Below, one piece after another: positions 1-54,496 of a DNA stretch of 54,496 bases. The DNA comes from an uncultured Bacillota bacterium. GTDB taxonomy: Bacteria > Bacillota_I > Bacilli_A > Erysipelotrichales > Coprobacillaceae. The stretch spans positions 1 through 54,496 of the forward strand of contig CASETM010000022.1 in the NCBI GenBank assembly GCA_949290865.1, read 5' to 3'. Below the pieces are notes generated by a model. It was not told where the DNA came from, made no database searches, and worked only from the letters and a program-made list of their open reading frames with translations. Position 1 is the stretch's first letter, and every line of letters begins with the position of its first letter. The position numbers and the translations under genes were made by a program.

Positions 1-76
1 AGGAGGTTTCTTTTTCATATAAACGTATTGAACTTCATTTAATCAGCATCTTCCAACCCCATACTGAAATTAAAGC

Positions 77-120
77 CAAGAAAAACAAACCCCACCTTAA
101 ATTTAAAGGCTAGGGTTTGT
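77..120 (-). terminator. Intrinsic terminator after licD
   Basis: On the minus strand the arms ACAAACCC (113-120) and GGGTTTGT (85-92) enclose a second near-palindrome, CCTTTAAATTTAAGG. A T-rich run follows directly. It lies about 30 bases past the licD stop codon. Confidence 0.8.
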
Positions 121-151
121 CCCACAGATATTTAATATACCTTTTTTATTT

Positions 152-1000
152 TTATTTATAAGGGCCAAAATCCAAATAGTATGGTTTATGATTATGACGT
201 TGTTCTTTTGGCGGAAGAGTCATGTAATCGCCAAATGATTCGGTTAGATATTTATCAATATTATTAGGAACACGAATTTCAGTATTTTCAAATTTCATTT
301 TTTTAGTTGGATAGATATCACTTTTATTAATGATAGGTTTAAGTTTTGTAGTATTAAATAAATAAGCCATTCTTTTCGTATCTTCGTTTTTATATTTTTT
401 AGTATAATATAGTGCTTTGTTATAGCAGAATTTGCTTTTTATACCACATATTTTTAAAATAACATGAATAAATTTTAAGACAAAGCGAATAATGATTTTT
501 TTGAACCCAAAATAAAATAATGTTGGTTCTTTTAACATCACAAGAATCATGAGTTTGTTCCAAAACCACGCTTTTTTTCCTTGCTTTGTCATTAACTGAT
601 CATCATCTGATACATTATCATAACAAAATAAGTCTAAAAAAATGCCATTTTCACCTTCAAAATCTTTAATATCGTATGTGAGGAAACGAGTACCTTTTAA
701 GCAGATATGCGTATTCATTCCGGGGAAATGTGGATTGGTTTCATAATTTAAAATATAATATTTATCAGGTAATTCAGTTTCAGCAATTTTCATAAATTTA
801 TCAAAGGTCTGCCGATCCATTGCAACATCGATGTCATCATCCCATGGAATAAATCCACCATGTCTTATTGCACCGATCGCACTTCCCCCTGCAGCAAAAT
901 ATTCTAAGTTATGTTTTTCACAGATTTTGTTGAAATCATTTAATATTTCGAGTTCCAGTTGCTGTACTTTTTTTAATGTTTCTGGTTCATATTCTCCCAT
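152..1000 (-). CDS. licD: LicD-family phosphotransferase
   Basis: LicD proteins transfer a phospho-amino-alcohol, classically phosphocholine from CDP-choline, onto cell-surface glycans. The 282-residue product carries the hallmark nucleotidyltransferase-like motif: GGS at residues 38-40, then HGGFIPWDDDIDVAMDR with acidic residues D54, D55, D56 and D58. A basic segment with hydrophobic patches near residues 150-200 may lie on the membrane. A GTG at 1009 could extend it by three residues, but that codon overlaps the AAAGGTGG ribosome binding site, so the ATG at 1000 is chosen. The gene diverges from the cytidylyltransferase/PLP-enzyme fusion, the natural source of its donor. The family is certain; the substrate is not, and phosphocholine is not assumed because no choline kinase or transporter is present here. 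Confidence 0.9.
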   Translation of the reverse strand: MGEYEPETLKKVQQLELEILNDFNKICEKHNLEYFAAGGSAIGAIRHGGFIPWDDDIDVAMDRQTFDKFMKIAETELPDKYYILNYETNPHFPGMNTHICLKGTRFLTYDIKDFEGENGIFLDLFCYDNVSDDDQLMTKQGKKAWFWNKLMILVMLKEPTLFYFGFKKIIIRFVLKFIHVILKICGIKSKFCYNKALYYTKKYKNEDTKRMAYLFNTTKLKPIINKSDIYPTKKMKFENTEIRVPNNIDKYLTESFGDYMTLPPKEQRHNHKPYYLDFGPYK

Positions 1001-1100
1001 AATAGCCACCTTTTCTTTTAAATTTAAAAATAATATAACACATTTACCGGAGTTTATTAAAGAAAAAATAAAAAAAACTTTTTATGTCAATAATATCCTG

Positions 1101-1106
1101 TATAAT
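1101..1106 (+). promoter_or_regulatory. Likely -10 box for the cytidylyltransferase/PLP fusion gene
   Basis: A perfect TATAAT lies 31 bases before the ATG at 1137. The -35 region (TTTTTA near 1079) is weak. Confidence 0.5.
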
Positions 1107-1136
1107 GGTATTGATGAAGAAAAGGAGAATTTTGAT

Positions 1137-2945
1137 ATGCAAGCATTAATTTTGGCAGCAGGAATGGGGAAAAGATTAAAAGAATTAACTAAAAATAATA
1201 CAAAATGTATGGTTAAAGTGAATGATGTTACGTTAATTGACAGAATGTTGCATCAAATTGAAAAATATAATCTTTCACGTATTGTTATTGTTGTTGGTTA
1301 TGAGGGAGATAAATTAAAACAATATATTGCTACTTTAAATATTAAAACACCGATAGTTTATGTGGAAAACCCAATCTATGATAAAACGAACAATATTTAT
1401 TCTTTAGCGTTGGCAAAGGAACATCTATGTAATGATGATACTTTACTGTTTGAATCAGATCTCATATTCGAGGATGACGTCATTAAACTATTGATTGAAG
1501 ATGAACGACCAACATTAGCGTTAGTAGATAAATACGAAAGCTGGATGGATGGGACATGTGTCAAAATAGATGAAGAAGATTCTATTGAAGCTTTTATCCC
1601 TGGAAAAAAATTTAAATTTGATGAGATAAAAAATTATTATAAAACAGTTAATATTTACAAGTTCAGTAAAGAATTTGCGATAAACTGCTATGTTCCCTTT
1701 TTAGATGCTTATTCTAAAGCGTTGGGAAATAATGAATATTACGAACAGGTATTAAGGGTGATTACAATGCTCGATAATCCTGAAATTAAAGCAAAAAGAT
1801 TAAATGGACAGTTATGGTACGAAATAGATGATATTCAAGATTTGGATATTGCTACATCAATGTTTGTTGATGATGAAGATAAAAAAGTTTTGTTATTACA
1901 GGATCGCTATGGTGGATATTGGCGCTATCCACAATTAATTGATTTCTGTTATCTGGTGAATCCATATTATCCACCGCAAAAGCTGTTAGATGAAATAAAG
2001 GCGAGTATGGAAAAGTTAATAACACAATATCCTTCTGGAATGGGAGTCAATGCTTTGCTTGCATCAAAGAATTTTAATGTTCACCAGGAAAATATTGTTG
2101 TAGGGAATGGAGCGGCAGAATTAATAAAGGCATTAATAGAAGGATTTTCAGGAAATTTGGGATTCATTAGACCAACTTTTGAAGAATACCCTAACCGTTA
2201 TCAGGCAGAAAAATCTGTTGTATATCAGGTAGATAATGCCAATTTTAGTTATACTGCAGAAGATCTCATTGATTTTTTTGACAATAAAACAATTGAAGCA
2301 TTAATTTTGGTCAATCCAGATAATCCAACGGGTAATTATATCTGTAAAAAAGATCTTTTAAAATTAATCGAATGGTCAAAGGATAAAAAAATAAAATTAA
2401 TTATTGATGAGTCTTTTGTTGATTTTGCAGAAGAAAAAGACAGTACTTTACTGGAACAACAAATACTAGACGAAAATGATCATTTATATGTGATTAAAAG
2501 TATTTCTAAATCTTACGGAATACCTGGATTGAGATTAGGAGTATTAGCTTCAGGCGATGCTGATGTTATCAGTAAGATAAAAAAAGATGTATCAATCTGG
2601 AATATAAATTCATTAGCAGAATTCTATATGCAAATAGAAGAAAAATATAAGAAAGATTATGAAAACAGTCTGATAAAAATAAAAGCTGAAAGAAAAAGAT
2701 TTATATCTGAATTAAATAAGATTGATGGGATTAGAACCATACCGTCACAGGCAAATTATATTATGTGCGAACTCGCAAATATAAGTTCAAAAGAATTAAC
2801 GAAAAGACTTTTATTGAAATATAATTTGTTTATAAAAGATCTGTCTAAAAAAGTTAATGGAAAACCATATGTAAGAATTGCAGTAAGAAATACAGAAGAT
2901 AATGATAAATTGATAAAAGCAATAAAAATAGAAATGGGGAAATAA
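1137..2945 (+). CDS. Fusion: LicC-like cytidylyltransferase + CobD/HisC-like PLP enzyme
   Basis: This 602-residue two-domain protein should make and activate a small phosphorylated amine. Residues 1 to about 235 are a LicC-type nucleotidyltransferase (LAAGMGKRL signature near residue 6, KCMVKVN after it). Residues from about 245 to 602 are a fold-type I PLP enzyme with NPDNPTG near 393, DESFVDF near 424, and the cofactor lysine in SKSYGIPGLRLG at about K458. The DESFVDF and IPGLRLG wording recalls CobD, a threonine-phosphate decarboxylase, at least as much as HisC. Decarboxylation of phosphoserine or phosphothreonine followed by cytidylylation is therefore an attractive inference. Plain transamination is the alternative. 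The start is the ATG at 1137, preceded by AAAGGAG; the open frame back to 831 is antisense to licD and rejected. The next gene begins one base after the stop. Confidence 0.85.
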   Translation: MQALILAAGMGKRLKELTKNNTKCMVKVNDVTLIDRMLHQIEKYNLSRIVIVVGYEGDKLKQYIATLNIKTPIVYVENPIYDKTNNIYSLALAKEHLCNDDTLLFESDLIFEDDVIKLLIEDERPTLALVDKYESWMDGTCVKIDEEDSIEAFIPGKKFKFDEIKNYYKTVNIYKFSKEFAINCYVPFLDAYSKALGNNEYYEQVLRVITMLDNPEIKAKRLNGQLWYEIDDIQDLDIATSMFVDDEDKKVLLLQDRYGGYWRYPQLIDFCYLVNPYYPPQKLLDEIKASMEKLITQYPSGMGVNALLASKNFNVHQENIVVGNGAAELIKALIEGFSGNLGFIRPTFEEYPNRYQAEKSVVYQVDNANFSYTAEDLIDFFDNKTIEALILVNPDNPTGNYICKKDLLKLIEWSKDKKIKLIIDESFVDFAEEKDSTLLEQQILDENDHLYVIKSISKSYGIPGLRLGVLASGDADVISKIKKDVSIWNINSLAEFYMQIEEKYKKDYENSLIKIKAERKRFISELNKIDGIRTIPSQANYIMCELANISSKELTKRLLLKYNLFIKDLSKKVNGKPYVRIAVRNTEDNDKLIKAIKIEMGK

Positions 2946-2946
2946 A

Positions 2947-4026
2947 TTGAATATAACGATTGTTGGGGGAGGAAACATAGGAACACAATTTGCAGTTCAC
3001 TGTGCAGAAAAAGGACATCATGTTATTATATATAGTTCTAAACCCGATAAAATTGATAAAAATATTAAAATAGTCAATGAAAATAATGAAATTATTCATG
3101 AAAGTCAAGATATCCACGCAACAAATAATGACAATAAAGCTTTTAATGAAGCAAATTTGATATTTGTAACATTACCAGCTTTCTGTATGAAAGAATTTAG
3201 TCAAAAAATATATCCTTATATCCACGAAGGGCTAATGATTTGTCTTGTCCCAGGAACAGGTGGAGGAGAATGTTTTTTTAGAGAACATATAGAACGAGGT
3301 GTCGTAATTTTTGGCTTGCAAAGAGTTCCTTCTGTTGCTCGTCTGATTGAATATGGGAAAACAGTTAGAGCAGTTGGATATCGAGATGAACTTTTTGTTG
3401 CGGCGATACCAGGCAATCAAACTGTAGAGTGCGCATCATTGATCGAAAGTATCTTTAATATAAAAGCAACATCGTTACCTAATTATTTGAATATTACATT
3501 AACACCGTCTAATCCAATTTTGCATACAACAAGATTGAATATATTATTTCAAAATTATAAAAAAGGGTGTGTATATGAACAGCTGCCTTTATTTTATGAA
3601 GATTGGGATGATGAAACATCAAGGTTACTATTTAAGTGTGACGATGAAGTTCAACGAATCTGTTCATTATTAACGTCTTTCGATTTGTCGTTTGTAAAAT
3701 CGTTAAAAGAACACTATGAAAGTTTTACACCAGAATTATTAACAGAAAAAATCAGGAGCATTAAAGGATTCAAAGGATTGAAAACACCTGCGCTTAAAGT
3801 GGAAAACGGTTTTATACCTGATTTCAGTTCCAGGTATTTTACAGCAGATTTTTCATTTGGATTAACTATTCTTATACAAATTGCGCAATTATACAATATT
3901 GATACACCTTATATGAAAAAGGTTATGAATTGGTATCTGGAGATATGTGAAGAAAAAAATCATTTTAATTTTAGAGATGTTGGACTGACATCAAAAAGCA
4001 AATTTGAGGATTTTTATCAGCAGTAG
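2947..4026 (+). CDS. Octopine/nopaline-type (opine) dehydrogenase family protein
   Basis: Opine dehydrogenases reductively join an amine to a 2-keto acid using NAD(P)H. The 359-residue protein begins with a Rossmann signature (ITIVGGGNIGTQFA) and contains a conserved nucleotide-domain segment around PGTGGGECFF. Its C-terminal helical domain has SNPILHTTRL, the usual place of the family catalytic histidine, and a typical SSRYFTADFSFGL helix. The length is normal for the family. Translation starts at a TTG one base after the fusion gene stop, so the two are surely co-expressed and probably act on the same molecule. Family membership is firm. The substrate is inferred only: perhaps the amino group of the phosphoamine made upstream. 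Confidence 0.8.
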   Translation: MNITIVGGGNIGTQFAVHCAEKGHHVIIYSSKPDKIDKNIKIVNENNEIIHESQDIHATNNDNKAFNEANLIFVTLPAFCMKEFSQKIYPYIHEGLMICLVPGTGGGECFFREHIERGVVIFGLQRVPSVARLIEYGKTVRAVGYRDELFVAAIPGNQTVECASLIESIFNIKATSLPNYLNITLTPSNPILHTTRLNILFQNYKKGCVYEQLPLFYEDWDDETSRLLFKCDDEVQRICSLLTSFDLSFVKSLKEHYESFTPELLTEKIRSIKGFKGLKTPALKVENGFIPDFSSRYFTADFSFGLTILIQIAQLYNIDTPYMKKVMNWYLEICEEKNHFNFRDVGLTSKSKFEDFYQQ

Positions 4027-4056
4027 TTTTTGAATTTAATAAACAATAACAATTAA

Positions 4057-4100
4057 AAACAGTGTTCAAAAAATTAGCTTGAGCACTGTTTATTTTTTTC
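4057..4100 (+). terminator. Terminator between convergent genes
   Basis: AAACAGTG (4057-4064) pairs with CACTGTTT (4084-4091), with a further TTCAA/TTGAG pairing inside and a plus-strand T run after it. It ends the opine-dehydrogenase transcript and overlaps the 3-prime end of the convergent GT4 gene. Confidence 0.85.
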
Positions 4101-5219
4101 AATATAGTTTTCAATATCATGAATAACTTTTTCTGCTGTGTTTGTCCATAAAAAATCTGTTTTTATTTTTTTATTAAGATTTTCAGCTAAAGTAGTTCTG
4201 AGCTTGTCGTCAGCGACAAGTTTTTCCAAAGCGTCATAAAGTTCATCAATCTGATTGATTAAAAGACCCGTTCTTTGATCATAAATTATTTCTTTTATGC
4301 CACCTTGAGAAGAACCGATAGTTGCACATTTCATTAATCCAGCTTCTAATATTGATGTTGGTAAACCTTCAGGCCATATAGGTGTGTAAACAAATATGTC
4401 GGTTTGATCATAATATTTAATGAGTTCAGAAAAATCCAGCTTTCCTGTAAAAATGATATGTTCATTTTTATAATTTTCCTTGAGATAGGGCAAAAGATTA
4501 CCATCTCCAGCAATAGTTAACATTGTATGAGGATACTTTTTATTTATTTTTAAAAATGCATCTAAAAGTTCTTGGACACCTTTTTGTTTCAATATTCTTC
4601 CTGCATATAGGATATGGATAGTTTTATCATTTTTGCATAATGTTTGCTGTTTAGAAAAATCATTAATAGAGTTATACCATACACCATTAGAATCAATATT
4701 AAAATGTTTTTGCCATTTACATGCTTCTAATGAAACACCATAGTACTGATTGACATACTTTTTTACAATCCTTGTTAAACTATGCTCGTAAATTTCACCT
4801 AAAAAATCAAAAAACTTATTATCAACAGTAAGATGCTGTGAACCATGTTCAATTAAAAAAACAGGAATATTTCTTTTATGACCATATCGTGCACCTTCTA
4901 GCGATGTTAAATGAAAACGTGTATTAACGATAATGGCATCAATATGATGCGTATCTAGTATATCGATGATTTTGTGATAGGTTTTATTTCTTTTGATAAT
5001 AGGGTATCTATTGGTCCAAAAATGATATATGGGCAATTCCAGGTAGAGTATATTATCTGTTTCGTGGGAATATTCTTTTTTAAAGGTGTAATTGGTACTA
5101 ACAATGATAATTTCATAATTATGTTTGACAAGTTCTCTTGATAAATTGTGAACATATTTTTCTATACCTCCTAAATGTGGTAACGTATAGGCAGCATAGA
5201 TCAGTATTGTTTTTTTCAT
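4074..5219 (-). CDS. GT4-family glycosyltransferase (GT-B fold)
   Basis: A retaining glycosyltransferase, probably cytoplasmic, that adds one sugar to the lipid-linked polysaccharide. In the 381-residue product the N-terminal half has the glycine-rich acceptor loop (LPHLGGIEKYVHNLSRELV). The C-terminal half has the donor domain: HILYAGRILKQKGVQELL near residue 205, and the nucleotide-binding PEGLPTSILEAGLMKC segment near residue 285, which carries the usual E-x7-E pattern. AAGGAG precedes the ATG. It is the only minus-strand gene between licD and the amidase region, lies convergent to the opine dehydrogenase, and diverges from the first GT2 gene. The sugar specificity cannot be read from sequence. 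Confidence 0.85.
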   Translation of the reverse strand: MKKTILIYAAYTLPHLGGIEKYVHNLSRELVKHNYEIIIVSTNYTFKKEYSHETDNILYLELPIYHFWTNRYPIIKRNKTYHKIIDILDTHHIDAIIVNTRFHLTSLEGARYGHKRNIPVFLIEHGSQHLTVDNKFFDFLGEIYEHSLTRIVKKYVNQYYGVSLEACKWQKHFNIDSNGVWYNSINDFSKQQTLCKNDKTIHILYAGRILKQKGVQELLDAFLKINKKYPHTMLTIAGDGNLLPYLKENYKNEHIIFTGKLDFSELIKYYDQTDIFVYTPIWPEGLPTSILEAGLMKCATIGSSQGGIKEIIYDQRTGLLINQIDELYDALEKLVADDKLRTTLAENLNKKIKTDFLWTNTAEKVIHDIENYIEKNKQCSS

Positions 5220-5361
5220 TGTGTTTTTTCACTCCTTGAAATTATGATATATATATTATAATATAATTGTGAGTAATTGAATAGTTATAAGTATAGAAAT
5301 ACAAATGACTGTGAATTTAGAATATAAGTTGAAATATCATGTGATGATAAAAAGGAGATAT

Positions 5362-6258
5362 ATGAATAAAATACTGGTTTTGATGTCTACATATAATGGA
5401 GAAAAATATTTGCAACAACAGATTGACAGTATTTTAAAACAACAAAATGTTGATGTTCATCTGTTGGTGAGAGATGATGGATCAACTGACCAAACAATTG
5501 AGATATTAAAGCAGAATGCTTTAAATGATAAAATTGAATGGTATACAGGTAAAAATTTAGGGCCGGCACTAAGTTTTATAGATTTAATCATGCATGCTCC
5601 AGAATACGATTATTATGCATTTAGTGATCAGGATGATTATTGGCTGCCAGAAAAGTTAGAAAACGCTATTAATCATATGAGTGAGAATAAACCAGGTTTA
5701 TATTATAGCAGTACGATTCTTGTAGATAAAAATCTAAAAAAATTAAGAACCACAAAAAAAGAATATGTACAATCATTAGATATGAACAGTGCAGTAATCA
5801 GTAGTAATTGTACAGGTTGTACTGTCTGTTTTAATAAGTATTTAATGGATTATCTAAAAAAGTATAGACCGCAGTATGTTGCTATGCATGATAGTTGGGT
5901 ACACAAGGTATGCATTGCTCTTGATGGAAAAATATATTATGATAATAATTCATATATATATTATCGACAACATGAAAATAATGCTGTTGGTGGGAAAATT
6001 TCTGCTTACAGGCAACTGAAAAATAAATTTGCTGCATTAACAAAGAATAAATATCAAAGAAGTAATGAGGTCAAAGAATTATTAAAAGGTTATGGAGATG
6101 ATATGTCTAAGTATAATTTAAAATTATGCCAGAATATAGCATTATATCGTAGCAGTTTAAAAAAACAGATGACTTTGCTGTTTAACAGAAAACTTAGCAC
6201 AGGAAACAGAAAGACAGATTTTATGTTTAAATTGGCCATTATATTACGAATTTATTAA
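5362..6258 (+). CDS. GT2-family glycosyltransferase
   Basis: An inverting GT-A glycosyltransferase of 298 residues, similar in style to bacterial rhamnosyltransferases. It shows the opening LVLMSTYNGEKYLQQQIDSI, the nucleotide-binding VRDDGSTD near residue 36, and the metal-binding FSDQDDYW near residue 88. The acceptor-side H-x-S-W motif (AMHDSWVHKV) is near residue 175. The open frame runs back to 5305, but the ATG at 5362 follows AAAGGAG at the right distance and begins exactly at the conserved N terminus. It opens the plus-strand glycosyltransferase series. Specificity is unknown. Confidence 0.85.
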   Translation: MNKILVLMSTYNGEKYLQQQIDSILKQQNVDVHLLVRDDGSTDQTIEILKQNALNDKIEWYTGKNLGPALSFIDLIMHAPEYDYYAFSDQDDYWLPEKLENAINHMSENKPGLYYSSTILVDKNLKKLRTTKKEYVQSLDMNSAVISSNCTGCTVCFNKYLMDYLKKYRPQYVAMHDSWVHKVCIALDGKIYYDNNSYIYYRQHENNAVGGKISAYRQLKNKFAALTKNKYQRSNEVKELLKGYGDDMSKYNLKLCQNIALYRSSLKKQMTLLFNRKLSTGNRKTDFMFKLAIILRIY

Positions 6259-6282
6259 TCAATATGAAGTAGGGGAATATTC

Positions 6283-7080
6283 ATGAACATACAGATATCA
6301 GATATTTACGTCTTGATCGTTATATATAATAAACATTGTTATGATTCTGATACATATCAGGCTTTAAAGGAGTTAAAAGGTATCCATCTTATTGTATGTG
6401 ATAACAGCACAAGTGACTATCACAATAAAGAGACCGTGGAAAACGAGCATCATCTTTATCTATCGATGAATGGAAATAAAGGTCTATCTAAGGCATATAA
6501 TAAGGTCATCAGTCAAATTAAACAAAAAACTGACAAATATTTATGTATTTTTGATGATGATACAAAAATTTCTCCTGATTTTTTTGAAAAAGTGTTAGAT
6601 AATATAAATAAATATCATGCTGATGTTTTTTTACCGGTTGTTAAAACTGAAAAAATGATATTGTCACCTTGTTTAATAAATAATAATCGGATCAGCATGA
6701 TAACAGAAGATATGGATATAGCGACTATTGACAATACAAATAAAATATCAGGTATAAACAGTGGTATGATTGTAAATTTAAAAGTATATGATTCTATAAC
6801 TTATAATGAAAATTTATTTCTTGATAATGTGGATCATGATTTTATGAGAAATGTTAACGAATATCAATTGAAAATCAAAATAATGGATAATCTGGTTCTT
6901 TATCAGAATTATTCACAAGAAAATAATAGTTTGAATGCAGCCTGTCATAGATTGAAAATTAGTAAACATGACTTAAAAGAGTTTTATAAAGATGATTATT
7001 GTTATTATCTGTATCAAATAATTGGTTTAAAATATAAACTGTTCAAAAAATATAAATCAATGAAAATATTGTTTATTTGA
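6283..7080 (+). CDS. GT2-family glycosyltransferase (divergent)
   Basis: A 265-residue GT-A-type protein resembling rhamnosyl- and galactofuranosyl-transferase relatives. It has a V-x-I-Y-N start (DIYVLIVIYNKHCYD), a short CDNS nucleotide-contact motif near residue 44, and the metal motif CIFDDDTKIS near residue 90, a D-D-D variant. A GMIVNLKVYDSI segment follows. It lies 24 bases after the previous glycosyltransferase with no terminator, so the two are probably co-transcribed. Conservation is weaker than in its neighbours, and acceptor and donor are not predictable. Confidence 0.75.
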   Translation: MNIQISDIYVLIVIYNKHCYDSDTYQALKELKGIHLIVCDNSTSDYHNKETVENEHHLYLSMNGNKGLSKAYNKVISQIKQKTDKYLCIFDDDTKISPDFFEKVLDNINKYHADVFLPVVKTEKMILSPCLINNNRISMITEDMDIATIDNTNKISGINSGMIVNLKVYDSITYNENLFLDNVDHDFMRNVNEYQLKIKIMDNLVLYQNYSQENNSLNAACHRLKISKHDLKEFYKDDYCYYLYQIIGLKYKLFKKYKSMKILFI

Positions 7081-7126
7081 GTATATAGTTAATATAGAAG
7101 AAAGGATTATTTTAAATTATTATAAA

Positions 7127-8056
7127 ATGGAAAAAGTTAATATATTATTATCAATTTATGATCCTGATATAATTTTTTTAAGGAAACAGCTAGAATCATT
7201 AAACAATCAAACATATAAAAATATAGAACTATTGATTTTTGATGATTGTGTTTCAAAAAGGTTTGATCGTAATGTAATACAAGAAATGATTAATCATTTT
7301 CCTGTCAAATTTCTACCATATGAGGATCATAATCTGGGATATAGCAAAGCTTTTGAAAAACTAATTGAATATAGTGATGGAGAGTATATCGCTTTTTGTG
7401 ATCAGGATGATATATGGGATGAACACAAAATAGAAAAATGTGTTGAGACATTAAAAAACGATCAGTCTTTAATGGCTATCAGTGACAGATCAATCATTGA
7501 TAAAAATGATGACATAAAAATTAAAAGTGTGCGATCGACAGTGAAAAGAAAATATTTACGATGGCATACAGGAGATGATATTGTCAAATATAATATTTTT
7601 GCCTGTGTTGCTCCTGGAATGAGCATTATGATGGACGGGCCTTTTGCAAGAACTATTGTACCTGTCAGTAAATTTACCGGGCATGACAAATGGGCGATTT
7701 GTTGTGCTGGGATAGAAGGTATAATTTCATATATTGATGAACCTCTAGTGTTATATAGAAGACATGGTAACAATGTAAGTGGCGTTTTGAATGGTGTTAA
7801 AAATAAAGAAGATTATTATAAGACACGCGTCTTATGCCAAGAGGCATTGATTCAGGATTTAATAAAAAAATATCCAGCTTTCATTAATCAAAGAGATGTC
7901 ATAGAATTCAGTCAAGCAAGATGTAAAAAGAAAAGAGCAAAGATGTTGAAGTATGCTTATTTGTCACCAAATATAGCGATATTTGAATTTCTGTTATCTT
8001 TAATACCAGATGCTTTTTTTTGTATGTTTCTCAAAATATTAAAAAGAAAAAAATGA
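7127..8056 (+). CDS. GT2-family glycosyltransferase
   Basis: A 309-residue GT-A enzyme with NILLSIYDPDIIFLRKQLES at the start, LLIFDDCVS near residue 36 and the donor/metal motif FCDQDDIWDEHKIEKC near residue 87. The acceptor region contains GHDKWAICCAG and a YRRHGNNVSG segment, as in the 5362 gene, so the two are paralogous. The nearest purine-rich ribosome site (AGAAAGGAT around 7098) is about 20 bases from the ATG, which is long; translation may be weak or the start slightly different. It is placed between another GT2 and a large membrane protein. Confidence 0.82.
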   Translation: MEKVNILLSIYDPDIIFLRKQLESLNNQTYKNIELLIFDDCVSKRFDRNVIQEMINHFPVKFLPYEDHNLGYSKAFEKLIEYSDGEYIAFCDQDDIWDEHKIEKCVETLKNDQSLMAISDRSIIDKNDDIKIKSVRSTVKRKYLRWHTGDDIVKYNIFACVAPGMSIMMDGPFARTIVPVSKFTGHDKWAICCAGIEGIISYIDEPLVLYRRHGNNVSGVLNGVKNKEDYYKTRVLCQEALIQDLIKKYPAFINQRDVIEFSQARCKKKRAKMLKYAYLSPNIAIFEFLLSLIPDAFFCMFLKILKRKK

Positions 8057-8108
8057 TAAAAAAACTTTATAATTTTTTAATAAAACAAAATCTGAAAGAG
8101 AGGGAAAT

Positions 8109-10010
8109 ATGTTAAGTTATTTTATAGGTCTTTTATATGTTCTGTTAAGCATAGTTTTATATCAATTGGTTGGAATGTGTTTTACAAAGAAAGAGTCATA
8201 TTCTTACTCATTTATAATGGGATTTATCATTTATAGTTTTTTTGTAGCAATATTAGGTGTAGCGGTACAGTTTTTAAACTTATCGTGGTATGTATTTTTC
8301 TTTGGAATGATTGCTATTTGGATTGGATTAATATTTTTTATTATTTATAATTTTGTCAATAAACGATTGAAATTTTCCTTACAGGATTTTTATGCTTATA
8401 TAAAAGAAAATTGGTTTTTTTATGCAGGTACAGTCTTTTTGGTTTTGTTTGCGTTGGCTCATGTTGCGACAATATGGTCTAATAATTTAACAGATGACAG
8501 TTATTATATTAACCTGATGGCAACAATGCCTTATGTTCAAGATCCTTTCCATGTTGATCCATCAACCGGATTTGTGAGTAGTACTTTATCTCTGGAAAGG
8601 ATAATCAACACATTTGAAATTGAAGGATCTTTTTATGTTTACATAACGCAGATGCCAGCAACTCTGTATGCGAGAGTTTTTCTGGCTGGACTGAATTATT
8701 TTATAATTTTGCAGTCAATAAACGCATTTTTAATAAAAATAACAAAGTCGCAAAACAAATATAATCAATTTATCATTACAGCTATATTTTTAATTTTTGT
8801 TATGAATGCACAGTATTTTTTAAATACTGAAGCAGCATGGACCATTACTTCTGCGGCATATTTTGGTTCAGCGTTAATAAGAATAAGCTGCCCATTCATT
8901 GTTTTACTGCCATTAATAAATGATGAAAAATTGGATGTAAAAAAAATGATTGTGACATTTATAATTTGTGTAGTCATGGTTTCTAAGTCGACTTGTGCAA
9001 TTCCTATTTTGTACCTTTTGGCAATTGGGTATTTGGTTACATATAAAATTTATGAAAAGTATTGGTATGCTTTATTGATACCTTTAATGGGAGTAATTGG
9101 AGTGGTTATACCCAATAATGGGGAGTTAGAGAATTATGGATTCGAAATGATTAGTAACAATGCTACTTCTGTTTTTTTGATTATTGCATTCATTTTGATG
9201 ATGATATTTGCAAAAAATTATTTTGAGCATAAAAGAATAACAATTATGATCGTTGTCGCAATGATATTAAGTTTCGTTCCTTTCATCAATAATGTTTATG
9301 AAAACTTAACACAATTTACTTTTGTTGATGATAGGACATGGTATACTTTATCATTATTTATCATGATAAGTGGTTTCTATTGTTTGGTTAATTTTCTTTT
9401 TGAAAAATACATTTTTAGAATAAATATTTTTATCCAAATATTTTTGGTTGCTGTCATAACCGTTGGAAGTGGTTTTGTTTCTGTAGATATGGGAAAAGAT
9501 ATGCATGCAGGAATGGTTATTAGAAATTTTTTGACAATATATAAAAATAATAAGTATATTATTCCTCAGGGTACTATGAATTTAGGTATCGAATTAAATA
9601 ACTATTATGAAGAAACTCATAAAGAATTAAAAGTTTTGATGGGAGCAGGATTGGTGATAGATGAACATAATCATAATACGGCAGCAATCTTAAGAACATT
9701 TGCACCACATATTCAATCTATTACGGGAGGAATAAGAATACAAACTGAGATTTTTAATGAAAATTCAGAATTTAAAGGATACGATTTAGATGATTTGGCA
9801 ATATTTAATGAATTTGAAATTAACCCTTGTGAGGAGACTTTCAAGCCATTTAAGCAATTAAATAACGAATTTCCTTTCGATTGTGTGGTTATACTCAATT
9901 CGAACAATGATCATAGCGAATTTTTGAAAACTATAGGGTATCATTTATATAATAAAGCTTATGATAACCTAAATAGATATTATTATGGTATTTTTATAAA
10001 GGAAAAATAA
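8109..10010 (+). CDS. Large polytopic membrane protein, probable GT-C-type glycosyltransferase
   Basis: The 633-residue protein has roughly a dozen hydrophobic segments over the first 460 residues and then a soluble C-terminal domain of about 170 residues. An acidic pair in the first large external loop (NNLTDDSYYIN, D129/D130) fits the catalytic aspartates of GT-C enzymes that use polyprenyl-phosphate sugars outside the membrane. It resembles the uncharacterised DUF6077-like membrane proteins of Firmicute polysaccharide loci. GAGAGGG precedes the ATG. It is the last gene before a terminator. GT-C function is inferred from topology and loop motif; a polymerase or acyltransferase role is not excluded. 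Confidence 0.65.
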   Translation: MLSYFIGLLYVLLSIVLYQLVGMCFTKKESYSYSFIMGFIIYSFFVAILGVAVQFLNLSWYVFFFGMIAIWIGLIFFIIYNFVNKRLKFSLQDFYAYIKENWFFYAGTVFLVLFALAHVATIWSNNLTDDSYYINLMATMPYVQDPFHVDPSTGFVSSTLSLERIINTFEIEGSFYVYITQMPATLYARVFLAGLNYFIILQSINAFLIKITKSQNKYNQFIITAIFLIFVMNAQYFLNTEAAWTITSAAYFGSALIRISCPFIVLLPLINDEKLDVKKMIVTFIICVVMVSKSTCAIPILYLLAIGYLVTYKIYEKYWYALLIPLMGVIGVVIPNNGELENYGFEMISNNATSVFLIIAFILMMIFAKNYFEHKRITIMIVVAMILSFVPFINNVYENLTQFTFVDDRTWYTLSLFIMISGFYCLVNFLFEKYIFRINIFIQIFLVAVITVGSGFVSVDMGKDMHAGMVIRNFLTIYKNNKYIIPQGTMNLGIELNNYYEETHKELKVLMGAGLVIDEHNHNTAAILRTFAPHIQSITGGIRIQTEIFNENSEFKGYDLDDLAIFNEFEINPCEETFKPFKQLNNEFPFDCVVILNSNNDHSEFLKTIGYHLYNKAYDNLNRYYYGIFIKEK

Positions 10011-10028
10011 TATTTATCGGTGTTAATT

Positions 10029-10082
10029 GAAAACTGATTTACGAAAGATTGAATAATTAATCAAAAGTAATCAGTTTTTTTG
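10029..10082 (+). terminator. Intrinsic terminator after the 633-residue membrane protein
   Basis: AAACTGATTTAC (10031-10042) pairs with GTAATCAGTTT with one bulge, followed by a run of T. The remaining 300 bases up to the ABC gene are AT-rich and hold no gene that I can see, only a promoter candidate. Confidence 0.75.
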
Positions 10083-10316
10083 TGTTAATTTTAATAAAGA
10101 ACTAAGAATGAAGCATGGTTTATCAAGTTTAAATGATGTTACACAATTGTATTTGATAATGAAAAATATTTCATATGAGATATTGCTTATTTATAACTGT
10201 AAATGGTATCTTCATTTTAATGATTTTGTAAAACGAAAATGTTAATGTGGATTATTGTATAACAATCATAATATAAAAGATTAGAACAAATAGTTTTTTT
10301 TTATATTTGTATAAGC

Positions 10317-10322
10317 TATAAT
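10317..10322 (+). promoter_or_regulatory. Candidate -10 box for the ABC exporter operon
   Basis: TATAAT lies 75 bases upstream of the ABC ATPase start, in an AT-rich gap after a terminator. The -35 position is only a T run, so this is moderate evidence. Confidence 0.4.
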
Positions 10323-10396
10323 AATTGTGATATATTATATCCTTGTAAGAAATATTATGTTTATAAGGTATATTTTTAAAAAAAAAGGTGATAAAA

Positions 10397-11524
10397 ATGG
10401 AAAATCAAATGAATTCTATTGAAGTTAGAAATATGAGCAAAGATTTTAAAATACAATACGATAAAGCGCAATCTTTGAAAGAAATGCTTTTATTTTGGAA
10501 CAGAGAAAAACCGCAAATACATCATGTGTTAAAAGATATAAATTTAGATATTAAAAAAGGTGATACGGTTGCGTTGATTGGAACCAATGGAAGTGGGAAA
10601 TCAACACTATTAAAGCTGATGACAAAAATATTATATCCCACAAAAGGAACGTTAGAAACTCGAGGGAAATTGGCATCGTTGCTGGAATTAGGAGCAGGAT
10701 TTCATCCGGATTTTACAGGAAGAGAAAATATATACTTTAATGCATCGGTGTTTGGATTAACAAGAGAAGAAATTGATAAAAGAGTTGATGATATTATTGA
10801 TTTTTCTGAATTGGGCGATTTTATTAATAATCCAGTAAGAACATATTCATCTGGAATGTATATGAGGTTGGCATTTTCAGTAGCTATAAATGTTGATGCA
10901 GAAATCTTACTGATTGATGAGATATTGGCTGTTGGTGATCAATATTTTCAGGATAAGTGTTTCGCTAAGTTAAAAGAACTGAGAGATAGTGATAAAACTA
11001 TTGTCATTGTGTCTCATAGTCTGGATATGATCAAAAAATTATGTACCAGAGCAATCTGGATTTATAAAGGTCATGTTCAAATGGATGGTGAACCTGGTTA
11101 TGTTATTGATCACTATCTTGATCAGGTAGTAAAAGATCATGCCAAAAGTAATAAAGACTTTCATGCGGAAAATATCGAATGTATTTTAACTGTTGAACAG
11201 CCAGTGAATAATACAATTATCGACCAATCCGATTATCTTGAAATTTCTGGTTGGGAAGTGAGCAATGTTCAAGAGACTGAAGTACAGGTATTTTTGGATG
11301 ATCAATATGTCGCAAAAGCAGAAAGACTAAAAAGGAATGATGTTTTGATGCACTATCAGGAAGCCATGGGTGGTGCGAGTATGAATGTTAATGCTGGTTT
11401 TAGTGGAAAAATTGATATATTGGGATTAATGGGCATTCATAAAGTAGAAGTAACTGTTAAAAATCAAGGAAATGTAATAGCCAATAAGGTTATCCATATC
11501 AATATTAAAGAAGAGCAGGTATAG
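10397..11524 (+). CDS. Polysaccharide ABC exporter, ATP-binding subunit (TagH/RgpD/Wzt-like)
   Basis: The energising subunit for export of an undecaprenyl-linked glycan. Residues 1 to about 240 form the nucleotide-binding domain, with Walker A GTNGSGKST, signature YSSGMYMRLAFS, Walker B ILLIDEILAVGD and the switch histidine in VSHSLDM. A substrate-side C-terminal domain from about residue 255 to 375 looks like a beta-sandwich (YLEISGWEVSNVQETEVQVF), as in Wzt-type transporters that recognise the finished chain. The ATG at 10397 is preferred over the GTG at 10388 because AAAGGTGA, the ribosome site, overlaps that GTG. The permease follows two bases after the stop. Confidence 0.92.
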   Translation: MENQMNSIEVRNMSKDFKIQYDKAQSLKEMLLFWNREKPQIHHVLKDINLDIKKGDTVALIGTNGSGKSTLLKLMTKILYPTKGTLETRGKLASLLELGAGFHPDFTGRENIYFNASVFGLTREEIDKRVDDIIDFSELGDFINNPVRTYSSGMYMRLAFSVAINVDAEILLIDEILAVGDQYFQDKCFAKLKELRDSDKTIVIVSHSLDMIKKLCTRAIWIYKGHVQMDGEPGYVIDHYLDQVVKDHAKSNKDFHAENIECILTVEQPVNNTIIDQSDYLEISGWEVSNVQETEVQVFLDDQYVAKAERLKRNDVLMHYQEAMGGASMNVNAGFSGKIDILGLMGIHKVEVTVKNQGNVIANKVIHINIKEEQV

Positions 11525-11526
11525 TT

Positions 11527-12309
11527 ATGAAACTAATAAGAGACTTATATCAATATAGAGAGTTATTAAAATCAAATATAAAGAAAGATATTCGTGGCAA
11601 ATATAAAGGATCTCTTTTAGGCGTGTTATGGTCTTTTATCAGTCCATTATTAAGTGTGGCTGTTTATGCAATTGTTTTTCCTTATTTGTTCAGGAATACT
11701 GTTGATCATTATTTACAATTTTTGGTTGTTGGCATTATTCCATGGAATTTTTTTACGACTACTTTATCTCAAGGAATAATGACCATAAGGGTAAATGGAG
11801 GAATTATAAAGAAAGTTTATTTTCCAAGAGAAATTTTACCAATTTCTGTAGCAACAAGTGGACTTATTAATTTTTTTATTTCAGCAGTCATTATGTTGTT
11901 TTTTTGCGTTATTGGTGGATTAGGGATATCCTGGCATTTGATTTTATTTCCTATAGTTGCATTAATACAGTATTTTTTAACTTTAGGGCTTATTTTTGCG
12001 TTAAGTGCAATTAATGTTTATATAAAAGATACAGAACATATTGTGCCATTTATTATCAATTTACTGTTTTATGGAACGCCAATATTATATGATTTAGAAA
12101 CTTTTGGCAATATACCAGATAAAATTTTATTTTTAATTAATTTGAATCCATTTAAACATTTTATGGATATTTATCGAGATATTTTTATGTATCACAGCAT
12201 GCCAACAGCCATAGATATAATATATGTATTTATTTGGGCGGTTATAATATTTATAGCAGGTTTATTCATATTTAGAAAATTAGAAAAGAGATTTGCTGAG
12301 GAGGTATAG
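11527..12309 (+). CDS. Polysaccharide ABC exporter, permease subunit (TagG/RgpC/Wzm-like)
   Basis: A 260-residue ABC-2 permease that forms the membrane channel for the lipid-linked polysaccharide. It has the family N-terminal amphipathic segment (IKKDIRGKYKGSLLGVLWSF) followed by about six transmembrane helices, and the conserved NPFKHFMDIYRDIF segment near residue 212. The length is typical. It is paired with the ATPase just upstream, which identifies an ABC-dependent export route rather than Wzx/Wzy. The double-GT2 gene begins two bases after its stop. Confidence 0.92.
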   Translation: MKLIRDLYQYRELLKSNIKKDIRGKYKGSLLGVLWSFISPLLSVAVYAIVFPYLFRNTVDHYLQFLVVGIIPWNFFTTTLSQGIMTIRVNGGIIKKVYFPREILPISVATSGLINFFISAVIMLFFCVIGGLGISWHLILFPIVALIQYFLTLGLIFALSAINVYIKDTEHIVPFIINLLFYGTPILYDLETFGNIPDKILFLINLNPFKHFMDIYRDIFMYHSMPTAIDIIYVFIWAVIIFIAGLFIFRKLEKRFAEEV

Positions 12310-12311
12310 TC

Positions 12312-14483
12312 TTGAAACTGTCAGATATTGAACTTTTAAAAAATAACAGGTACACAATTGAAGATGTATTAATTGATTCGAAAATAAAAAGTTTGAAATT
12401 GATAGTTTCACATTGCCAACAGAGTAATAATTTTTTTGTGTTTACTGATGAAAATAAGATTGATTGTTTTGTTAAATATTTGTCGAAAGATGGAGAAATA
12501 CAAATTTCTTTTGAAATTCCAGAAAAAACAAAAAAAATATGTGTTATAGGGCAATGCAATAATCAAAATTATGAAATTTATCAATTAAACATAAATGCTT
12601 TTTTCAAGATAAAATTCATTTGGCAAAATATAATAAAGAAATTAGGGCATAGTCTTTTGGTTCTTCAAAGAGGAATAAAATATTTATGGAGAGAACATCA
12701 TTTTTTAATTCCTATTAGTCTTTGGAAGGAATATTTATTACGTTTCAAAAATAGATTTAATGATACTGGAGAGGTTTTTTTAAACCCGTACATACAATCA
12801 GATTATTTATCATGGATAAAAAACGTAGAAAAATTTGAAGAATATCGTGAATTAAATTATCAGCCATTATTATCGGTTTTGATTCCTGTCTATAATGTAT
12901 CAGAAGAATTGCTATCGAAATGTATAGATTCGGTTTTAAATCAAAGTTATTCTCATTTTGAAGTATGTATAGTTGATGATTGTTCTACAAATATTGAAAC
13001 ATTAGAAACTTTAAAATACTATGAAAAAAAGGACAAAAGAATAAAAGTATTACACAGAACAAAAAATGGACACATATCGAGAGCGACAAATGATGCTTTA
13101 AATATGGCAAAAGGGGAGTTTGTCTGTTTATTAGACAATGATGATGAATTGGCCCCACAGGCGTTATATGAAAATGTTTTGGTTCTGAATAAAAATCGAA
13201 CTTTAGATTTTATTTATAGTGATGAAGATAAGCTGGATTTAAAAGGTCAAAGAATAGAACCGCATTTTAAAGCAGATTTTTCACCTGATACACTATTGGG
13301 AATAAACTATATTACACATTTTGCAGTAATAAGAACAGAAGTAGTAAAACAAGTTGGTGGATTTGAAGTAGGGCTTGAAGGTGTTCAGGATCATGACTTA
13401 TTTTTAAAGATAGCTGAAGTTACTGATAAAATTTATCATATACCAAAAATATTATATCATTGGCGAATGACTGCCGGATCAACATCTATTTCAACAGAAA
13501 ATAAAAGTTATGCGGTAGAAAGAGGAATAAAAGCAGTCAATAATGCATTACAGAGACGAAATGTTAAAGGAACTGTCAAAAGCGCAAATGACAGTACTGT
13601 TTATTTTGTGGAATATGATTATGAAAAAGAACCATCAGTATCGATAATAATTCCGATTAGAGATCATGCGGATATTACCGAAAAATGTCTAAGTTCCATT
13701 TACAAAAAAACAAAATATCAAAATTATGAGGTTATTATTGTAGATAATAACAGTATTGAAGATAAAACGTTTAAAATGTTATCAAGATACAATCAAGAAT
13801 ATAGTAATTTTAGAGTTATAAAAGCTGATATGGAGTTTAACTATTCGGCCATTAATAATTTTGCAGTTGATAATACTGATAGTGATGTGCTAGTGTTACT
13901 TAATAATGATACCGAAGTTTTGACTAACGATTGGTTAAAAAATATGGTTAGCTATGCAACACAAAAACATATTGGAGCAGTAGGAGCTAAATTGTTGTAT
14001 CCAGATATGACTATTCAACATGGTGGTATTCTGATTGGCGTAGGTGGAGAAATTGCACAACATGCATTTATTACGAAGCCAAGAGAAGATATTGGTATAT
14101 ATGGCAGATTGCTGATACCATATAATTATTCAGCAGTTACTGCGGCTTGTCTGGCAGTAGAAAGAAAAAAATATTTAGCTGTCAAAGGCCTTGAAGAGAA
14201 ACTAAAAGTTGCTTTTAATGATGTGGATTTTTGTTTGAAATTATTAAGTTGTGGTTATTACAACGTATTGTTACCGCAAGTAGAATTAATACATTATGAG
14301 TCAAAATCTAGAGGTATGGACACGACATCAGAAAAATATCAGAAGTTTATCAATGAATCCAATTATATGCAAAAAAAATGGAATCAATATATTTCAAATG
14401 ATCCGTATTATAATATAAATTATAGTAGAAAGGGAGCCTATCTATTTGATAGATTCGAAAAGGAAAATAGCAATGAAATATAG
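12312..14483 (+). CDS. Double-domain GT2 glycosyltransferase (GacG/RgpF-like role)
   Basis: A 723-residue protein with two GT-A domains. After an N-terminal region of about 180 residues (small beta domain, then a basic helical linker), domain 1 spans about 186-400: VLIPVYNVSEELLSKCIDSV, VDDCST, CLLDNDDELA, and the HWRM acceptor signature. Domain 2 spans about 441-680: SIIIPIRDHADITEKCL, VDNNS, VLLNNDTEVL and the late FNDVDFCLKL motif. Both look intact, suggesting two linkages in chain extension. The start is TTG at 12312, well placed after GAGGAGG. Its 3-prime end overlaps the next, paralogous gene by 38 bases. The sugar is inferred to be rhamnose from context only. Confidence 0.85.
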   Translation: MKLSDIELLKNNRYTIEDVLIDSKIKSLKLIVSHCQQSNNFFVFTDENKIDCFVKYLSKDGEIQISFEIPEKTKKICVIGQCNNQNYEIYQLNINAFFKIKFIWQNIIKKLGHSLLVLQRGIKYLWREHHFLIPISLWKEYLLRFKNRFNDTGEVFLNPYIQSDYLSWIKNVEKFEEYRELNYQPLLSVLIPVYNVSEELLSKCIDSVLNQSYSHFEVCIVDDCSTNIETLETLKYYEKKDKRIKVLHRTKNGHISRATNDALNMAKGEFVCLLDNDDELAPQALYENVLVLNKNRTLDFIYSDEDKLDLKGQRIEPHFKADFSPDTLLGINYITHFAVIRTEVVKQVGGFEVGLEGVQDHDLFLKIAEVTDKIYHIPKILYHWRMTAGSTSISTENKSYAVERGIKAVNNALQRRNVKGTVKSANDSTVYFVEYDYEKEPSVSIIIPIRDHADITEKCLSSIYKKTKYQNYEVIIVDNNSIEDKTFKMLSRYNQEYSNFRVIKADMEFNYSAINNFAVDNTDSDVLVLLNNDTEVLTNDWLKNMVSYATQKHIGAVGAKLLYPDMTIQHGGILIGVGGEIAQHAFITKPREDIGIYGRLLIPYNYSAVTAACLAVERKKYLAVKGLEEKLKVAFNDVDFCLKLLSCGYYNVLLPQVELIHYESKSRGMDTTSEKYQKFINESNYMQKKWNQYISNDPYYNINYSRKGAYLFDRFEKENSNEI

Positions 14484-16389
14484 AATAGATGATTGTACGA
14501 TTGGTGGTGTTATCAATCCAACACTTACTTTGATTGGATGGGTTGAAAATAAAGCAGAAAGAATAATTATAAAAAGTAATAATAAAGTCATTAATGAAAT
14601 TGTCATTAATAAAATTAGGCAAAGAGTTACTACTTTTCATTATGAAATACCACTGGAAAAAGGATTGAATAAATATGAAATTTATTTTTGTGATGTATAC
14701 AAAAAAGAAAGTCTAGTAAAAAGCATCACCACAAATAAAATGCAAAGACTTATTCATAAATATGAATCGAGTTTTAAATTTATTAAATCGTATAGATTTT
14801 ATAATCGAAGATTGAAAAAGAAAATAAAAAATTATTATAGAAATACTATTGATTATAAGGATTCTGAACAATACACACGTTGGTTAAAAAAACATCAGTC
14901 TTTTTATGAAGTTGAAGACTATTCATATAATCCTAAAATATCCATTGTTATGCCGGTTTACAATGTTCCTGGAGAATATTTGGGCTATTGTCTTGATTCC
15001 ATTTTAAATCAAACATATCAAAATTTTGAAATTTGTATAGCAGACGATTGTTCAACGAATCAAGATACAATTGATACTTTACATAGGTATATGAATAAAG
15101 ACAGTCGAGTAAAAGTTTTTTTTAGACCAAAAAATGGTCATATATCTAGAGCTACAAATTCAGCGTTAGAATTAGTAACAGGAGATTACATTGGTTTAAT
15201 GGATAACGATGATAAATTAGAAAAACACGCTTTAAATGAAGTGGTCCATGTTTTAAATGAAAATCCAGATATCGATTTTATTTATACCGATGAAGATAAG
15301 GTAGATATGGAAGGAAATAGAAGTGATCCTCATTTTAAAACAGATTTTGCTATCGATTCGTTATATGGTGGAAATTTTATCTGCCATTTCAGTGTAATAA
15401 GAAAATCATTAATAGATCAAATAGGTGGATTTCGACAGGGTTACGAAGGGGCACAAGATTTTGATTTGTTTCTAAGATTAACAGAGGTAACAAATAAAAT
15501 TTATCATATACCTAAAATATTGTATCACTGGCGAATGATTCCTGGTTCAACTGCTGTTGGTGGTGATGGAGCAAAAAATTATGCTGCTGACGCTGGGAAA
15601 AGAGCATTAGAAGATTATTTTGATAAAAAACAGATAAAAGTTAATATAGATAACTTTATAAGTACAAACTATTTTGTAGAGTATTTGTTTGATAAGGAAC
15701 CTGAAGTAGAAATCTTAGTCTATAATTATCAAAATCAAAGAGAAATATTAGAATCAATCAAAAAGATGACAGTTTTTGAAAATTATCATATGACTACTTT
15801 AGATCAAAATAAGACAATAAAAGAAATAAATCAAATAATTCAAAGCATTAAATCAGATTATTTGATATTTATCGATGCAAATAGTGAGATTGTTTCAGTG
15901 GATTGGATTGATATTCTTGTGGGATATGCCAGTCAAAAACATATTGGAGTTGTAGGATGTAAGGTTGTTGATGATATAGGACTGGTAAAAGCTTCAGGAT
16001 ATCATGTTTCACTCAAAGATAATAAAATTTATACAAATGGGCCATTACATTATAAAGATTATGGTTATAATGGCAGATTGCTGATACCATATGATTATAC
16101 ATTAGTAGAAAACAAAGTAATGGCAGTAGAGAAAAATAAGTTTTCTGATTTAAGCACTAATTATTCATTGTCTGTTGCTTTATATGATTTACAATTAAAA
16201 CTTTTAGCAAGGGGATATAACAACGTTATGGTACCACAAGTTGAGATTGTAAATTATGATGAAGATGATCAAAACAAAATAGAATTGATTTTAAAACAGT
16301 ATCATGATTGTATTGCAAAAGTAAATTATTACAATCCAAATTTCATGATTGAAAAAGCATATTGTTTAGAAAAGGTGGGAGGTCAATGA
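14446..16389 (+). CDS. Double-domain GT2 glycosyltransferase with degenerate second domain
   Basis: A 647-residue paralogue of the preceding gene. A beta-sandwich-like N-terminal segment (TLTLIGWVENKAERIIIKSN) precedes an intact GT2 domain at about 165-385 (MPVYNVPGEYLGYCLDSI, DDCSTN, GLMDNDDKLE, HWRM). The region from about 420 to 640 aligns with the second GT2 domain of the neighbour but has lost its key motifs: NNDTE has become DANSE and FNDVDF has become LYDLQL. That half is probably catalytically dead and structural. The TTG at 14446 sits after AAAGGGAG and is used here; the ATG at 14473 is a real alternative. The stop overlaps the rmlD start in an ATGA. Confidence 0.83.
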   Translation: MIDSKRKIAMKYRIDDCTIGGVINPTLTLIGWVENKAERIIIKSNNKVINEIVINKIRQRVTTFHYEIPLEKGLNKYEIYFCDVYKKESLVKSITTNKMQRLIHKYESSFKFIKSYRFYNRRLKKKIKNYYRNTIDYKDSEQYTRWLKKHQSFYEVEDYSYNPKISIVMPVYNVPGEYLGYCLDSILNQTYQNFEICIADDCSTNQDTIDTLHRYMNKDSRVKVFFRPKNGHISRATNSALELVTGDYIGLMDNDDKLEKHALNEVVHVLNENPDIDFIYTDEDKVDMEGNRSDPHFKTDFAIDSLYGGNFICHFSVIRKSLIDQIGGFRQGYEGAQDFDLFLRLTEVTNKIYHIPKILYHWRMIPGSTAVGGDGAKNYAADAGKRALEDYFDKKQIKVNIDNFISTNYFVEYLFDKEPEVEILVYNYQNQREILESIKKMTVFENYHMTTLDQNKTIKEINQIIQSIKSDYLIFIDANSEIVSVDWIDILVGYASQKHIGVVGCKVVDDIGLVKASGYHVSLKDNKIYTNGPLHYKDYGYNGRLLIPYDYTLVENKVMAVEKNKFSDLSTNYSLSVALYDLQLKLLARGYNNVMVPQVEIVNYDEDDQNKIELILKQYHDCIAKVNYYNPNFMIEKAYCLEKVGGQ

Positions 16390-17249
16390 TGAAAGTATTA
16401 GTAACAGGTGTTAAAGGACAGCTAGGCTACGATGTTGTTCAGGAATGTAAAAAAAGAAATATTGAAGCTATTGGTGTAGATATTGATGAAATGGATATTA
16501 CCAATGCCAAACAAGTGAAAGAGGTTATCACAGAAGTTAATCCAGATGCGGTTGTTCATTGTGCTGCCTGGACAGCAGTTGATTTAGCTGAAGATGATGA
16601 TAAAGTTGAAAAAGTCAGAGAAGTCAATGCTAAAGGAACAGAAAATATTGCTCTAGTATGTAAAGAATTAGACTGTAAAATGCTTTATCTATCAACTGAT
16701 TATGTTTTTGATGGACAAGGTGAAAAACCTTGGGATCCTGACTGTAAAGACTATAAACCATTAAATGTATACGGACAGACAAAATTAGAAGGAGAATTGG
16801 CTGTAGCTAATAATCTTGAAAAATATTATATTGTTCGTATTGCCTGGGTTTTTGGTGTTAATGGTAAAAACTTTATCAAAACAATGTTAAATGTTGGTAA
16901 GAAATATCCTCAGGTGCGTGTAGTCAATGATCAGATTGGAACACCGACATATACATATGATTTGGCAAGATTATTAGTTGATATGATTTTGACTGATAAA
17001 TATGGTTATTATCATGCGACAAATGAAGGTGGATATATTTCATGGTATGACTTTACTGTAGAAATCTTTAAACAGGCTGGATATACTACAGAAGTTATTC
17101 CAGTAACTACTGAAGAATATGGTTTATCTAAGGCAAAACGTCCATTTAACAGTCGTTTAGATAAGTCTAAATTAGTAAAAAATGGATTTGAACCATTACC
17201 AACATGGCAGGATGCGTTAAGTAGATATTTAAAAGAAATTGAATATTAA
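16386..17249 (+). CDS. rmlD: dTDP-4-dehydrorhamnose reductase
   Basis: The last step of dTDP-L-rhamnose synthesis, reducing dTDP-4-keto-rhamnose with NAD(P)H. The 287-residue SDR protein has LVTGVKGQLGYDV at the N terminus, AWTAVDLAEDD near residue 65, STDYVFDGQGEKPW near residue 105 and the catalytic YGQTKLEGE (Y-x3-K) near residue 132. The length is typical. The ATG at 16386 overlaps the upstream stop; an adjacent ATG at 16389 is equally usable. rmlABC are not in this window, so they must lie elsewhere. Its presence is the main evidence that the exported glycan contains rhamnose. Confidence 0.95.
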   Translation: MMKVLVTGVKGQLGYDVVQECKKRNIEAIGVDIDEMDITNAKQVKEVITEVNPDAVVHCAAWTAVDLAEDDDKVEKVREVNAKGTENIALVCKELDCKMLYLSTDYVFDGQGEKPWDPDCKDYKPLNVYGQTKLEGELAVANNLEKYYIVRIAWVFGVNGKNFIKTMLNVGKKYPQVRVVNDQIGTPTYTYDLARLLVDMILTDKYGYYHATNEGGYISWYDFTVEIFKQAGYTTEVIPVTTEEYGLSKAKRPFNSRLDKSKLVKNGFEPLPTWQDALSRYLKEIEY

Positions 17250-17253
17250 TATT

Positions 17254-17290
17254 AAAAATGCTAGTATTATAAAAAATACTAGCATTTTTA
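17254..17290 (+). terminator. Perfect hairpin terminator between rmlD and the next glycosyltransferase
   Basis: AAAAATGCTAGTATT (17254-17268) pairs perfectly with AATACTAGCATTTTT (17275-17289) over a six-base loop, ending in a T run. The next ATG is only 14 bases beyond, so some read-through is likely. Confidence 0.85.
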
Positions 17291-17303
17291 TTAGGAGAAA
17301 ATT

Positions 17304-18263
17304 ATGAGAATTTCGGTAGTATTGGCTATTTATAATGGTGAAAAATATATTATTGAACAACTGGAATCTATTAGAAAACAGACATATCAACCTGATGAAG
17401 TTATTTTAATAGATGACTGTTCAACGGATGATAGTTATCGTATTACACATCAGTTTATAGATGGATATAAACTTAGTCATTGGAAGTTAATAAAAAATGA
17501 AAATAATTTAGGGTATCGTGGAAACTTTAAAAAAGGACTTAGTTTAGTTAATGGAGATATTATTTTTTTATCGGATCAGGATGATCGCTGGCATGAAAAT
17601 AAAATTGAAATGATGTTAAGCTATATGAATGAAAATGTATTGACACTTGCTTCTAGTTTTCGCTTTATGAATCAAAAAGGGGAATGTTTTGAAGTGAGGA
17701 AAATAAAAGGAAGATCAAATAATAATCTTTTATTTCAAAAGGTAAGTGAAAATCTAACTGAAATAAAGATGGAAAGTCTGTTAGAAATGAATTTTTCTCA
17801 AGGATGTACCATGGCTATTAGAAAAACTGTTAAAGATGAGTATTTAAAAGTAACAAAAGGATTATTGCCACATGACTGGGAATTGAATATTATATCTTCA
17901 ATTCATCATGGCTGCTATTATCTAGATATACCGTTGATAGATTATAGAATTCATAACAATAATACAATTGGAATGGATAATATTGTAGAAGGCAGTATTA
18001 TAGAAGAAAAGAAACAAAGAGTTAATGAAAGAATAGAACAAACGGAATTACAGGTTAAAAATGCTGATTTTGCTTTAACGTTGAATCTAGATGATGAACA
18101 AAAAAAATATTGTTTAAGATATAAAGATTATTTGACTTTTAGAGTTAATGCTATGAAGAAGAAAAAAATATTTTCTCTTATCTTTTACTTTATGAAAAGG
18201 AAATATAAAGAATTTGGAAGTGTCAAAACTTTTGTGGGCGATATTATAAACATTATAAAATAA
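17304..18263 (+). CDS. GT2-family glycosyltransferase (rhamnosyltransferase-like)
   Basis: A 319-residue GT-A enzyme with VVLAIYNGEKYIIEQLESIR at the N terminus, IDDCSTDDS near residue 38, and the metal motif FLSDQDDRWHENK near residue 91. The acceptor side contains PHDWELNII, as in the 5362 and 7127 genes, so all three belong to one subfamily. The C-terminal 60 residues are basic and could contact the membrane. AGGAG precedes the ATG at 17304. It starts a run of four closely spaced transferase genes with gaps of 3 to 12 bases. Sugar specificity is not determinable. Confidence 0.85.
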   Translation: MRISVVLAIYNGEKYIIEQLESIRKQTYQPDEVILIDDCSTDDSYRITHQFIDGYKLSHWKLIKNENNLGYRGNFKKGLSLVNGDIIFLSDQDDRWHENKIEMMLSYMNENVLTLASSFRFMNQKGECFEVRKIKGRSNNNLLFQKVSENLTEIKMESLLEMNFSQGCTMAIRKTVKDEYLKVTKGLLPHDWELNIISSIHHGCYYLDIPLIDYRIHNNNTIGMDNIVEGSIIEEKKQRVNERIEQTELQVKNADFALTLNLDDEQKKYCLRYKDYLTFRVNAMKKKKIFSLIFYFMKRKYKEFGSVKTFVGDIINIIK

Positions 18264-18273
18264 AGAGGTTAAC

Positions 18274-19353
18274 ATGAAGAAAATTTTAATCATATCAAAT
18301 ATGTATCCTTCAAAAAAATATAAACATTACGGTGTTTTTGTTGAAAATACAGCAAAAATATTAAAAGAAAGTGGGTATAAAGTCACTGTTTCAGCTTTAA
18401 AAAAGAAGGATACAAAAATGACAAAATTAGTAGGATATAGCTGGTTTTACTTTAAGGCAATAGTAACAGTTATGTTTGGATATTATGATTATTTATATGC
18501 TCATTATATTTCACATTGTGCATTGCTTGTTAAAATCATTAAAAAGATAAAACCAAATATAAAAGTGATTGTTAATGTCCATGGAAATGATGTTGTTCCA
18601 GAAAATGAACATGATGAAAAATTTATTCCCATGGTAAAAGAAGTTCTTCCAATGATTGATATATGTATTACACCTTCTCAATATTTTCAGGATATTATGA
18701 TTAATCAATATCATTTATCTAAAGATACTGTTAAAATCTTTCCTTCTGGTGGTGTTGATCTCAATGTATTTAAGCACTTTGATCACTGTAAAACTTTATT
18801 TGATTTAGATGAAAAGAAAACGGTTATTGGATATGTGGGACGATATGAAATCAGAAAAGGATGGGAAATTTTTTTAGAAGCTATTCATTTACTGGAAAAT
18901 CGTGATCAGTATCAGTTTGTAATGGTCGGTACTGGAGAAGAAGAAGACCAGGCTGATGAAATGATAAAAAAATACAATTTGAATGTTAAAAAATTACACA
19001 TGTTAAATCAAAAACAATTAGCTAAATTGTATTCAGCTATCGATGTTTTTTGTTTTCCAACCTATCGAAAAAGTGAAAGTTTAGGTCTTGTTGGATTGGA
19101 AGCCATGGCCTGTGGGGCAATTACGATAGCCTCAAATATGGCTGGTCCAACAAGTTATATAGAAGATAATAAAAATGGTTTTTTCTTCCAACCATGTAAT
19201 CCTCAAGATTTAAAAGCAAAGATAGAACATGTTTTGCAGTTATCACAAAGTGAAAAAGAAGAAATCAGAAATAATGCATATGAGACAGTGAAAAAATATG
19301 ATGTTGATCAAATATCGCATATTTTGCTTGATATATTTGAAAGCATACATTAG
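18274..19353 (+). CDS. GT4-family glycosyltransferase
   Basis: A 359-residue GT-B transferase. The N-terminal acceptor domain starts ILIISNMYPSKKYKHYGVFV, and a conserved NVHGNDVVPE motif is near residue 105. The donor domain has VIGYVGRYEIRKGWEIFLEA near residue 186 and the E-x7-E region ESLGLVGLEAMACGAITIAS near residue 269, which binds the nucleotide-sugar. The length is usual for the family. It sits ten bases after one GT2 gene and twelve before another, clearly in one operon. Cytosolic, acting on the lipid-linked precursor. Confidence 0.87.
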   Translation: MKKILIISNMYPSKKYKHYGVFVENTAKILKESGYKVTVSALKKKDTKMTKLVGYSWFYFKAIVTVMFGYYDYLYAHYISHCALLVKIIKKIKPNIKVIVNVHGNDVVPENEHDEKFIPMVKEVLPMIDICITPSQYFQDIMINQYHLSKDTVKIFPSGGVDLNVFKHFDHCKTLFDLDEKKTVIGYVGRYEIRKGWEIFLEAIHLLENRDQYQFVMVGTGEEEDQADEMIKKYNLNVKKLHMLNQKQLAKLYSAIDVFCFPTYRKSESLGLVGLEAMACGAITIASNMAGPTSYIEDNKNGFFFQPCNPQDLKAKIEHVLQLSQSEKEEIRNNAYETVKKYDVDQISHILLDIFESIH

Positions 19354-19365
19354 AAAGGATTTAAG

Positions 19366-20202
19366 ATGGATGTTTCAGTAATTATTCCCTATTATAAGGG
19401 AGAAAAGTATTTAAAGGGATTATTAGATATTCTAGATAAAAATAATCAACAAAATTTATATAATATGGAAGTTATTTTTGTGAATGATTATCCCCAGGAA
19501 AAGTTAATTGTAGAAGGACAACATAATTATGATGTTATTGTTTTAAATAATAAAATTAATATGGGAATACATCATACGAGAGTTAATGGTTTGAATAAAG
19601 CTAGCGGTAAATATATTTTGTTTTTAGATCAGGATGATCAGATAAGTGAAAATTATCTTTCTAGTCAGTTACATCATATTAATAATGCGGATGTTTGTAT
19701 CAGTAATGGCATCATGGAATCAGAAACTGAAAAACATTTGATCTATAAGAATAAAAGATCACAGGATTATGTAAAAAAGCAGATTGGTTTTATCAAAGTC
19801 AGGGATCTGATCGTTTCTCCGGGCCAGTGTCTGATAAAAAAAGAAAGTATTCCTGCCTTTTGGAAAGAACACTTTTTAAAAGTAAACTGTGCAGATGATT
19901 ATATGTTGTTTTTATTGATGATTGATAAAAAGTGTCAATTTGCAGTCAATTATGATATATTGTATACTCATAAATATACAGGAGTAAATATTTCTAGTGA
20001 TATTCATCAAAATTACCAGTCTAATATGGAAATGATAGAGTTAATCAAAGATGAGTTACAAAATATAGATGTTGATTTGTTGAAGAGATGTATACAATAT
20101 AAATATGATATGAAATTATATGGAAAAGTAAAACCATCCATAAAGAATCTGAATTTATTTGTATATAACCTCATCTACCAGTTATTTTGGAAAGGAATGT
20201 AG
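19366..20202 (+). CDS. GT2-family glycosyltransferase
   Basis: A 278-residue GT-A protein: SVIIPYYKGEKYLKGLLDIL at the N terminus, VIFVNDYPQEK near residue 37 in the position usually occupied by D-D-x-S, and the metal motif ILFLDQDDQISENYL near residue 84. A COADDYMLF-like region is replaced here by VNCADDYMLFLLM near residue 173. It has AAAGGAT ahead of the ATG and ends three bases before the DUF1972 gene. The changed nucleotide-contact motif suggests a different donor from its neighbours. Function beyond glycosyl transfer is not claimed. Confidence 0.8.
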   Translation: MDVSVIIPYYKGEKYLKGLLDILDKNNQQNLYNMEVIFVNDYPQEKLIVEGQHNYDVIVLNNKINMGIHHTRVNGLNKASGKYILFLDQDDQISENYLSSQLHHINNADVCISNGIMESETEKHLIYKNKRSQDYVKKQIGFIKVRDLIVSPGQCLIKKESIPAFWKEHFLKVNCADDYMLFLLMIDKKCQFAVNYDILYTHKYTGVNISSDIHQNYQSNMEMIELIKDELQNIDVDLLKRCIQYKYDMKLYGKVKPSIKNLNLFVYNLIYQLFWKGM

Positions 20203-20205
20203 AAA

Positions 20206-21363
20206 ATGATAAAAAAACCAAAAAATATATTTATAGTAGGAAGTAAAGGAATACCTGCTAATTATGGAGGATTTGAAACATTTGTTGAAAACCTAACTAA
20301 GCAACAAGTCAGTGATGATATCAGATATCATGTTGCCTGTTTAGATGAAAAAGAATATGTTGAGGAATATAATGGTGCTAACTGTTTTCATTTAAAAGTT
20401 CCACATATAGGTCCTGCTAAAGCTATTTATTATGATTTAGCAGCATTAAGATACACGTTAGATTACATAGACAGTCATTATTATGCACAAAATGGTATTG
20501 TCTATATTCTTGCCTGCCGTATCGGACCATGGATGAAGAAATATGTCAAACAGTTTCATCAAAGAGGATATAAAGTTTATGTCAATCCTGATGGACATGA
20601 ATTCTTAAGAGCGAAATGGAATTATTTCATTAAGAAATACTGGAAATTTTCTGAAAAACTTATGGTGAAACATGCTGATCTGTTAATTTGTGATAGTGAA
20701 AATATAGAGTCTTATATTCAAGATGAATATAAAAAAAATAATCCTAAAACAACATATATTTCTTATGGTGCATATATTGCTGATAGTGAAGACGCTGGAA
20801 ACTATCAGGAATGGATTGACAAATTTAATATTAAAAAAGATGAGTATTTTTTAATTGTTGGTAGATTTGTTCCTGAAAACAATTATGAAACAATGATCAG
20901 AGAGTTTATGAATTCAAATACACAAAAAGATTTAGTGATTATTACTAATCATCAGAACAAACTGTATAAAAAATTAAATGTAAAATTAAACTTTCAAAAA
21001 GATAAAAGAATTAAATTTGTAGGTACAGTTTATGATGAAGCTTTATTAAAAACTATTAGAAAAAATGCCTTTGCCTATCTTCATGGTCATGAAGTTGGTG
21101 GTACTAATCCTTCATTATTAGAAGCATTAGGAACAACAAAATTAAATTTATTACTAAATGTTGGATTTAATCAGGAAGTGGGATTAGATAGTTGTATCTA
21201 TTGGGGAAAAGAAAAAAACAATTTAAAACATGTTATTGAACATGTTGAAACATTTGATCAAAGCTATATAGATGAATTAGGAAAAAATGCGTTAGATAGA
21301 GTAAAAAATGCATATAACTGGCCAAAAATCATTAAAGAATATGAAGACTTATTCATAAAATAA
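20206..21363 (+). CDS. DUF1972 GT4 rhamnosyltransferase (GacB/RgpA/Cps2T-like)
   Basis: A 385-residue GT-B protein whose N terminus IFIVGSKGIPANYGGFETFV is the DUF1972 hallmark. Members such as Cps2T and GacB add a rhamnose to the first, lipid-linked sugar. Other visible motifs are VNPDGHEFLRAKW near residue 125, ICDSENIESYI near residue 163, FLIVGRFVPENNYETMIRE near residue 223 and HGHEVGGTNPSLLEALG near residue 301, the donor E-x7-E area. Together with rmlD it supports a rhamnose-containing backbone started close to the lipid carrier. It is the last gene of the four-transferase run. Confidence 0.88.
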   Translation: MIKKPKNIFIVGSKGIPANYGGFETFVENLTKQQVSDDIRYHVACLDEKEYVEEYNGANCFHLKVPHIGPAKAIYYDLAALRYTLDYIDSHYYAQNGIVYILACRIGPWMKKYVKQFHQRGYKVYVNPDGHEFLRAKWNYFIKKYWKFSEKLMVKHADLLICDSENIESYIQDEYKKNNPKTTYISYGAYIADSEDAGNYQEWIDKFNIKKDEYFLIVGRFVPENNYETMIREFMNSNTQKDLVIITNHQNKLYKKLNVKLNFQKDKRIKFVGTVYDEALLKTIRKNAFAYLHGHEVGGTNPSLLEALGTTKLNLLLNVGFNQEVGLDSCIYWGKEKNNLKHVIEHVETFDQSYIDELGKNALDRVKNAYNWPKIIKEYEDLFIK

Positions 21364-21424
21364 TTGTCGACAGCCAAAATTTGTTATATAGTATAAAAGA
21401 AAAAAACAAATCGGAGGAAATAAC

Positions 21425-22132
21425 ATGTTAAAAAAATTAATGGGAATAATGTTAACATTGGTATTAACGTTATCATTAACTGGATGTAGTTTTTTTGAAG
21501 ATGATACAAATAATGATGGTACAAAGACAAATGATTCGTCTAATGATAGTTCTGTAAAAATTAAAACAGTAGATGATTTTACTGAATCTAATGGATTAGT
21601 TAAATATTTTACTGTTAATGATTATAAATTTGCACTTCCTGAAACCGTTGGTGAATATGCAAATTATCTAGAACAGTTAGGAACAGTTACTTTAAATGAA
21701 ACTGGAAAAAGTGTTAATGATGTAGAATTAAATGCTGGTGGGGTATCATCAATGGCTGCATATTTGAAAGTAACAACTGATGAAAATGAAGAAGCTAGAT
21801 TCTATGTTCGTTATGAAAATAAAACAGATGATGATATTACAGTGGCTGAAGCAACGGTTAATTTTATTGAAGTAAAATATGATGCATTATCATCAAATGA
21901 TTATGATAAAGTATTTTCAGATATAGAAGTTGTTACAGATGAATATACTTTTGAACTAAATGATAAAAGAGGTTTTAAAAGATTTTATAATGAATTGGGT
22001 GATCCTATTAAAAATATTGATGGACGTTTAGATTATAGTGATGACTTAGGATATACTTATACTTTTGATTGCTGTAATGAAAACAGAAATGGTGTTTTTA
22101 GAGGATTTATCATCAAATATCCTTCAAAATAA
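21425..22132 (+). CDS. Lipoprotein of unknown function in the polysaccharide locus
   Basis: A 235-residue exported lipoprotein. A short basic start and hydrophobic stretch end in the lipobox LTGC, with Cys21 as the lipidated residue. A low-complexity Asp/Asn/Ser/Thr linker to about residue 45 follows. The rest is an acidic, probably beta-rich domain with YFTVNDYKFALPETVGEYAN near residue 61. I do not recognise the domain. GGAGG precedes the ATG, and a terminator lies directly after, so it may be its own small unit between the transferase run and the GT-C module. A role in glycan assembly is suggested only by position. Confidence 0.7.
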   Translation: MLKKLMGIMLTLVLTLSLTGCSFFEDDTNNDGTKTNDSSNDSSVKIKTVDDFTESNGLVKYFTVNDYKFALPETVGEYANYLEQLGTVTLNETGKSVNDVELNAGGVSSMAAYLKVTTDENEEARFYVRYENKTDDDITVAEATVNFIEVKYDALSSNDYDKVFSDIEVVTDEYTFELNDKRGFKRFYNELGDPIKNIDGRLDYSDDLGYTYTFDCCNENRNGVFRGFIIKYPSK

Positions 22133-22138
22133 TGGTAT

Positions 22139-22174
22139 AAATAAGGTTGCTTTAGATGGTAACCTTATTTTTTC
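22139..22174 (+). terminator. Terminator after the lipoprotein gene
   Basis: AATAAGGTT (22139-22148 area) pairs with AACCTTATT (22161-22169), with extra G-C contacts inside and a T run after it. Confidence 0.85.
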
Positions 22175-22215
22175 GTAATGCAATAGTGGGATAAAATAAT
22201 TGTGGAGGAAAAGAT

Positions 22216-23535
22216 ATGATTGATAAGATTTTAAAAATAAAAATAAAATATATTTTCGCATTTGTTATTTTTATACTTTTAATAATAATGTCAATGAAAT
22301 TAAGTATTTATTTTTTTCCAGATGAAAGTATGAGATATGATATCCCTAAATATATATTTACGCACGGGGTTTTGCCAAAGGGTGATGAAAAAGAAATTAT
22401 TAATCAAATTTGGGGTTTTTCCTATGGTTATACTCCATATTTGCCTTCATTGATTAGTGTTGTTTTTATGAAAATAACCAGTTTTTTTACAATGAATTCT
22501 TCTGCTCTTTTGATTGCAGCGAGAATGACAAGCATTTTGTCTGGCGTTTTAACTTATTTAGTATGTTATTCAATTGGTGAAGAATTTTTTTCTTCAAAAA
22601 AAATAATTAATTTGTTTTCATTATTAGTTGCTTTATTACCACAATTTATTTTTTTGTCATCTTATATTAATAATGATGCTTTTTCTGTTTTAACAACAGC
22701 TTTAATTTTGTTAATGTGGATTAAAGGGATTAAATCAAACTGGAGTTACAAAACATGTATATTCTTGGGGATTGCTATCGGACTGTGTGCGTTGACTTAT
22801 TATAATGCCTATGGTTTCATTTTATGCAGTATTTTTATTTACTGTATAAGCTGTTATAAAGCAAAATTTACAATTAAAGAATTTTTAATTAAAGGAATTG
22901 TTATTTTTATTTCGGCTTTTGTTGTTGCTGGATGGTTTTTCATAAGAAATTTTCTTATTCATAATGGAGATTTCTTAGGAATGAACTCTATGTACGAATG
23001 TGGTGAAAAGTATGCCATGGAAGGATATCAAATGTCAAAAAGACAAACATATCAGGTTTTAGGTTATCGTCATCCATTGTTACAACCTGCATGGCTTTTA
23101 TCTACATTACAGAGTTTCATCTGTGCTACTGGTTATATGGAACATTTGATATCTTATCCATTATTGATAGTTTATGTGATAATACTATTTATTGGTTTTG
23201 TTTTTGGAATATACAAAAGAAAAACGGAATTATTTAAGATAAATAATTATTTTCTGATTTGCTTATTATTGTGTATGCTTATACCAGTGTTATTATCAGC
23301 GCATTATTCGTATACAATAGATTATCAGGCTCAAGGAAGATATATTATGTCAATGCTAATACCATTAATGCTGATAGTTAGTATGGGATATAATTATTTA
23401 GAAATAAAGTTACAAAAATATACAATAATAAATAAATTATCCATATCACAATTAATAACTGTTATTTATATTTTATTATTTATTTATAGTATAATAAAAT
23501 ACTTTGTTCCTTATTTTACAAATACTATTATTTAG
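22216..23535 (+). CDS. Polytopic membrane GT-C-type glycosyltransferase
   Basis: A 439-residue protein with about eleven transmembrane segments. The first external loop carries an acidic pair (FFPDESMRYD, D36/E37), the usual catalytic position of GT-C/GT39-like enzymes that take sugars from polyprenyl phosphate outside the membrane. A second external region contains MSKRQTYQVLGYRHPLLQPA near residue 275. TGGAGG precedes the ATG at 22216. The next gene, also GT-C-like, starts ten bases downstream, with a GtrA flippase and GtrB-like enzyme after it. It probably adds a side-chain sugar to the exported polysaccharide. Fold assignment is inferred from topology. Confidence 0.7.
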   Translation: MIDKILKIKIKYIFAFVIFILLIIMSMKLSIYFFPDESMRYDIPKYIFTHGVLPKGDEKEIINQIWGFSYGYTPYLPSLISVVFMKITSFFTMNSSALLIAARMTSILSGVLTYLVCYSIGEEFFSSKKIINLFSLLVALLPQFIFLSSYINNDAFSVLTTALILLMWIKGIKSNWSYKTCIFLGIAIGLCALTYYNAYGFILCSIFIYCISCYKAKFTIKEFLIKGIVIFISAFVVAGWFFIRNFLIHNGDFLGMNSMYECGEKYAMEGYQMSKRQTYQVLGYRHPLLQPAWLLSTLQSFICATGYMEHLISYPLLIVYVIILFIGFVFGIYKRKTELFKINNYFLICLLLCMLIPVLLSAHYSYTIDYQAQGRYIMSMLIPLMLIVSMGYNYLEIKLQKYTIINKLSISQLITVIYILLFIYSIIKYFVPYFTNTII

Positions 23536-23545
23536 GAGTTTAGTT

Positions 23546-25126
23546 ATGTATGAAAGTGGATTAAAAAAACTTGCACGAAGTTTTGTTTTGATTATATTTG
23601 CTTCAATTGTTGCTGTATTAACATATCTTTGTACTTTTTATAACGCATATACCAGTGTCGATGAAAAAACAACAATTATCAGTGATAATCCTTTTAAGCT
23701 AATTTTCTATTTTATAATTGTACTTGTGATTTTATTTTTCATTAGAAGATACTATCAGGTACAGAAGTCCATGTCATATAAAAAAATGTTTTTGGTTGTT
23801 TCACTTATTGTTTTGATCGTATCAATTTATGTGATTTTTTTTCATAATATTTTTCCAGTTGCTGATCAACAAGAAATATTAAATGCAGCCAGTGGCTTAA
23901 AAAATGGAGATTATAGTTATTTTTTACCAACTGGATATGTAGGCAAGTGTACAAATCAGGCGGGGATTGTTATGATTTTGTATTACCTATCATTTATCTT
24001 TGGTGATAATAATTATCAGATATTTCAGTTATTAAATGTCTTTGCATTGCTTTTAAGTTATTATAGTATTTGTGAAATTTCTGAAATCAGTTTTAGTAAT
24101 GATGAATTAAAGAAATGGACATTGATATTATTAATGCTGTTTGTTCCTTTGACATGGTATATTGTTTTTGTTTATGGAAATTTATTTGGTTTAGGTTTTT
24201 CATTATATGCTGTATTATGTGGATACAGATACTTTGAAGATCGTAAGATCAAAGATATTGTTTTATCCTTTGTAGGAATTACCTTATCGATGATGTTTAA
24301 GTCTAATTACTCTATTACATTTGTGGCAATGGTTTTTTTTGTTATTTTTGATATTATTTTAAATAAAAATTTCAAAACAATTATATTACTGATATTATTA
24401 ATACCTGCTTATTTTGCATCAAGTATGATACCAGCATATATGATAGAGAAGAAAACCGGAATTGAATTAGGTAAAGGTATACCAATGACTGCTTATATTG
24501 AAATGGGGCTTCAAGATTCTCCTGATGCTCCTGGCTGGTTTAATGGTTATAACTGGAATGTTTATACGAATAATGGCAGTGACACTGAAAAAGCCAGTGA
24601 ACAGGTTAAAATTGATTTACAAAATACGATAACGTATTATATTGAAAATCCTGATGTTTTTAAAAGTTTCATTTATCGTAAAACCGTATCACAATGGTGT
24701 AATCCTGATTTTCAGGGGACATGGTTAACGAGACATTCAGATTTCTATTTTCACAATGATATTTATTATGCTTTGGTCAATATTTTACAGGCTATTATTT
24801 TACTTGGAACATTAGCTTATATTTATTTTACAGGCAGACATATGCCATTACATAGATTACTGTTACCAATGATTTTTATAGGTGGTTTTATCTTCCATTT
24901 GTTTTGGGAAGCTAAAGGCCAGTATACGATTACATATTTTGTATTACTTATACCGTATTGTGCTAAAGGGCTTATGGATATGAGTGATGATGTAGCAGAA
25001 GGAATATTAACGCTAAAAAGAAATTCATCAATACTAGAAATCATCAGGCATTTCAGTAAAAGAAATACGATTCAATATATCATAGGATTAATTATTATTT
25101 GTACCATTATTAGTTTACTAATATAA
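23546..25126 (+). CDS. Polytopic membrane GT-C-type glycosyltransferase
   Basis: A 526-residue membrane protein with about twelve hydrophobic segments. An acidic first external loop, FPVADQQEILNAASGLKNGD near residue 105, fits GT-C catalysis. A soluble loop at about 310-400 (GWFNGYNWNVYTNNGSD) is also typical. The open frame extends to 23504, but the ATG at 23546 follows AGGAG and is used. The gene is 10 bases after its GT-C neighbour and 10 before gtrA. In comparable three-component systems (for example GtlA/GtcA/GtlB of Listeria wall teichoic acid) this enzyme moves the flipped lipid-linked sugar to the polymer. Confidence 0.72.
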   Translation: MYESGLKKLARSFVLIIFASIVAVLTYLCTFYNAYTSVDEKTTIISDNPFKLIFYFIIVLVILFFIRRYYQVQKSMSYKKMFLVVSLIVLIVSIYVIFFHNIFPVADQQEILNAASGLKNGDYSYFLPTGYVGKCTNQAGIVMILYYLSFIFGDNNYQIFQLLNVFALLLSYYSICEISEISFSNDELKKWTLILLMLFVPLTWYIVFVYGNLFGLGFSLYAVLCGYRYFEDRKIKDIVLSFVGITLSMMFKSNYSITFVAMVFFVIFDIILNKNFKTIILLILLIPAYFASSMIPAYMIEKKTGIELGKGIPMTAYIEMGLQDSPDAPGWFNGYNWNVYTNNGSDTEKASEQVKIDLQNTITYYIENPDVFKSFIYRKTVSQWCNPDFQGTWLTRHSDFYFHNDIYYALVNILQAIILLGTLAYIYFTGRHMPLHRLLLPMIFIGGFIFHLFWEAKGQYTITYFVLLIPYCAKGLMDMSDDVAEGILTLKRNSSILEIIRHFSKRNTIQYIIGLIIICTIISLLI

Positions 25127-25135
25127 GGAGTCTAT

Positions 25136-25531
25136 ATGAAAGAGTTATTATTAAAATATAAAGAGGTCATTATGTATCTTATTTTTGGAGTATTGACAAC
25201 AGTTGTTAATATTGTTGTGTATTATATGATGGCTGACATGTTACAGATTCATTATATGATCAGTAATATTGTTGCCTGGTTTTTGTCAGTTTTATTTGCT
25301 TATGTAACAAATAGAAAATATGTTTTTGAAAGTAAAAGCAATGAAATCATAAAAGAAATGATATCATTTTTTGGGGCTAGGCTGGCAACAGGAATTATGG
25401 ATATGGTGTTTATGTGGATCTTTGTCGGATTACATATATTGCCTGATTTTATTGCTAAGGTGATTACAAATGTATTTGTTATAGTGGCAAATTATATTTT
25501 AAGTAAATTGGTTGTATTTAAAGGAGAATGA
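25136..25531 (+). CDS. gtrA: GtrA-family polyprenyl-phosphate-sugar flippase
   Basis: A 131-residue protein with four transmembrane helices and the GtrA signature FGVLTTVVNIVVYY, then the conserved YVTNRKYVFES segment near residue 57. GtrA/GtcA proteins are thought to flip undecaprenyl-phosphate-linked sugars to the outer face. The location between GT-C enzymes and a GtrB-like GT2 gives the full three-component set. AAGGAG precedes the ATG. Confidence 0.9.
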   Translation: MKELLLKYKEVIMYLIFGVLTTVVNIVVYYMMADMLQIHYMISNIVAWFLSVLFAYVTNRKYVFESKSNEIIKEMISFFGARLATGIMDMVFMWIFVGLHILPDFIAKVITNVFVIVANYILSKLVVFKGE

Positions 25532-25533
25532 TT

Positions 25534-26469
25534 ATGAAGAAAATAACAGTTATTGTTCCTTGTTACAATGAAGAAGAAGCTTTACATTATTATTATGAAG
25601 AGATGTCAAGAGTCATGACATTAATGAACAATTATGATTTTGAATTGTTATTTGTTAATGATGGATCAAAAGATCAGACATTGCAGGTTATTAAAGAACT
25701 GTCAGAAAAAGATCAAAGAGTCAGATATGTATCATTTTCAAGAAACTTTGGCAAAGAAGCGGCCATGTTTGCTGGATTTGAAAACAGTACGGGAGATTAT
25801 GTTTGTTTGATGGATGCAGACCTGCAGGATCCACCAAAGTTATTACCAGAAATGGTCAAAGCGATTGAAGAAGAAGGTTATGACAGTGCAGCAACCAGAA
25901 GAGTGACAAGACAGGGCGAGCCACCAATTAGAAGTTTTTTTGCGAGGATGTTCTATAAAATGATGAATAAGATCTCTGATACTGAACTTATGGATGGAGC
26001 CAGGGATTATCGTTTGATGACCAGACAGTTCGTTGATTCATTGCTGGAAATGAAGGAATATAATCGTTTTTCGAAAGGATTATTTGGCTGGCTTGGCTAT
26101 AAAACAAAATGGATCGAATTTGAAAATGTAGAAAGAATTGCTGGAGAAACAAAGTGGTCATTCTGGAAACTGTTTATTTATGCGCTTGATGGTATTGTTG
26201 CTTTTTCAACAGCACCTCTAGCGATTGCCTCAGTTATAGGAATGCTGATGCTGTTTGTTGCGTTTTTCTTTATTATCTTTATTATTGTTAGAACATTATT
26301 GTTTGGAGATCCTGTTTCTGGGTGGCCATCACTGGTTTGTATTATTACCTTAATTGGTGGGATACAGATATTCTGTGTTGGAATACTTGGACAGTATTTA
26401 TCAAAGGTTTATCTGGAAACAAAAAGCAGACCAATTTACATCATAAAAGAATCTAATATAGAAAAATAG
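25534..26469 (+). CDS. gtrB: GtrB/DPM1-like polyprenyl-phosphate glycosyltransferase
   Basis: It makes undecaprenyl-phosphate-glucose or a similar lipid-linked sugar for the GtrA/GT-C module. The 311-residue protein has a cytosolic GT2 domain (VIVPCYNEEEALHYYY, NDGSKDQT, LMDADLQDPP near residue 93, and RRVTRQGEPPIRSF near residue 120) and two C-terminal transmembrane helices (about 230-255 and 265-290). This is the standard GtrB topology. The ATG at 25534 is chosen because AAAGGAG lies seven bases upstream; the ATG at 25528, overlapping the gtrA stop, is too close to that site. It closes the glycan locus. Confidence 0.9.
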   Translation: MKKITVIVPCYNEEEALHYYYEEMSRVMTLMNNYDFELLFVNDGSKDQTLQVIKELSEKDQRVRYVSFSRNFGKEAAMFAGFENSTGDYVCLMDADLQDPPKLLPEMVKAIEEEGYDSAATRRVTRQGEPPIRSFFARMFYKMMNKISDTELMDGARDYRLMTRQFVDSLLEMKEYNRFSKGLFGWLGYKTKWIEFENVERIAGETKWSFWKLFIYALDGIVAFSTAPLAIASVIGMLMLFVAFFFIIFIIVRTLLFGDPVSGWPSLVCIITLIGGIQIFCVGILGQYLSKVYLETKSRPIYIIKESNIEK

Positions 26470-26519
26470 AAGAATTTGCTTATTTTCCTGTTTTTAAAAG
26501 ATAGGTGTTATGGAAAAAG

Positions 26520-26548
26520 TAGACAATAAAAATGAAAAATAGTATAAT
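26520..26548 (+). promoter_or_regulatory. Promoter of the tsaC-rpiB-glyA-upp-atp unit
   Basis: TAGACA at 26520-26525 and TATAAT at 26543-26548 with an exact 17-base spacer. This is one of the best sigma-A-type promoters in the window, 22 bases before the tsaC ATG. Confidence 0.8.
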
Positions 26549-26569
26549 ATCACAAAATGAGGTGATATC

Positions 26570-27172
26570 ATGAACACAGTTTTAGTGGAAAAGAAAGACA
26601 TTGAAAGTGTTGTAAAAACATTACAGCATGGTGAGGTTGTGGCTTTTCCTACCGAAACTGTTTTTGGTTTAGGGGTTAAATATGGTGATCTTGCTTATCT
26701 TGATAAGATTTACGAGCTAAAAAAAAGAGATCATTCCAAAGCGGTAACTTTGATGGTTGCTGATAAAAATGATATTGAAAGATATGCTTATGTTAGTGAT
26801 GAGGCGAGAAAAGTCATAGAGGCCTTTATGCCAGGAATGATTACACTGATTTTAAAAAAGAAAGAAGTAGTTGATGATCGGTATACAGCGGGATTGGAAA
26901 CGATCGGTATTAGGATTCCTGATGATCCTTTTGTTTTACAGTTATTAAAAATGACTGGACCAATGCTGGTGACTAGTGCCAATATTTCTGGAACACCTGC
27001 TTTGTTGGATACTGAAGCCGTGTATGAGCAATTTAATGGTAAGATTCCTTTAATTGTTAAAGGAGAATGTGTAGCTCAGGTTGCCAGCACCGTTGTGAAA
27101 ATTGATGATCATGTTGAAATATTACGTCAAGGTTTAATTACCAAAGAAGAAATAGAGGAGGTACTATTATGA
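26570..27172 (+). CDS. tsaC: L-threonylcarbamoyladenylate synthase (YrdC domain)
   Basis: It converts threonine, bicarbonate and ATP to threonylcarbamoyl-AMP for the universal t6A37 tRNA modification. The 200-residue product is a single YrdC domain with VAFPTETVFGLG near residue 22, a K-K-R-D-H-S-K-A substrate region near residue 49, and VTSANISGTPA near residue 137. It lacks the extra C-terminal Sua5 domain of Bacillus YwlC. AGGTGA lies ahead of the ATG. Its stop overlaps the rpiB start (ATGA), so translation is coupled. Confidence 0.92.
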   Translation: MNTVLVEKKDIESVVKTLQHGEVVAFPTETVFGLGVKYGDLAYLDKIYELKKRDHSKAVTLMVADKNDIERYAYVSDEARKVIEAFMPGMITLILKKKEVVDDRYTAGLETIGIRIPDDPFVLQLLKMTGPMLVTSANISGTPALLDTEAVYEQFNGKIPLIVKGECVAQVASTVVKIDDHVEILRQGLITKEEIEEVLL

Positions 27173-27609
27173 AAATAGCAATGGCGTGTGACCATGGAGG
27201 ACTAAGATTAAAAAATGTTTTAAAAGCTGATCTGGAAAAAAATGGTCATGAAGTTGAAGATTTTGGTACATATACAGAAGACAGCTGTGATTATCCTGAT
27301 TTCGCAGCTCAGGCCGCAAAGGCAGTGGCATCAGGACAATGTGACAGAGGTGTCGTTGTCTGTGGAACAGGAATTGGTGTCAGCATTACTGCCAATAAAG
27401 TCAAAGGAATCAGATGTGCTTTATGTCATGATGTATTCAGTGCCAAAGCTACACGTCAGCATAACGATTCGAATATGCTGGCAATGGGCCAGCGTGTCAT
27501 TGGTGAAGGACTGGCATTAGAAATATTGCATGCCTGGATGTCTAGTGATTATGAAGGAGGCAGACATGATGCCAGAATTCAAAAAATGATGGCTTTAGAA
27601 AAGGAGTAG
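27169..27609 (+). CDS. rpiB: Ribose-5-phosphate isomerase B
   Basis: It interconverts ribose-5-phosphate and ribulose-5-phosphate. The 146-residue RpiB/LacAB protein shows [12 protein letters not shown] at the N terminus, [10 protein letters not shown] near residue 42, the catalytic cysteine in [15 protein letters not shown] near residue 66, and [20 protein letters not shown] with its conserved histidine and asparagine near residues 86-103. The usual length is preserved. GAGGAGG lies inside the end of tsaC. In Bacillus the same gene stands between ywlC and glyA. The pentose phosphate step fits with PRPP-using upp downstream. Confidence 0.95.
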
Positions 27610-27613
27610 GCAT

Positions 27614-28852
27614 ATGAAAGATAAACAGTTATATGAAAGTGTACAACGCGAATTAAATCGTCAAAGAAATAATATAGAATTGATTGCTTCCGAAAACTTT
27701 GTCTCTAAAGAAGTACTGGAACTGGCAGGATCAGTTCTGACCAATAAATATGCTGAAGGTTATCCAGCAAAGAGATATTATGGTGGTTGTGAATTTGTTG
27801 ATGAAGTTGAAGATCTGGCCAGAAAAAGAATCTGTGAAATCTTTGGTGCTGAGCATGCCAATGTTCAGCCTCACAGTGGAGCACAGGCCAATACAGCTGT
27901 TTATTTGGCACTGTTAAAACACGGCGATAAAGTACTAGGTATGTCGCTGGCTGATGGAGGACATCTGACGCATGGACATCCTCTTAACTATTCAGGAATC
28001 AATTATGAATTCCATAGTTATGGAGTTTCAAAAGAAACAGAAACCATTGATTATGAAGCATTCAAAAAACAGGTTGAAGAAATCAAGCCAAAACTGGTCG
28101 TTGCGGGAGCGAGTGCCTACAGCCGTATCATTGACTTTGAATTCATGGCAAAGGTTGCTCATGATAATGGGGCTTTGTTTATGGTCGATATGGCGCATAT
28201 TGCTGGGCTTGTGGCAGCTGGAGTTCACCCTTCACCATTTCCATATGCTGATGTTGTAACAACAACAACGCATAAGACACTAAGAGGACCTCGTGGTGGG
28301 GTGATCATGTGTAAAAAAGAACTGGCTGCTGATATTGATCGTGCTGTTTTCCCAGGGATGCAGGGTGGACCATTAATGCATATCATTGCTGCAAAAGCAC
28401 AATGTTTCTACGAAGTACAACAGCCTGAATTTAAAGAATATGCTAAACAGATCATAAAGAATGCCAAGGCAATGGAGAAAACATTTAAAGAAGCAGGATT
28501 CCGACTGGTCGCAGGTGGAACAGACAACCATTTATTATTGGTTGATGTCAAAGCCAGCTGTGGTATTTCTGGTAAAAAGGCACAACGTCTGTTAGATGAA
28601 ATTAACATCACTGCTAATAAAAACGCGATTCCTTTTGATACTGAAAAACCTTTTAAAGCATCAGGAATCCGTGTTGGTACACCAGCCATGACAACCAAAG
28701 GCTTTAAAGAAGAAGATTTTGAAGAAGTGGCTAAAATCATCGTTTACCGTTTGAAAAATGAAGAAACTGAAGAAGTTAAACAGGCATGTCTGCAACGTGT
28801 AGCAAAGCTGACTGAAAAAGTCAAAATGTACCAGGATATCAAATATATTTAG
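27614..28852 (+). CDS. glyA: Serine hydroxymethyltransferase
   Basis: It converts serine and tetrahydrofolate to glycine and methylene-tetrahydrofolate, the main one-carbon entry point. The 412-residue PLP enzyme has [11 protein letters not shown] near residue 20, [15 protein letters not shown] near residue 45, [10 protein letters not shown] near residue 82 and the cofactor lysine in [14 protein letters not shown] near residue 217. The length matches bacterial GlyA. AAGGAG precedes the ATG, five bases after rpiB. Confidence 0.97.
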
Positions 28853-28860
28853 GAGGACTT

Positions 28861-29490
28861 ATGGCAACAATAATAATGAATCATGCCTTGATTGAACATA
28901 AGCTTTCAATTATGAGGGATAAAAACACGCCTTCTTACCTATTTAAACAAAACCTTGATGATATTGCTCAACTGATGGTTTATGAAGTGACAAAAAATCT
29001 GCCGCTTAAAGATAAGGAAGTGGTCACTCCCATTTGTGCAACGACAGGGAAACAGTTGGCTCAGGATATTATTCTTGTTCCGATTTTGCGGGCAGGTCTG
29101 GGCTTGCTTGATGGTTTCAGAAATATGATCAAAGAAGTAAAAGTTGGCTTTTTAGGAATGGCTAGAGATGAAGAAACGCTGATACCTCATGAATATTATG
29201 CAAAGCTGCCAAAAAATCTGGATAAAGCGAAAGTTATTATTATTGATCCTATGCTGGCGACAGGAGGCAGCAGCGTTGATGCCCTTGATAATATAAAAGC
29301 CAAGGGAGCAAAAGATATTGTACTTGCCTGTCTGGTTGCGGCACCAGAAGGGGTAAAGCTCATTGAAGAAAAACATCCAGATATTGATATTTATATTGCT
29401 CATTTAGATGATCATTTAAATGAAAAAGGATATATCGTACCAGGCTTAGGAGATGCTGGTGACAGGCTGTTTGGAACGGATGAATCATAA
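28861..29490 (+). CDS. upp: Uracil phosphoribosyltransferase
   Basis: It salvages uracil to UMP with PRPP. The 209-residue product has the conserved VPILRAGLGLLDGF near residue 75, the PRPP loop VIIIDPMLATGGSS near residue 127 and the uracil-binding C-terminal GYIVPGLGDAGDRLFGT. The length is exactly standard. AGGAGG lies just ahead of the ATG. Its final codons contain the start of atpZ, overlapping by 11 bases and tying the two together translationally. It acts in the same pathway area as carB at the right end of the window. Confidence 0.97.
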   Translation: MATIIMNHALIEHKLSIMRDKNTPSYLFKQNLDDIAQLMVYEVTKNLPLKDKEVVTPICATTGKQLAQDIILVPILRAGLGLLDGFRNMIKEVKVGFLGMARDEETLIPHEYYAKLPKNLDKAKVIIIDPMLATGGSSVDALDNIKAKGAKDIVLACLVAAPEGVKLIEEKHPDIDIYIAHLDDHLNEKGYIVPGLGDAGDRLFGTDES

Positions 29491-29683
29491 ACAGAAACTG
29501 TTCAAAGATCTATTATTTGGATTGACTTTAGCAGGAGAGGTTGCTGGAACTTTTATTGGCGCAGTTTTGATTGGTTTATTTCTGGATGATCTTCTTTCCA
29601 GTAAACCTTTATTCACTCTTCTGCTATTGATATTGGCATTTATACAGACAATATTAATATTATTAAGGGTTGGAAAAAAATGA
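29480..29683 (+). CDS. atpZ: AtpZ/AtpI-like small ATP synthase-associated membrane protein
   Basis: A 67-residue protein with two transmembrane helices joined by a short loop (FIGAVLIGLFLDDLLSSKPL), as in AtpZ-type proteins found ahead of atpI. These are thought to help c-ring assembly or cation handling. The ATG at 29480 lies inside the end of upp; a longer frame from 29453 is entirely antiparallel to no signal and is not used. It overlaps atpI by four bases. Confidence 0.75.
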   Translation: MNHKQKLFKDLLFGLTLAGEVAGTFIGAVLIGLFLDDLLSSKPLFTLLLLILAFIQTILILLRVGKK

Positions 29684-30039
29684 ATGAAAAAACAGTTTTA
29701 ACACAATCGATTATTCTTTTTTTTATTGGATTTGCCATATTTTCTATTATTGGAATCAATACCCAGGAAATTAGCTATCCATTGGGTTTTTTGTTAGGAT
29801 ACGTATTTAATATCATTGTTTTTTATGTTATTATATTCACGTCTGACATGATACTCAATTTAAAAAAATCAGTAAGCCTGGTCATCATTATGAATATTGT
29901 CAAACTGATTGTTTATGCGATTGGTTTTTTACTGGCAATCTTCTTTCCAAATATGTTTAGTCTGATTGGGGTATTCTTTGGATATATGATGACACAGTTA
30001 AGTATTTTTTCTGCCAATTATTTTTCTAAGAGGAGGTGA
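29680..30039 (+). CDS. atpI: ATP synthase protein I
   Basis: A 119-residue protein with four hydrophobic segments, matching AtpI/subunit I, an assembly factor for the c-ring and not part of the mature enzyme. Conserved family features include the glycine-rich LGFLLGYVFNIIVFYVI near residue 33 and the C-terminal GVFFGYMMTQLSIFSANY. Its ATG overlaps the atpZ stop. The strong AGGAGGTGAT of atpB is built into its last codons. Confidence 0.8.
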   Translation: MNEKTVLTQSIILFFIGFAIFSIIGINTQEISYPLGFLLGYVFNIIVFYVIIFTSDMILNLKKSVSLVIIMNIVKLIVYAIGFLLAIFFPNMFSLIGVFFGYMMTQLSIFSANYFSKRR

Positions 30040-30044
30040 TCGAT

Positions 30045-30701
30045 ATGGGTGAAATTCAAAATGAACTTATCTTTTCTTTGATTATTTCAACGGTATTGGC
30101 AATCTTTTTTATCTATGCCGGTAAAAAGATCAAAGCTGCTGATCCAACTGCCAGACCAAAAGGAATCGTTCTGGTTGTTGAAGTAGGGATTACAGCAATC
30201 TATAATCATATGAAAAGTATCATGCCAAAAAAGTTTGAAAAGAATTATTATCCATACTTTGCAATGTTATTTGTGTGGCTGATTTGTGCAAATTTAAGTG
30301 GATTGATTGGTTTTGAAGCACCAACATCTAATTTTTCAATAACGCTGGCCTTAACAATTATAACATTCGTACTGATCCAATATAACGCGATAAAAAAACA
30401 AGGATTGGGAAGTTTTATTTGGGGCAAGATCATGCCACCAACAGAACTGTTAGGAATGATCTCACCACTTATTTCTCTCTCTATGCGTTTGTTTGGAAAT
30501 ATTTTAAGTGGATCTATCCTGATGTATCTTGTATATTCACTAACAGGATGGCTGTCATCGTTTATTATTGATTTTAACTTTTTAGGGCCTATTGTTGCCC
30601 CTATTCTGCATGCATATTTTGATATTTTTGCAGGATGTATTCAAACTTTGGTTTTCGTTACATTGTCATCTATTTTTATTATGATGGAAAACCCAGACTA
30701 A
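30045..30701 (+). CDS. atpB: F1Fo ATP synthase subunit a
   Basis: The stator channel subunit of Fo. The 218-residue membrane protein carries the essential arginine in SLSMRLFGNILSGS near residue 149 and a further conserved PILHAYFDIFAGCIQTLVF near the C terminus. A GTG at 30036 in frame lies inside the AGGAGGTGAT ribosome site, so the ATG at 30045 is taken. It is slightly shorter than the Bacillus protein. It has to match the ion used by the c-ring, discussed under atpE. Confidence 0.95.
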   Translation: MGEIQNELIFSLIISTVLAIFFIYAGKKIKAADPTARPKGIVLVVEVGITAIYNHMKSIMPKKFEKNYYPYFAMLFVWLICANLSGLIGFEAPTSNFSITLALTIITFVLIQYNAIKKQGLGSFIWGKIMPPTELLGMISPLISLSMRLFGNILSGSILMYLVYSLTGWLSSFIIDFNFLGPIVAPILHAYFDIFAGCIQTLVFVTLSSIFIMMENPD

Positions 30702-30766
30702 ATTGTTCTATACAGAAAATATACTGTTAGAAATAGATAAAAATGAAATAGGAGGATATTTAGATT

Positions 30767-30991
30767 ATGGAAAAAGGATTAATTGCTATCGCTGCAGGTC
30801 TTGCAGTATGTGCAGGTTTAGGAACAGGGATTGGTGAAGGTATTGCTGCCAGTAAAGCAGTAGAAGCTGTTGGTAGAAACCCTGAAGCCGAAGATAAGAT
30901 CCGTACTTTAATGATCTTAGGAATCGCATTAACAGAAACTGTAGCTATTTATGGTTTATTAGTTTCATTAATCTTATTATTCGTTTATTAA
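30767..30991 (+). CDS. atpE: F1Fo ATP synthase subunit c (two-carboxylate, probably Na+-binding)
   Basis: A 74-residue hairpin of two transmembrane helices forming the rotor ring. The polar loop has GRNPE (36-40). The ion site reads E57-T58 with Y62 in helix 2 (ALTETVAIYGLL) and E24 in helix 1 (GTGIGEGIAASK). In Na+-type rings the helix 1 position is Gln, or Glu in the two-carboxylate Fusobacterium type, followed by Glu-Ser/Thr and Tyr in helix 2. This set matches. Proton-type rings usually lack the helix 1 polar residue and Ser/Thr. The gene has its own AGGAGG site, consistent with high copy number of c. Confidence 0.96.
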   Translation: MEKGLIAIAAGLAVCAGLGTGIGEGIAASKAVEAVGRNPEAEDKIRTLMILGIALTETVAIYGLLVSLILLFVY

Positions 30992-31022
30992 TAATTGAAA
31001 ATCTGACAAAGGAGGAATAAAA

Positions 31023-31523
31023 ATGCCAGATATAGCAGGAAAATTATTCCCTAATCTTACTACGCTGATTGTTCAATTATTATCGACAGGTGTTTTATTC
31101 ATTATTTTTAAGAAATACTTGTGGAAATATGTTCTGCAGTATTTCGCAAAAAGAGCTGATTATATAGAATCAACAATTCAGGATGCAAATGAAATGAATG
31201 AAAAAGCATCAGAAAATCTGGAAGTTGCAAACCAGAAAGCACGTGAAGCTGCTGCTGAATACCGCAAGATCATCGATCAGGCAAAAGAAGATGGTCAAAA
31301 ATTTAAACAGCAGATTATGGATGATGCAAATAAAGAAGCAAAACAGAAAATTGAACAGGCACGAAAAGAAATTGAAACAGAAAAACAGCAGGCAAGAGAC
31401 GATATGCGTAAAGAAATCGTTGATGTTGCTATTGATGTTGCTACAAAAGTCATGAATAAAGAAATGAACGAAAAGATCAATCAGGATCTGGTTAATGATT
31501 TTATTGATGATGTGGTGAACTAA
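31023..31523 (+). CDS. atpF: F1Fo ATP synthase subunit b
   Basis: The peripheral stalk. The 166-residue protein has one N-terminal transmembrane helix (about 10-30) followed by a long, highly charged coiled coil rich in Ala, Glu, Lys and Gln, ending near the delta-binding C terminus. AAGGAGG stands before the ATG. Its stop codon overlaps the atpH start as TAATG. Confidence 0.95.
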   Translation: MPDIAGKLFPNLTTLIVQLLSTGVLFIIFKKYLWKYVLQYFAKRADYIESTIQDANEMNEKASENLEVANQKAREAAAEYRKIIDQAKEDGQKFKQQIMDDANKEAKQKIEQARKEIETEKQQARDDMRKEIVDVAIDVATKVMNKEMNEKINQDLVNDFIDDVVN

Positions 31524-32056
31524 TGAGCGCTGTTGGAGAAAGATATGCTGAATCTCTGTTTGGTTTAGCAATTGAAGAAAATAAAGTTGACAAGTATCTT
31601 CAGGATATGAAACTTGTTGACGAGGTTTTGCATAGCGATCGTAAAATCGTTCAGTTCTTTAGTCATGTTTTGATTGAAAATGATGTCAAGTATCAACTGC
31701 TGGAGAAATCATTTGGACAAAACGTAGACAAATATGTTTTAAATTTCTTAAAACTATTGGTGCAGTCAAGAAGAATTCGATATATCGATGATATTGTCAA
31801 ATGTTATATTCGTTTATCAAACGAACACTTAGGTATTGAAGAAGGAGTTATCTATACGCCTTACGAAATATCTGATAAACAAATCAAAGATATTGAAAAA
31901 GCAATCAGTCAAAAAGAAAATAAAAAAGTGACTTTAAAAGTCAGAATCGATTCATCATTAGTTGGTGGAATCAAAGTTCAAATCAAAAACCGTGTTTATG
32001 ATGGAACGATAAAAAATAAAGTAGAAATGCTTAAAAAAGAACTTTTAAGAAAGTAG
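31523..32056 (+). CDS. atpH: F1Fo ATP synthase subunit delta
   Basis: The stalk cap that links subunit b to F1. The 177-residue product has the family N-terminal helical domain (VGERYAESLFGLAIEENKVD) and the conserved C-terminal strand region (RIDSSLVGGIKVQIKNRVYD). The length is normal. It is translationally coupled to atpF through an overlapping stop/start and is followed nine bases later by the GTG of atpA. Confidence 0.94.
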   Translation: MSAVGERYAESLFGLAIEENKVDKYLQDMKLVDEVLHSDRKIVQFFSHVLIENDVKYQLLEKSFGQNVDKYVLNFLKLLVQSRRIRYIDDIVKCYIRLSNEHLGIEEGVIYTPYEISDKQIKDIEKAISQKENKKVTLKVRIDSSLVGGIKVQIKNRVYDGTIKNKVEMLKKELLRK

Positions 32057-32065
32057 GTGGAAATA

Positions 32066-33589
32066 GTGGGGCTTAGACCAAATGAAATCAGTGCATTGAT
32101 CAAAGAACAGATCAAGCATTATGATGATGTCATTGAACAAAAAGACGTCGGAACAGTCATGACTGTTGGAGACGGTGTTAGTTTGATCCATGGTTTGGAT
32201 AATGCCATGTTAGGTGAACTGATTCTGTTCCCTAATGATGTTTATGGAATGGTCATGAACCTGGATGAAGATAGTGTAGGAGCCGTACTACTAGGTTCTG
32301 AAAGTACGATTAAAGAAGGAGACGAAGTAAAACGTACAGGCAGAATCATTGAAGTTCCTGTTGGAGACGAAATGCTGGGCAGAGTTGTTAATCCATTAGG
32401 ACAGGCCATTGATGGTCAAGGTGAAATTAATACTGGAAAAACCAAACCAGTTGAACGTGTGGCCAGTGGTGTAATGACCAGAAAATCTGTTGATCAGCCA
32501 GTACAAACGGGAATTACATCAATCGATGCCATTATTCCAATCGGAAGAGGGCAACGTGAGCTGATCATCGGCGATCGTCAAACTGGGAAAACTGCAATCG
32601 CTATTGATACGATCTTAAATCAAAAAGGTCAAAACATGTACTGCGTATATGTAGCTATTGGACAGAAAAATTCAACTGTTGCTCAAGTTGTTGAAAGATT
32701 AAGACAAGGTGGAGCAATGGAATATACATGTGTTGTTGCCGCTGGAGCATCAGAACTGGCACCTATTCAGTATATTGCTCCTTATGCTGGATGCGCAATT
32801 GCTGAATATTGGCTGGAACAGGGGAAAGATGTTTTGATTGTTTATGATGATCTGTCGAAACATGCAGTCGCATACCGTACAATGTCATTGCTGTTAAAAA
32901 GACCACCAGGACGTGAAGCTTATCCAGGGGATGTCTTCTATTTACATTCAAGACTGCTGGAACGTGCTTGTCGTTTAAACGAAGAAAATGGTGGGGGATC
33001 GATCACCGCTTTACCAATTATTGAAACTCAAGCTGGTGATATCTCTGCATATATTCCAACAAACGTTATTTCAATTACTGATGGACAGATTTTCCTGCAG
33101 CAGGAATTATTTAACTCAGGATTTAGACCTGCAGTTGATACAGGACTTTCGGTATCCCGTGTTGGATCATCTGCACAGATCAAAGCTATGAAGCAGGTTT
33201 CTGGTTCGTTAAAACTGGAACTGGCGCAATACGCTGAAATGCAGGCATTTGCCCAGTTTGGTTCAGATCTTGATGCTGCAACGAAAGCAACATTGGATCA
33301 TGGGGCAAAAGTGCGTGAAGTACTGAAACAGGCACAGTATTCACCTCGTTCAGTAGCAACACAGGTTATTACTTTGTTTGCTTTGAAATATGGCTTTACA
33401 AAACAGCTTGAAGTTGAAAAAGTGTCTGAATTTATGGATGGATTAATGGAAAATGTAAGAATCAATCATCCGGATTTTATTACTGAAATAGAAACGAAAA
33501 AAGTGATTTCTGAAGAATTAGATGCAAAGATGAAAGAGGCTATTGGCGCTTACGTTGATCAGTTTTTAAAATTACAAGACGGAGAATAA
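32066..33589 (+). CDS. atpA: F1Fo ATP synthase subunit alpha
   Basis: The non-catalytic nucleotide-binding subunit of F1. The 507-residue protein has [14 protein letters not shown] at the N terminus, the P-loop [11 protein letters not shown] near residue 169 and the signature [14 protein letters not shown] near residue 360. It starts at GTG 32066, five bases after AGGTGG. An in-frame GTG at 32057 would overlap that site and add three residues not seen in the family. Confidence 0.97.
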
Positions 33590-36255
<2,666 letters not shown>

Positions 36256-36281
36256 ACAGAGAATAATTCTCTGTTTTTTTG
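36256..36281 (+). terminator. Terminator of the atp operon
   Basis: ACAGAGAA (36256-36263) and TTCTCTGT (36267-36274) form a perfect stem with a three-base loop and seven following T. It begins directly after the atpC stop. Confidence 0.92.
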
Positions 36282-36314
36282 TGCATAAAATTTATAACGA
36301 ATTTAAAATTGTGA

Positions 36315-36320
36315 TATAAT
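36315..36320 (+). promoter_or_regulatory. Likely -10 box for the metal-exporter gene
   Basis: TATAAT, 24 bases before the ATG at 36344. A weak TTTATA/TTATAA lies 17-18 bases further upstream. Confidence 0.5.
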
Positions 36321-36343
36321 GTGAGCTTGAAAGGATTAAATTT

Positions 36344-37168
36344 ATGGAAATATTATTAGAACCAATTGAAGAATCAGTCATGACACTGCCTTTATTATTT
36401 TTGGCATGTTTACTGATAGAATATCTTTCAAATAAAAATATCATCAATAAAGTCATGGAATACGGACGTCTGGGACCAGCAATAGGCGCCATTGTTGGCT
36501 GTATACCGCAATGTGGCTTTTCTGTCATGGCAGCGAAATTACTAGTCATGAATGTCATTACTTCAGGAACACTTTTATCAGTATTTATTGCGACCAGTGA
36601 TGAAGCATTATCGGTTTTGGTTATTCATCCGGAATTATGGGAAATGTTTATTTTGCTGATTGTTTTAAAAATTGTGATTGCAACGGTTTCGGGATGGCTA
36701 TATGATCATCTCCATAGAAATAAAAAAGACTATGAATATATTCAGATTGCACCTTGTGACTGTGGCTGCCAGGATGGTATTCTTATACCCGCAGTCAGAC
36801 ATGCTTTAAAAATTTTTGCTTTTATCTTACTGACAAATATTATTTTAACCTTACTTATCGGTTGGATCGGAGAAGAAACATTTATTAGAATTCTGGATAC
36901 AAATATCTTTTTACAGCCTTTTGTCGCTGGCTTAGTTGGTTTTATTCCTAACTGTGCGGGATCAGTAATCTTAACACAGCTGTTTGTCAGTGGAGGATTG
37001 ACTTTTGGCGCATTATTGGCAGGTCTGACAACATCAGCTGGTGTGGGAACTTTTGCGTTGCTTACTTATATGGAAGACAAAAAACGTGCTTTGCGACTGT
37101 TGGCGACAAGTTACGTTATTGCTATCATATCAGGATATATTGTCATGTTGGTTGAATTATATGTGTAG
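36344..37168 (+). CDS. Putative heavy-metal/manganese exporter (ArsP_2-like, about 10 TM)
   Basis: A 274-residue polytopic membrane protein with about eight to ten helices in two similar halves. Each half has a Pro-Cys or Pro-Asn-Cys loop: GCIPQCGFSVMAAKLLV near residue 50 and GFIPNCAGSVILTQLFV near residue 200. A central cytosolic CDCGC cluster near residue 138 could bind metal. These features match the family called putative 10TM heavy-metal exporter. The transported ion is unknown. It overlaps the SRAP gene by eight bases, so the two are made together. Confidence 0.75.
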   Translation: MEILLEPIEESVMTLPLLFLACLLIEYLSNKNIINKVMEYGRLGPAIGAIVGCIPQCGFSVMAAKLLVMNVITSGTLLSVFIATSDEALSVLVIHPELWEMFILLIVLKIVIATVSGWLYDHLHRNKKDYEYIQIAPCDCGCQDGILIPAVRHALKIFAFILLTNIILTLLIGWIGEETFIRILDTNIFLQPFVAGLVGFIPNCAGSVILTQLFVSGGLTFGALLAGLTTSAGVGTFALLTYMEDKKRALRLLATSYVIAIISGYIVMLVELYV

Positions 37169-37664
37169 ACTTTATTATATTGATATCATCAAGCATATTG
37201 CCTTACAGAAAATCGTTCGTAATTATTCAGGAATCGTTCATCCTGGTGATCTTGCTCCAGTGGTTGTCTATATTAATAAGCAGTATACATCTAAAATGAT
37301 GAATTGGGGATATTTGTTGAATGATAAAATGATTTACAATGCACGAAGTGAAACCATTTTAGAAAAAGTATTTTTCCAGAGTGTTTATACGCAAAGATGC
37401 TTGGTACCTGTATCAGGATTTTATGAATGGACGAAGCATGATCAGCAGGTATGTTATGAATTAGATAAACCTTTTTATCTGGCTGGTATCTACCAAAAAG
37501 GACGATTCTGTATTGTTACAACCAAAGCCAATACATATGTCAAGAAGATTCATCATCGAATGCCTTTGGTTTTATTAGGTGATGATATTCAAAAATGGCT
37601 ATCTCCTGAGTTTCAGGATGTTTTGAAAGTGAAAGATTATCATTTTCATTTACAGCTGCTTTAA
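37161..37664 (+). CDS. SRAP-family abasic-site DNA-protein crosslink protein (YedK/HMCES-like)
   Basis: These proteins form a thiazolidine crosslink with abasic sites in single-stranded DNA through the N-terminal Cys2. The 167-residue product begins MCRLYY (Cys2 present after Met removal) and keeps YNARSETI near residue 61, PVSGFYEWTK near residue 85 with the catalytic Glu, and HHRMPLVL near residue 132 with the active-site His. It is shorter than E. coli YedK at about 220 residues but has all catalytic residues. The ATG at 37161 is chosen since Cys2 must be next to the start. No LexA-like box was identified. Pairing with a metal exporter is unusual. Confidence 0.85.
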   Translation: MCRLYYIDIIKHIALQKIVRNYSGIVHPGDLAPVVVYINKQYTSKMMNWGYLLNDKMIYNARSETILEKVFFQSVYTQRCLVPVSGFYEWTKHDQQVCYELDKPFYLAGIYQKGRFCIVTTKANTYVKKIHHRMPLVLLGDDIQKWLSPEFQDVLKVKDYHFHLQLL

Positions 37665-37665
37665 T

Positions 37666-37690
37666 GAGGAATGAATTCCTCTTTTTTTTT
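37666..37690 (+). terminator. Terminator after the SRAP gene
   Basis: GAGGAAT (37666-37672) and ATTCCTC (37675-37681) form a tight stem followed by nine T, immediately after the stop codon. Confidence 0.9.
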
Positions 37691-37704
37691 ATTATACACT
37701 TCTG

Positions 37705-37710
37705 TATAAT
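37705..37710 (+). promoter_or_regulatory. Likely -10 box for the amidase gene
   Basis: TATAAT, 23 bases before the ATG at 37733. The -35 position falls in the T run of the preceding terminator. Confidence 0.45.
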
Positions 37711-37732
37711 AAGTGATGAAAGAGGGGAATTT

Positions 37733-38992
37733 ATGAAGTTACTAAAAAAAATGACATTGCTGCAGAAAGTGTCTATTCTTTTGTTGAGCATAGTTTTGAT
37801 TCTAGGTGTGTTATATTTTTTGACCAGAAATGATGAAACAGCATTTGCACTTAAAAATGACAAGGATATTGTTGTGGAATATGGAGAAACTGTTTCGCTG
37901 ACTTTTGAAGATCTTATTGCTATCGATGGTTTTTCAAAAGCTGAGATAGAAGAAATAAAGGCACAGACGACTATTAAAGATAATATAAAGAATGAAGAAG
38001 GGAAAGATTATCCTGCGATTGGAAAATACAAAGTCGAACTGAAGTACAACAATAAAGTACTGAATAAAATGATAATTGTTAAAGATACAGTAAAACCTGT
38101 CTTTAATGACACTGGAGAAGTGACTATTTCCGTCAATACGGAAAATTATGATTACGGTAGTGTTATCCAGGCGACGGATCTATCAAATGTGACAGTTACT
38201 TTTGATACATCTCAGGTAGATACAAAAAAAGCAGGTGATTACGAAATGACAGCAACAGCAAAAGATGAATCAGGAAATGAAGTGACAAAAAAAATTACTG
38301 TTCATGTTAAAAACAGTTATGGTGGTGTTGATGCAAATGTAAGTGGGGTAGTTTATTCAGGTAAAGGAAAAACAATCTGTATTGATGCAGGACATCAGGC
38401 AAGAGGAAACAGTGCCAAAGAACCAAATGGTCCAGGATCTTCGACAATGAAAGCAAAAGTAACGACCGGAGCAACTGGGTGTGTTACGGGGGCTAAAGAA
38501 TCACAGATCAATCTTGATATCGCAATAAAATTGCAAAAGATATTAACTAAACGTGGTTATACTGTAATCATGTGTAGGGTTAGTCAGGATGTTGATATTT
38601 CCAATGCACAAAGAGCGATGATTGCTAATAATGCAAATGCTGCAGCCTTTGTTAGATTGCACTGTGATTCAAGTGAGTCTTCATCACCAACTGGAACAAT
38701 GACCATGGCACCATCAACAAGCAATCGCTACTGCAGTTCGATTGCAGCATCTTCACAGAAATTAGCAAAATCTATCCTTAATCATACTTGTGCCAGTGCC
38801 GGTTCTAAAAGCAGAGGTGTGACAATTACTGATACGATGACTGGATTAAACTGGGCAACTGTTCCTGTCACGATCATTGAAATGGGATTTTTATCGAATC
38901 CTAATGAAGACAGACTGTTGAATGATGATGCGTATCAGGAAAAGTTAGCAACCGGAATTGCCGATGGTATTGATGAATTTTTAGGGAATTAA
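37733..38992 (+). CDS. Membrane-anchored N-acetylmuramoyl-L-alanine amidase (Amidase_3)
   Basis: A zinc amidase that cuts the bond between muramic acid and the peptide stem. The 419-residue protein has a basic start and one N-terminal membrane anchor (about 15-35). A surface region follows with one or two Ig-like/DUF5011-type repeats (about 45-200, for example DTVKPVFNDTGEVTI). The C-terminal Amidase_3 domain spans about 215-419. Zinc and catalytic residues are visible in CIDAGHQARGN, KESQINLDIA, FVRLHCDSSE and TIIEMGFLSNPNED. The ATG at 37733 after AGAGGGG is preferred to the frame start at 37664, which lies upstream of the promoter. It acts at the wall during growth or separation. Confidence 0.92.
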   Translation: MKLLKKMTLLQKVSILLLSIVLILGVLYFLTRNDETAFALKNDKDIVVEYGETVSLTFEDLIAIDGFSKAEIEEIKAQTTIKDNIKNEEGKDYPAIGKYKVELKYNNKVLNKMIIVKDTVKPVFNDTGEVTISVNTENYDYGSVIQATDLSNVTVTFDTSQVDTKKAGDYEMTATAKDESGNEVTKKITVHVKNSYGGVDANVSGVVYSGKGKTICIDAGHQARGNSAKEPNGPGSSTMKAKVTTGATGCVTGAKESQINLDIAIKLQKILTKRGYTVIMCRVSQDVDISNAQRAMIANNANAAAFVRLHCDSSESSSPTGTMTMAPSTSNRYCSSIAASSQKLAKSILNHTCASAGSKSRGVTITDTMTGLNWATVPVTIIEMGFLSNPNEDRLLNDDAYQEKLATGIADGIDEFLGN

Positions 38993-39013
38993 AAAACAAA
39001 CTGAAAATAACAG

Positions 39014-39052
39014 AAAAAAGAACCGCGATTATTAAATCAGCGGTTCTTTTTT
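39014..39052. terminator. Bidirectional terminator between convergent amidase and lipoprotein genes
   Basis: AAAAAAGAACCGC (39013-39025) and GCGGTTCTTTTTT (39040-39052) make a 13-pair stem with A and T runs on both sides, so it works on either strand. Confidence 0.92.
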
Positions 39053-39053
39053 A

Positions 39054-39575
39054 TCAGTATGGTAAATCTAGATCATCAAGTATGAATTTCTCTTCATCTT
39101 TTATTTCTAAGTATATATAATACTGTTTTGTAAGAAAAAAATAAGTTTCATTTTTATCTTCATCAGAAGTGATAATATAGCTTAAACCATTATTGTAGAC
39201 TTCTTTTTCTGGAGACGAGTTAGAATTTTTTATGTTTTTGTCAATGTAATTTTCAAATAGACTGAAATCATCATCGGAAACAGGATTAAGAAAATAAACA
39301 ATACTAATCGTACTATAATCTGTTTTCGTCACAATATCATAAATATTTTTTAGATTTTTTTCATCTTTCCATAATGAAAAAGCATAATAATTATAAGTGT
39401 TTTCATCGTCTAATATTTCAGAAAACATCATTTCATCTTCTGAGACATATAACCAGGAGTCAACTCCTTTTAATCTGGAAGAAAGATCATCATAACTTTC
39501 ATATACAGGCAATTGTTTTTGTGAACATCCTGTTAAAAATAACACAAGAAACAATGCAATTATTTTTTTTATCAT
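39054..39575 (-). CDS. Small lipoprotein of unknown function
   Basis: A 173-residue exported lipoprotein with a short hydrophobic signal ending in the lipobox LTGC (Cys17). The mature part is acidic and rich in Tyr, Asp and Ser (ESYDDLSSRLKGVDSWLYVS), with no domain I can name. AAGGGGAG lies ahead of the ATG. It stands alone: a bidirectional terminator after it and about 280 bases of AT-rich intergenic sequence before it, where no gene was found. It might serve the cell surface like its wall-hydrolase neighbours, but that is position only. Confidence 0.7.
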   Translation of the reverse strand: MIKKIIALFLVLFLTGCSQKQLPVYESYDDLSSRLKGVDSWLYVSEDEMMFSEILDDENTYNYYAFSLWKDEKNLKNIYDIVTKTDYSTISIVYFLNPVSDDDFSLFENYIDKNIKNSNSSPEKEVYNNGLSYIITSDEDKNETYFFLTKQYYIYLEIKDEEKFILDDLDLPY

Positions 39576-39789
39576 TTTATTATTCTCTCCCCTTTATGAT
39601 AATATCAACATGTAAGATATTGTTATTTTTATTATAATTGATAATCATATGAGATTCAATAATCAGTACACCTGAATCATGTTAACTATCAATAGCTAGA
39701 GTCATGGAAAATACGTTCGACAGCTTTTTATTTTTCAATTATATTTTAGTATAGACTTAGTTTTCATATTTTTTATTTCAGAATATTTT

Positions 39790-39850
39790 GGCAAAAATAA
39801 AAACCTTTCAGTAAAACAGTTTTTTGAATTTATACTGTTTATTGAAAGGT
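39790..39850 (-). terminator. Terminator of the first NlpC/P60 gene
   Basis: On the minus strand ACCTTTCAATAAACAGT (39834-39850) pairs with ACTGTTTTACTGAAAGGT (39803-39820) with a bulge, followed by a T-rich tail. Confidence 0.8.
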
Positions 39851-39856
39851 CATTAT

Positions 39857-41209
39857 TTATTTTACACGTCTAATAGTTGACATGTTTTTATAATAATAAG
39901 AACCAGGTTCTAATGATGAAATCTTAACCTTGGCATTTGGATCATCACCAAAGGTATTTGAATTTCCGCCACCAGCATGAATAACTGAACGAGTTCCATC
40001 AGCATTTAGGATAACAATACCGATATGATAGGCAGGACTTCCAAAACAAACCAGATCGCCAGTTCTTGAATTAGACCAGCTGACTGCTGTCCATCTTCTT
40101 GAATATCCAGCAGCTGTATCTCGTGATACGCTGACACCTGCCTGTTTAAGACAGTAATAAACTAATCCCGAACAGTCGAAGTAATCTGGACCACTAGCTC
40201 CCCAATAATAACGGCATCCTAATTTACTGTATGCTATTTTATAAATATTATAACCTAACTGTTCTCCAGAAATAGATCCTGAACCACCAGAACTACTTGA
40301 ACCGCCTGAAGATTCACTACCAGAGTTGCTTGAACCTCCGGTTGAACCGCCTCCGGTGTTACCTGTCCCACCGGAATTATTTGAGCCTCCACTAGAACCA
40401 CCACCAGTAGAAGGATCTATTGGTTTTGAACCGGTTGTTGGTGTTTCATAAGCTTCTTTATTGAATTTGTCAATAGCGGCACTTAATGATTCGGTTGCTT
40501 CACCATAGTCGTAAATAGCATTTTGTGTTGCCGCAATATTTTTCATCTGTTCTTCTAATAATTTTGAATATTCAGCCTGAATGACAGCCTGTTGAGATTT
40601 TTGCTGTTGTAAGACTTTTTTGGCACTGTCTAAAGCCTCTTTTTGTATTTCAATGGCTTTTTTGCTTTCCAGCATTTCGGCAATCAATTGCTGATCGCTG
40701 TCTGTCAGATCATTATAACCTTCAATTCTAGTAAAGAAATCAGTAAAGTTTTCTGCGGAAAATATGTAATCGATGAAAGAATTATCATTGAGATAACTCT
40801 GCATTGTGTACATACGCTCTTTAATCAACTGATCATTTTTATCAATTTCTTTTTGCGTATTTTCAATAGCTGTTTGGACATATTGAATTTCACTTTCTTT
40901 TTCTTCAATATCACTGGTAATCTGATTCAGTTCTTTTTGCACAGATTCTAAAGTTGCCTTTGTATTAGAAGCATCTTCTTTCTGTTGAGAAAGCTGATTC
41001 ATTAGTTCTTTATTTTTCTTTTTTAAATATTCATTGAAACTTTCACAAGTTGATTTATTGCTGTTCGTAAGATTTCCACTAGAACACAGTTTCATGTATT
41101 TATCTTCATTTTTAGAAAAATCTATAGCTTTAACTGGTATAGGATTATACAACATACCAGTAATCAAAGTACCTGCAATTAAACTCAAGATACAACCTTT
41201 AATTTTCAT
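39857..41209 (-). CDS. Secreted coiled-coil NlpC/P60 peptidoglycan endopeptidase (PcsB/CwlO-like)
   Basis: The 450-residue protein has a signal peptide (about 1-28, cut after VKA). A long coiled coil follows (about 60-245, rich in Gln, Glu, Lys), then a Gly/Ser linker of about 60 residues, and a C-terminal NlpC/P60 domain. The catalytic cysteine is C346 in DYFDCSGLVYYC, with the histidine near 395 in PAYHIGIVI and a further IHAGGG. The coiled coil resembles that of PcsB/CwlO, which are controlled by FtsEX. At its start is the motif CSSGNLTNSNKSTC, two cysteines nine or more residues apart, shared with the next gene. AGGAGGT precedes the ATG. Confidence 0.88.
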   Translation of the reverse strand: MKIKGCILSLIAGTLITGMLYNPIPVKAIDFSKNEDKYMKLCSSGNLTNSNKSTCESFNEYLKKKNKELMNQLSQQKEDASNTKATLESVQKELNQITSDIEEKESEIQYVQTAIENTQKEIDKNDQLIKERMYTMQSYLNDNSFIDYIFSAENFTDFFTRIEGYNDLTDSDQQLIAEMLESKKAIEIQKEALDSAKKVLQQQKSQQAVIQAEYSKLLEEQMKNIAATQNAIYDYGEATESLSAAIDKFNKEAYETPTTGSKPIDPSTGGGSSGGSNNSGGTGNTGGGSTGGSSNSGSESSGGSSSSGGSGSISGEQLGYNIYKIAYSKLGCRYYWGASGPDYFDCSGLVYYCLKQAGVSVSRDTAAGYSRRWTAVSWSNSRTGDLVCFGSPAYHIGIVILNADGTRSVIHAGGGNSNTFGDDPNAKVKISSLEPGSYYYKNMSTIRRVK

Positions 41210-41290
41210 AGTCTACCTCCTCATAATATTTATACAACATTTATTTAAAAAAGTAAATAAATTTATGATATATCGAAAATATCACATAAT

Positions 41291-41333
41291 ATAAAAAAAC
41301 TGTAAAAAATAGAAACCTATTTCATACAGTTTA
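41291..41333 (-). terminator. Terminator of the second NlpC/P60 gene
   Basis: On the minus strand AAACTGTATGAAATAG pairs with CTATTTTTTACAGTTT with small mismatches, followed by a T run. It shares the AAACTGT core with the terminator of the neighbouring paralogue. Confidence 0.8.
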
Positions 41334-41340
41334 TCATTTA

Positions 41341-42483
41341 TTAATAAGGACGTACAGCACAAGTAAATCTACCAACATTTGATGCGATTTTAACAACATC
41401 TCCTGTTTGAGGTGCATGTATGTATTGACCATTACCGATATAAATACCAACGTGTCCGGATTTCCATAAGATATCACCAGGTTGTGCCTGACTGACTGGG
41501 ATGACAGCACCAGATTCTTTTTGCGAACCAGAATAGTGATCTAAATAAACACCAGCCTGTGCATAACACCACATAACTAATCCTGAACAGTCAAATGAGT
41601 TTGGTCCAGCAGCACCCCATACATATGGACAGCCAAGTTTAGAGTAAGCTGCAGCGACAACAGTAGCACCGTACTTATTTGTTGTTGGAACATCCTGTGG
41701 TGGAGTTATTGATCCGCCACCTGAAGAACCGTTATTGATAATAATAGATGACAGGAATGAATCTAGAGAGCTTTGAGTGCTTGATATTTCTTTCTGTTCT
41801 TCCTGAGCTGAAGCCAGCTGACTTTGTTGTTGCGATAACAGGTCTTCATATTGGGCCTGTAAAGTTTCCTGTTGTTTCTTTTGTGATTCAATATTAGCTT
41901 TTGCTGTTTCAACAGTTCCTTTCTGTACTTCGACCTGTTCTTTTTCATCGGCAATTTCTTCAATGAGCTCTTCATCATATGAAGTGAGTTCATTGACACT
42001 GTCTATTCTGGCAAAGAAGTCAGAGAAACTTGATGCACCAAAGATGTATTCAATATAGCTGTTACTGTTATTGTATGACTGCATGGCATACATACGATTT
42101 TTTATTTCTTCTTCTTTGCGATTGATGCTGTTTTCGAGATTTTTTATAGAAGTTTCTAAATAATCAATTTCGTTTTGTTTTTCTTGAATCTGATTATTTA
42201 GATTAGCAATTTCAGAAACAACACCATCTAATGTGCTTTGAGTTTGAGAAATTTCTTCTTTAGAAGAATTGATCGAACTTTGCAGTTCTTTGTTTTTCTT
42301 TTTTAAATATTCGTTAAACTGTTTACAAGTTGAGTAATTACTGTTTGATAATCTTGAACTGGAACATAAACTCATATATTTATCTTCCTGTCCTTCAAAA
42401 TTTACAGCTTTAGTTTCTTTGATAGAACCTTGTACTGTTAATAACATTGTAAGACAAATGCTGAAAATTAAACTTTTCTTCAT
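41341..42483 (-). CDS. Secreted coiled-coil NlpC/P60 peptidoglycan endopeptidase (paralogue)
   Basis: A 380-residue paralogue of the adjacent gene. It has a signal peptide (about 1-27), the shared motif CSSSRLSNSNYSTC, then a coiled coil (about 50-240). A short Gly/Ser linker leads to an NlpC/P60 domain with C299 in SFDCSGLVMWC and H344 in KSGHVGIYIGNG. The linker is much shorter than in the sister protein, and the catalytic domains differ more than the coiled coils. The start is ATG 42483 after AAGGAGG; a frame from 42501 would include the ribosome site. It probably works with a membrane activator. The gene diverges from the GH25 lysozyme. Confidence 0.9.
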   Translation of the reverse strand: MKKSLIFSICLTMLLTVQGSIKETKAVNFEGQEDKYMSLCSSSRLSNSNYSTCKQFNEYLKKKNKELQSSINSSKEEISQTQSTLDGVVSEIANLNNQIQEKQNEIDYLETSIKNLENSINRKEEEIKNRMYAMQSYNNSNSYIEYIFGASSFSDFFARIDSVNELTSYDEELIEEIADEKEQVEVQKGTVETAKANIESQKKQQETLQAQYEDLLSQQQSQLASAQEEQKEISSTQSSLDSFLSSIIINNGSSGGGSITPPQDVPTTNKYGATVVAAAYSKLGCPYVWGAAGPNSFDCSGLVMWCYAQAGVYLDHYSGSQKESGAVIPVSQAQPGDILWKSGHVGIYIGNGQYIHAPQTGDVVKIASNVGRFTCAVRPY

Positions 42484-42594
42484 AATCGACCTCCTTGACA
42501 TATTATCTAATGTTTTGTATAAAAAGTAAATATTTTAAAGTGATTTTTTAACATTTTGACATAATTTTACATATAAATAAATGAGGTGAGAAAT

Positions 42595-43602
42595 GTGATT
42601 ACACATGGAATAGACGTCTCTAGATTTCAGGGAATCATTGATTGGGATGAAGTGAAAGAACATATTGATTTTGCAATCATTAGATGTGGTTACGGGGGAG
42701 ACGATCCTAGACAGGATGATCCTTTATTTAAAAGAAATGCAGATGAATGTACACGATTGAATATCCCTTTTGGTGTTTATCTTTATTCATATGCAACCAA
42801 TGTAAAAGAAGCAGCCTCAGAAGCTAGGCATGTGCTTAGACTTGTGAAAGATTATAAAATGGCTTATCCTATTTATTATGATCTGGAAGATAACAATACA
42901 ACAGGCAAACAAAGTAATGAAACCATTGCTCAAATAGCAAAAACTTTCTGTGATATTTTAGAAGCAGAAAATTATTATGTTGGGATCTATGCTTCGCTGT
43001 ACTGGTTTAACACCAAACTGATAAGTCCAATCTTTGATCGTTATACAAGATGGATTGCAAGATACAGTGATGAATTGAATTATGATGGAGATTTTGGCAT
43101 GTGGCAATACAGTGCTACGGGAAGGATCAAAGGAATAGATGAAATGGTCGATCTGGATTACTGCTATAAAGATTATCCAGTGATTATTGAAGGTGGCGGA
43201 TTTAATAATTTTGCTAATAAAAATTTGACGCGATATAAAGTAGGGGATGAAGTAGAATTTCATTATGTTTTCTTTACCAGTGAATCAACAACACCATTAA
43301 GACCATATCGTACTATTGGACGAATCACAAAAATTGTTCCAGGTGCTAGAAATCCGTATTTAATAGGTAATGATGCTGGATGGGTGAATGATCAGGTTAT
43401 TGAAAGACAAATCAAATATCTAGCGGCACCTGATTATCAGGGAATTAGTTTTACCGAGGCATTACGTTCTATTGATGAAGACAGTTCTTTTGCAAATAGA
43501 GCAAAACTGGCAAAGTTAAATGGTATCGATAATTATCAGGGAACACAGAAGCAAAATGATGAACTATTGGCACTGTTAAAGGAAGGCAGGCTGAAAGCAT
43601 AA
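42595..43602 (+). CDS. GH25-family lysozyme/muramidase with C-terminal wall-binding repeat
   Basis: A 335-residue protein. The GH25 domain spans about 1-205: HGIDVSRFQGIIDWDEVK at the N terminus and the catalytic acids in PIYYDLEDN near residue 98. A small SH3-like region (about 210-280) follows. A last segment (SFTEALRSIDEDSSFANRAK, then NGIDNYQGT) resembles the short repeats on clostridial and phage lysins. There is no signal peptide, which is usual for phage endolysins and odd for a housekeeping wall enzyme. The GTG at 42595 is chosen, since GAGGTGAG lies just before it and the GTG at 42586 is inside that site. Confidence 0.85.
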   Translation: MITHGIDVSRFQGIIDWDEVKEHIDFAIIRCGYGGDDPRQDDPLFKRNADECTRLNIPFGVYLYSYATNVKEAASEARHVLRLVKDYKMAYPIYYDLEDNNTTGKQSNETIAQIAKTFCDILEAENYYVGIYASLYWFNTKLISPIFDRYTRWIARYSDELNYDGDFGMWQYSATGRIKGIDEMVDLDYCYKDYPVIIEGGGFNNFANKNLTRYKVGDEVEFHYVFFTSESTTPLRPYRTIGRITKIVPGARNPYLIGNDAGWVNDQVIERQIKYLAAPDYQGISFTEALRSIDEDSSFANRAKLAKLNGIDNYQGTQKQNDELLALLKEGRLKA

Positions 43603-43637
43603 AAAAGACTGATTTCTTTCTAAAATCAGTCTTTTAC
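43601..43637. terminator. Bidirectional terminator between GH25 and GNAT genes
   Basis: AAAAGACTGATTT (43603-43615) and AAATCAGTCTTTT (43623-43635) are perfect arms. The hairpin overlaps the last codon of the minus-strand GNAT gene. Confidence 0.92.
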
Positions 43638-44140
43638 ATAGTTGTATTGACTTTTTTTTCATAAGCTCTTCTTAAGGCGCCACTTTGCAGGGTAATGATA
43701 CCACAGAATTGAAAACCATACTTTGTTAGAAGCCGCTGCATAGAGAGATTGTGTTCATGAGTATCCATTCTTAAACTGTGATATTGAGGATACATAGCAA
43801 CAGCCTGATCTAAAATAATTGTGCCCAAACCTGTTCCCTTATACTGAGAATCAACGGCAATCCTATGTACACATATATAATCTTCGTTATATAGCCACTC
43901 ACCATCAATAACATTGTATGTGGGTTCACCCTGAATAGTCACCATACATGTCCCCAAAATCTTGCCCTGATCTTCAAGGACAAAAGCTTCATCATTATCA
44001 ATATCTGTTTTGATGCTTTGTTCACAAGGATATCCATCCTGCCATTGATCGATATCATTATTTTTAAAATACTGTTTTGCCTGATTGATAATTTCCATGA
44101 CTCTAGGAATATCGCTTATTCGTGTTTTTCTTAATATCAT
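43634..44140 (-). CDS. GNAT-family N-acetyltransferase
   Basis: A 168-residue acetyltransferase using acetyl-CoA. It has the N-terminal GNAT strand-helix (ILRKTRISDIPRVMEIINQA) and motif A, VHRIAVDSQYKGTGLGTII near residue 91, with the pantetheine-binding Q/R-x-x-G-x-G pattern. The late HNLSMQRLLTKYGFQFCG segment is typical of motif B. The substrate cannot be told; small-molecule or protein N-terminal acetylation are both possible. GAGGGAT precedes the ATG. It stands alone between convergent and divergent units. Confidence 0.85.
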   Translation of the reverse strand: MILRKTRISDIPRVMEIINQAKQYFKNNDIDQWQDGYPCEQSIKTDIDNDEAFVLEDQGKILGTCMVTIQGEPTYNVIDGEWLYNEDYICVHRIAVDSQYKGTGLGTIILDQAVAMYPQYHSLRMDTHEHNLSMQRLLTKYGFQFCGIITLQSGALRRAYEKKVNTTM

Positions 44141-44239
44141 TTTTATCCCTCTTTTTATTTTGCATTACAAATATATATATTTTCATGAAAAATGTCAATG
44201 TCATAGAAAACAATTTGTAATAAAGTCAAAAATATCCCA

Positions 44240-44267
44240 TTTACAAAATGAAAAGTTTTGTTATAAT
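44240..44267 (+). promoter_or_regulatory. Promoter of acpP
   Basis: TTTACA (44240-44245) and TATAAT (44262-44267), spacer 16 bases, 29 bases before the ATG. Confidence 0.75.
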
Positions 44268-44296
44268 GATTACGAAAAAAATTGGAGGGTAATAAT

Positions 44297-44524
44297 ATGG
44301 TATTTGAAAAAGTAAAAGAATTAATTGTAGATACATTAGGGTGTGACGAAGAAGATGTAACTTTAGAAGCAAACATCAAAGAAGATTTAGAAGCAGATTC
44401 ATTAGATGCAGTAGAATTAGTTATGGCTGCTGAAGAAGAATTTGGAGTAGAAATTCCTGATGATGTTGCTGCTAATTTAAAAACAGTAAAAGATATCGTA
44501 GATTACGTAGAAAAAGAAGCTTAA
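44297..44524 (+). CDS. acpP: Acyl carrier protein
   Basis: The carrier of growing acyl chains in fatty acid synthesis. The 75-residue acidic protein has the phosphopantetheine site Ser35 in [12 protein letters not shown] and helix 2/3 features ([10 protein letters not shown]). The upstream in-frame TTG at 44282 is not used because GGAGGG lies directly before the ATG at 44297. It is a monocistronic gene with a strong promoter and terminator; no fab genes adjoin, in contrast with the common fabG-acpP-fabF order. Confidence 0.95.
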
Positions 44525-44527
44525 TCG

Positions 44528-44562
44528 AAAAGGTGTCGGATTAAAAGTCCAACACCTTTTTT
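44528..44562. terminator. Bidirectional terminator between acpP and queT
   Basis: AAAAGGTGT (44528-44536) with GGA pairs with TCC and ACACCTTTT (44552-44560) around one mismatch, then T. It reaches the last codon of queT on the other strand. Confidence 0.88.
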
Positions 44563-45040
44563 ATTCTAAAATAAATTTTTTCATAAAAGTTTCGTTGCGT
44601 TCAAGCAGTTTGAAAAGAATAGCGCCAATCAGTAAAACAGCAAATTCACCCACAAATACATAAAATGCATTGATCATAAATGGCAGACTGAATGCCAGGT
44701 AAAGTTCATATCCGACCAGTAAGCCGTTGACAGCACCACCAATGAAAGCTCCGGCAAACAGATTCTTACATAGATACATACCGATACACGCAATGAGTGT
44801 TGCTGCTGTTCCAAAGCAGATGTCATACAGACCCATTGGTGAAGCAAGATTCGCCAGTAAACAACCAATCGTTAAACCGGGAATAAACTTTTTATTGTAG
44901 CATGCCAGTAAAACGATAATTTCTGTCAAACGCATCTGGATTGCTCCATAGGCAATCGGTGAAATAAGAATTGTCAGCACCGCATAAACAGCTGCAATCA
45001 TAGCGTTTGTCGCTAATAAACGTACCTTTTGATTTTTCAT
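44561..45040 (-). CDS. queT: QueT-family queuosine-precursor transporter
   Basis: A 159-residue membrane protein with about five or six helices, of the QueT family. It is the substrate-binding S component of an ECF-type importer for preQ1/queuosine precursors. Family features include the N-terminal AMIAAVYAVLTILISPIAYG and the IQMRLTEIIVLLACYNKKFI segment near residue 34. The assignment is strongly supported by the preQ1-I riboswitch in its leader. AGGAGG precedes the ATG. The ECF energising module is not in this window. Confidence 0.93.
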   Translation of the reverse strand: MKNQKVRLLATNAMIAAVYAVLTILISPIAYGAIQMRLTEIIVLLACYNKKFIPGLTIGCLLANLASPMGLYDICFGTAATLIACIGMYLCKNLFAGAFIGGAVNGLLVGYELYLAFSLPFMINAFYVFVGEFAVLLIGAILFKLLERNETFMKKFILE

Positions 45041-45082
45041 TTTTTACATCCTCCTCTTCTAAAGTACAGTTAGAAGCCAGAT

Positions 45083-45109
45083 AAAATAAAAAAATGGCTG
45101 AGCCATTTT
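45083..45109 (-). terminator. Riboswitch-controlled terminator in the queT leader
   Basis: On the minus strand AAAATGGCT pairs with AGCCATTTT around one base, followed by a T-rich run. It lies nine bases after the aptamer, the right place for transcription-level control. Confidence 0.8.
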
Positions 45110-45117
45110 CATTTTAT

Positions 45118-45155
45118 CCTTAGTTTTTTATACTGGGTTTGGCTCTCGAACCAGT
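45118..45155 (-). promoter_or_regulatory. preQ1-I riboswitch aptamer
   Basis: Reading the minus strand from 45155: ACTGG (P1), a loop starting TTCGAGAGCCAAACC, CCAGT closing P1, then the highly conserved tail ATAAAAAACTAAGG. This equals the class I preQ1 layout (P1, C-rich loop, A-rich tail that threads back). The downstream hairpin and T run form the expression platform. preQ1 binding should stop transcription of queT. Confidence 0.93.
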
Positions 45156-45171
45156 GTTATAAAACGAAATT

Positions 45172-45200
45172 ATTATACATAAACTTATATTGAAAAGCAA
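45172..45200 (-). promoter_or_regulatory. Promoter of queT
   Basis: On the minus strand TTGCTT (45200-45195) and TATAAT (45177-45172) with a 17-base spacer. Transcription would start about ten bases before the aptamer. Confidence 0.75.
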
Positions 45201-45227
45201 TATGAAGATTATATTTGAGCAGTTTCT

Positions 45228-45256
45228 TTGGAATCTGTATGTAAAAATGATATATT
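45228..45256 (+). promoter_or_regulatory. Promoter of the peroxiredoxin gene
   Basis: TTGGAA (45228-45233) and TATATT (45251-45256) with a 17-base spacer. It lies back to back with the queT promoter. Confidence 0.6.
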
Positions 45257-45287
45257 AAAGATAGTAAAAAAGAGAAGGAGAAAAGAC

Positions 45288-45749
45288 ATGTTAGAAGTAG
45301 GAACAAAAGCGCCAGATTTTACACTGTGCGATCAAAATAATAAAGAAGTAAAATTAAGTGATTATTTAGGGAAAAAAGTTGTGTTGTATTTTTATCCTAA
45401 AGATAATACTGCAGGTTGTACTAAACAGGCATGTGGATTCAGTGAAAGTATTGAAAACTTTCATGTTGAAAACTGTGAAGTTATTGGTATCAGCAAAGAT
45501 ACAGTGGCTTCTCACAAAAGATTTGAGGAAAAACAGAATCTAAAAATCACAATTTTGGCCAATCCAGAATTGGATGTGATCAAAATGTATGATGTTTATC
45601 ATGAAAAAAATATGTATGGCAAAAAGGTTATGGGTGTAGTCAGAACAACATACCTCATTGATGAAAACGGAATGATCATTTATGCTAAAGAAAAGGTCAA
45701 AGCAGCGACTAATCCTGCGGATATGCTTGAATTTGTGAGAAATAGATAG
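45288..45749 (+). CDS. bcp: Thioredoxin-dependent thiol peroxidase (BCP-type peroxiredoxin)
   Basis: It reduces peroxides with electrons from thioredoxin. The 153-residue product has GTKAPDFTL at the N terminus and the peroxidatic cysteine in YPKDNTAGCTKQACGFSE: C44, with the resolving C49 five residues later, as in 2-Cys BCP/PrxQ enzymes. A conserved VVRTTYLIDENG lies near residue 118. The start ATG 45288 follows AGAAGGAG. A frame open from 45228 would begin before the likely transcription start and is rejected. Confidence 0.94.
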   Translation: MLEVGTKAPDFTLCDQNNKEVKLSDYLGKKVVLYFYPKDNTAGCTKQACGFSESIENFHVENCEVIGISKDTVASHKRFEEKQNLKITILANPELDVIKMYDVYHEKNMYGKKVMGVVRTTYLIDENGMIIYAKEKVKAATNPADMLEFVRNR

Positions 45750-45797
45750 TTTTTTTGTCATTTATTCATTATAATAAGGTTCGGGAGGGGATGACTA

Positions 45798-46610
45798 ATG
45801 AGATGTCCAAATTGTCATAGTGAAGTTAGTGATGAAGCTATTTTCTGTAGTGAATGTGGTCAAAAGATTATAAAAATAGAAGAATCGAATCAACAGACAG
45901 TGTCTTCGGCAGGAAGCAGAGTACAGATGCGACAGAATACAAAACAGAATAACAATAAGATCATGATTATAATTATTTCTGTTATAACAATGTGTATTGT
46001 CGCTGGAGCAGCCTGCTATTTTGTGTTTTTTAATAATACTGATGATCAGACAGAAGCGGAAACAACAGATAAAAAAACAACATCATCAAAAAAGAAAAGC
46101 AGTATTACATTAGATGAAGATGAACTGACTGTTAAAGTGGGTGAATATGATTATATTGAACCAGATATGGATTGTACTTATTCAGTTAAGGATAATACAA
46201 TCTGTGAAGTTGATCAATTTGGAACAGTGAAAGGTTTAAAAGTTGGAGAAACAACAGTAACATGTAAAGCTGAAAATGGAACAACTGCAGAATGTAAAAT
46301 TACTGTTGAAGAAAATAATACAATCAGTGGTGATTATGTGTTCCCGAACAGTTCAACAGTATTATTAACGGAAAGTGATCTGACAAGTAAGAGTGAATGG
46401 GAATTGAGAATAGGAATCAATGAAATATATGCTCGTCATCATTGTACTTTTAAAACAGAAGAAATTGTAAACTATTTTAAGGGTAAATCATGGTACAGTG
46501 CGGATCCAAATCTGACTTCTGATATGATGAATGCAAATATAAATTATTATCTTAATGATATAGAAGTCAAGAATGTTAATTTTATTAGAAATTATCAGGA
46601 AACACATTAA
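45798..46610 (+). CDS. Zinc-ribbon, membrane-anchored protein with Ig-like and YARHG domains
   Basis: A 270-residue protein in four parts: an N-terminal zinc ribbon in the cytosol (C3, C6, C17, C20), a single transmembrane helix at about 54-76, an outer Ser/Thr/Lys linker, and a BIG2-like Ig domain (about 95-175, with GTVKGLKVGETTVTCKAENG). A C-terminal YARHG domain follows (about 178-265, motif NEIYARHHCTF then GKSWYSADPN). Such proteins are common in gut Firmicutes and have no firm function; they look like surface sensors. GGGAGGGG precedes the ATG. It is 48 bases after the peroxiredoxin gene. Confidence 0.8.
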   Translation: MRCPNCHSEVSDEAIFCSECGQKIIKIEESNQQTVSSAGSRVQMRQNTKQNNNKIMIIIISVITMCIVAGAACYFVFFNNTDDQTEAETTDKKTTSSKKKSSITLDEDELTVKVGEYDYIEPDMDCTYSVKDNTICEVDQFGTVKGLKVGETTVTCKAENGTTAECKITVEENNTISGDYVFPNSSTVLLTESDLTSKSEWELRIGINEIYARHHCTFKTEEIVNYFKGKSWYSADPNLTSDMMNANINYYLNDIEVKNVNFIRNYQETH

Positions 46611-46637
46611 AAAGAACAGTTTAACTGTTCTTTTTTT
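46609..46637 (+). terminator. Terminator after the YARHG gene
   Basis: AAAGAACAG and CTGTTCTTT form the arms around TTTAA, with seven T after it. Confidence 0.92.
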
Positions 46638-46644
46638 GCATAAA

Positions 46645-46947
46645 GAAAACCACATGATAGTTGTGTGGTTCTAGAAAGCATAAGCAATGACTCCTATTGT
46701 GCTAAACCATTTGTAAGCCTGCCAGCTTGCAAAAAAAGAATAGAAACAATAGGAGTGCATTAAAATAAAAAATCAAAATAATGTCATAAATAGTTTAGTA
46801 CATATAAAATGGAATTGTAAGTATCGTGTGACATTTTCACCAAAATATAGATGGAAGATATTTTTTTCAGACTAAAGAGAAGAAATCAGAGATATCATCA
46901 GACAGTTGTGTGAATGGAAGGGAGTCGGGGAAATCCGTCGTTCGTAG
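46645..46947 (+). mobile_element. Left part of a decayed IS200-type insertion sequence
   Basis: Two hairpins lie before the transposase relic. First, AACCACA/TGTGGTT (46648-46670). Second, a perfect 11-base inverted repeat ACTCCTATTGT (46690-46700) and ACAATAGGAGT (46746-46756), whose right arm contains the AGGAG ribosome site. In IS200 the same arrangement blocks tnpA translation. The remainder of the element after 46947 is not recognisable with confidence. Confidence 0.7.
46759..46947 (+). pseudogene. tnpA: IS200/IS605-type transposase TnpA remnant
   Basis: One reading frame gives INSLVHIKWNCKYRVTFSPK from 46786, the classic IS200 TnpA N terminus, then YRWKIFFSD, a TAA stop at 46873, and in the same frame REEIRDIIRQLCEWKGVGEI up to a TAG at 46945. 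The normal start codon is lost, an internal stop is present, and the HUH motif and catalytic tyrosine region are absent. It is a dead relic of about 60 of the usual 130-150 residues. Confidence 0.85.
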
Positions 46948-47145
46948 AAAAAACGCCACTTTCTCTTTTGAAAATTTTTCTTTGAAAAACACCGAGCTGG
47001 CAGCGATCAGTTAACAGATAAATCGAGGGGCTATCCATCGATGAACTAATCTAAGTTTACATCCAAATGACCAACTGTCCCGTTTATCTCAAAGATGAAA
47101 AATCAGCTAAAAAGCTGCTTTTTTTCTATGCTTTTGGAATTATGG
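46948..47145. other. Unassigned decayed sequence after the IS relic
   Basis: No intact frame exists here. Short open stretches (for example AGSDQLTDKSRGYPSMN around 47015) do not give a convincing family. A small hairpin, CAGCT/AGCTG with a T run (47104-47125), could be a terminator. Confidence 0.4.
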
Positions 47146-47190
47146 TAAAATGATAAGTATAGAATGACAATTGGAGAGGAGGGAGCGTAC

Positions 47191-47422
47191 TTGAAACGAG
47201 CAATTATAGGGGGGATTTATTTCAATAATCGGTAGTATTTGGGCGTTGGCTGTTATTATATATGCAAACAGTTATGCTATCAGTGAGTGGAGAAATCCAC
47301 CGGGAAAACTTTTAACTCAGATATCGGAATCCAATCTTGGGATATGGTTTGCTGTTTCTATTGCAACCATAGTTTTAGGAATTATTTTAATGGTAATCGA
47401 GTATTTTAAGCAAGATAATTAA
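47191..47422 (+). pseudogene. Frameshifted small two-helix membrane protein
   Basis: GAGGAGGGAG precedes a TTG at 47191. The frame reads LKRAIIGG and breaks at six consecutive G (47209-47214). If one G is removed it continues FISIIGSIWALAVIIYANS and so on to a TAA at 47420, giving about 76 residues. The result has two transmembrane helices (about 8-25 and 49-68) around a WRNPPGKLL loop. With six G, translation stops after 14 codons. I cannot tell mutation from sequencing error or phase variation. Function is unknown. Confidence 0.65.
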
Positions 47423-47444
47423 CCTTGCATGATTGAACAGGTAA

Positions 47445-47474
47445 GGCGGGAAAGTCATAAAATGGCTTCCCGCC
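47445..47474 (+). terminator. GC-rich hairpin after the small membrane-protein gene
   Basis: GGCGGGAA and TTCCCGCC are perfect arms, extended by AGTCA/TGGCT with one wobble, around a TAAAA loop. Only a short T run (after CATTGCAA) follows, so it may stabilise or terminate the transcript. Confidence 0.55.
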
Positions 47475-47628
47475 CATTGCAATTTTTGAGGGGAAAATGC
47501 TCTCTAGTTAAAGAGAGTGCAGCCAAGCACTGATTACAATTTCGAGGCACTTTGTCCACAAGTCGAAGCGTAAGATGAATGGTCTGAGCCCCAAAAGTTG
47601 TACCAAAACTGATGGCTAGTGATGGTTA
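47475..47628. other. Unassigned sequence with a possible IS3-type transposase tail
   Basis: No gene is supported. A hairpin CTCTCT/AGAGAG lies at about 47500-47516. One frame ending near 47620 reads KMNGLSPKSCTKTDG, which vaguely recalls the C terminus of IS3-family transposases (NGLSPVQYRTK). This is weak. Confidence 0.3.
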
Positions 47629-48408
47629 TTATATCAATCCATAATGATGTAGAGCTTTTTCAATGCCGTCGTGATCAATATCATCGGTTACATATTCAGC
47701 CAGTTTGTATAATTCTTTGTCCCCGTTTTTCATAACGATTGCATGTTTGACATAGGATAACATCGGTTCATCATTAAATGAATCACCAAAAACGTAGCAG
47801 TCATCTAATGATAGTCCAAAATAGTCTACGAGATATTGGATGCCGGTGGCTTTTGAATGGTTTTTGGGAACAATTTCCCAAAAGACCGGACTGCGTTTGA
47901 TGATTTCAAAATCATTTTCAATTTCCTGAGCGAAAGTAGAGACATCATGGTAGAACTGAATACAGAATTTATCCAGATGGACATCGTCATCTTCAATGAA
48001 ACCGAGTGGGAAATGAGCGTTGCTGTAAAGCTGATAGATATAGGCAACAACTTCGTCTTTGATATCTTTTGGAAAATAGATCCTGTCACTGGCTTCAAGG
48101 ATTGCAGACAGCTGATGATGAGTGATTGTTGAAATCAGTTTATCACAGATGTTTTGATCAACTTGAACATGATACAGTAGTTTATCACGGTAGCTGATGA
48201 AGGTCCCACAGCCACAAACATAGCCATCCGGTTCAAGGGCTTCAATACACTGATCAATCGTTGCTCTGGTTCTGCCAGTGTTGATGAAAATTAGATGGCC
48301 ATTGTTTTTTGCCTGTTGGATGGCACGACGTGTACTAGCTGAAATGGTATGTGTTTTTTCATTCAGTAAAGTGCCATCGATATCAAAAAATAACAGTTTT
48401 TTATTCAT
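47629..48408 (-). CDS. Cof-type HAD-superfamily sugar-phosphate phosphatase
   Basis: A 259-residue class IIB HAD hydrolase. Motif I is FFDIDGTLLNEKTH with the nucleophile Asp8 and acid Asp10; motif II is INTGR near residue 42. The conserved lysine is in HSKATGIQYL near residue 192, and motif IV is VFGDSFNDEPML near residue 215. The alpha/beta cap lies between about 80 and 185. These enzymes dephosphorylate sugar phosphates or cofactors such as FMN or PLP; the substrate is not predictable. GGAGG lies before the ATG. It diverges from nfnA. Confidence 0.9.
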   Translation of the reverse strand: MNKKLLFFDIDGTLLNEKTHTISASTRRAIQQAKNNGHLIFINTGRTRATIDQCIEALEPDGYVCGCGTFISYRDKLLYHVQVDQNICDKLISTITHHQLSAILEASDRIYFPKDIKDEVVAYIYQLYSNAHFPLGFIEDDDVHLDKFCIQFYHDVSTFAQEIENDFEIIKRSPVFWEIVPKNHSKATGIQYLVDYFGLSLDDCYVFGDSFNDEPMLSYVKHAIVMKNGDKELYKLAEYVTDDIDHDGIEKALHHYGLI

Positions 48409-48505
48409 TGTGCATCCTCCATATATTCCTATCTTTTATTATATAATAAACTGTTTTTTTTGAAAATATATGAAGGATATAAGCGAATTTATTTGATTTA
48501 TAGCA

Positions 48506-48534
48506 TTGTTTTTTTATTTAAATATATGTATACT
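48506..48534 (+). promoter_or_regulatory. Promoter of nfnAB
   Basis: TTGTTT (48506-48511) and TATACT (48529-48534) with a 17-base spacer, 33 bases before the nfnA ATG. Confidence 0.65.
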
Positions 48535-48567
48535 AGGAATAGTTTATAAGGATCGGGGGAAACCAGA

Positions 48568-49416
48568 ATGTACAGAATAGTCAAAAAAGAAAGACTTAAT
48601 GATGTTGTCGAACTGATGGAAGTTCATGCACCGATGGTTTCAAGAAAATGTGAACCAGGACAGTTCATCATTTTAAGAGTTGGTGAAGATGGGGAAAGAA
48701 TTCCATTAACGATAGCAGATTATGACAGGGAAAAAGAAACAATCACGATCATTTATCAGATTGTTGGATTTTCAACGAAAGAATTAGCGAAACTGAACGA
48801 AGGTGATGAAATCACAGACTTCGTGGGGCCTTTAGGCGTACCGACAGATTTGCATCAATCAAATCATGTTGTTGGTATTGCTGGTGGTGTTGGAAGTGCA
48901 CCTTTATATCCACAACTGAGAAAACTGGCACAGATGGGTGTTACTGTTGATGTGATCATCGGGGGAAGAGAAGCGCAATATGTTTTATGGGCAGATAAAT
49001 TTAAAGAATTCTGCCGCAATGTCTATATCATGACAGATGATGGTTCATTAGGGGAAAAAGGCTTTGGAACTGTCAAATTACAGCAGCTCATCGACAGCGA
49101 TGAACCAATTGATGAAGTTATTGCTATAGGACCAGTGCCAATGATGAAGGCGGTTGTTGGCGTAACAAAACCTTACAACATTAAAACGATGGTCTCATTA
49201 AATCCAATTATGATCGATGGTACTGGAATGTGCGGATGCTGTCGTGTTTCAGTTGATGGAAAGATCAAATTTGCCTGCGTTGATGGTCCTGATTTTGATG
49301 GACTGCAGGTTGATTTTGATGAACTGATGGCACGTCAGAGAATGTTCAAAGAAGAAGAACATGAAGTTCAAGAAAATGCCAATCGTATGTGTAATTTAAT
49401 GAGGGGGTGCGACTAA
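48568..49416 (+). CDS. nfnA: NADH-dependent reduced ferredoxin:NADP+ oxidoreductase, subunit A
   Basis: The small subunit of the electron-bifurcating transhydrogenase, a PyrK/ferredoxin-reductase-like protein with FAD and one [2Fe-2S] cluster. In 282 residues the FAD domain has ERIPLTIADYD near residue 49 and the NAD domain has VVGIAGGVGSAPLYPQLRKL near residue 100. The cluster ligands are the cysteines in GTGMCGCCRVSVDG and FACVDGP near residues 220-240. The stop overlaps the nfnB ATG. Alternative naming as a sulfide dehydrogenase or glutamate-synthase-like subunit describes the same family. Confidence 0.9.
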   Translation: MYRIVKKERLNDVVELMEVHAPMVSRKCEPGQFIILRVGEDGERIPLTIADYDREKETITIIYQIVGFSTKELAKLNEGDEITDFVGPLGVPTDLHQSNHVVGIAGGVGSAPLYPQLRKLAQMGVTVDVIIGGREAQYVLWADKFKEFCRNVYIMTDDGSLGEKGFGTVKLQQLIDSDEPIDEVIAIGPVPMMKAVVGVTKPYNIKTMVSLNPIMIDGTGMCGCCRVSVDGKIKFACVDGPDFDGLQVDFDELMARQRMFKEEEHEVQENANRMCNLMRGCD

Positions 49417-50804
49417 TGCCTAATATGTCACCAAACAAGGTTAAAATGCCTGAACAGGAACCAAATGTAAGAAACAAGAACTTTGAAGAAGTTGCTTTAG
49501 GATATACCAAAGAACAGGCAATGGAAGAAGCAACACGTTGCCTGAACTGTAAAAAACCATTCTGTAAAGAAGGATGTCCGGTAGGAGTACCAATTCCAGA
49601 ATTTATCGCTCATGTTGCAAAAGGTGAATTTGAAGAAGCTTATCAGACAATTACCAGAGAAAATGCATTACCTGCCATCTGTGGACGTGTCTGTCCACAG
49701 GAAAATCAATGTGAAGGAAAATGTGTTCGTGGCATTAAAACAGAATCAGTTGCTATTGGACGATTAGAAAGATTTGTTGCTGATTATCATCGTGAACATG
49801 GAAAACCAGTCGAAAATAAAATTGAAAAAAACGGCAAGAAAGTGGCAGTCATCGGCTCTGGACCAGCCGGGATTACCTGTGCGGGAGAACTGGCTAAACG
49901 TGGCTATGATGTGACTGTTTTTGAAGCACTGCATAAAACTGGAGGAGTACTGTCATATGGTATTCCAGAATTCCGTTTACCTAAATCACTGGTACAGGCT
50001 GAAGTTGATGGCGTTGCTGCATTAGGTGTTGATTTCCAGACCAATGTCGTTGTTGGTCGATCAATTACCATTGATGAACTGCAGGAACAGGGATATGAAG
50101 GGATTTTCGTTGGTAGTGGTGCCGGATTACCTCGTTTCCAGAATATTCCTGGAGAAAATCTAAATGGGGTTTATGCAGCAAACGAATTTTTAACTCGTGT
50201 CAATCTAATGAAAGGATACCAGTTCCCTGATAAACCTACACCAGTTAAAGTGGCTGATACAGTCTGTGTCATTGGTGCCGGAAATGTAGCGATGGATGCT
50301 GCCAGAACAGCTAAACGACTGGGTGCAGAAAATGTCTATATCGTTTATCGTCGTGGACCAGAAGAAATTCCAGCACGTGCTGAAGAAGTTCATCATGCTA
50401 AAGAAGAAGGTATTATCTTCAAACTGTTGACAAATCCAGTCAAGATCGAAGGTGAAGATGGATGGGTCAAATCAATGGAATGTGTCGAAATGGAACTGGG
50501 AGAACCAGATGCTTCAGGCAGAAGAAGACCAATCGTCAAGGAAGGTTCAAACTTTGTCATCGAAACAGGAACAGTTATTGTCGCTATTGGACAAAGTCCA
50601 AATCCACTGATCAGACAGACAACACCAGGATTAGACTGTCAGTCATGGGGTGGAATCATTGTTGATGAAGACACCATGAAATCATCCAAAGAAGGGGTTT
50701 ATGCTGGTGGTGATGTTGTCACTGGTGCAGCAACAGTTATCCTGGCTATGGGTGCGGGTAAAAAAGCAGCTCAGGCAATGGATGAATATCTGAAAAACAA
50801 ATAA
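49416..50804 (+). CDS. nfnB: NADH-dependent reduced ferredoxin:NADP+ oxidoreductase, subunit B
   Basis: The large subunit: two [4Fe-4S] clusters and the bifurcating FAD, with NADPH binding. The 462-residue protein has N-terminal cysteines in CLNCKKPFCKEGCPVGVP and CGRVCPQENQCEGKC. The FAD site is VAVIGSGPAGITCAGELAKR near residue 145, the NADPH site VCVIGAGNVAMDAA near residue 283, and the C-terminal VYAGGDVVTGAATVI near residue 427. The frame is open from 49407 (GTG), but the ATG at 49416 follows GAGGGGGTG and fits family length. A stand-alone glutamate synthase small subunit is the alternative; the adjacent nfnA decides. Confidence 0.9.
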   Translation: MPNMSPNKVKMPEQEPNVRNKNFEEVALGYTKEQAMEEATRCLNCKKPFCKEGCPVGVPIPEFIAHVAKGEFEEAYQTITRENALPAICGRVCPQENQCEGKCVRGIKTESVAIGRLERFVADYHREHGKPVENKIEKNGKKVAVIGSGPAGITCAGELAKRGYDVTVFEALHKTGGVLSYGIPEFRLPKSLVQAEVDGVAALGVDFQTNVVVGRSITIDELQEQGYEGIFVGSGAGLPRFQNIPGENLNGVYAANEFLTRVNLMKGYQFPDKPTPVKVADTVCVIGAGNVAMDAARTAKRLGAENVYIVYRRGPEEIPARAEEVHHAKEEGIIFKLLTNPVKIEGEDGWVKSMECVEMELGEPDASGRRRPIVKEGSNFVIETGTVIVAIGQSPNPLIRQTTPGLDCQSWGGIIVDEDTMKSSKEGVYAGGDVVTGAATVILAMGAGKKAAQAMDEYLKNK

Positions 50805-50811
50805 AAAAGAT

Positions 50812-50857
50812 AAGAAAGTTTTGTAAATGAGGGATTCATTTATAAGGCTTTCTTTTT
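50812..50857 (+). terminator. Terminator after nfnB
   Basis: AAGAAAG..TTGTAAATGA (50812-50830) pairs with TCATTTATAA..CTTTCTT with one G-T pair and a small internal bulge, then T. Confidence 0.8.
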
Positions 50858-50924
50858 AAAATGATAAAAATAAATTAATACGATAATTTAATTGCATTAT
50901 ATTTCCTTGCGACATAAATTGATA

Positions 50925-50930
50925 TATAAT
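50925..50930 (+). promoter_or_regulatory. Likely -10 box for the carB leader transcript
   Basis: TATAAT in ATTGATATATAATATC. The -35 box is unclear (TTTCCT or similar). A transcript from here would begin near 50937, leaving a leader of about 170 bases. Confidence 0.5.
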
Positions 50931-50951
50931 ATCAAGAGAAATGAAAAGAGA

Positions 50952-50967
50952 ACACTGTTTACAGTGT
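50952..50967 (+). promoter_or_regulatory. Perfect palindrome in the 5-prime leader of carB
   Basis: ACACTGT-TT-ACAGTGT, seven paired bases around two T, just inside the predicted transcript and before the leader ORF ribosome site. It may be an RNA stem at the 5-prime end or an operator. Confidence 0.5.
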
Positions 50968-50977
50968 GGGAGGGCAT

Positions 50978-51052
50978 ATGATGAAAATGTTACATTTACA
51001 CAATTCAATATTTTCTAGCCTTTTTTCACTTTTCTATTTTTGTCAAATATAA
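50978..51052 (+). CDS. Putative leader peptide of carB (24 residues)
   Basis: The small ORF starts with ATG ATG AAA ATG at 50978, ten bases after GGGAGG, and codes MMKMLHLHNSIFSSLFSLFY followed by four more residues and a TAA at 51050. Its second half is encoded by a pyrimidine-rich, mainly U stretch (51010-51043). The stop codon ends one base before the terminator hairpin at 51053. A ribosome at the stop would cover the left arm of that hairpin. This is the arrangement of the enterobacterial pyrBI leader. The ORF has no recognisable homologue by eye; its role would be in being translated. Expression is inferred. Confidence 0.6.
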   Translation: MMKMLHLHNSIFSSLFSLFYFCQI

Positions 51053-51082
51053 ACATATCTTTTTAAAAGATATGTTTTTTTT
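51053..51082 (+). terminator. Intrinsic terminator/attenuator before carB
   Basis: ACATATCTTTT (51053-51063) and AAAAGATATGT (51065-51075) are perfect arms, then eight T. It lies only 27 bases before the carB ATG, so it must be bypassed for carB expression. Confidence 0.88.
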
Positions 51083-51108
51083 AAAAATAAGAAATGGAGG
51101 ATAAAAAA

Positions 51109-54100
51109 ATGCCAAAAAGAGAAGATATAAACAAAATCTTAGTTATTGGGTCAGGACCTATTATTATTGGACAGGCCTGCGAATTTGATTATTCAGGAAC
51201 TCAGGCATGTAAAGCCTTAAAAGGATTAGGTTATGAAATCGTATTGGTCAATTCTAATCCAGCAACAATCATGACGGACCCAGAAACCGCTGATATAACT
51301 TACATTGAACCTTTGAATCTGGAAAGATTAACACAGATTATTGAAAAAGAAAGACCTGATGCACTGCTTCCTAACTTAGGTGGACAGTCAGCATTGAATT
51401 TATGCTCTGAATTATCTAATGCAGGGGTATTAGATAAATACAATGTTCAGGTATTAGGCGTAAAGGTTGATGCCATTGAACGTGGTGAAGACCGTTTAGA
51501 ATTCAAGAAAACGATGAATTCATTAGGTATTGAAATGGCAAGAAGTGAAATTGCCAATACTGTTGATGAAGCATTAGCAATCGCTGATAAATTAGGATAT
51601 CCAGTTGTTGTCAGACCAGCCTATACAATGGGTGGTGCCGGTGGCGGTCTTGTTTACAACAAAGAAGAACTGAAAACGATCGTTAACCGTGGACTTCAGG
51701 CCAGTCTGGTTCATCAATGTCTGATTGAAGAATCCATTTTAGGATGGGAAGAACTGGAACTGGAAGTTGTCAGAGATGCCAACAACAACCTGATTACAAT
51801 TTGTTTCATTGAAAATATCGACCCATTAGGAGTTCATACTGGAGATTCATTCTGTAGTGCACCAATGCTGACAATTTCTCAGGAAGTACAGGACAGATTA
51901 CAGGAACAGGCTTACAGAATCGTTGAATCTATCGGAGTTATTGGAGGAACAAATGTTCAGTTTGCTCATGATCCAGTAACAGATCGTATCGTTGTTATTG
52001 AAATTAATCCTAGAACATCTCGTTCTTCAGCTTTAGCTTCTAAAGCAACAGGATTCCCAATTGCTTCGGTTTCAGCAATGCTGGCGGCAGGTTTAACATT
52101 GGAAGATATTCCATGTGGTAAATATGGGACATTAGATAAATATAAACCTGATGGTGATTATGTCGTTATTAAATTTGCAAGATGGGCTTTTGAAAAATTC
52201 AAAGGTGCTGAAGATAAATTAGGAACACAAATGAAAGCTGTTGGGGAAGTTATGAGTATCGGTAAAACATACAAAGAAGCTTTCCAGAAAGCTATCCGTT
52301 CATTGGAAATTGGTCGTTATGGTTTAGGACATGCGAAAAATTTCGATCAGCTGTCTAAAGATGAATTATTAAAAATGCTGATCAATCCAACCAGTGAAAG
52401 ACAGTTTATTATGTATGAAGCCTTAAGAAAAGGGGCAACAGTTGATGAACTGTTTGAATTGACAAAAATCAAACATTACTTCATTGAACAGATGAAAGAA
52501 CTGGTTGAAGAAGAAGAAAAAATCATGACTTATAAAGGTCAAAAATTACCAGATGATGTTTTAAAACAGGCTAAACAGGATGGATTCTCTGATAAATACT
52601 TAAGTCAGCTGTTAGATGTAGAAGAAAAAGACATCAGAGATCAAAGACAGGCTATCGGTGTTAACCAGGCTTGGGAACCAGTGCATGTATCAGGAACTCA
52701 GAATAATGCATATTACTATTCTACATACAATGCACCTGATCATAGCACAGTAACTGATAAGAAAAAAATCATGATCTTAGGTGGTGGACCTAACCGTATT
52801 GGTCAGGGTATTGAATTCGATTACTGCTGTGTTCACGCTGCTTTGGCACTGAAAAAATTAGGATTTGAAACAATTATCGTTAACTGTAACCCAGAAACTG
52901 TTTCAACAGATTATGATACATCTGATAAACTTTACTTTGAACCATTAACTTTGGAAGATGTGTTAAGTATTCATGAAAAAGAAAAACCATTAGGTGTTAT
53001 TGCTCAGTTTGGTGGGCAGACACCATTGAACCTGGCAAGTCAGTTAAAAGCTAATGGTGTTAATATCTTAGGAACAACACCAGAAACAATTGATATGGCA
53101 GAAGACAGAGACCTGTTTAATGCAATGATGGAAAAACTGAATATACCAATGCCAGAATCAGGAATGGCAGTTAATATTGATGAAGCTTTGGAAATTGCTA
53201 AACGTATCGGTTATCCATTGATGGTAAGACCATCTTATGTATTAGGTGGACGTGGAATGGAAGTTGTTTATGATGATGATTCGTTAAAAGAATACATGGC
53301 TGCTGCTGTTGGTGTTACACCAGATCGTCCAATTCTGATTGATAGATTCTTGAATGATGCAATGGAATGTGAAGCAGATGCGATTTCAGATGGAGAAAAT
53401 GTATTCGTACCAGCAGTTATGGAACATATCGAACTGGCTGGTATCCACTCAGGAGATTCAGCATGTATCCTGCCATCAAAACATATACCAGTAAGACATG
53501 TCGCAACAATTAAAGAGTATACAAAGAAAATTGCTAAAGAAATGAATGTTCGTGGATTAATGAACATGCAGTATGCAATCGCTGATGATAAAGTCTATGT
53601 TCTAGAAGCTAACCCACGTGCTTCAAGAACAGTACCTTTGGTATCAAAAGTATGCAATATCAACATGGTAAGAATTGCAACTGATATCATTACCAGTGAT
53701 TTAACAGGTAGACCTTCACCAGTTAAAGATCTTAAAGACAGAAAGATTCCACATGTTGGTGTTAAACAGGCTGTTTTCCCATTCAACATGTTCCCGGAAG
53801 TCGATCCAATCTTAGGACCTGAAATGAGATCAACAGGAGAAGTTTTAGGTTTAGCAAATTCTTATGGAGCTGCTATCTATAAAGCTGAAGAAGCGACTCA
53901 GACAAAACTGCCAACAAAAGGAAGAGTGCTGATTTCAGTTTCTGACAGAGATAAAAAAGATGTTGTTGAACTGGCACAGAAATACTATGATGCCGGATTT
54001 GAAATCGTGGCAACCGGAAAAACTTTTGACCTGATCGTTAAAAACAAAATTCCAGCGATCAAAGTGAAAAAGATCCATGAAGGAAGACCAAATATCGCTG

Positions 54101-54324
54101 ATGCCTTAACAAATGGTGAACTGGCAATGGTTATCAACACACCTCATGGTAAACAGTCTGCTCATGATGACAGCTACATCAGAAAGACAGCAATCAAGAT
54201 GAGAATTCCATATATGACAAACATGGCTGCCGCTAAAGCTGCAATCGAAGGTATCATGGATGCTGAAATTCATGGTACTCATGAAGTAAAATCATTACAG
54301 GAATATCATCAAGCAATTAAATAA
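51109..54324 (+). CDS. carB: Carbamoyl-phosphate synthase, large subunit
   Basis: It makes carbamoyl phosphate from glutamine-derived ammonia, bicarbonate and two ATP for pyrimidines and arginine. The 1071-residue protein has two homologous ATP-grasp halves. The first has [20 protein letters not shown] near residue 10 and [12 protein letters not shown] near residue 169. The second has [20 protein letters not shown] near residue 555 and [13 protein letters not shown] near residue 708. A C-terminal methylglyoxal-synthase-like regulatory domain starts near 935 ([13 protein letters not shown]). The ATG at 51109 after TGGAGG is used; the ATG at 51094 overlaps that site. carA is not adjacent. Regulated, it seems, by the leader upstream. 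Confidence 0.97.
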   Translation: [1071 protein letters not shown]

Positions 54325-54330
54325 TCAAAG

Positions 54331-54364
54331 AAACATGAATGTGAAAAATCATTCATGTTTTTTA
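54331..54364 (+). terminator. Terminator of carB
   Basis: AACATGAATG (54332-54341) and CATTCATGTT (54350-54359) are perfect arms with a following T run. After it, 54365-54496 holds only AT-rich sequence with no gene visible. Confidence 0.92.
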
Positions 54365-54496
54365 TCATTGCTGAAAACAGCTGAAGTGGCTAAAATTTAA
54401 TGAATGAGATTATCTAAGAGTAAATCATTTCTTAGTAAAAAAATTTTTTTAGTGACAGGATAAAAATTTTCTTTTATTAAATAAAAAAGATTCTCG

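Follow-up and report, generated by a model that had tools for sequence, protein, structure and literature searches.

The three genes at the start of this window, the 54,496-nucleotide contig of an uncultured Bacillota bacterium, probably form a tailoring module for an activated phosphoamine (we put the probability at roughly 0.6), in which phosphoserine would be converted to ethanolamine phosphate and then to CDP-ethanolamine, N-carboxyalkylated, and transferred by LicD. A gene for a LicD-family protein on the minus strand diverges from that of a 602-residue fusion protein, and a gene of the opine dehydrogenase (ODH) family lies 3' of the fusion on the plus strand:

152..1000, minus strand: LicD-family phosphotransferase (PF04991, E=1e-38; annotated ORF start GTG 1009)
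1001..1136, no strand: intergenic region from which licD and the fusion diverge, containing the ribosome-binding sites of the two genes (sequence)
1137..1875, plus strand: N-terminal domain of the fusion, residues 1 to ~245, LicC/PntC-like cytidylyltransferase (PDB matches, conservation)
1905..2945, plus strand: C-terminal domain of the fusion, residues ~257-602 and stop, CobD/serine-phosphate-decarboxylase-like PLP enzyme (PDB matches, TIGR01140 above TIGR01141, conservation)
2947..4026, plus strand: opine dehydrogenase family, TTG start (PF02317, fold, catalytic residues)

Gene layout and host genome

The earlier note had described LicD as diverging from a fusion of LicC-like and PLP domains, with an opine dehydrogenase homologue starting one base later. 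Both points hold: coordinates and Pfam agree, with LicD, NTP_transf_3 and Aminotran_1_2 (both in the fusion) and Octopine_DH all above cut-off, and the fusion stop ends at 2945, one base short of the ODH TTG at 2947. The fusion starts at ATG 1137, preceded by AAAAGGAG; a start at 831, from the long open reading frame, was rejected as that position lies inside LicD. For licD, sequence context makes ATG 1000 the more likely start rather than GTG 1009, because the latter sits within the gene's own AAGGTGG ribosome-binding site. LicD, which scores 134 bits with PF04991 (cut-off 22.6), is the predicted transferase of the substituted phosphoamine from its CDP carrier to the glycan. Of 80 related loci, 14 have LicD no more than 300 nt from the fusion, and the host genome (G000) holds a single LicD, with one PF04991 match. 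SerC is also present there, and no choline kinase was found in that genome. Lipopolysaccharide is considered an unlikely acceptor, since no LpxC was found in the host genome.

A cytidylyltransferase fused to a decarboxylase-type PLP domain

The AlphaFold2 model of the whole fusion (pLDDT 69.6) was too poor for use, and the assignment of its domains consequently rests on sequence. The N-terminal domain matches Pfam NTP_transf_3 (E=1.4e-10), and the solved proteins nearest to it are the PntC-AEP transaminase fusion 6PD1 (E=6.5e-15) and LicC 1JYK (E=6.1e-13). The catalytic and metal residues R13, K23, D108, E229 and D231 are each conserved in all 107 homologues, as are Glu106 and Glu203. In PntC a pair of glutamates faces the primary amine (PMC6697681); Glu106 aligns with PntC Glu104, and Glu203 corresponds to Glu196 only after a one-residue shift of the alignment. 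The active site of the fusion is alike with or without an ODH present.

The C-terminal domain matches Aminotran_1_2 (E=1.3e-34) and carries the two motifs reported for it in the earlier note, DESFVDF (within IDESFVDF, residues 423-430) and IPGLRLG (462-468). Among solved structures it ranks closest to 6OUX (148 bits), followed by 3FTB (144), CobD 1LC5 (97) and HisC 8BJ1 (89). We take the entry 6OUX, partly from its PDB molecule name, to be SMUL_1544, a serine-phosphate decarboxylase; 3FTB is a HisC by deposited label only. With the NCBIfam models the domain scores 176 bits for CobD (TIGR01140) against 161.6 for HisC, and as the former value lies under the CobD equivalog cut-off of 290.55 the protein is not CobD itself. 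The PLP lysine, Lys458, is present in all 107 homologues, as are Phe427 at the position of the tyrosine in the HisC DEAY motif, both conserved residues of W488-x-x-N491 (the WNIN motif), and R580 and R/K584 of the R580-x-A582-x-R/K584 pattern, in which A582 is kept in 103. PDB alignments show Phe427, WNIN and the arginine pattern to be common to CobD and 6OUX; by sequence, the residues of this domain are decarboxylase-type and not HisC-type in nearly all of the 107 homologues.

The opine dehydrogenase and its linkage to the fusion

The ODH matches PF02317 with 95.6 bits (E=3.7e-27, cut-off 30). Its AlphaFold2 model (pLDDT 92) has a Rossmann N-domain and matches the folds of octopine dehydrogenase (OcDH) and N-(1-D-carboxylethyl)-L-norvaline dehydrogenase (CENDH), the best Foldseek match being 3C7D (E=2.4e-25). 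In alignments to OcDH 3C7A and CENDH 1BG6, His193, Arg296 and Asp301 correspond to OcDH His212, Arg324 and Asp329, and they are kept in 52, 51 and 52 of 52 homologues, respectively. The position of OcDH Glu142, which binds arginine, holds Gln or Glu across the ODH family and was for that reason rejected as a discriminator of the amine. Known opine dehydrogenases mostly take an amino acid as the amine (PMC10787698); ethanolamine derivatives have no alpha-carboxylate, which counts against their use by the ODH.

The linkage between ODH and fusion exceeds chance. Within 275 genomes of one order, the ODH occurs in six and the fusion in 20, and all six ODH genomes carry the fusion (p = 7e-8), five of them on the same stretch. 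The ODH adjoins the fusion in 25 of 59 fully flanked loci and is absent from its side in the other 34, and as these are over half of the loci it stands outside the core of the module. On the fusion tree, adjacency changed at least 21 times, seven of these changes being forced by well-supported branches, so that the association has been repeatedly re-formed or lost. Copies of the ODH away from the fusion include an orphan in one genome (G454) and a second copy in another (G627), and one G627 ODH lies in a polysaccharide locus with no local fusion. In 14 of the 59 flanked loci the slot is filled by OCD_Mu_crystall, an imine-reductase family (OCD/mu-crystallin) unrelated to the ODH and never found together with it there (p=1e-4), while in one cyanobacterium a methyltransferase is paired with the fusion. 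Among cultured carriers, Bullifex porci has an adjacent ODH and Bilifractor porci the OCD type. The fusion itself is common in gut Firmicutes and spirochaetes, with more than 400 related stretches found in one scan. Evenly balanced, in our judgement, is a broader reading in which the fusion, converting phosphoserine to CDP-ethanolamine, is paired with interchangeable N-modifying enzymes (ODH, OCD/mu-crystallin-type reductase, cyanobacterial methyltransferase) across a wide range of gut bacteria, giving N-substituted, partly zwitterionic phosphoethanolamine decorations of surface glycans.

These same data bear on the possibility that the fusion and LicD act as proposed but the glycan receives plain phosphoethanolamine or aminopropanol phosphate, and that the ODH makes an opine-type substituent on some other glycan component, such as an amino sugar or amino acid, while merely sharing the locus. 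N-carboxyethyl amino acids are found in other bacterial polysaccharides, the 34 loci with no adjacent ODH imply that the fusion functions without it, and the G627 polysaccharide locus places an ODH apart from any local fusion. This explanation nevertheless seems unlikely to us, given that every ODH genome in the sampled order carries the fusion, that the ODH is usually the immediate next gene and its association shifts repeatedly on the tree, and that an unrelated imine-reductase family occupies the same slot.

The remaining alternatives concern the chemistry of the fusion. As a member of the fold-type-I aminotransferase family with a HisC score close behind that for CobD, the PLP domain could be a transaminase, for example one that turns dihydroxyacetone phosphate into serinol phosphate, and the module would then yield CDP-serinol and an N-carboxyalkyl serinol phosphate. 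There is precedent in Cj1437, which makes serinol phosphate from dihydroxyacetone phosphate (PMC12409886), and in Treponema denticola, where PntC and a transaminase are fused (PMC6697681); the nearest solved structures, however, are decarboxylase-type, and the invariant Phe427 and the CobD-type WNIN and arginine patterns make such an activity rather improbable. Action on phosphonoalanine or aminoethylphosphonate in place of phosphate esters is suggested by the resemblance of the cytidylyltransferase domain to PntC, and by split cytidylyltransferase and CobD-like genes that adjoin aepX (PEP mutase) in Bradyrhizobium and Mesorhizobium. Against this, the host genome contains no PEP mutase above cut-off (one weak match falls below it), which led us to reject a phosphonate origin there, and the recurrent neighbours of the gut loci included no recognised PEP mutase; we consider this route very improbable.

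The proposed phosphoethanolamine module and its relatives

The enzyme families, intact catalytic residues, ODH fold and linkage are observed, and from them we infer the substrates, order of steps and product. In the favoured pathway from phosphoserine, the PLP domain would decarboxylate O-phospho-L-serine to ethanolamine phosphate or, less likely, O-phospho-threonine to 1-amino-2-propanol phosphate, and the fused LicC/PntC-like domain would use CTP to form CDP-ethanolamine. The ODH would then join the primary amine to a keto acid by reductive condensation, pyruvate and NAD(P)H being the simplest choice, to give the N-(1-carboxyethyl) form; the analogy to octopine dehydrogenase leads us to expect the (R) configuration. 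This step is probably taken on CDP-ethanolamine or later, since the presence of an ODH makes no difference to the active site of the fusion. LicD may finally move N-(1-carboxyethyl)ethanolamine phosphate onto a sugar of the rhamnose-containing polysaccharide from the adjacent locus. Homology, invariant residues, genome co-occurrence and repeated re-association support the enzyme classes, the logic and the ODH-fusion linkage of the pathway first proposed in the earlier note.

Each part has known relatives. The Lic pathway for phosphocholine (LicA-LicC-LicD in S. pneumoniae, H. influenzae and P. mirabilis O18) shares LicC-like activation by CTP and LicD transfer to glycan, whereas the present module lacks a choline kinase, would make its phosphoamine in situ with the fused decarboxylase-type domain, and adds the ODH. 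Tde1415 of Treponema denticola (6PD1; PMC6697681) likewise joins an N-terminal cytidylyltransferase to a C-terminal PLP domain, and its glutamate pair for a primary amine may have a counterpart here in Glu106 and, after the shift noted above, Glu203. Its PLP partner is a class V AEP transaminase; here that partner is CobD-like (class I/II), with no PEP mutase above cut-off. SMUL_1544 and CobD, as serine-/threonine-phosphate decarboxylases of cobamide synthesis, and Cj1436 resemble the PLP domain in sequence, motifs and probably reaction, Cj1436 being the serine-phosphate decarboxylase of the C. jejuni capsule (PMC12409886). The domain described here differs in its fusion to a cytidylyltransferase and its place in polysaccharide loci, and its product would enter a CDP-amine rather than a cobamide or amide. 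The ODH shares fold, NAD(P)-binding domain and His/Arg/Asp triad with 3C7A and 1BG6 at ~20-22% identity in the fold alignment, its amine probably being an ethanolamine derivative and not an amino acid.

The predicted end product is itself on record: N-[(R)-1-carboxyethyl]ethanolamine phosphate (R-Cet-EtnP) is listed among the O-polysaccharide components of P. mirabilis (PMC9630907), as the earlier note had said for that species. There it is known as a chemical structure on a Gram-negative O-antigen, in contrast to the LpxC-less bacterium studied here. Reportedly, O14 is the serotype that bears it; gene detail for O14 was not found in the text of the Proteus O-antigen paper, nor any gene-level description of R-Cet-EtnP synthesis in the literature searched, and Proteus matches to the ODH in a plasmid collection were only 25% identical. 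Because the likely product is an already known structure, calling the decoration new was too strong; the novelty lies in the gene set proposed here, in how far it has spread and in the swappable N-modifying slot.

A small, re-usable gene set in many gut bacteria probably makes activated phosphoethanolamine, fits its nitrogen with a pyruvate-like acid group and delivers it to a surface glycan. If this is true, it would supply the genes behind a decoration that has until now been described in chemical terms alone, and would allow CDP-ethanolamine to be made de novo, with imported ethanolamine or choline unnecessary. Phospho-amine decorations often influence recognition by host proteins and phages, and the swap of two unrelated reductase families predicts that the N-substituents differ.

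Genes at the left end of the window

LicD, a two-domain fusion protein and an opine-dehydrogenase homologue were all found where the earlier note places them, at 152-4026 near the start of the window:

152-1000, minus strand: LicD phosphotransferase
1137-2945, plus strand: fusion of cytidylyltransferase and PLP domains
2947-4026, plus strand: opine-dehydrogenase homologue (ODH)

The fusion starts at the ATG at 1137, which is preceded by AAAAGGAG. A 704-residue open reading frame from 831 was rejected as the fusion; it arises only because an early ATG within licD is in frame.

The same locus encodes an ABC exporter, glycosyltransferases, RmlD and a Cps2T-type rhamnosyltransferase, so the acceptor glycan is probably a rhamnose-containing polysaccharide. 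A DUF6077 membrane protein also lies within it (8109-10010). The low G+C content of this polysaccharide part (27-29%, versus 34-37% past about 25 kb), together with the rarity of the fusion in the host's own class (4 of 395 genomes), suggests lateral acquisition.

Predicted activities and product

The PLP domain matched PDB entries 6OUX (148 bits), 3FTB (144), CobD (97), the CobD-like 3FKD (90.5) and true HisC (89). 6OUX, deposited as a ‘threonine phosphate decarboxylase-like enzyme’, is what we take to be the serine-phosphate decarboxylase SMUL_1544. By sequence, the domain groups with the decarboxylases in three features: Phe427 stands where the HisC motif DEAY has Tyr; residues 488-491 read WNIN (WNIN in 6OUX, WSVN in CobD, YNVS in HisC); and residues 580-584 read RxAx[RK] (RVAIR in CobD, RIAGR in 6OUX, RVSVG in HisC). 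Its score fell under the CobD equivalog cut-off and it is thus filed as CobD-type rather than CobD. Capsule formation in Campylobacter already makes use of a serine-phosphate decarboxylase, Cj1436 (PMC12409886).

Residues 1-245 of the fusion match PntC (6PD1, E = 6.5e-15) and LicC (1JYK, E = 6.1e-13). Glu104 and Glu196 of PntC are close to the primary amine, a place taken in LicC by the shorter Asp (PMC6697681). Fusion Glu106 aligned to Glu104, and Glu203 pairs with Glu196 on a one-residue shift of the printed alignment; both are invariant across 107 homologues.

Pfam, PDB sequence search and an AlphaFold2 model (pLDDT 92) concordantly placed ODH in the octopine dehydrogenase/CENDH type, enzymes that yield D (R) centres. 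Octopine dehydrogenase His212, Arg324 and Asp329 align to ODH His193, Arg296 and Asp301, conserved in 52/52, 51/52 and 52/52 homologues, respectively.

SerC is present in the host genome, and phosphoserine, the predicted PLP-domain substrate, is therefore available. It would be decarboxylated and the product cytidylylated to CDP-ethanolamine; N-carboxyalkylation would come next (we infer the order of these middle steps), and LicD would transfer the resulting phosphoamine. Since the fusion's active-site residues are identical whether its neighbour is ODH, the alternative reductase considered below, or neither, the fusion most likely always makes CDP-ethanolamine, with the N-modifier acting afterwards. 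The host genome has a single LicD, no choline-kinase family protein and no PEP mutase over the cut-off, leaving the fusion as the only evident CDP-amino alcohol source for that LicD. It also lacks LpxC, which points to a polysaccharide of the wall or capsule as the probable polymer, not LPS. The carboxyethyl-ethanolamine phosphate named as a precedent in the earlier note is indeed known, as N-[(R)-1-carboxyethyl]ethanolamine phosphate on P. mirabilis O-polysaccharide (PMC9630907). By analogy, its (R) configuration would fit an enzyme of the octopine dehydrogenase/CENDH type. No paper joining LicD with an opine dehydrogenase was found in the literature searched.

Linkage of the fusion to two reductase families

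A scan of genome contigs recovered 427 stretches encoding a fusion relative; the best 80, from Firmicutes, spirochaetes and others, were 68-73% identical. Among the 59 fully flanked loci (at least 1.5 kb either side of the fusion), ODH lay within 300 nt of the fusion in 25 and an ornithine cyclodeaminase/mu-crystallin family (OCD) gene in 14, never both (exclusion p = 1e-4, uncorrected for relatedness of genomes), while neither adjoined it in 20. Both families occurred anywhere on the locus in 3/80 loci. The 14 loci with OCD in the dehydrogenase slot include L068:9816-10778; the best-scoring families for the OCD protein were ornithine cyclodeaminase, alanine dehydrogenase, SbnB and imine-reductase.

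Co-occurrence, proposed earlier as a check, held at genome level for the fusion and ODH: among 275 genomes sampled from the order of genome G400, 20 carry the fusion and six carry ODH, and all six are fusion genomes (p = 7e-8, uncorrected for genome relatedness). Five of the six have both on one short stretch. OCD was found in three genomes of this sample, two of which also carry the fusion. At least 21 changes of the ODH label are needed on the fusion tree, seven of these forced by well-supported branches, and the neighbours have therefore been gained or lost many times; such repeated re-association is stronger functional evidence than a single inherited cluster. A few ODH copies, however, sit apart from the fusion. 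Genome G627 has a second opine dehydrogenase beside an ATP-grasp-like gene (L134:7311-9686), in a polysaccharide locus with no local fusion.

Related arrangements elsewhere

On Priestia megaterium plasmid pBM700 (L087:7992-11638), genes near a fusion homologue encode ATP-grasp enzymes, an extra DXP reductoisomerase (DXR) and an AAC(3)-family acetyltransferase; the group may be a cluster for a compound that targets DXR.

A SAM methyltransferase and LicD come after the fusion in Gloeothece, and a CDP-alcohol phosphotransferase does so in Rahnella and Erwinia. The plasmid loci of the latter two (L086 and L126) have a near-identical order (fusion, CDP-alcohol phosphotransferase, HAD, HAD-IIIC, SDR, ATP-grasp, MFS), which looks like an undescribed phospho-natural-product cluster. 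Rhizobium sp. 007 groups genes for a cytidylyltransferase, a CobD-like PLP protein, a CDP-alcohol phosphotransferase, a 25%-identical opine dehydrogenase and a SAM methyltransferase (the last four at L124:2732-8814), suggesting a lipid or small-molecule variant of the chemistry; similar genes adjoin PEP mutase in Bradyrhizobium and Mesorhizobium. A DUF1015 gene directly 3' of the fusion in a Phascolarctobacterium and in Fusobacterium vincentii (L047:9816-11027 and L085:9820-10866) might supply or recycle phosphoserine. From these arrangements, a core chemistry of phosphoamine plus CTP appears to recur with several transferases and several N-modifiers.
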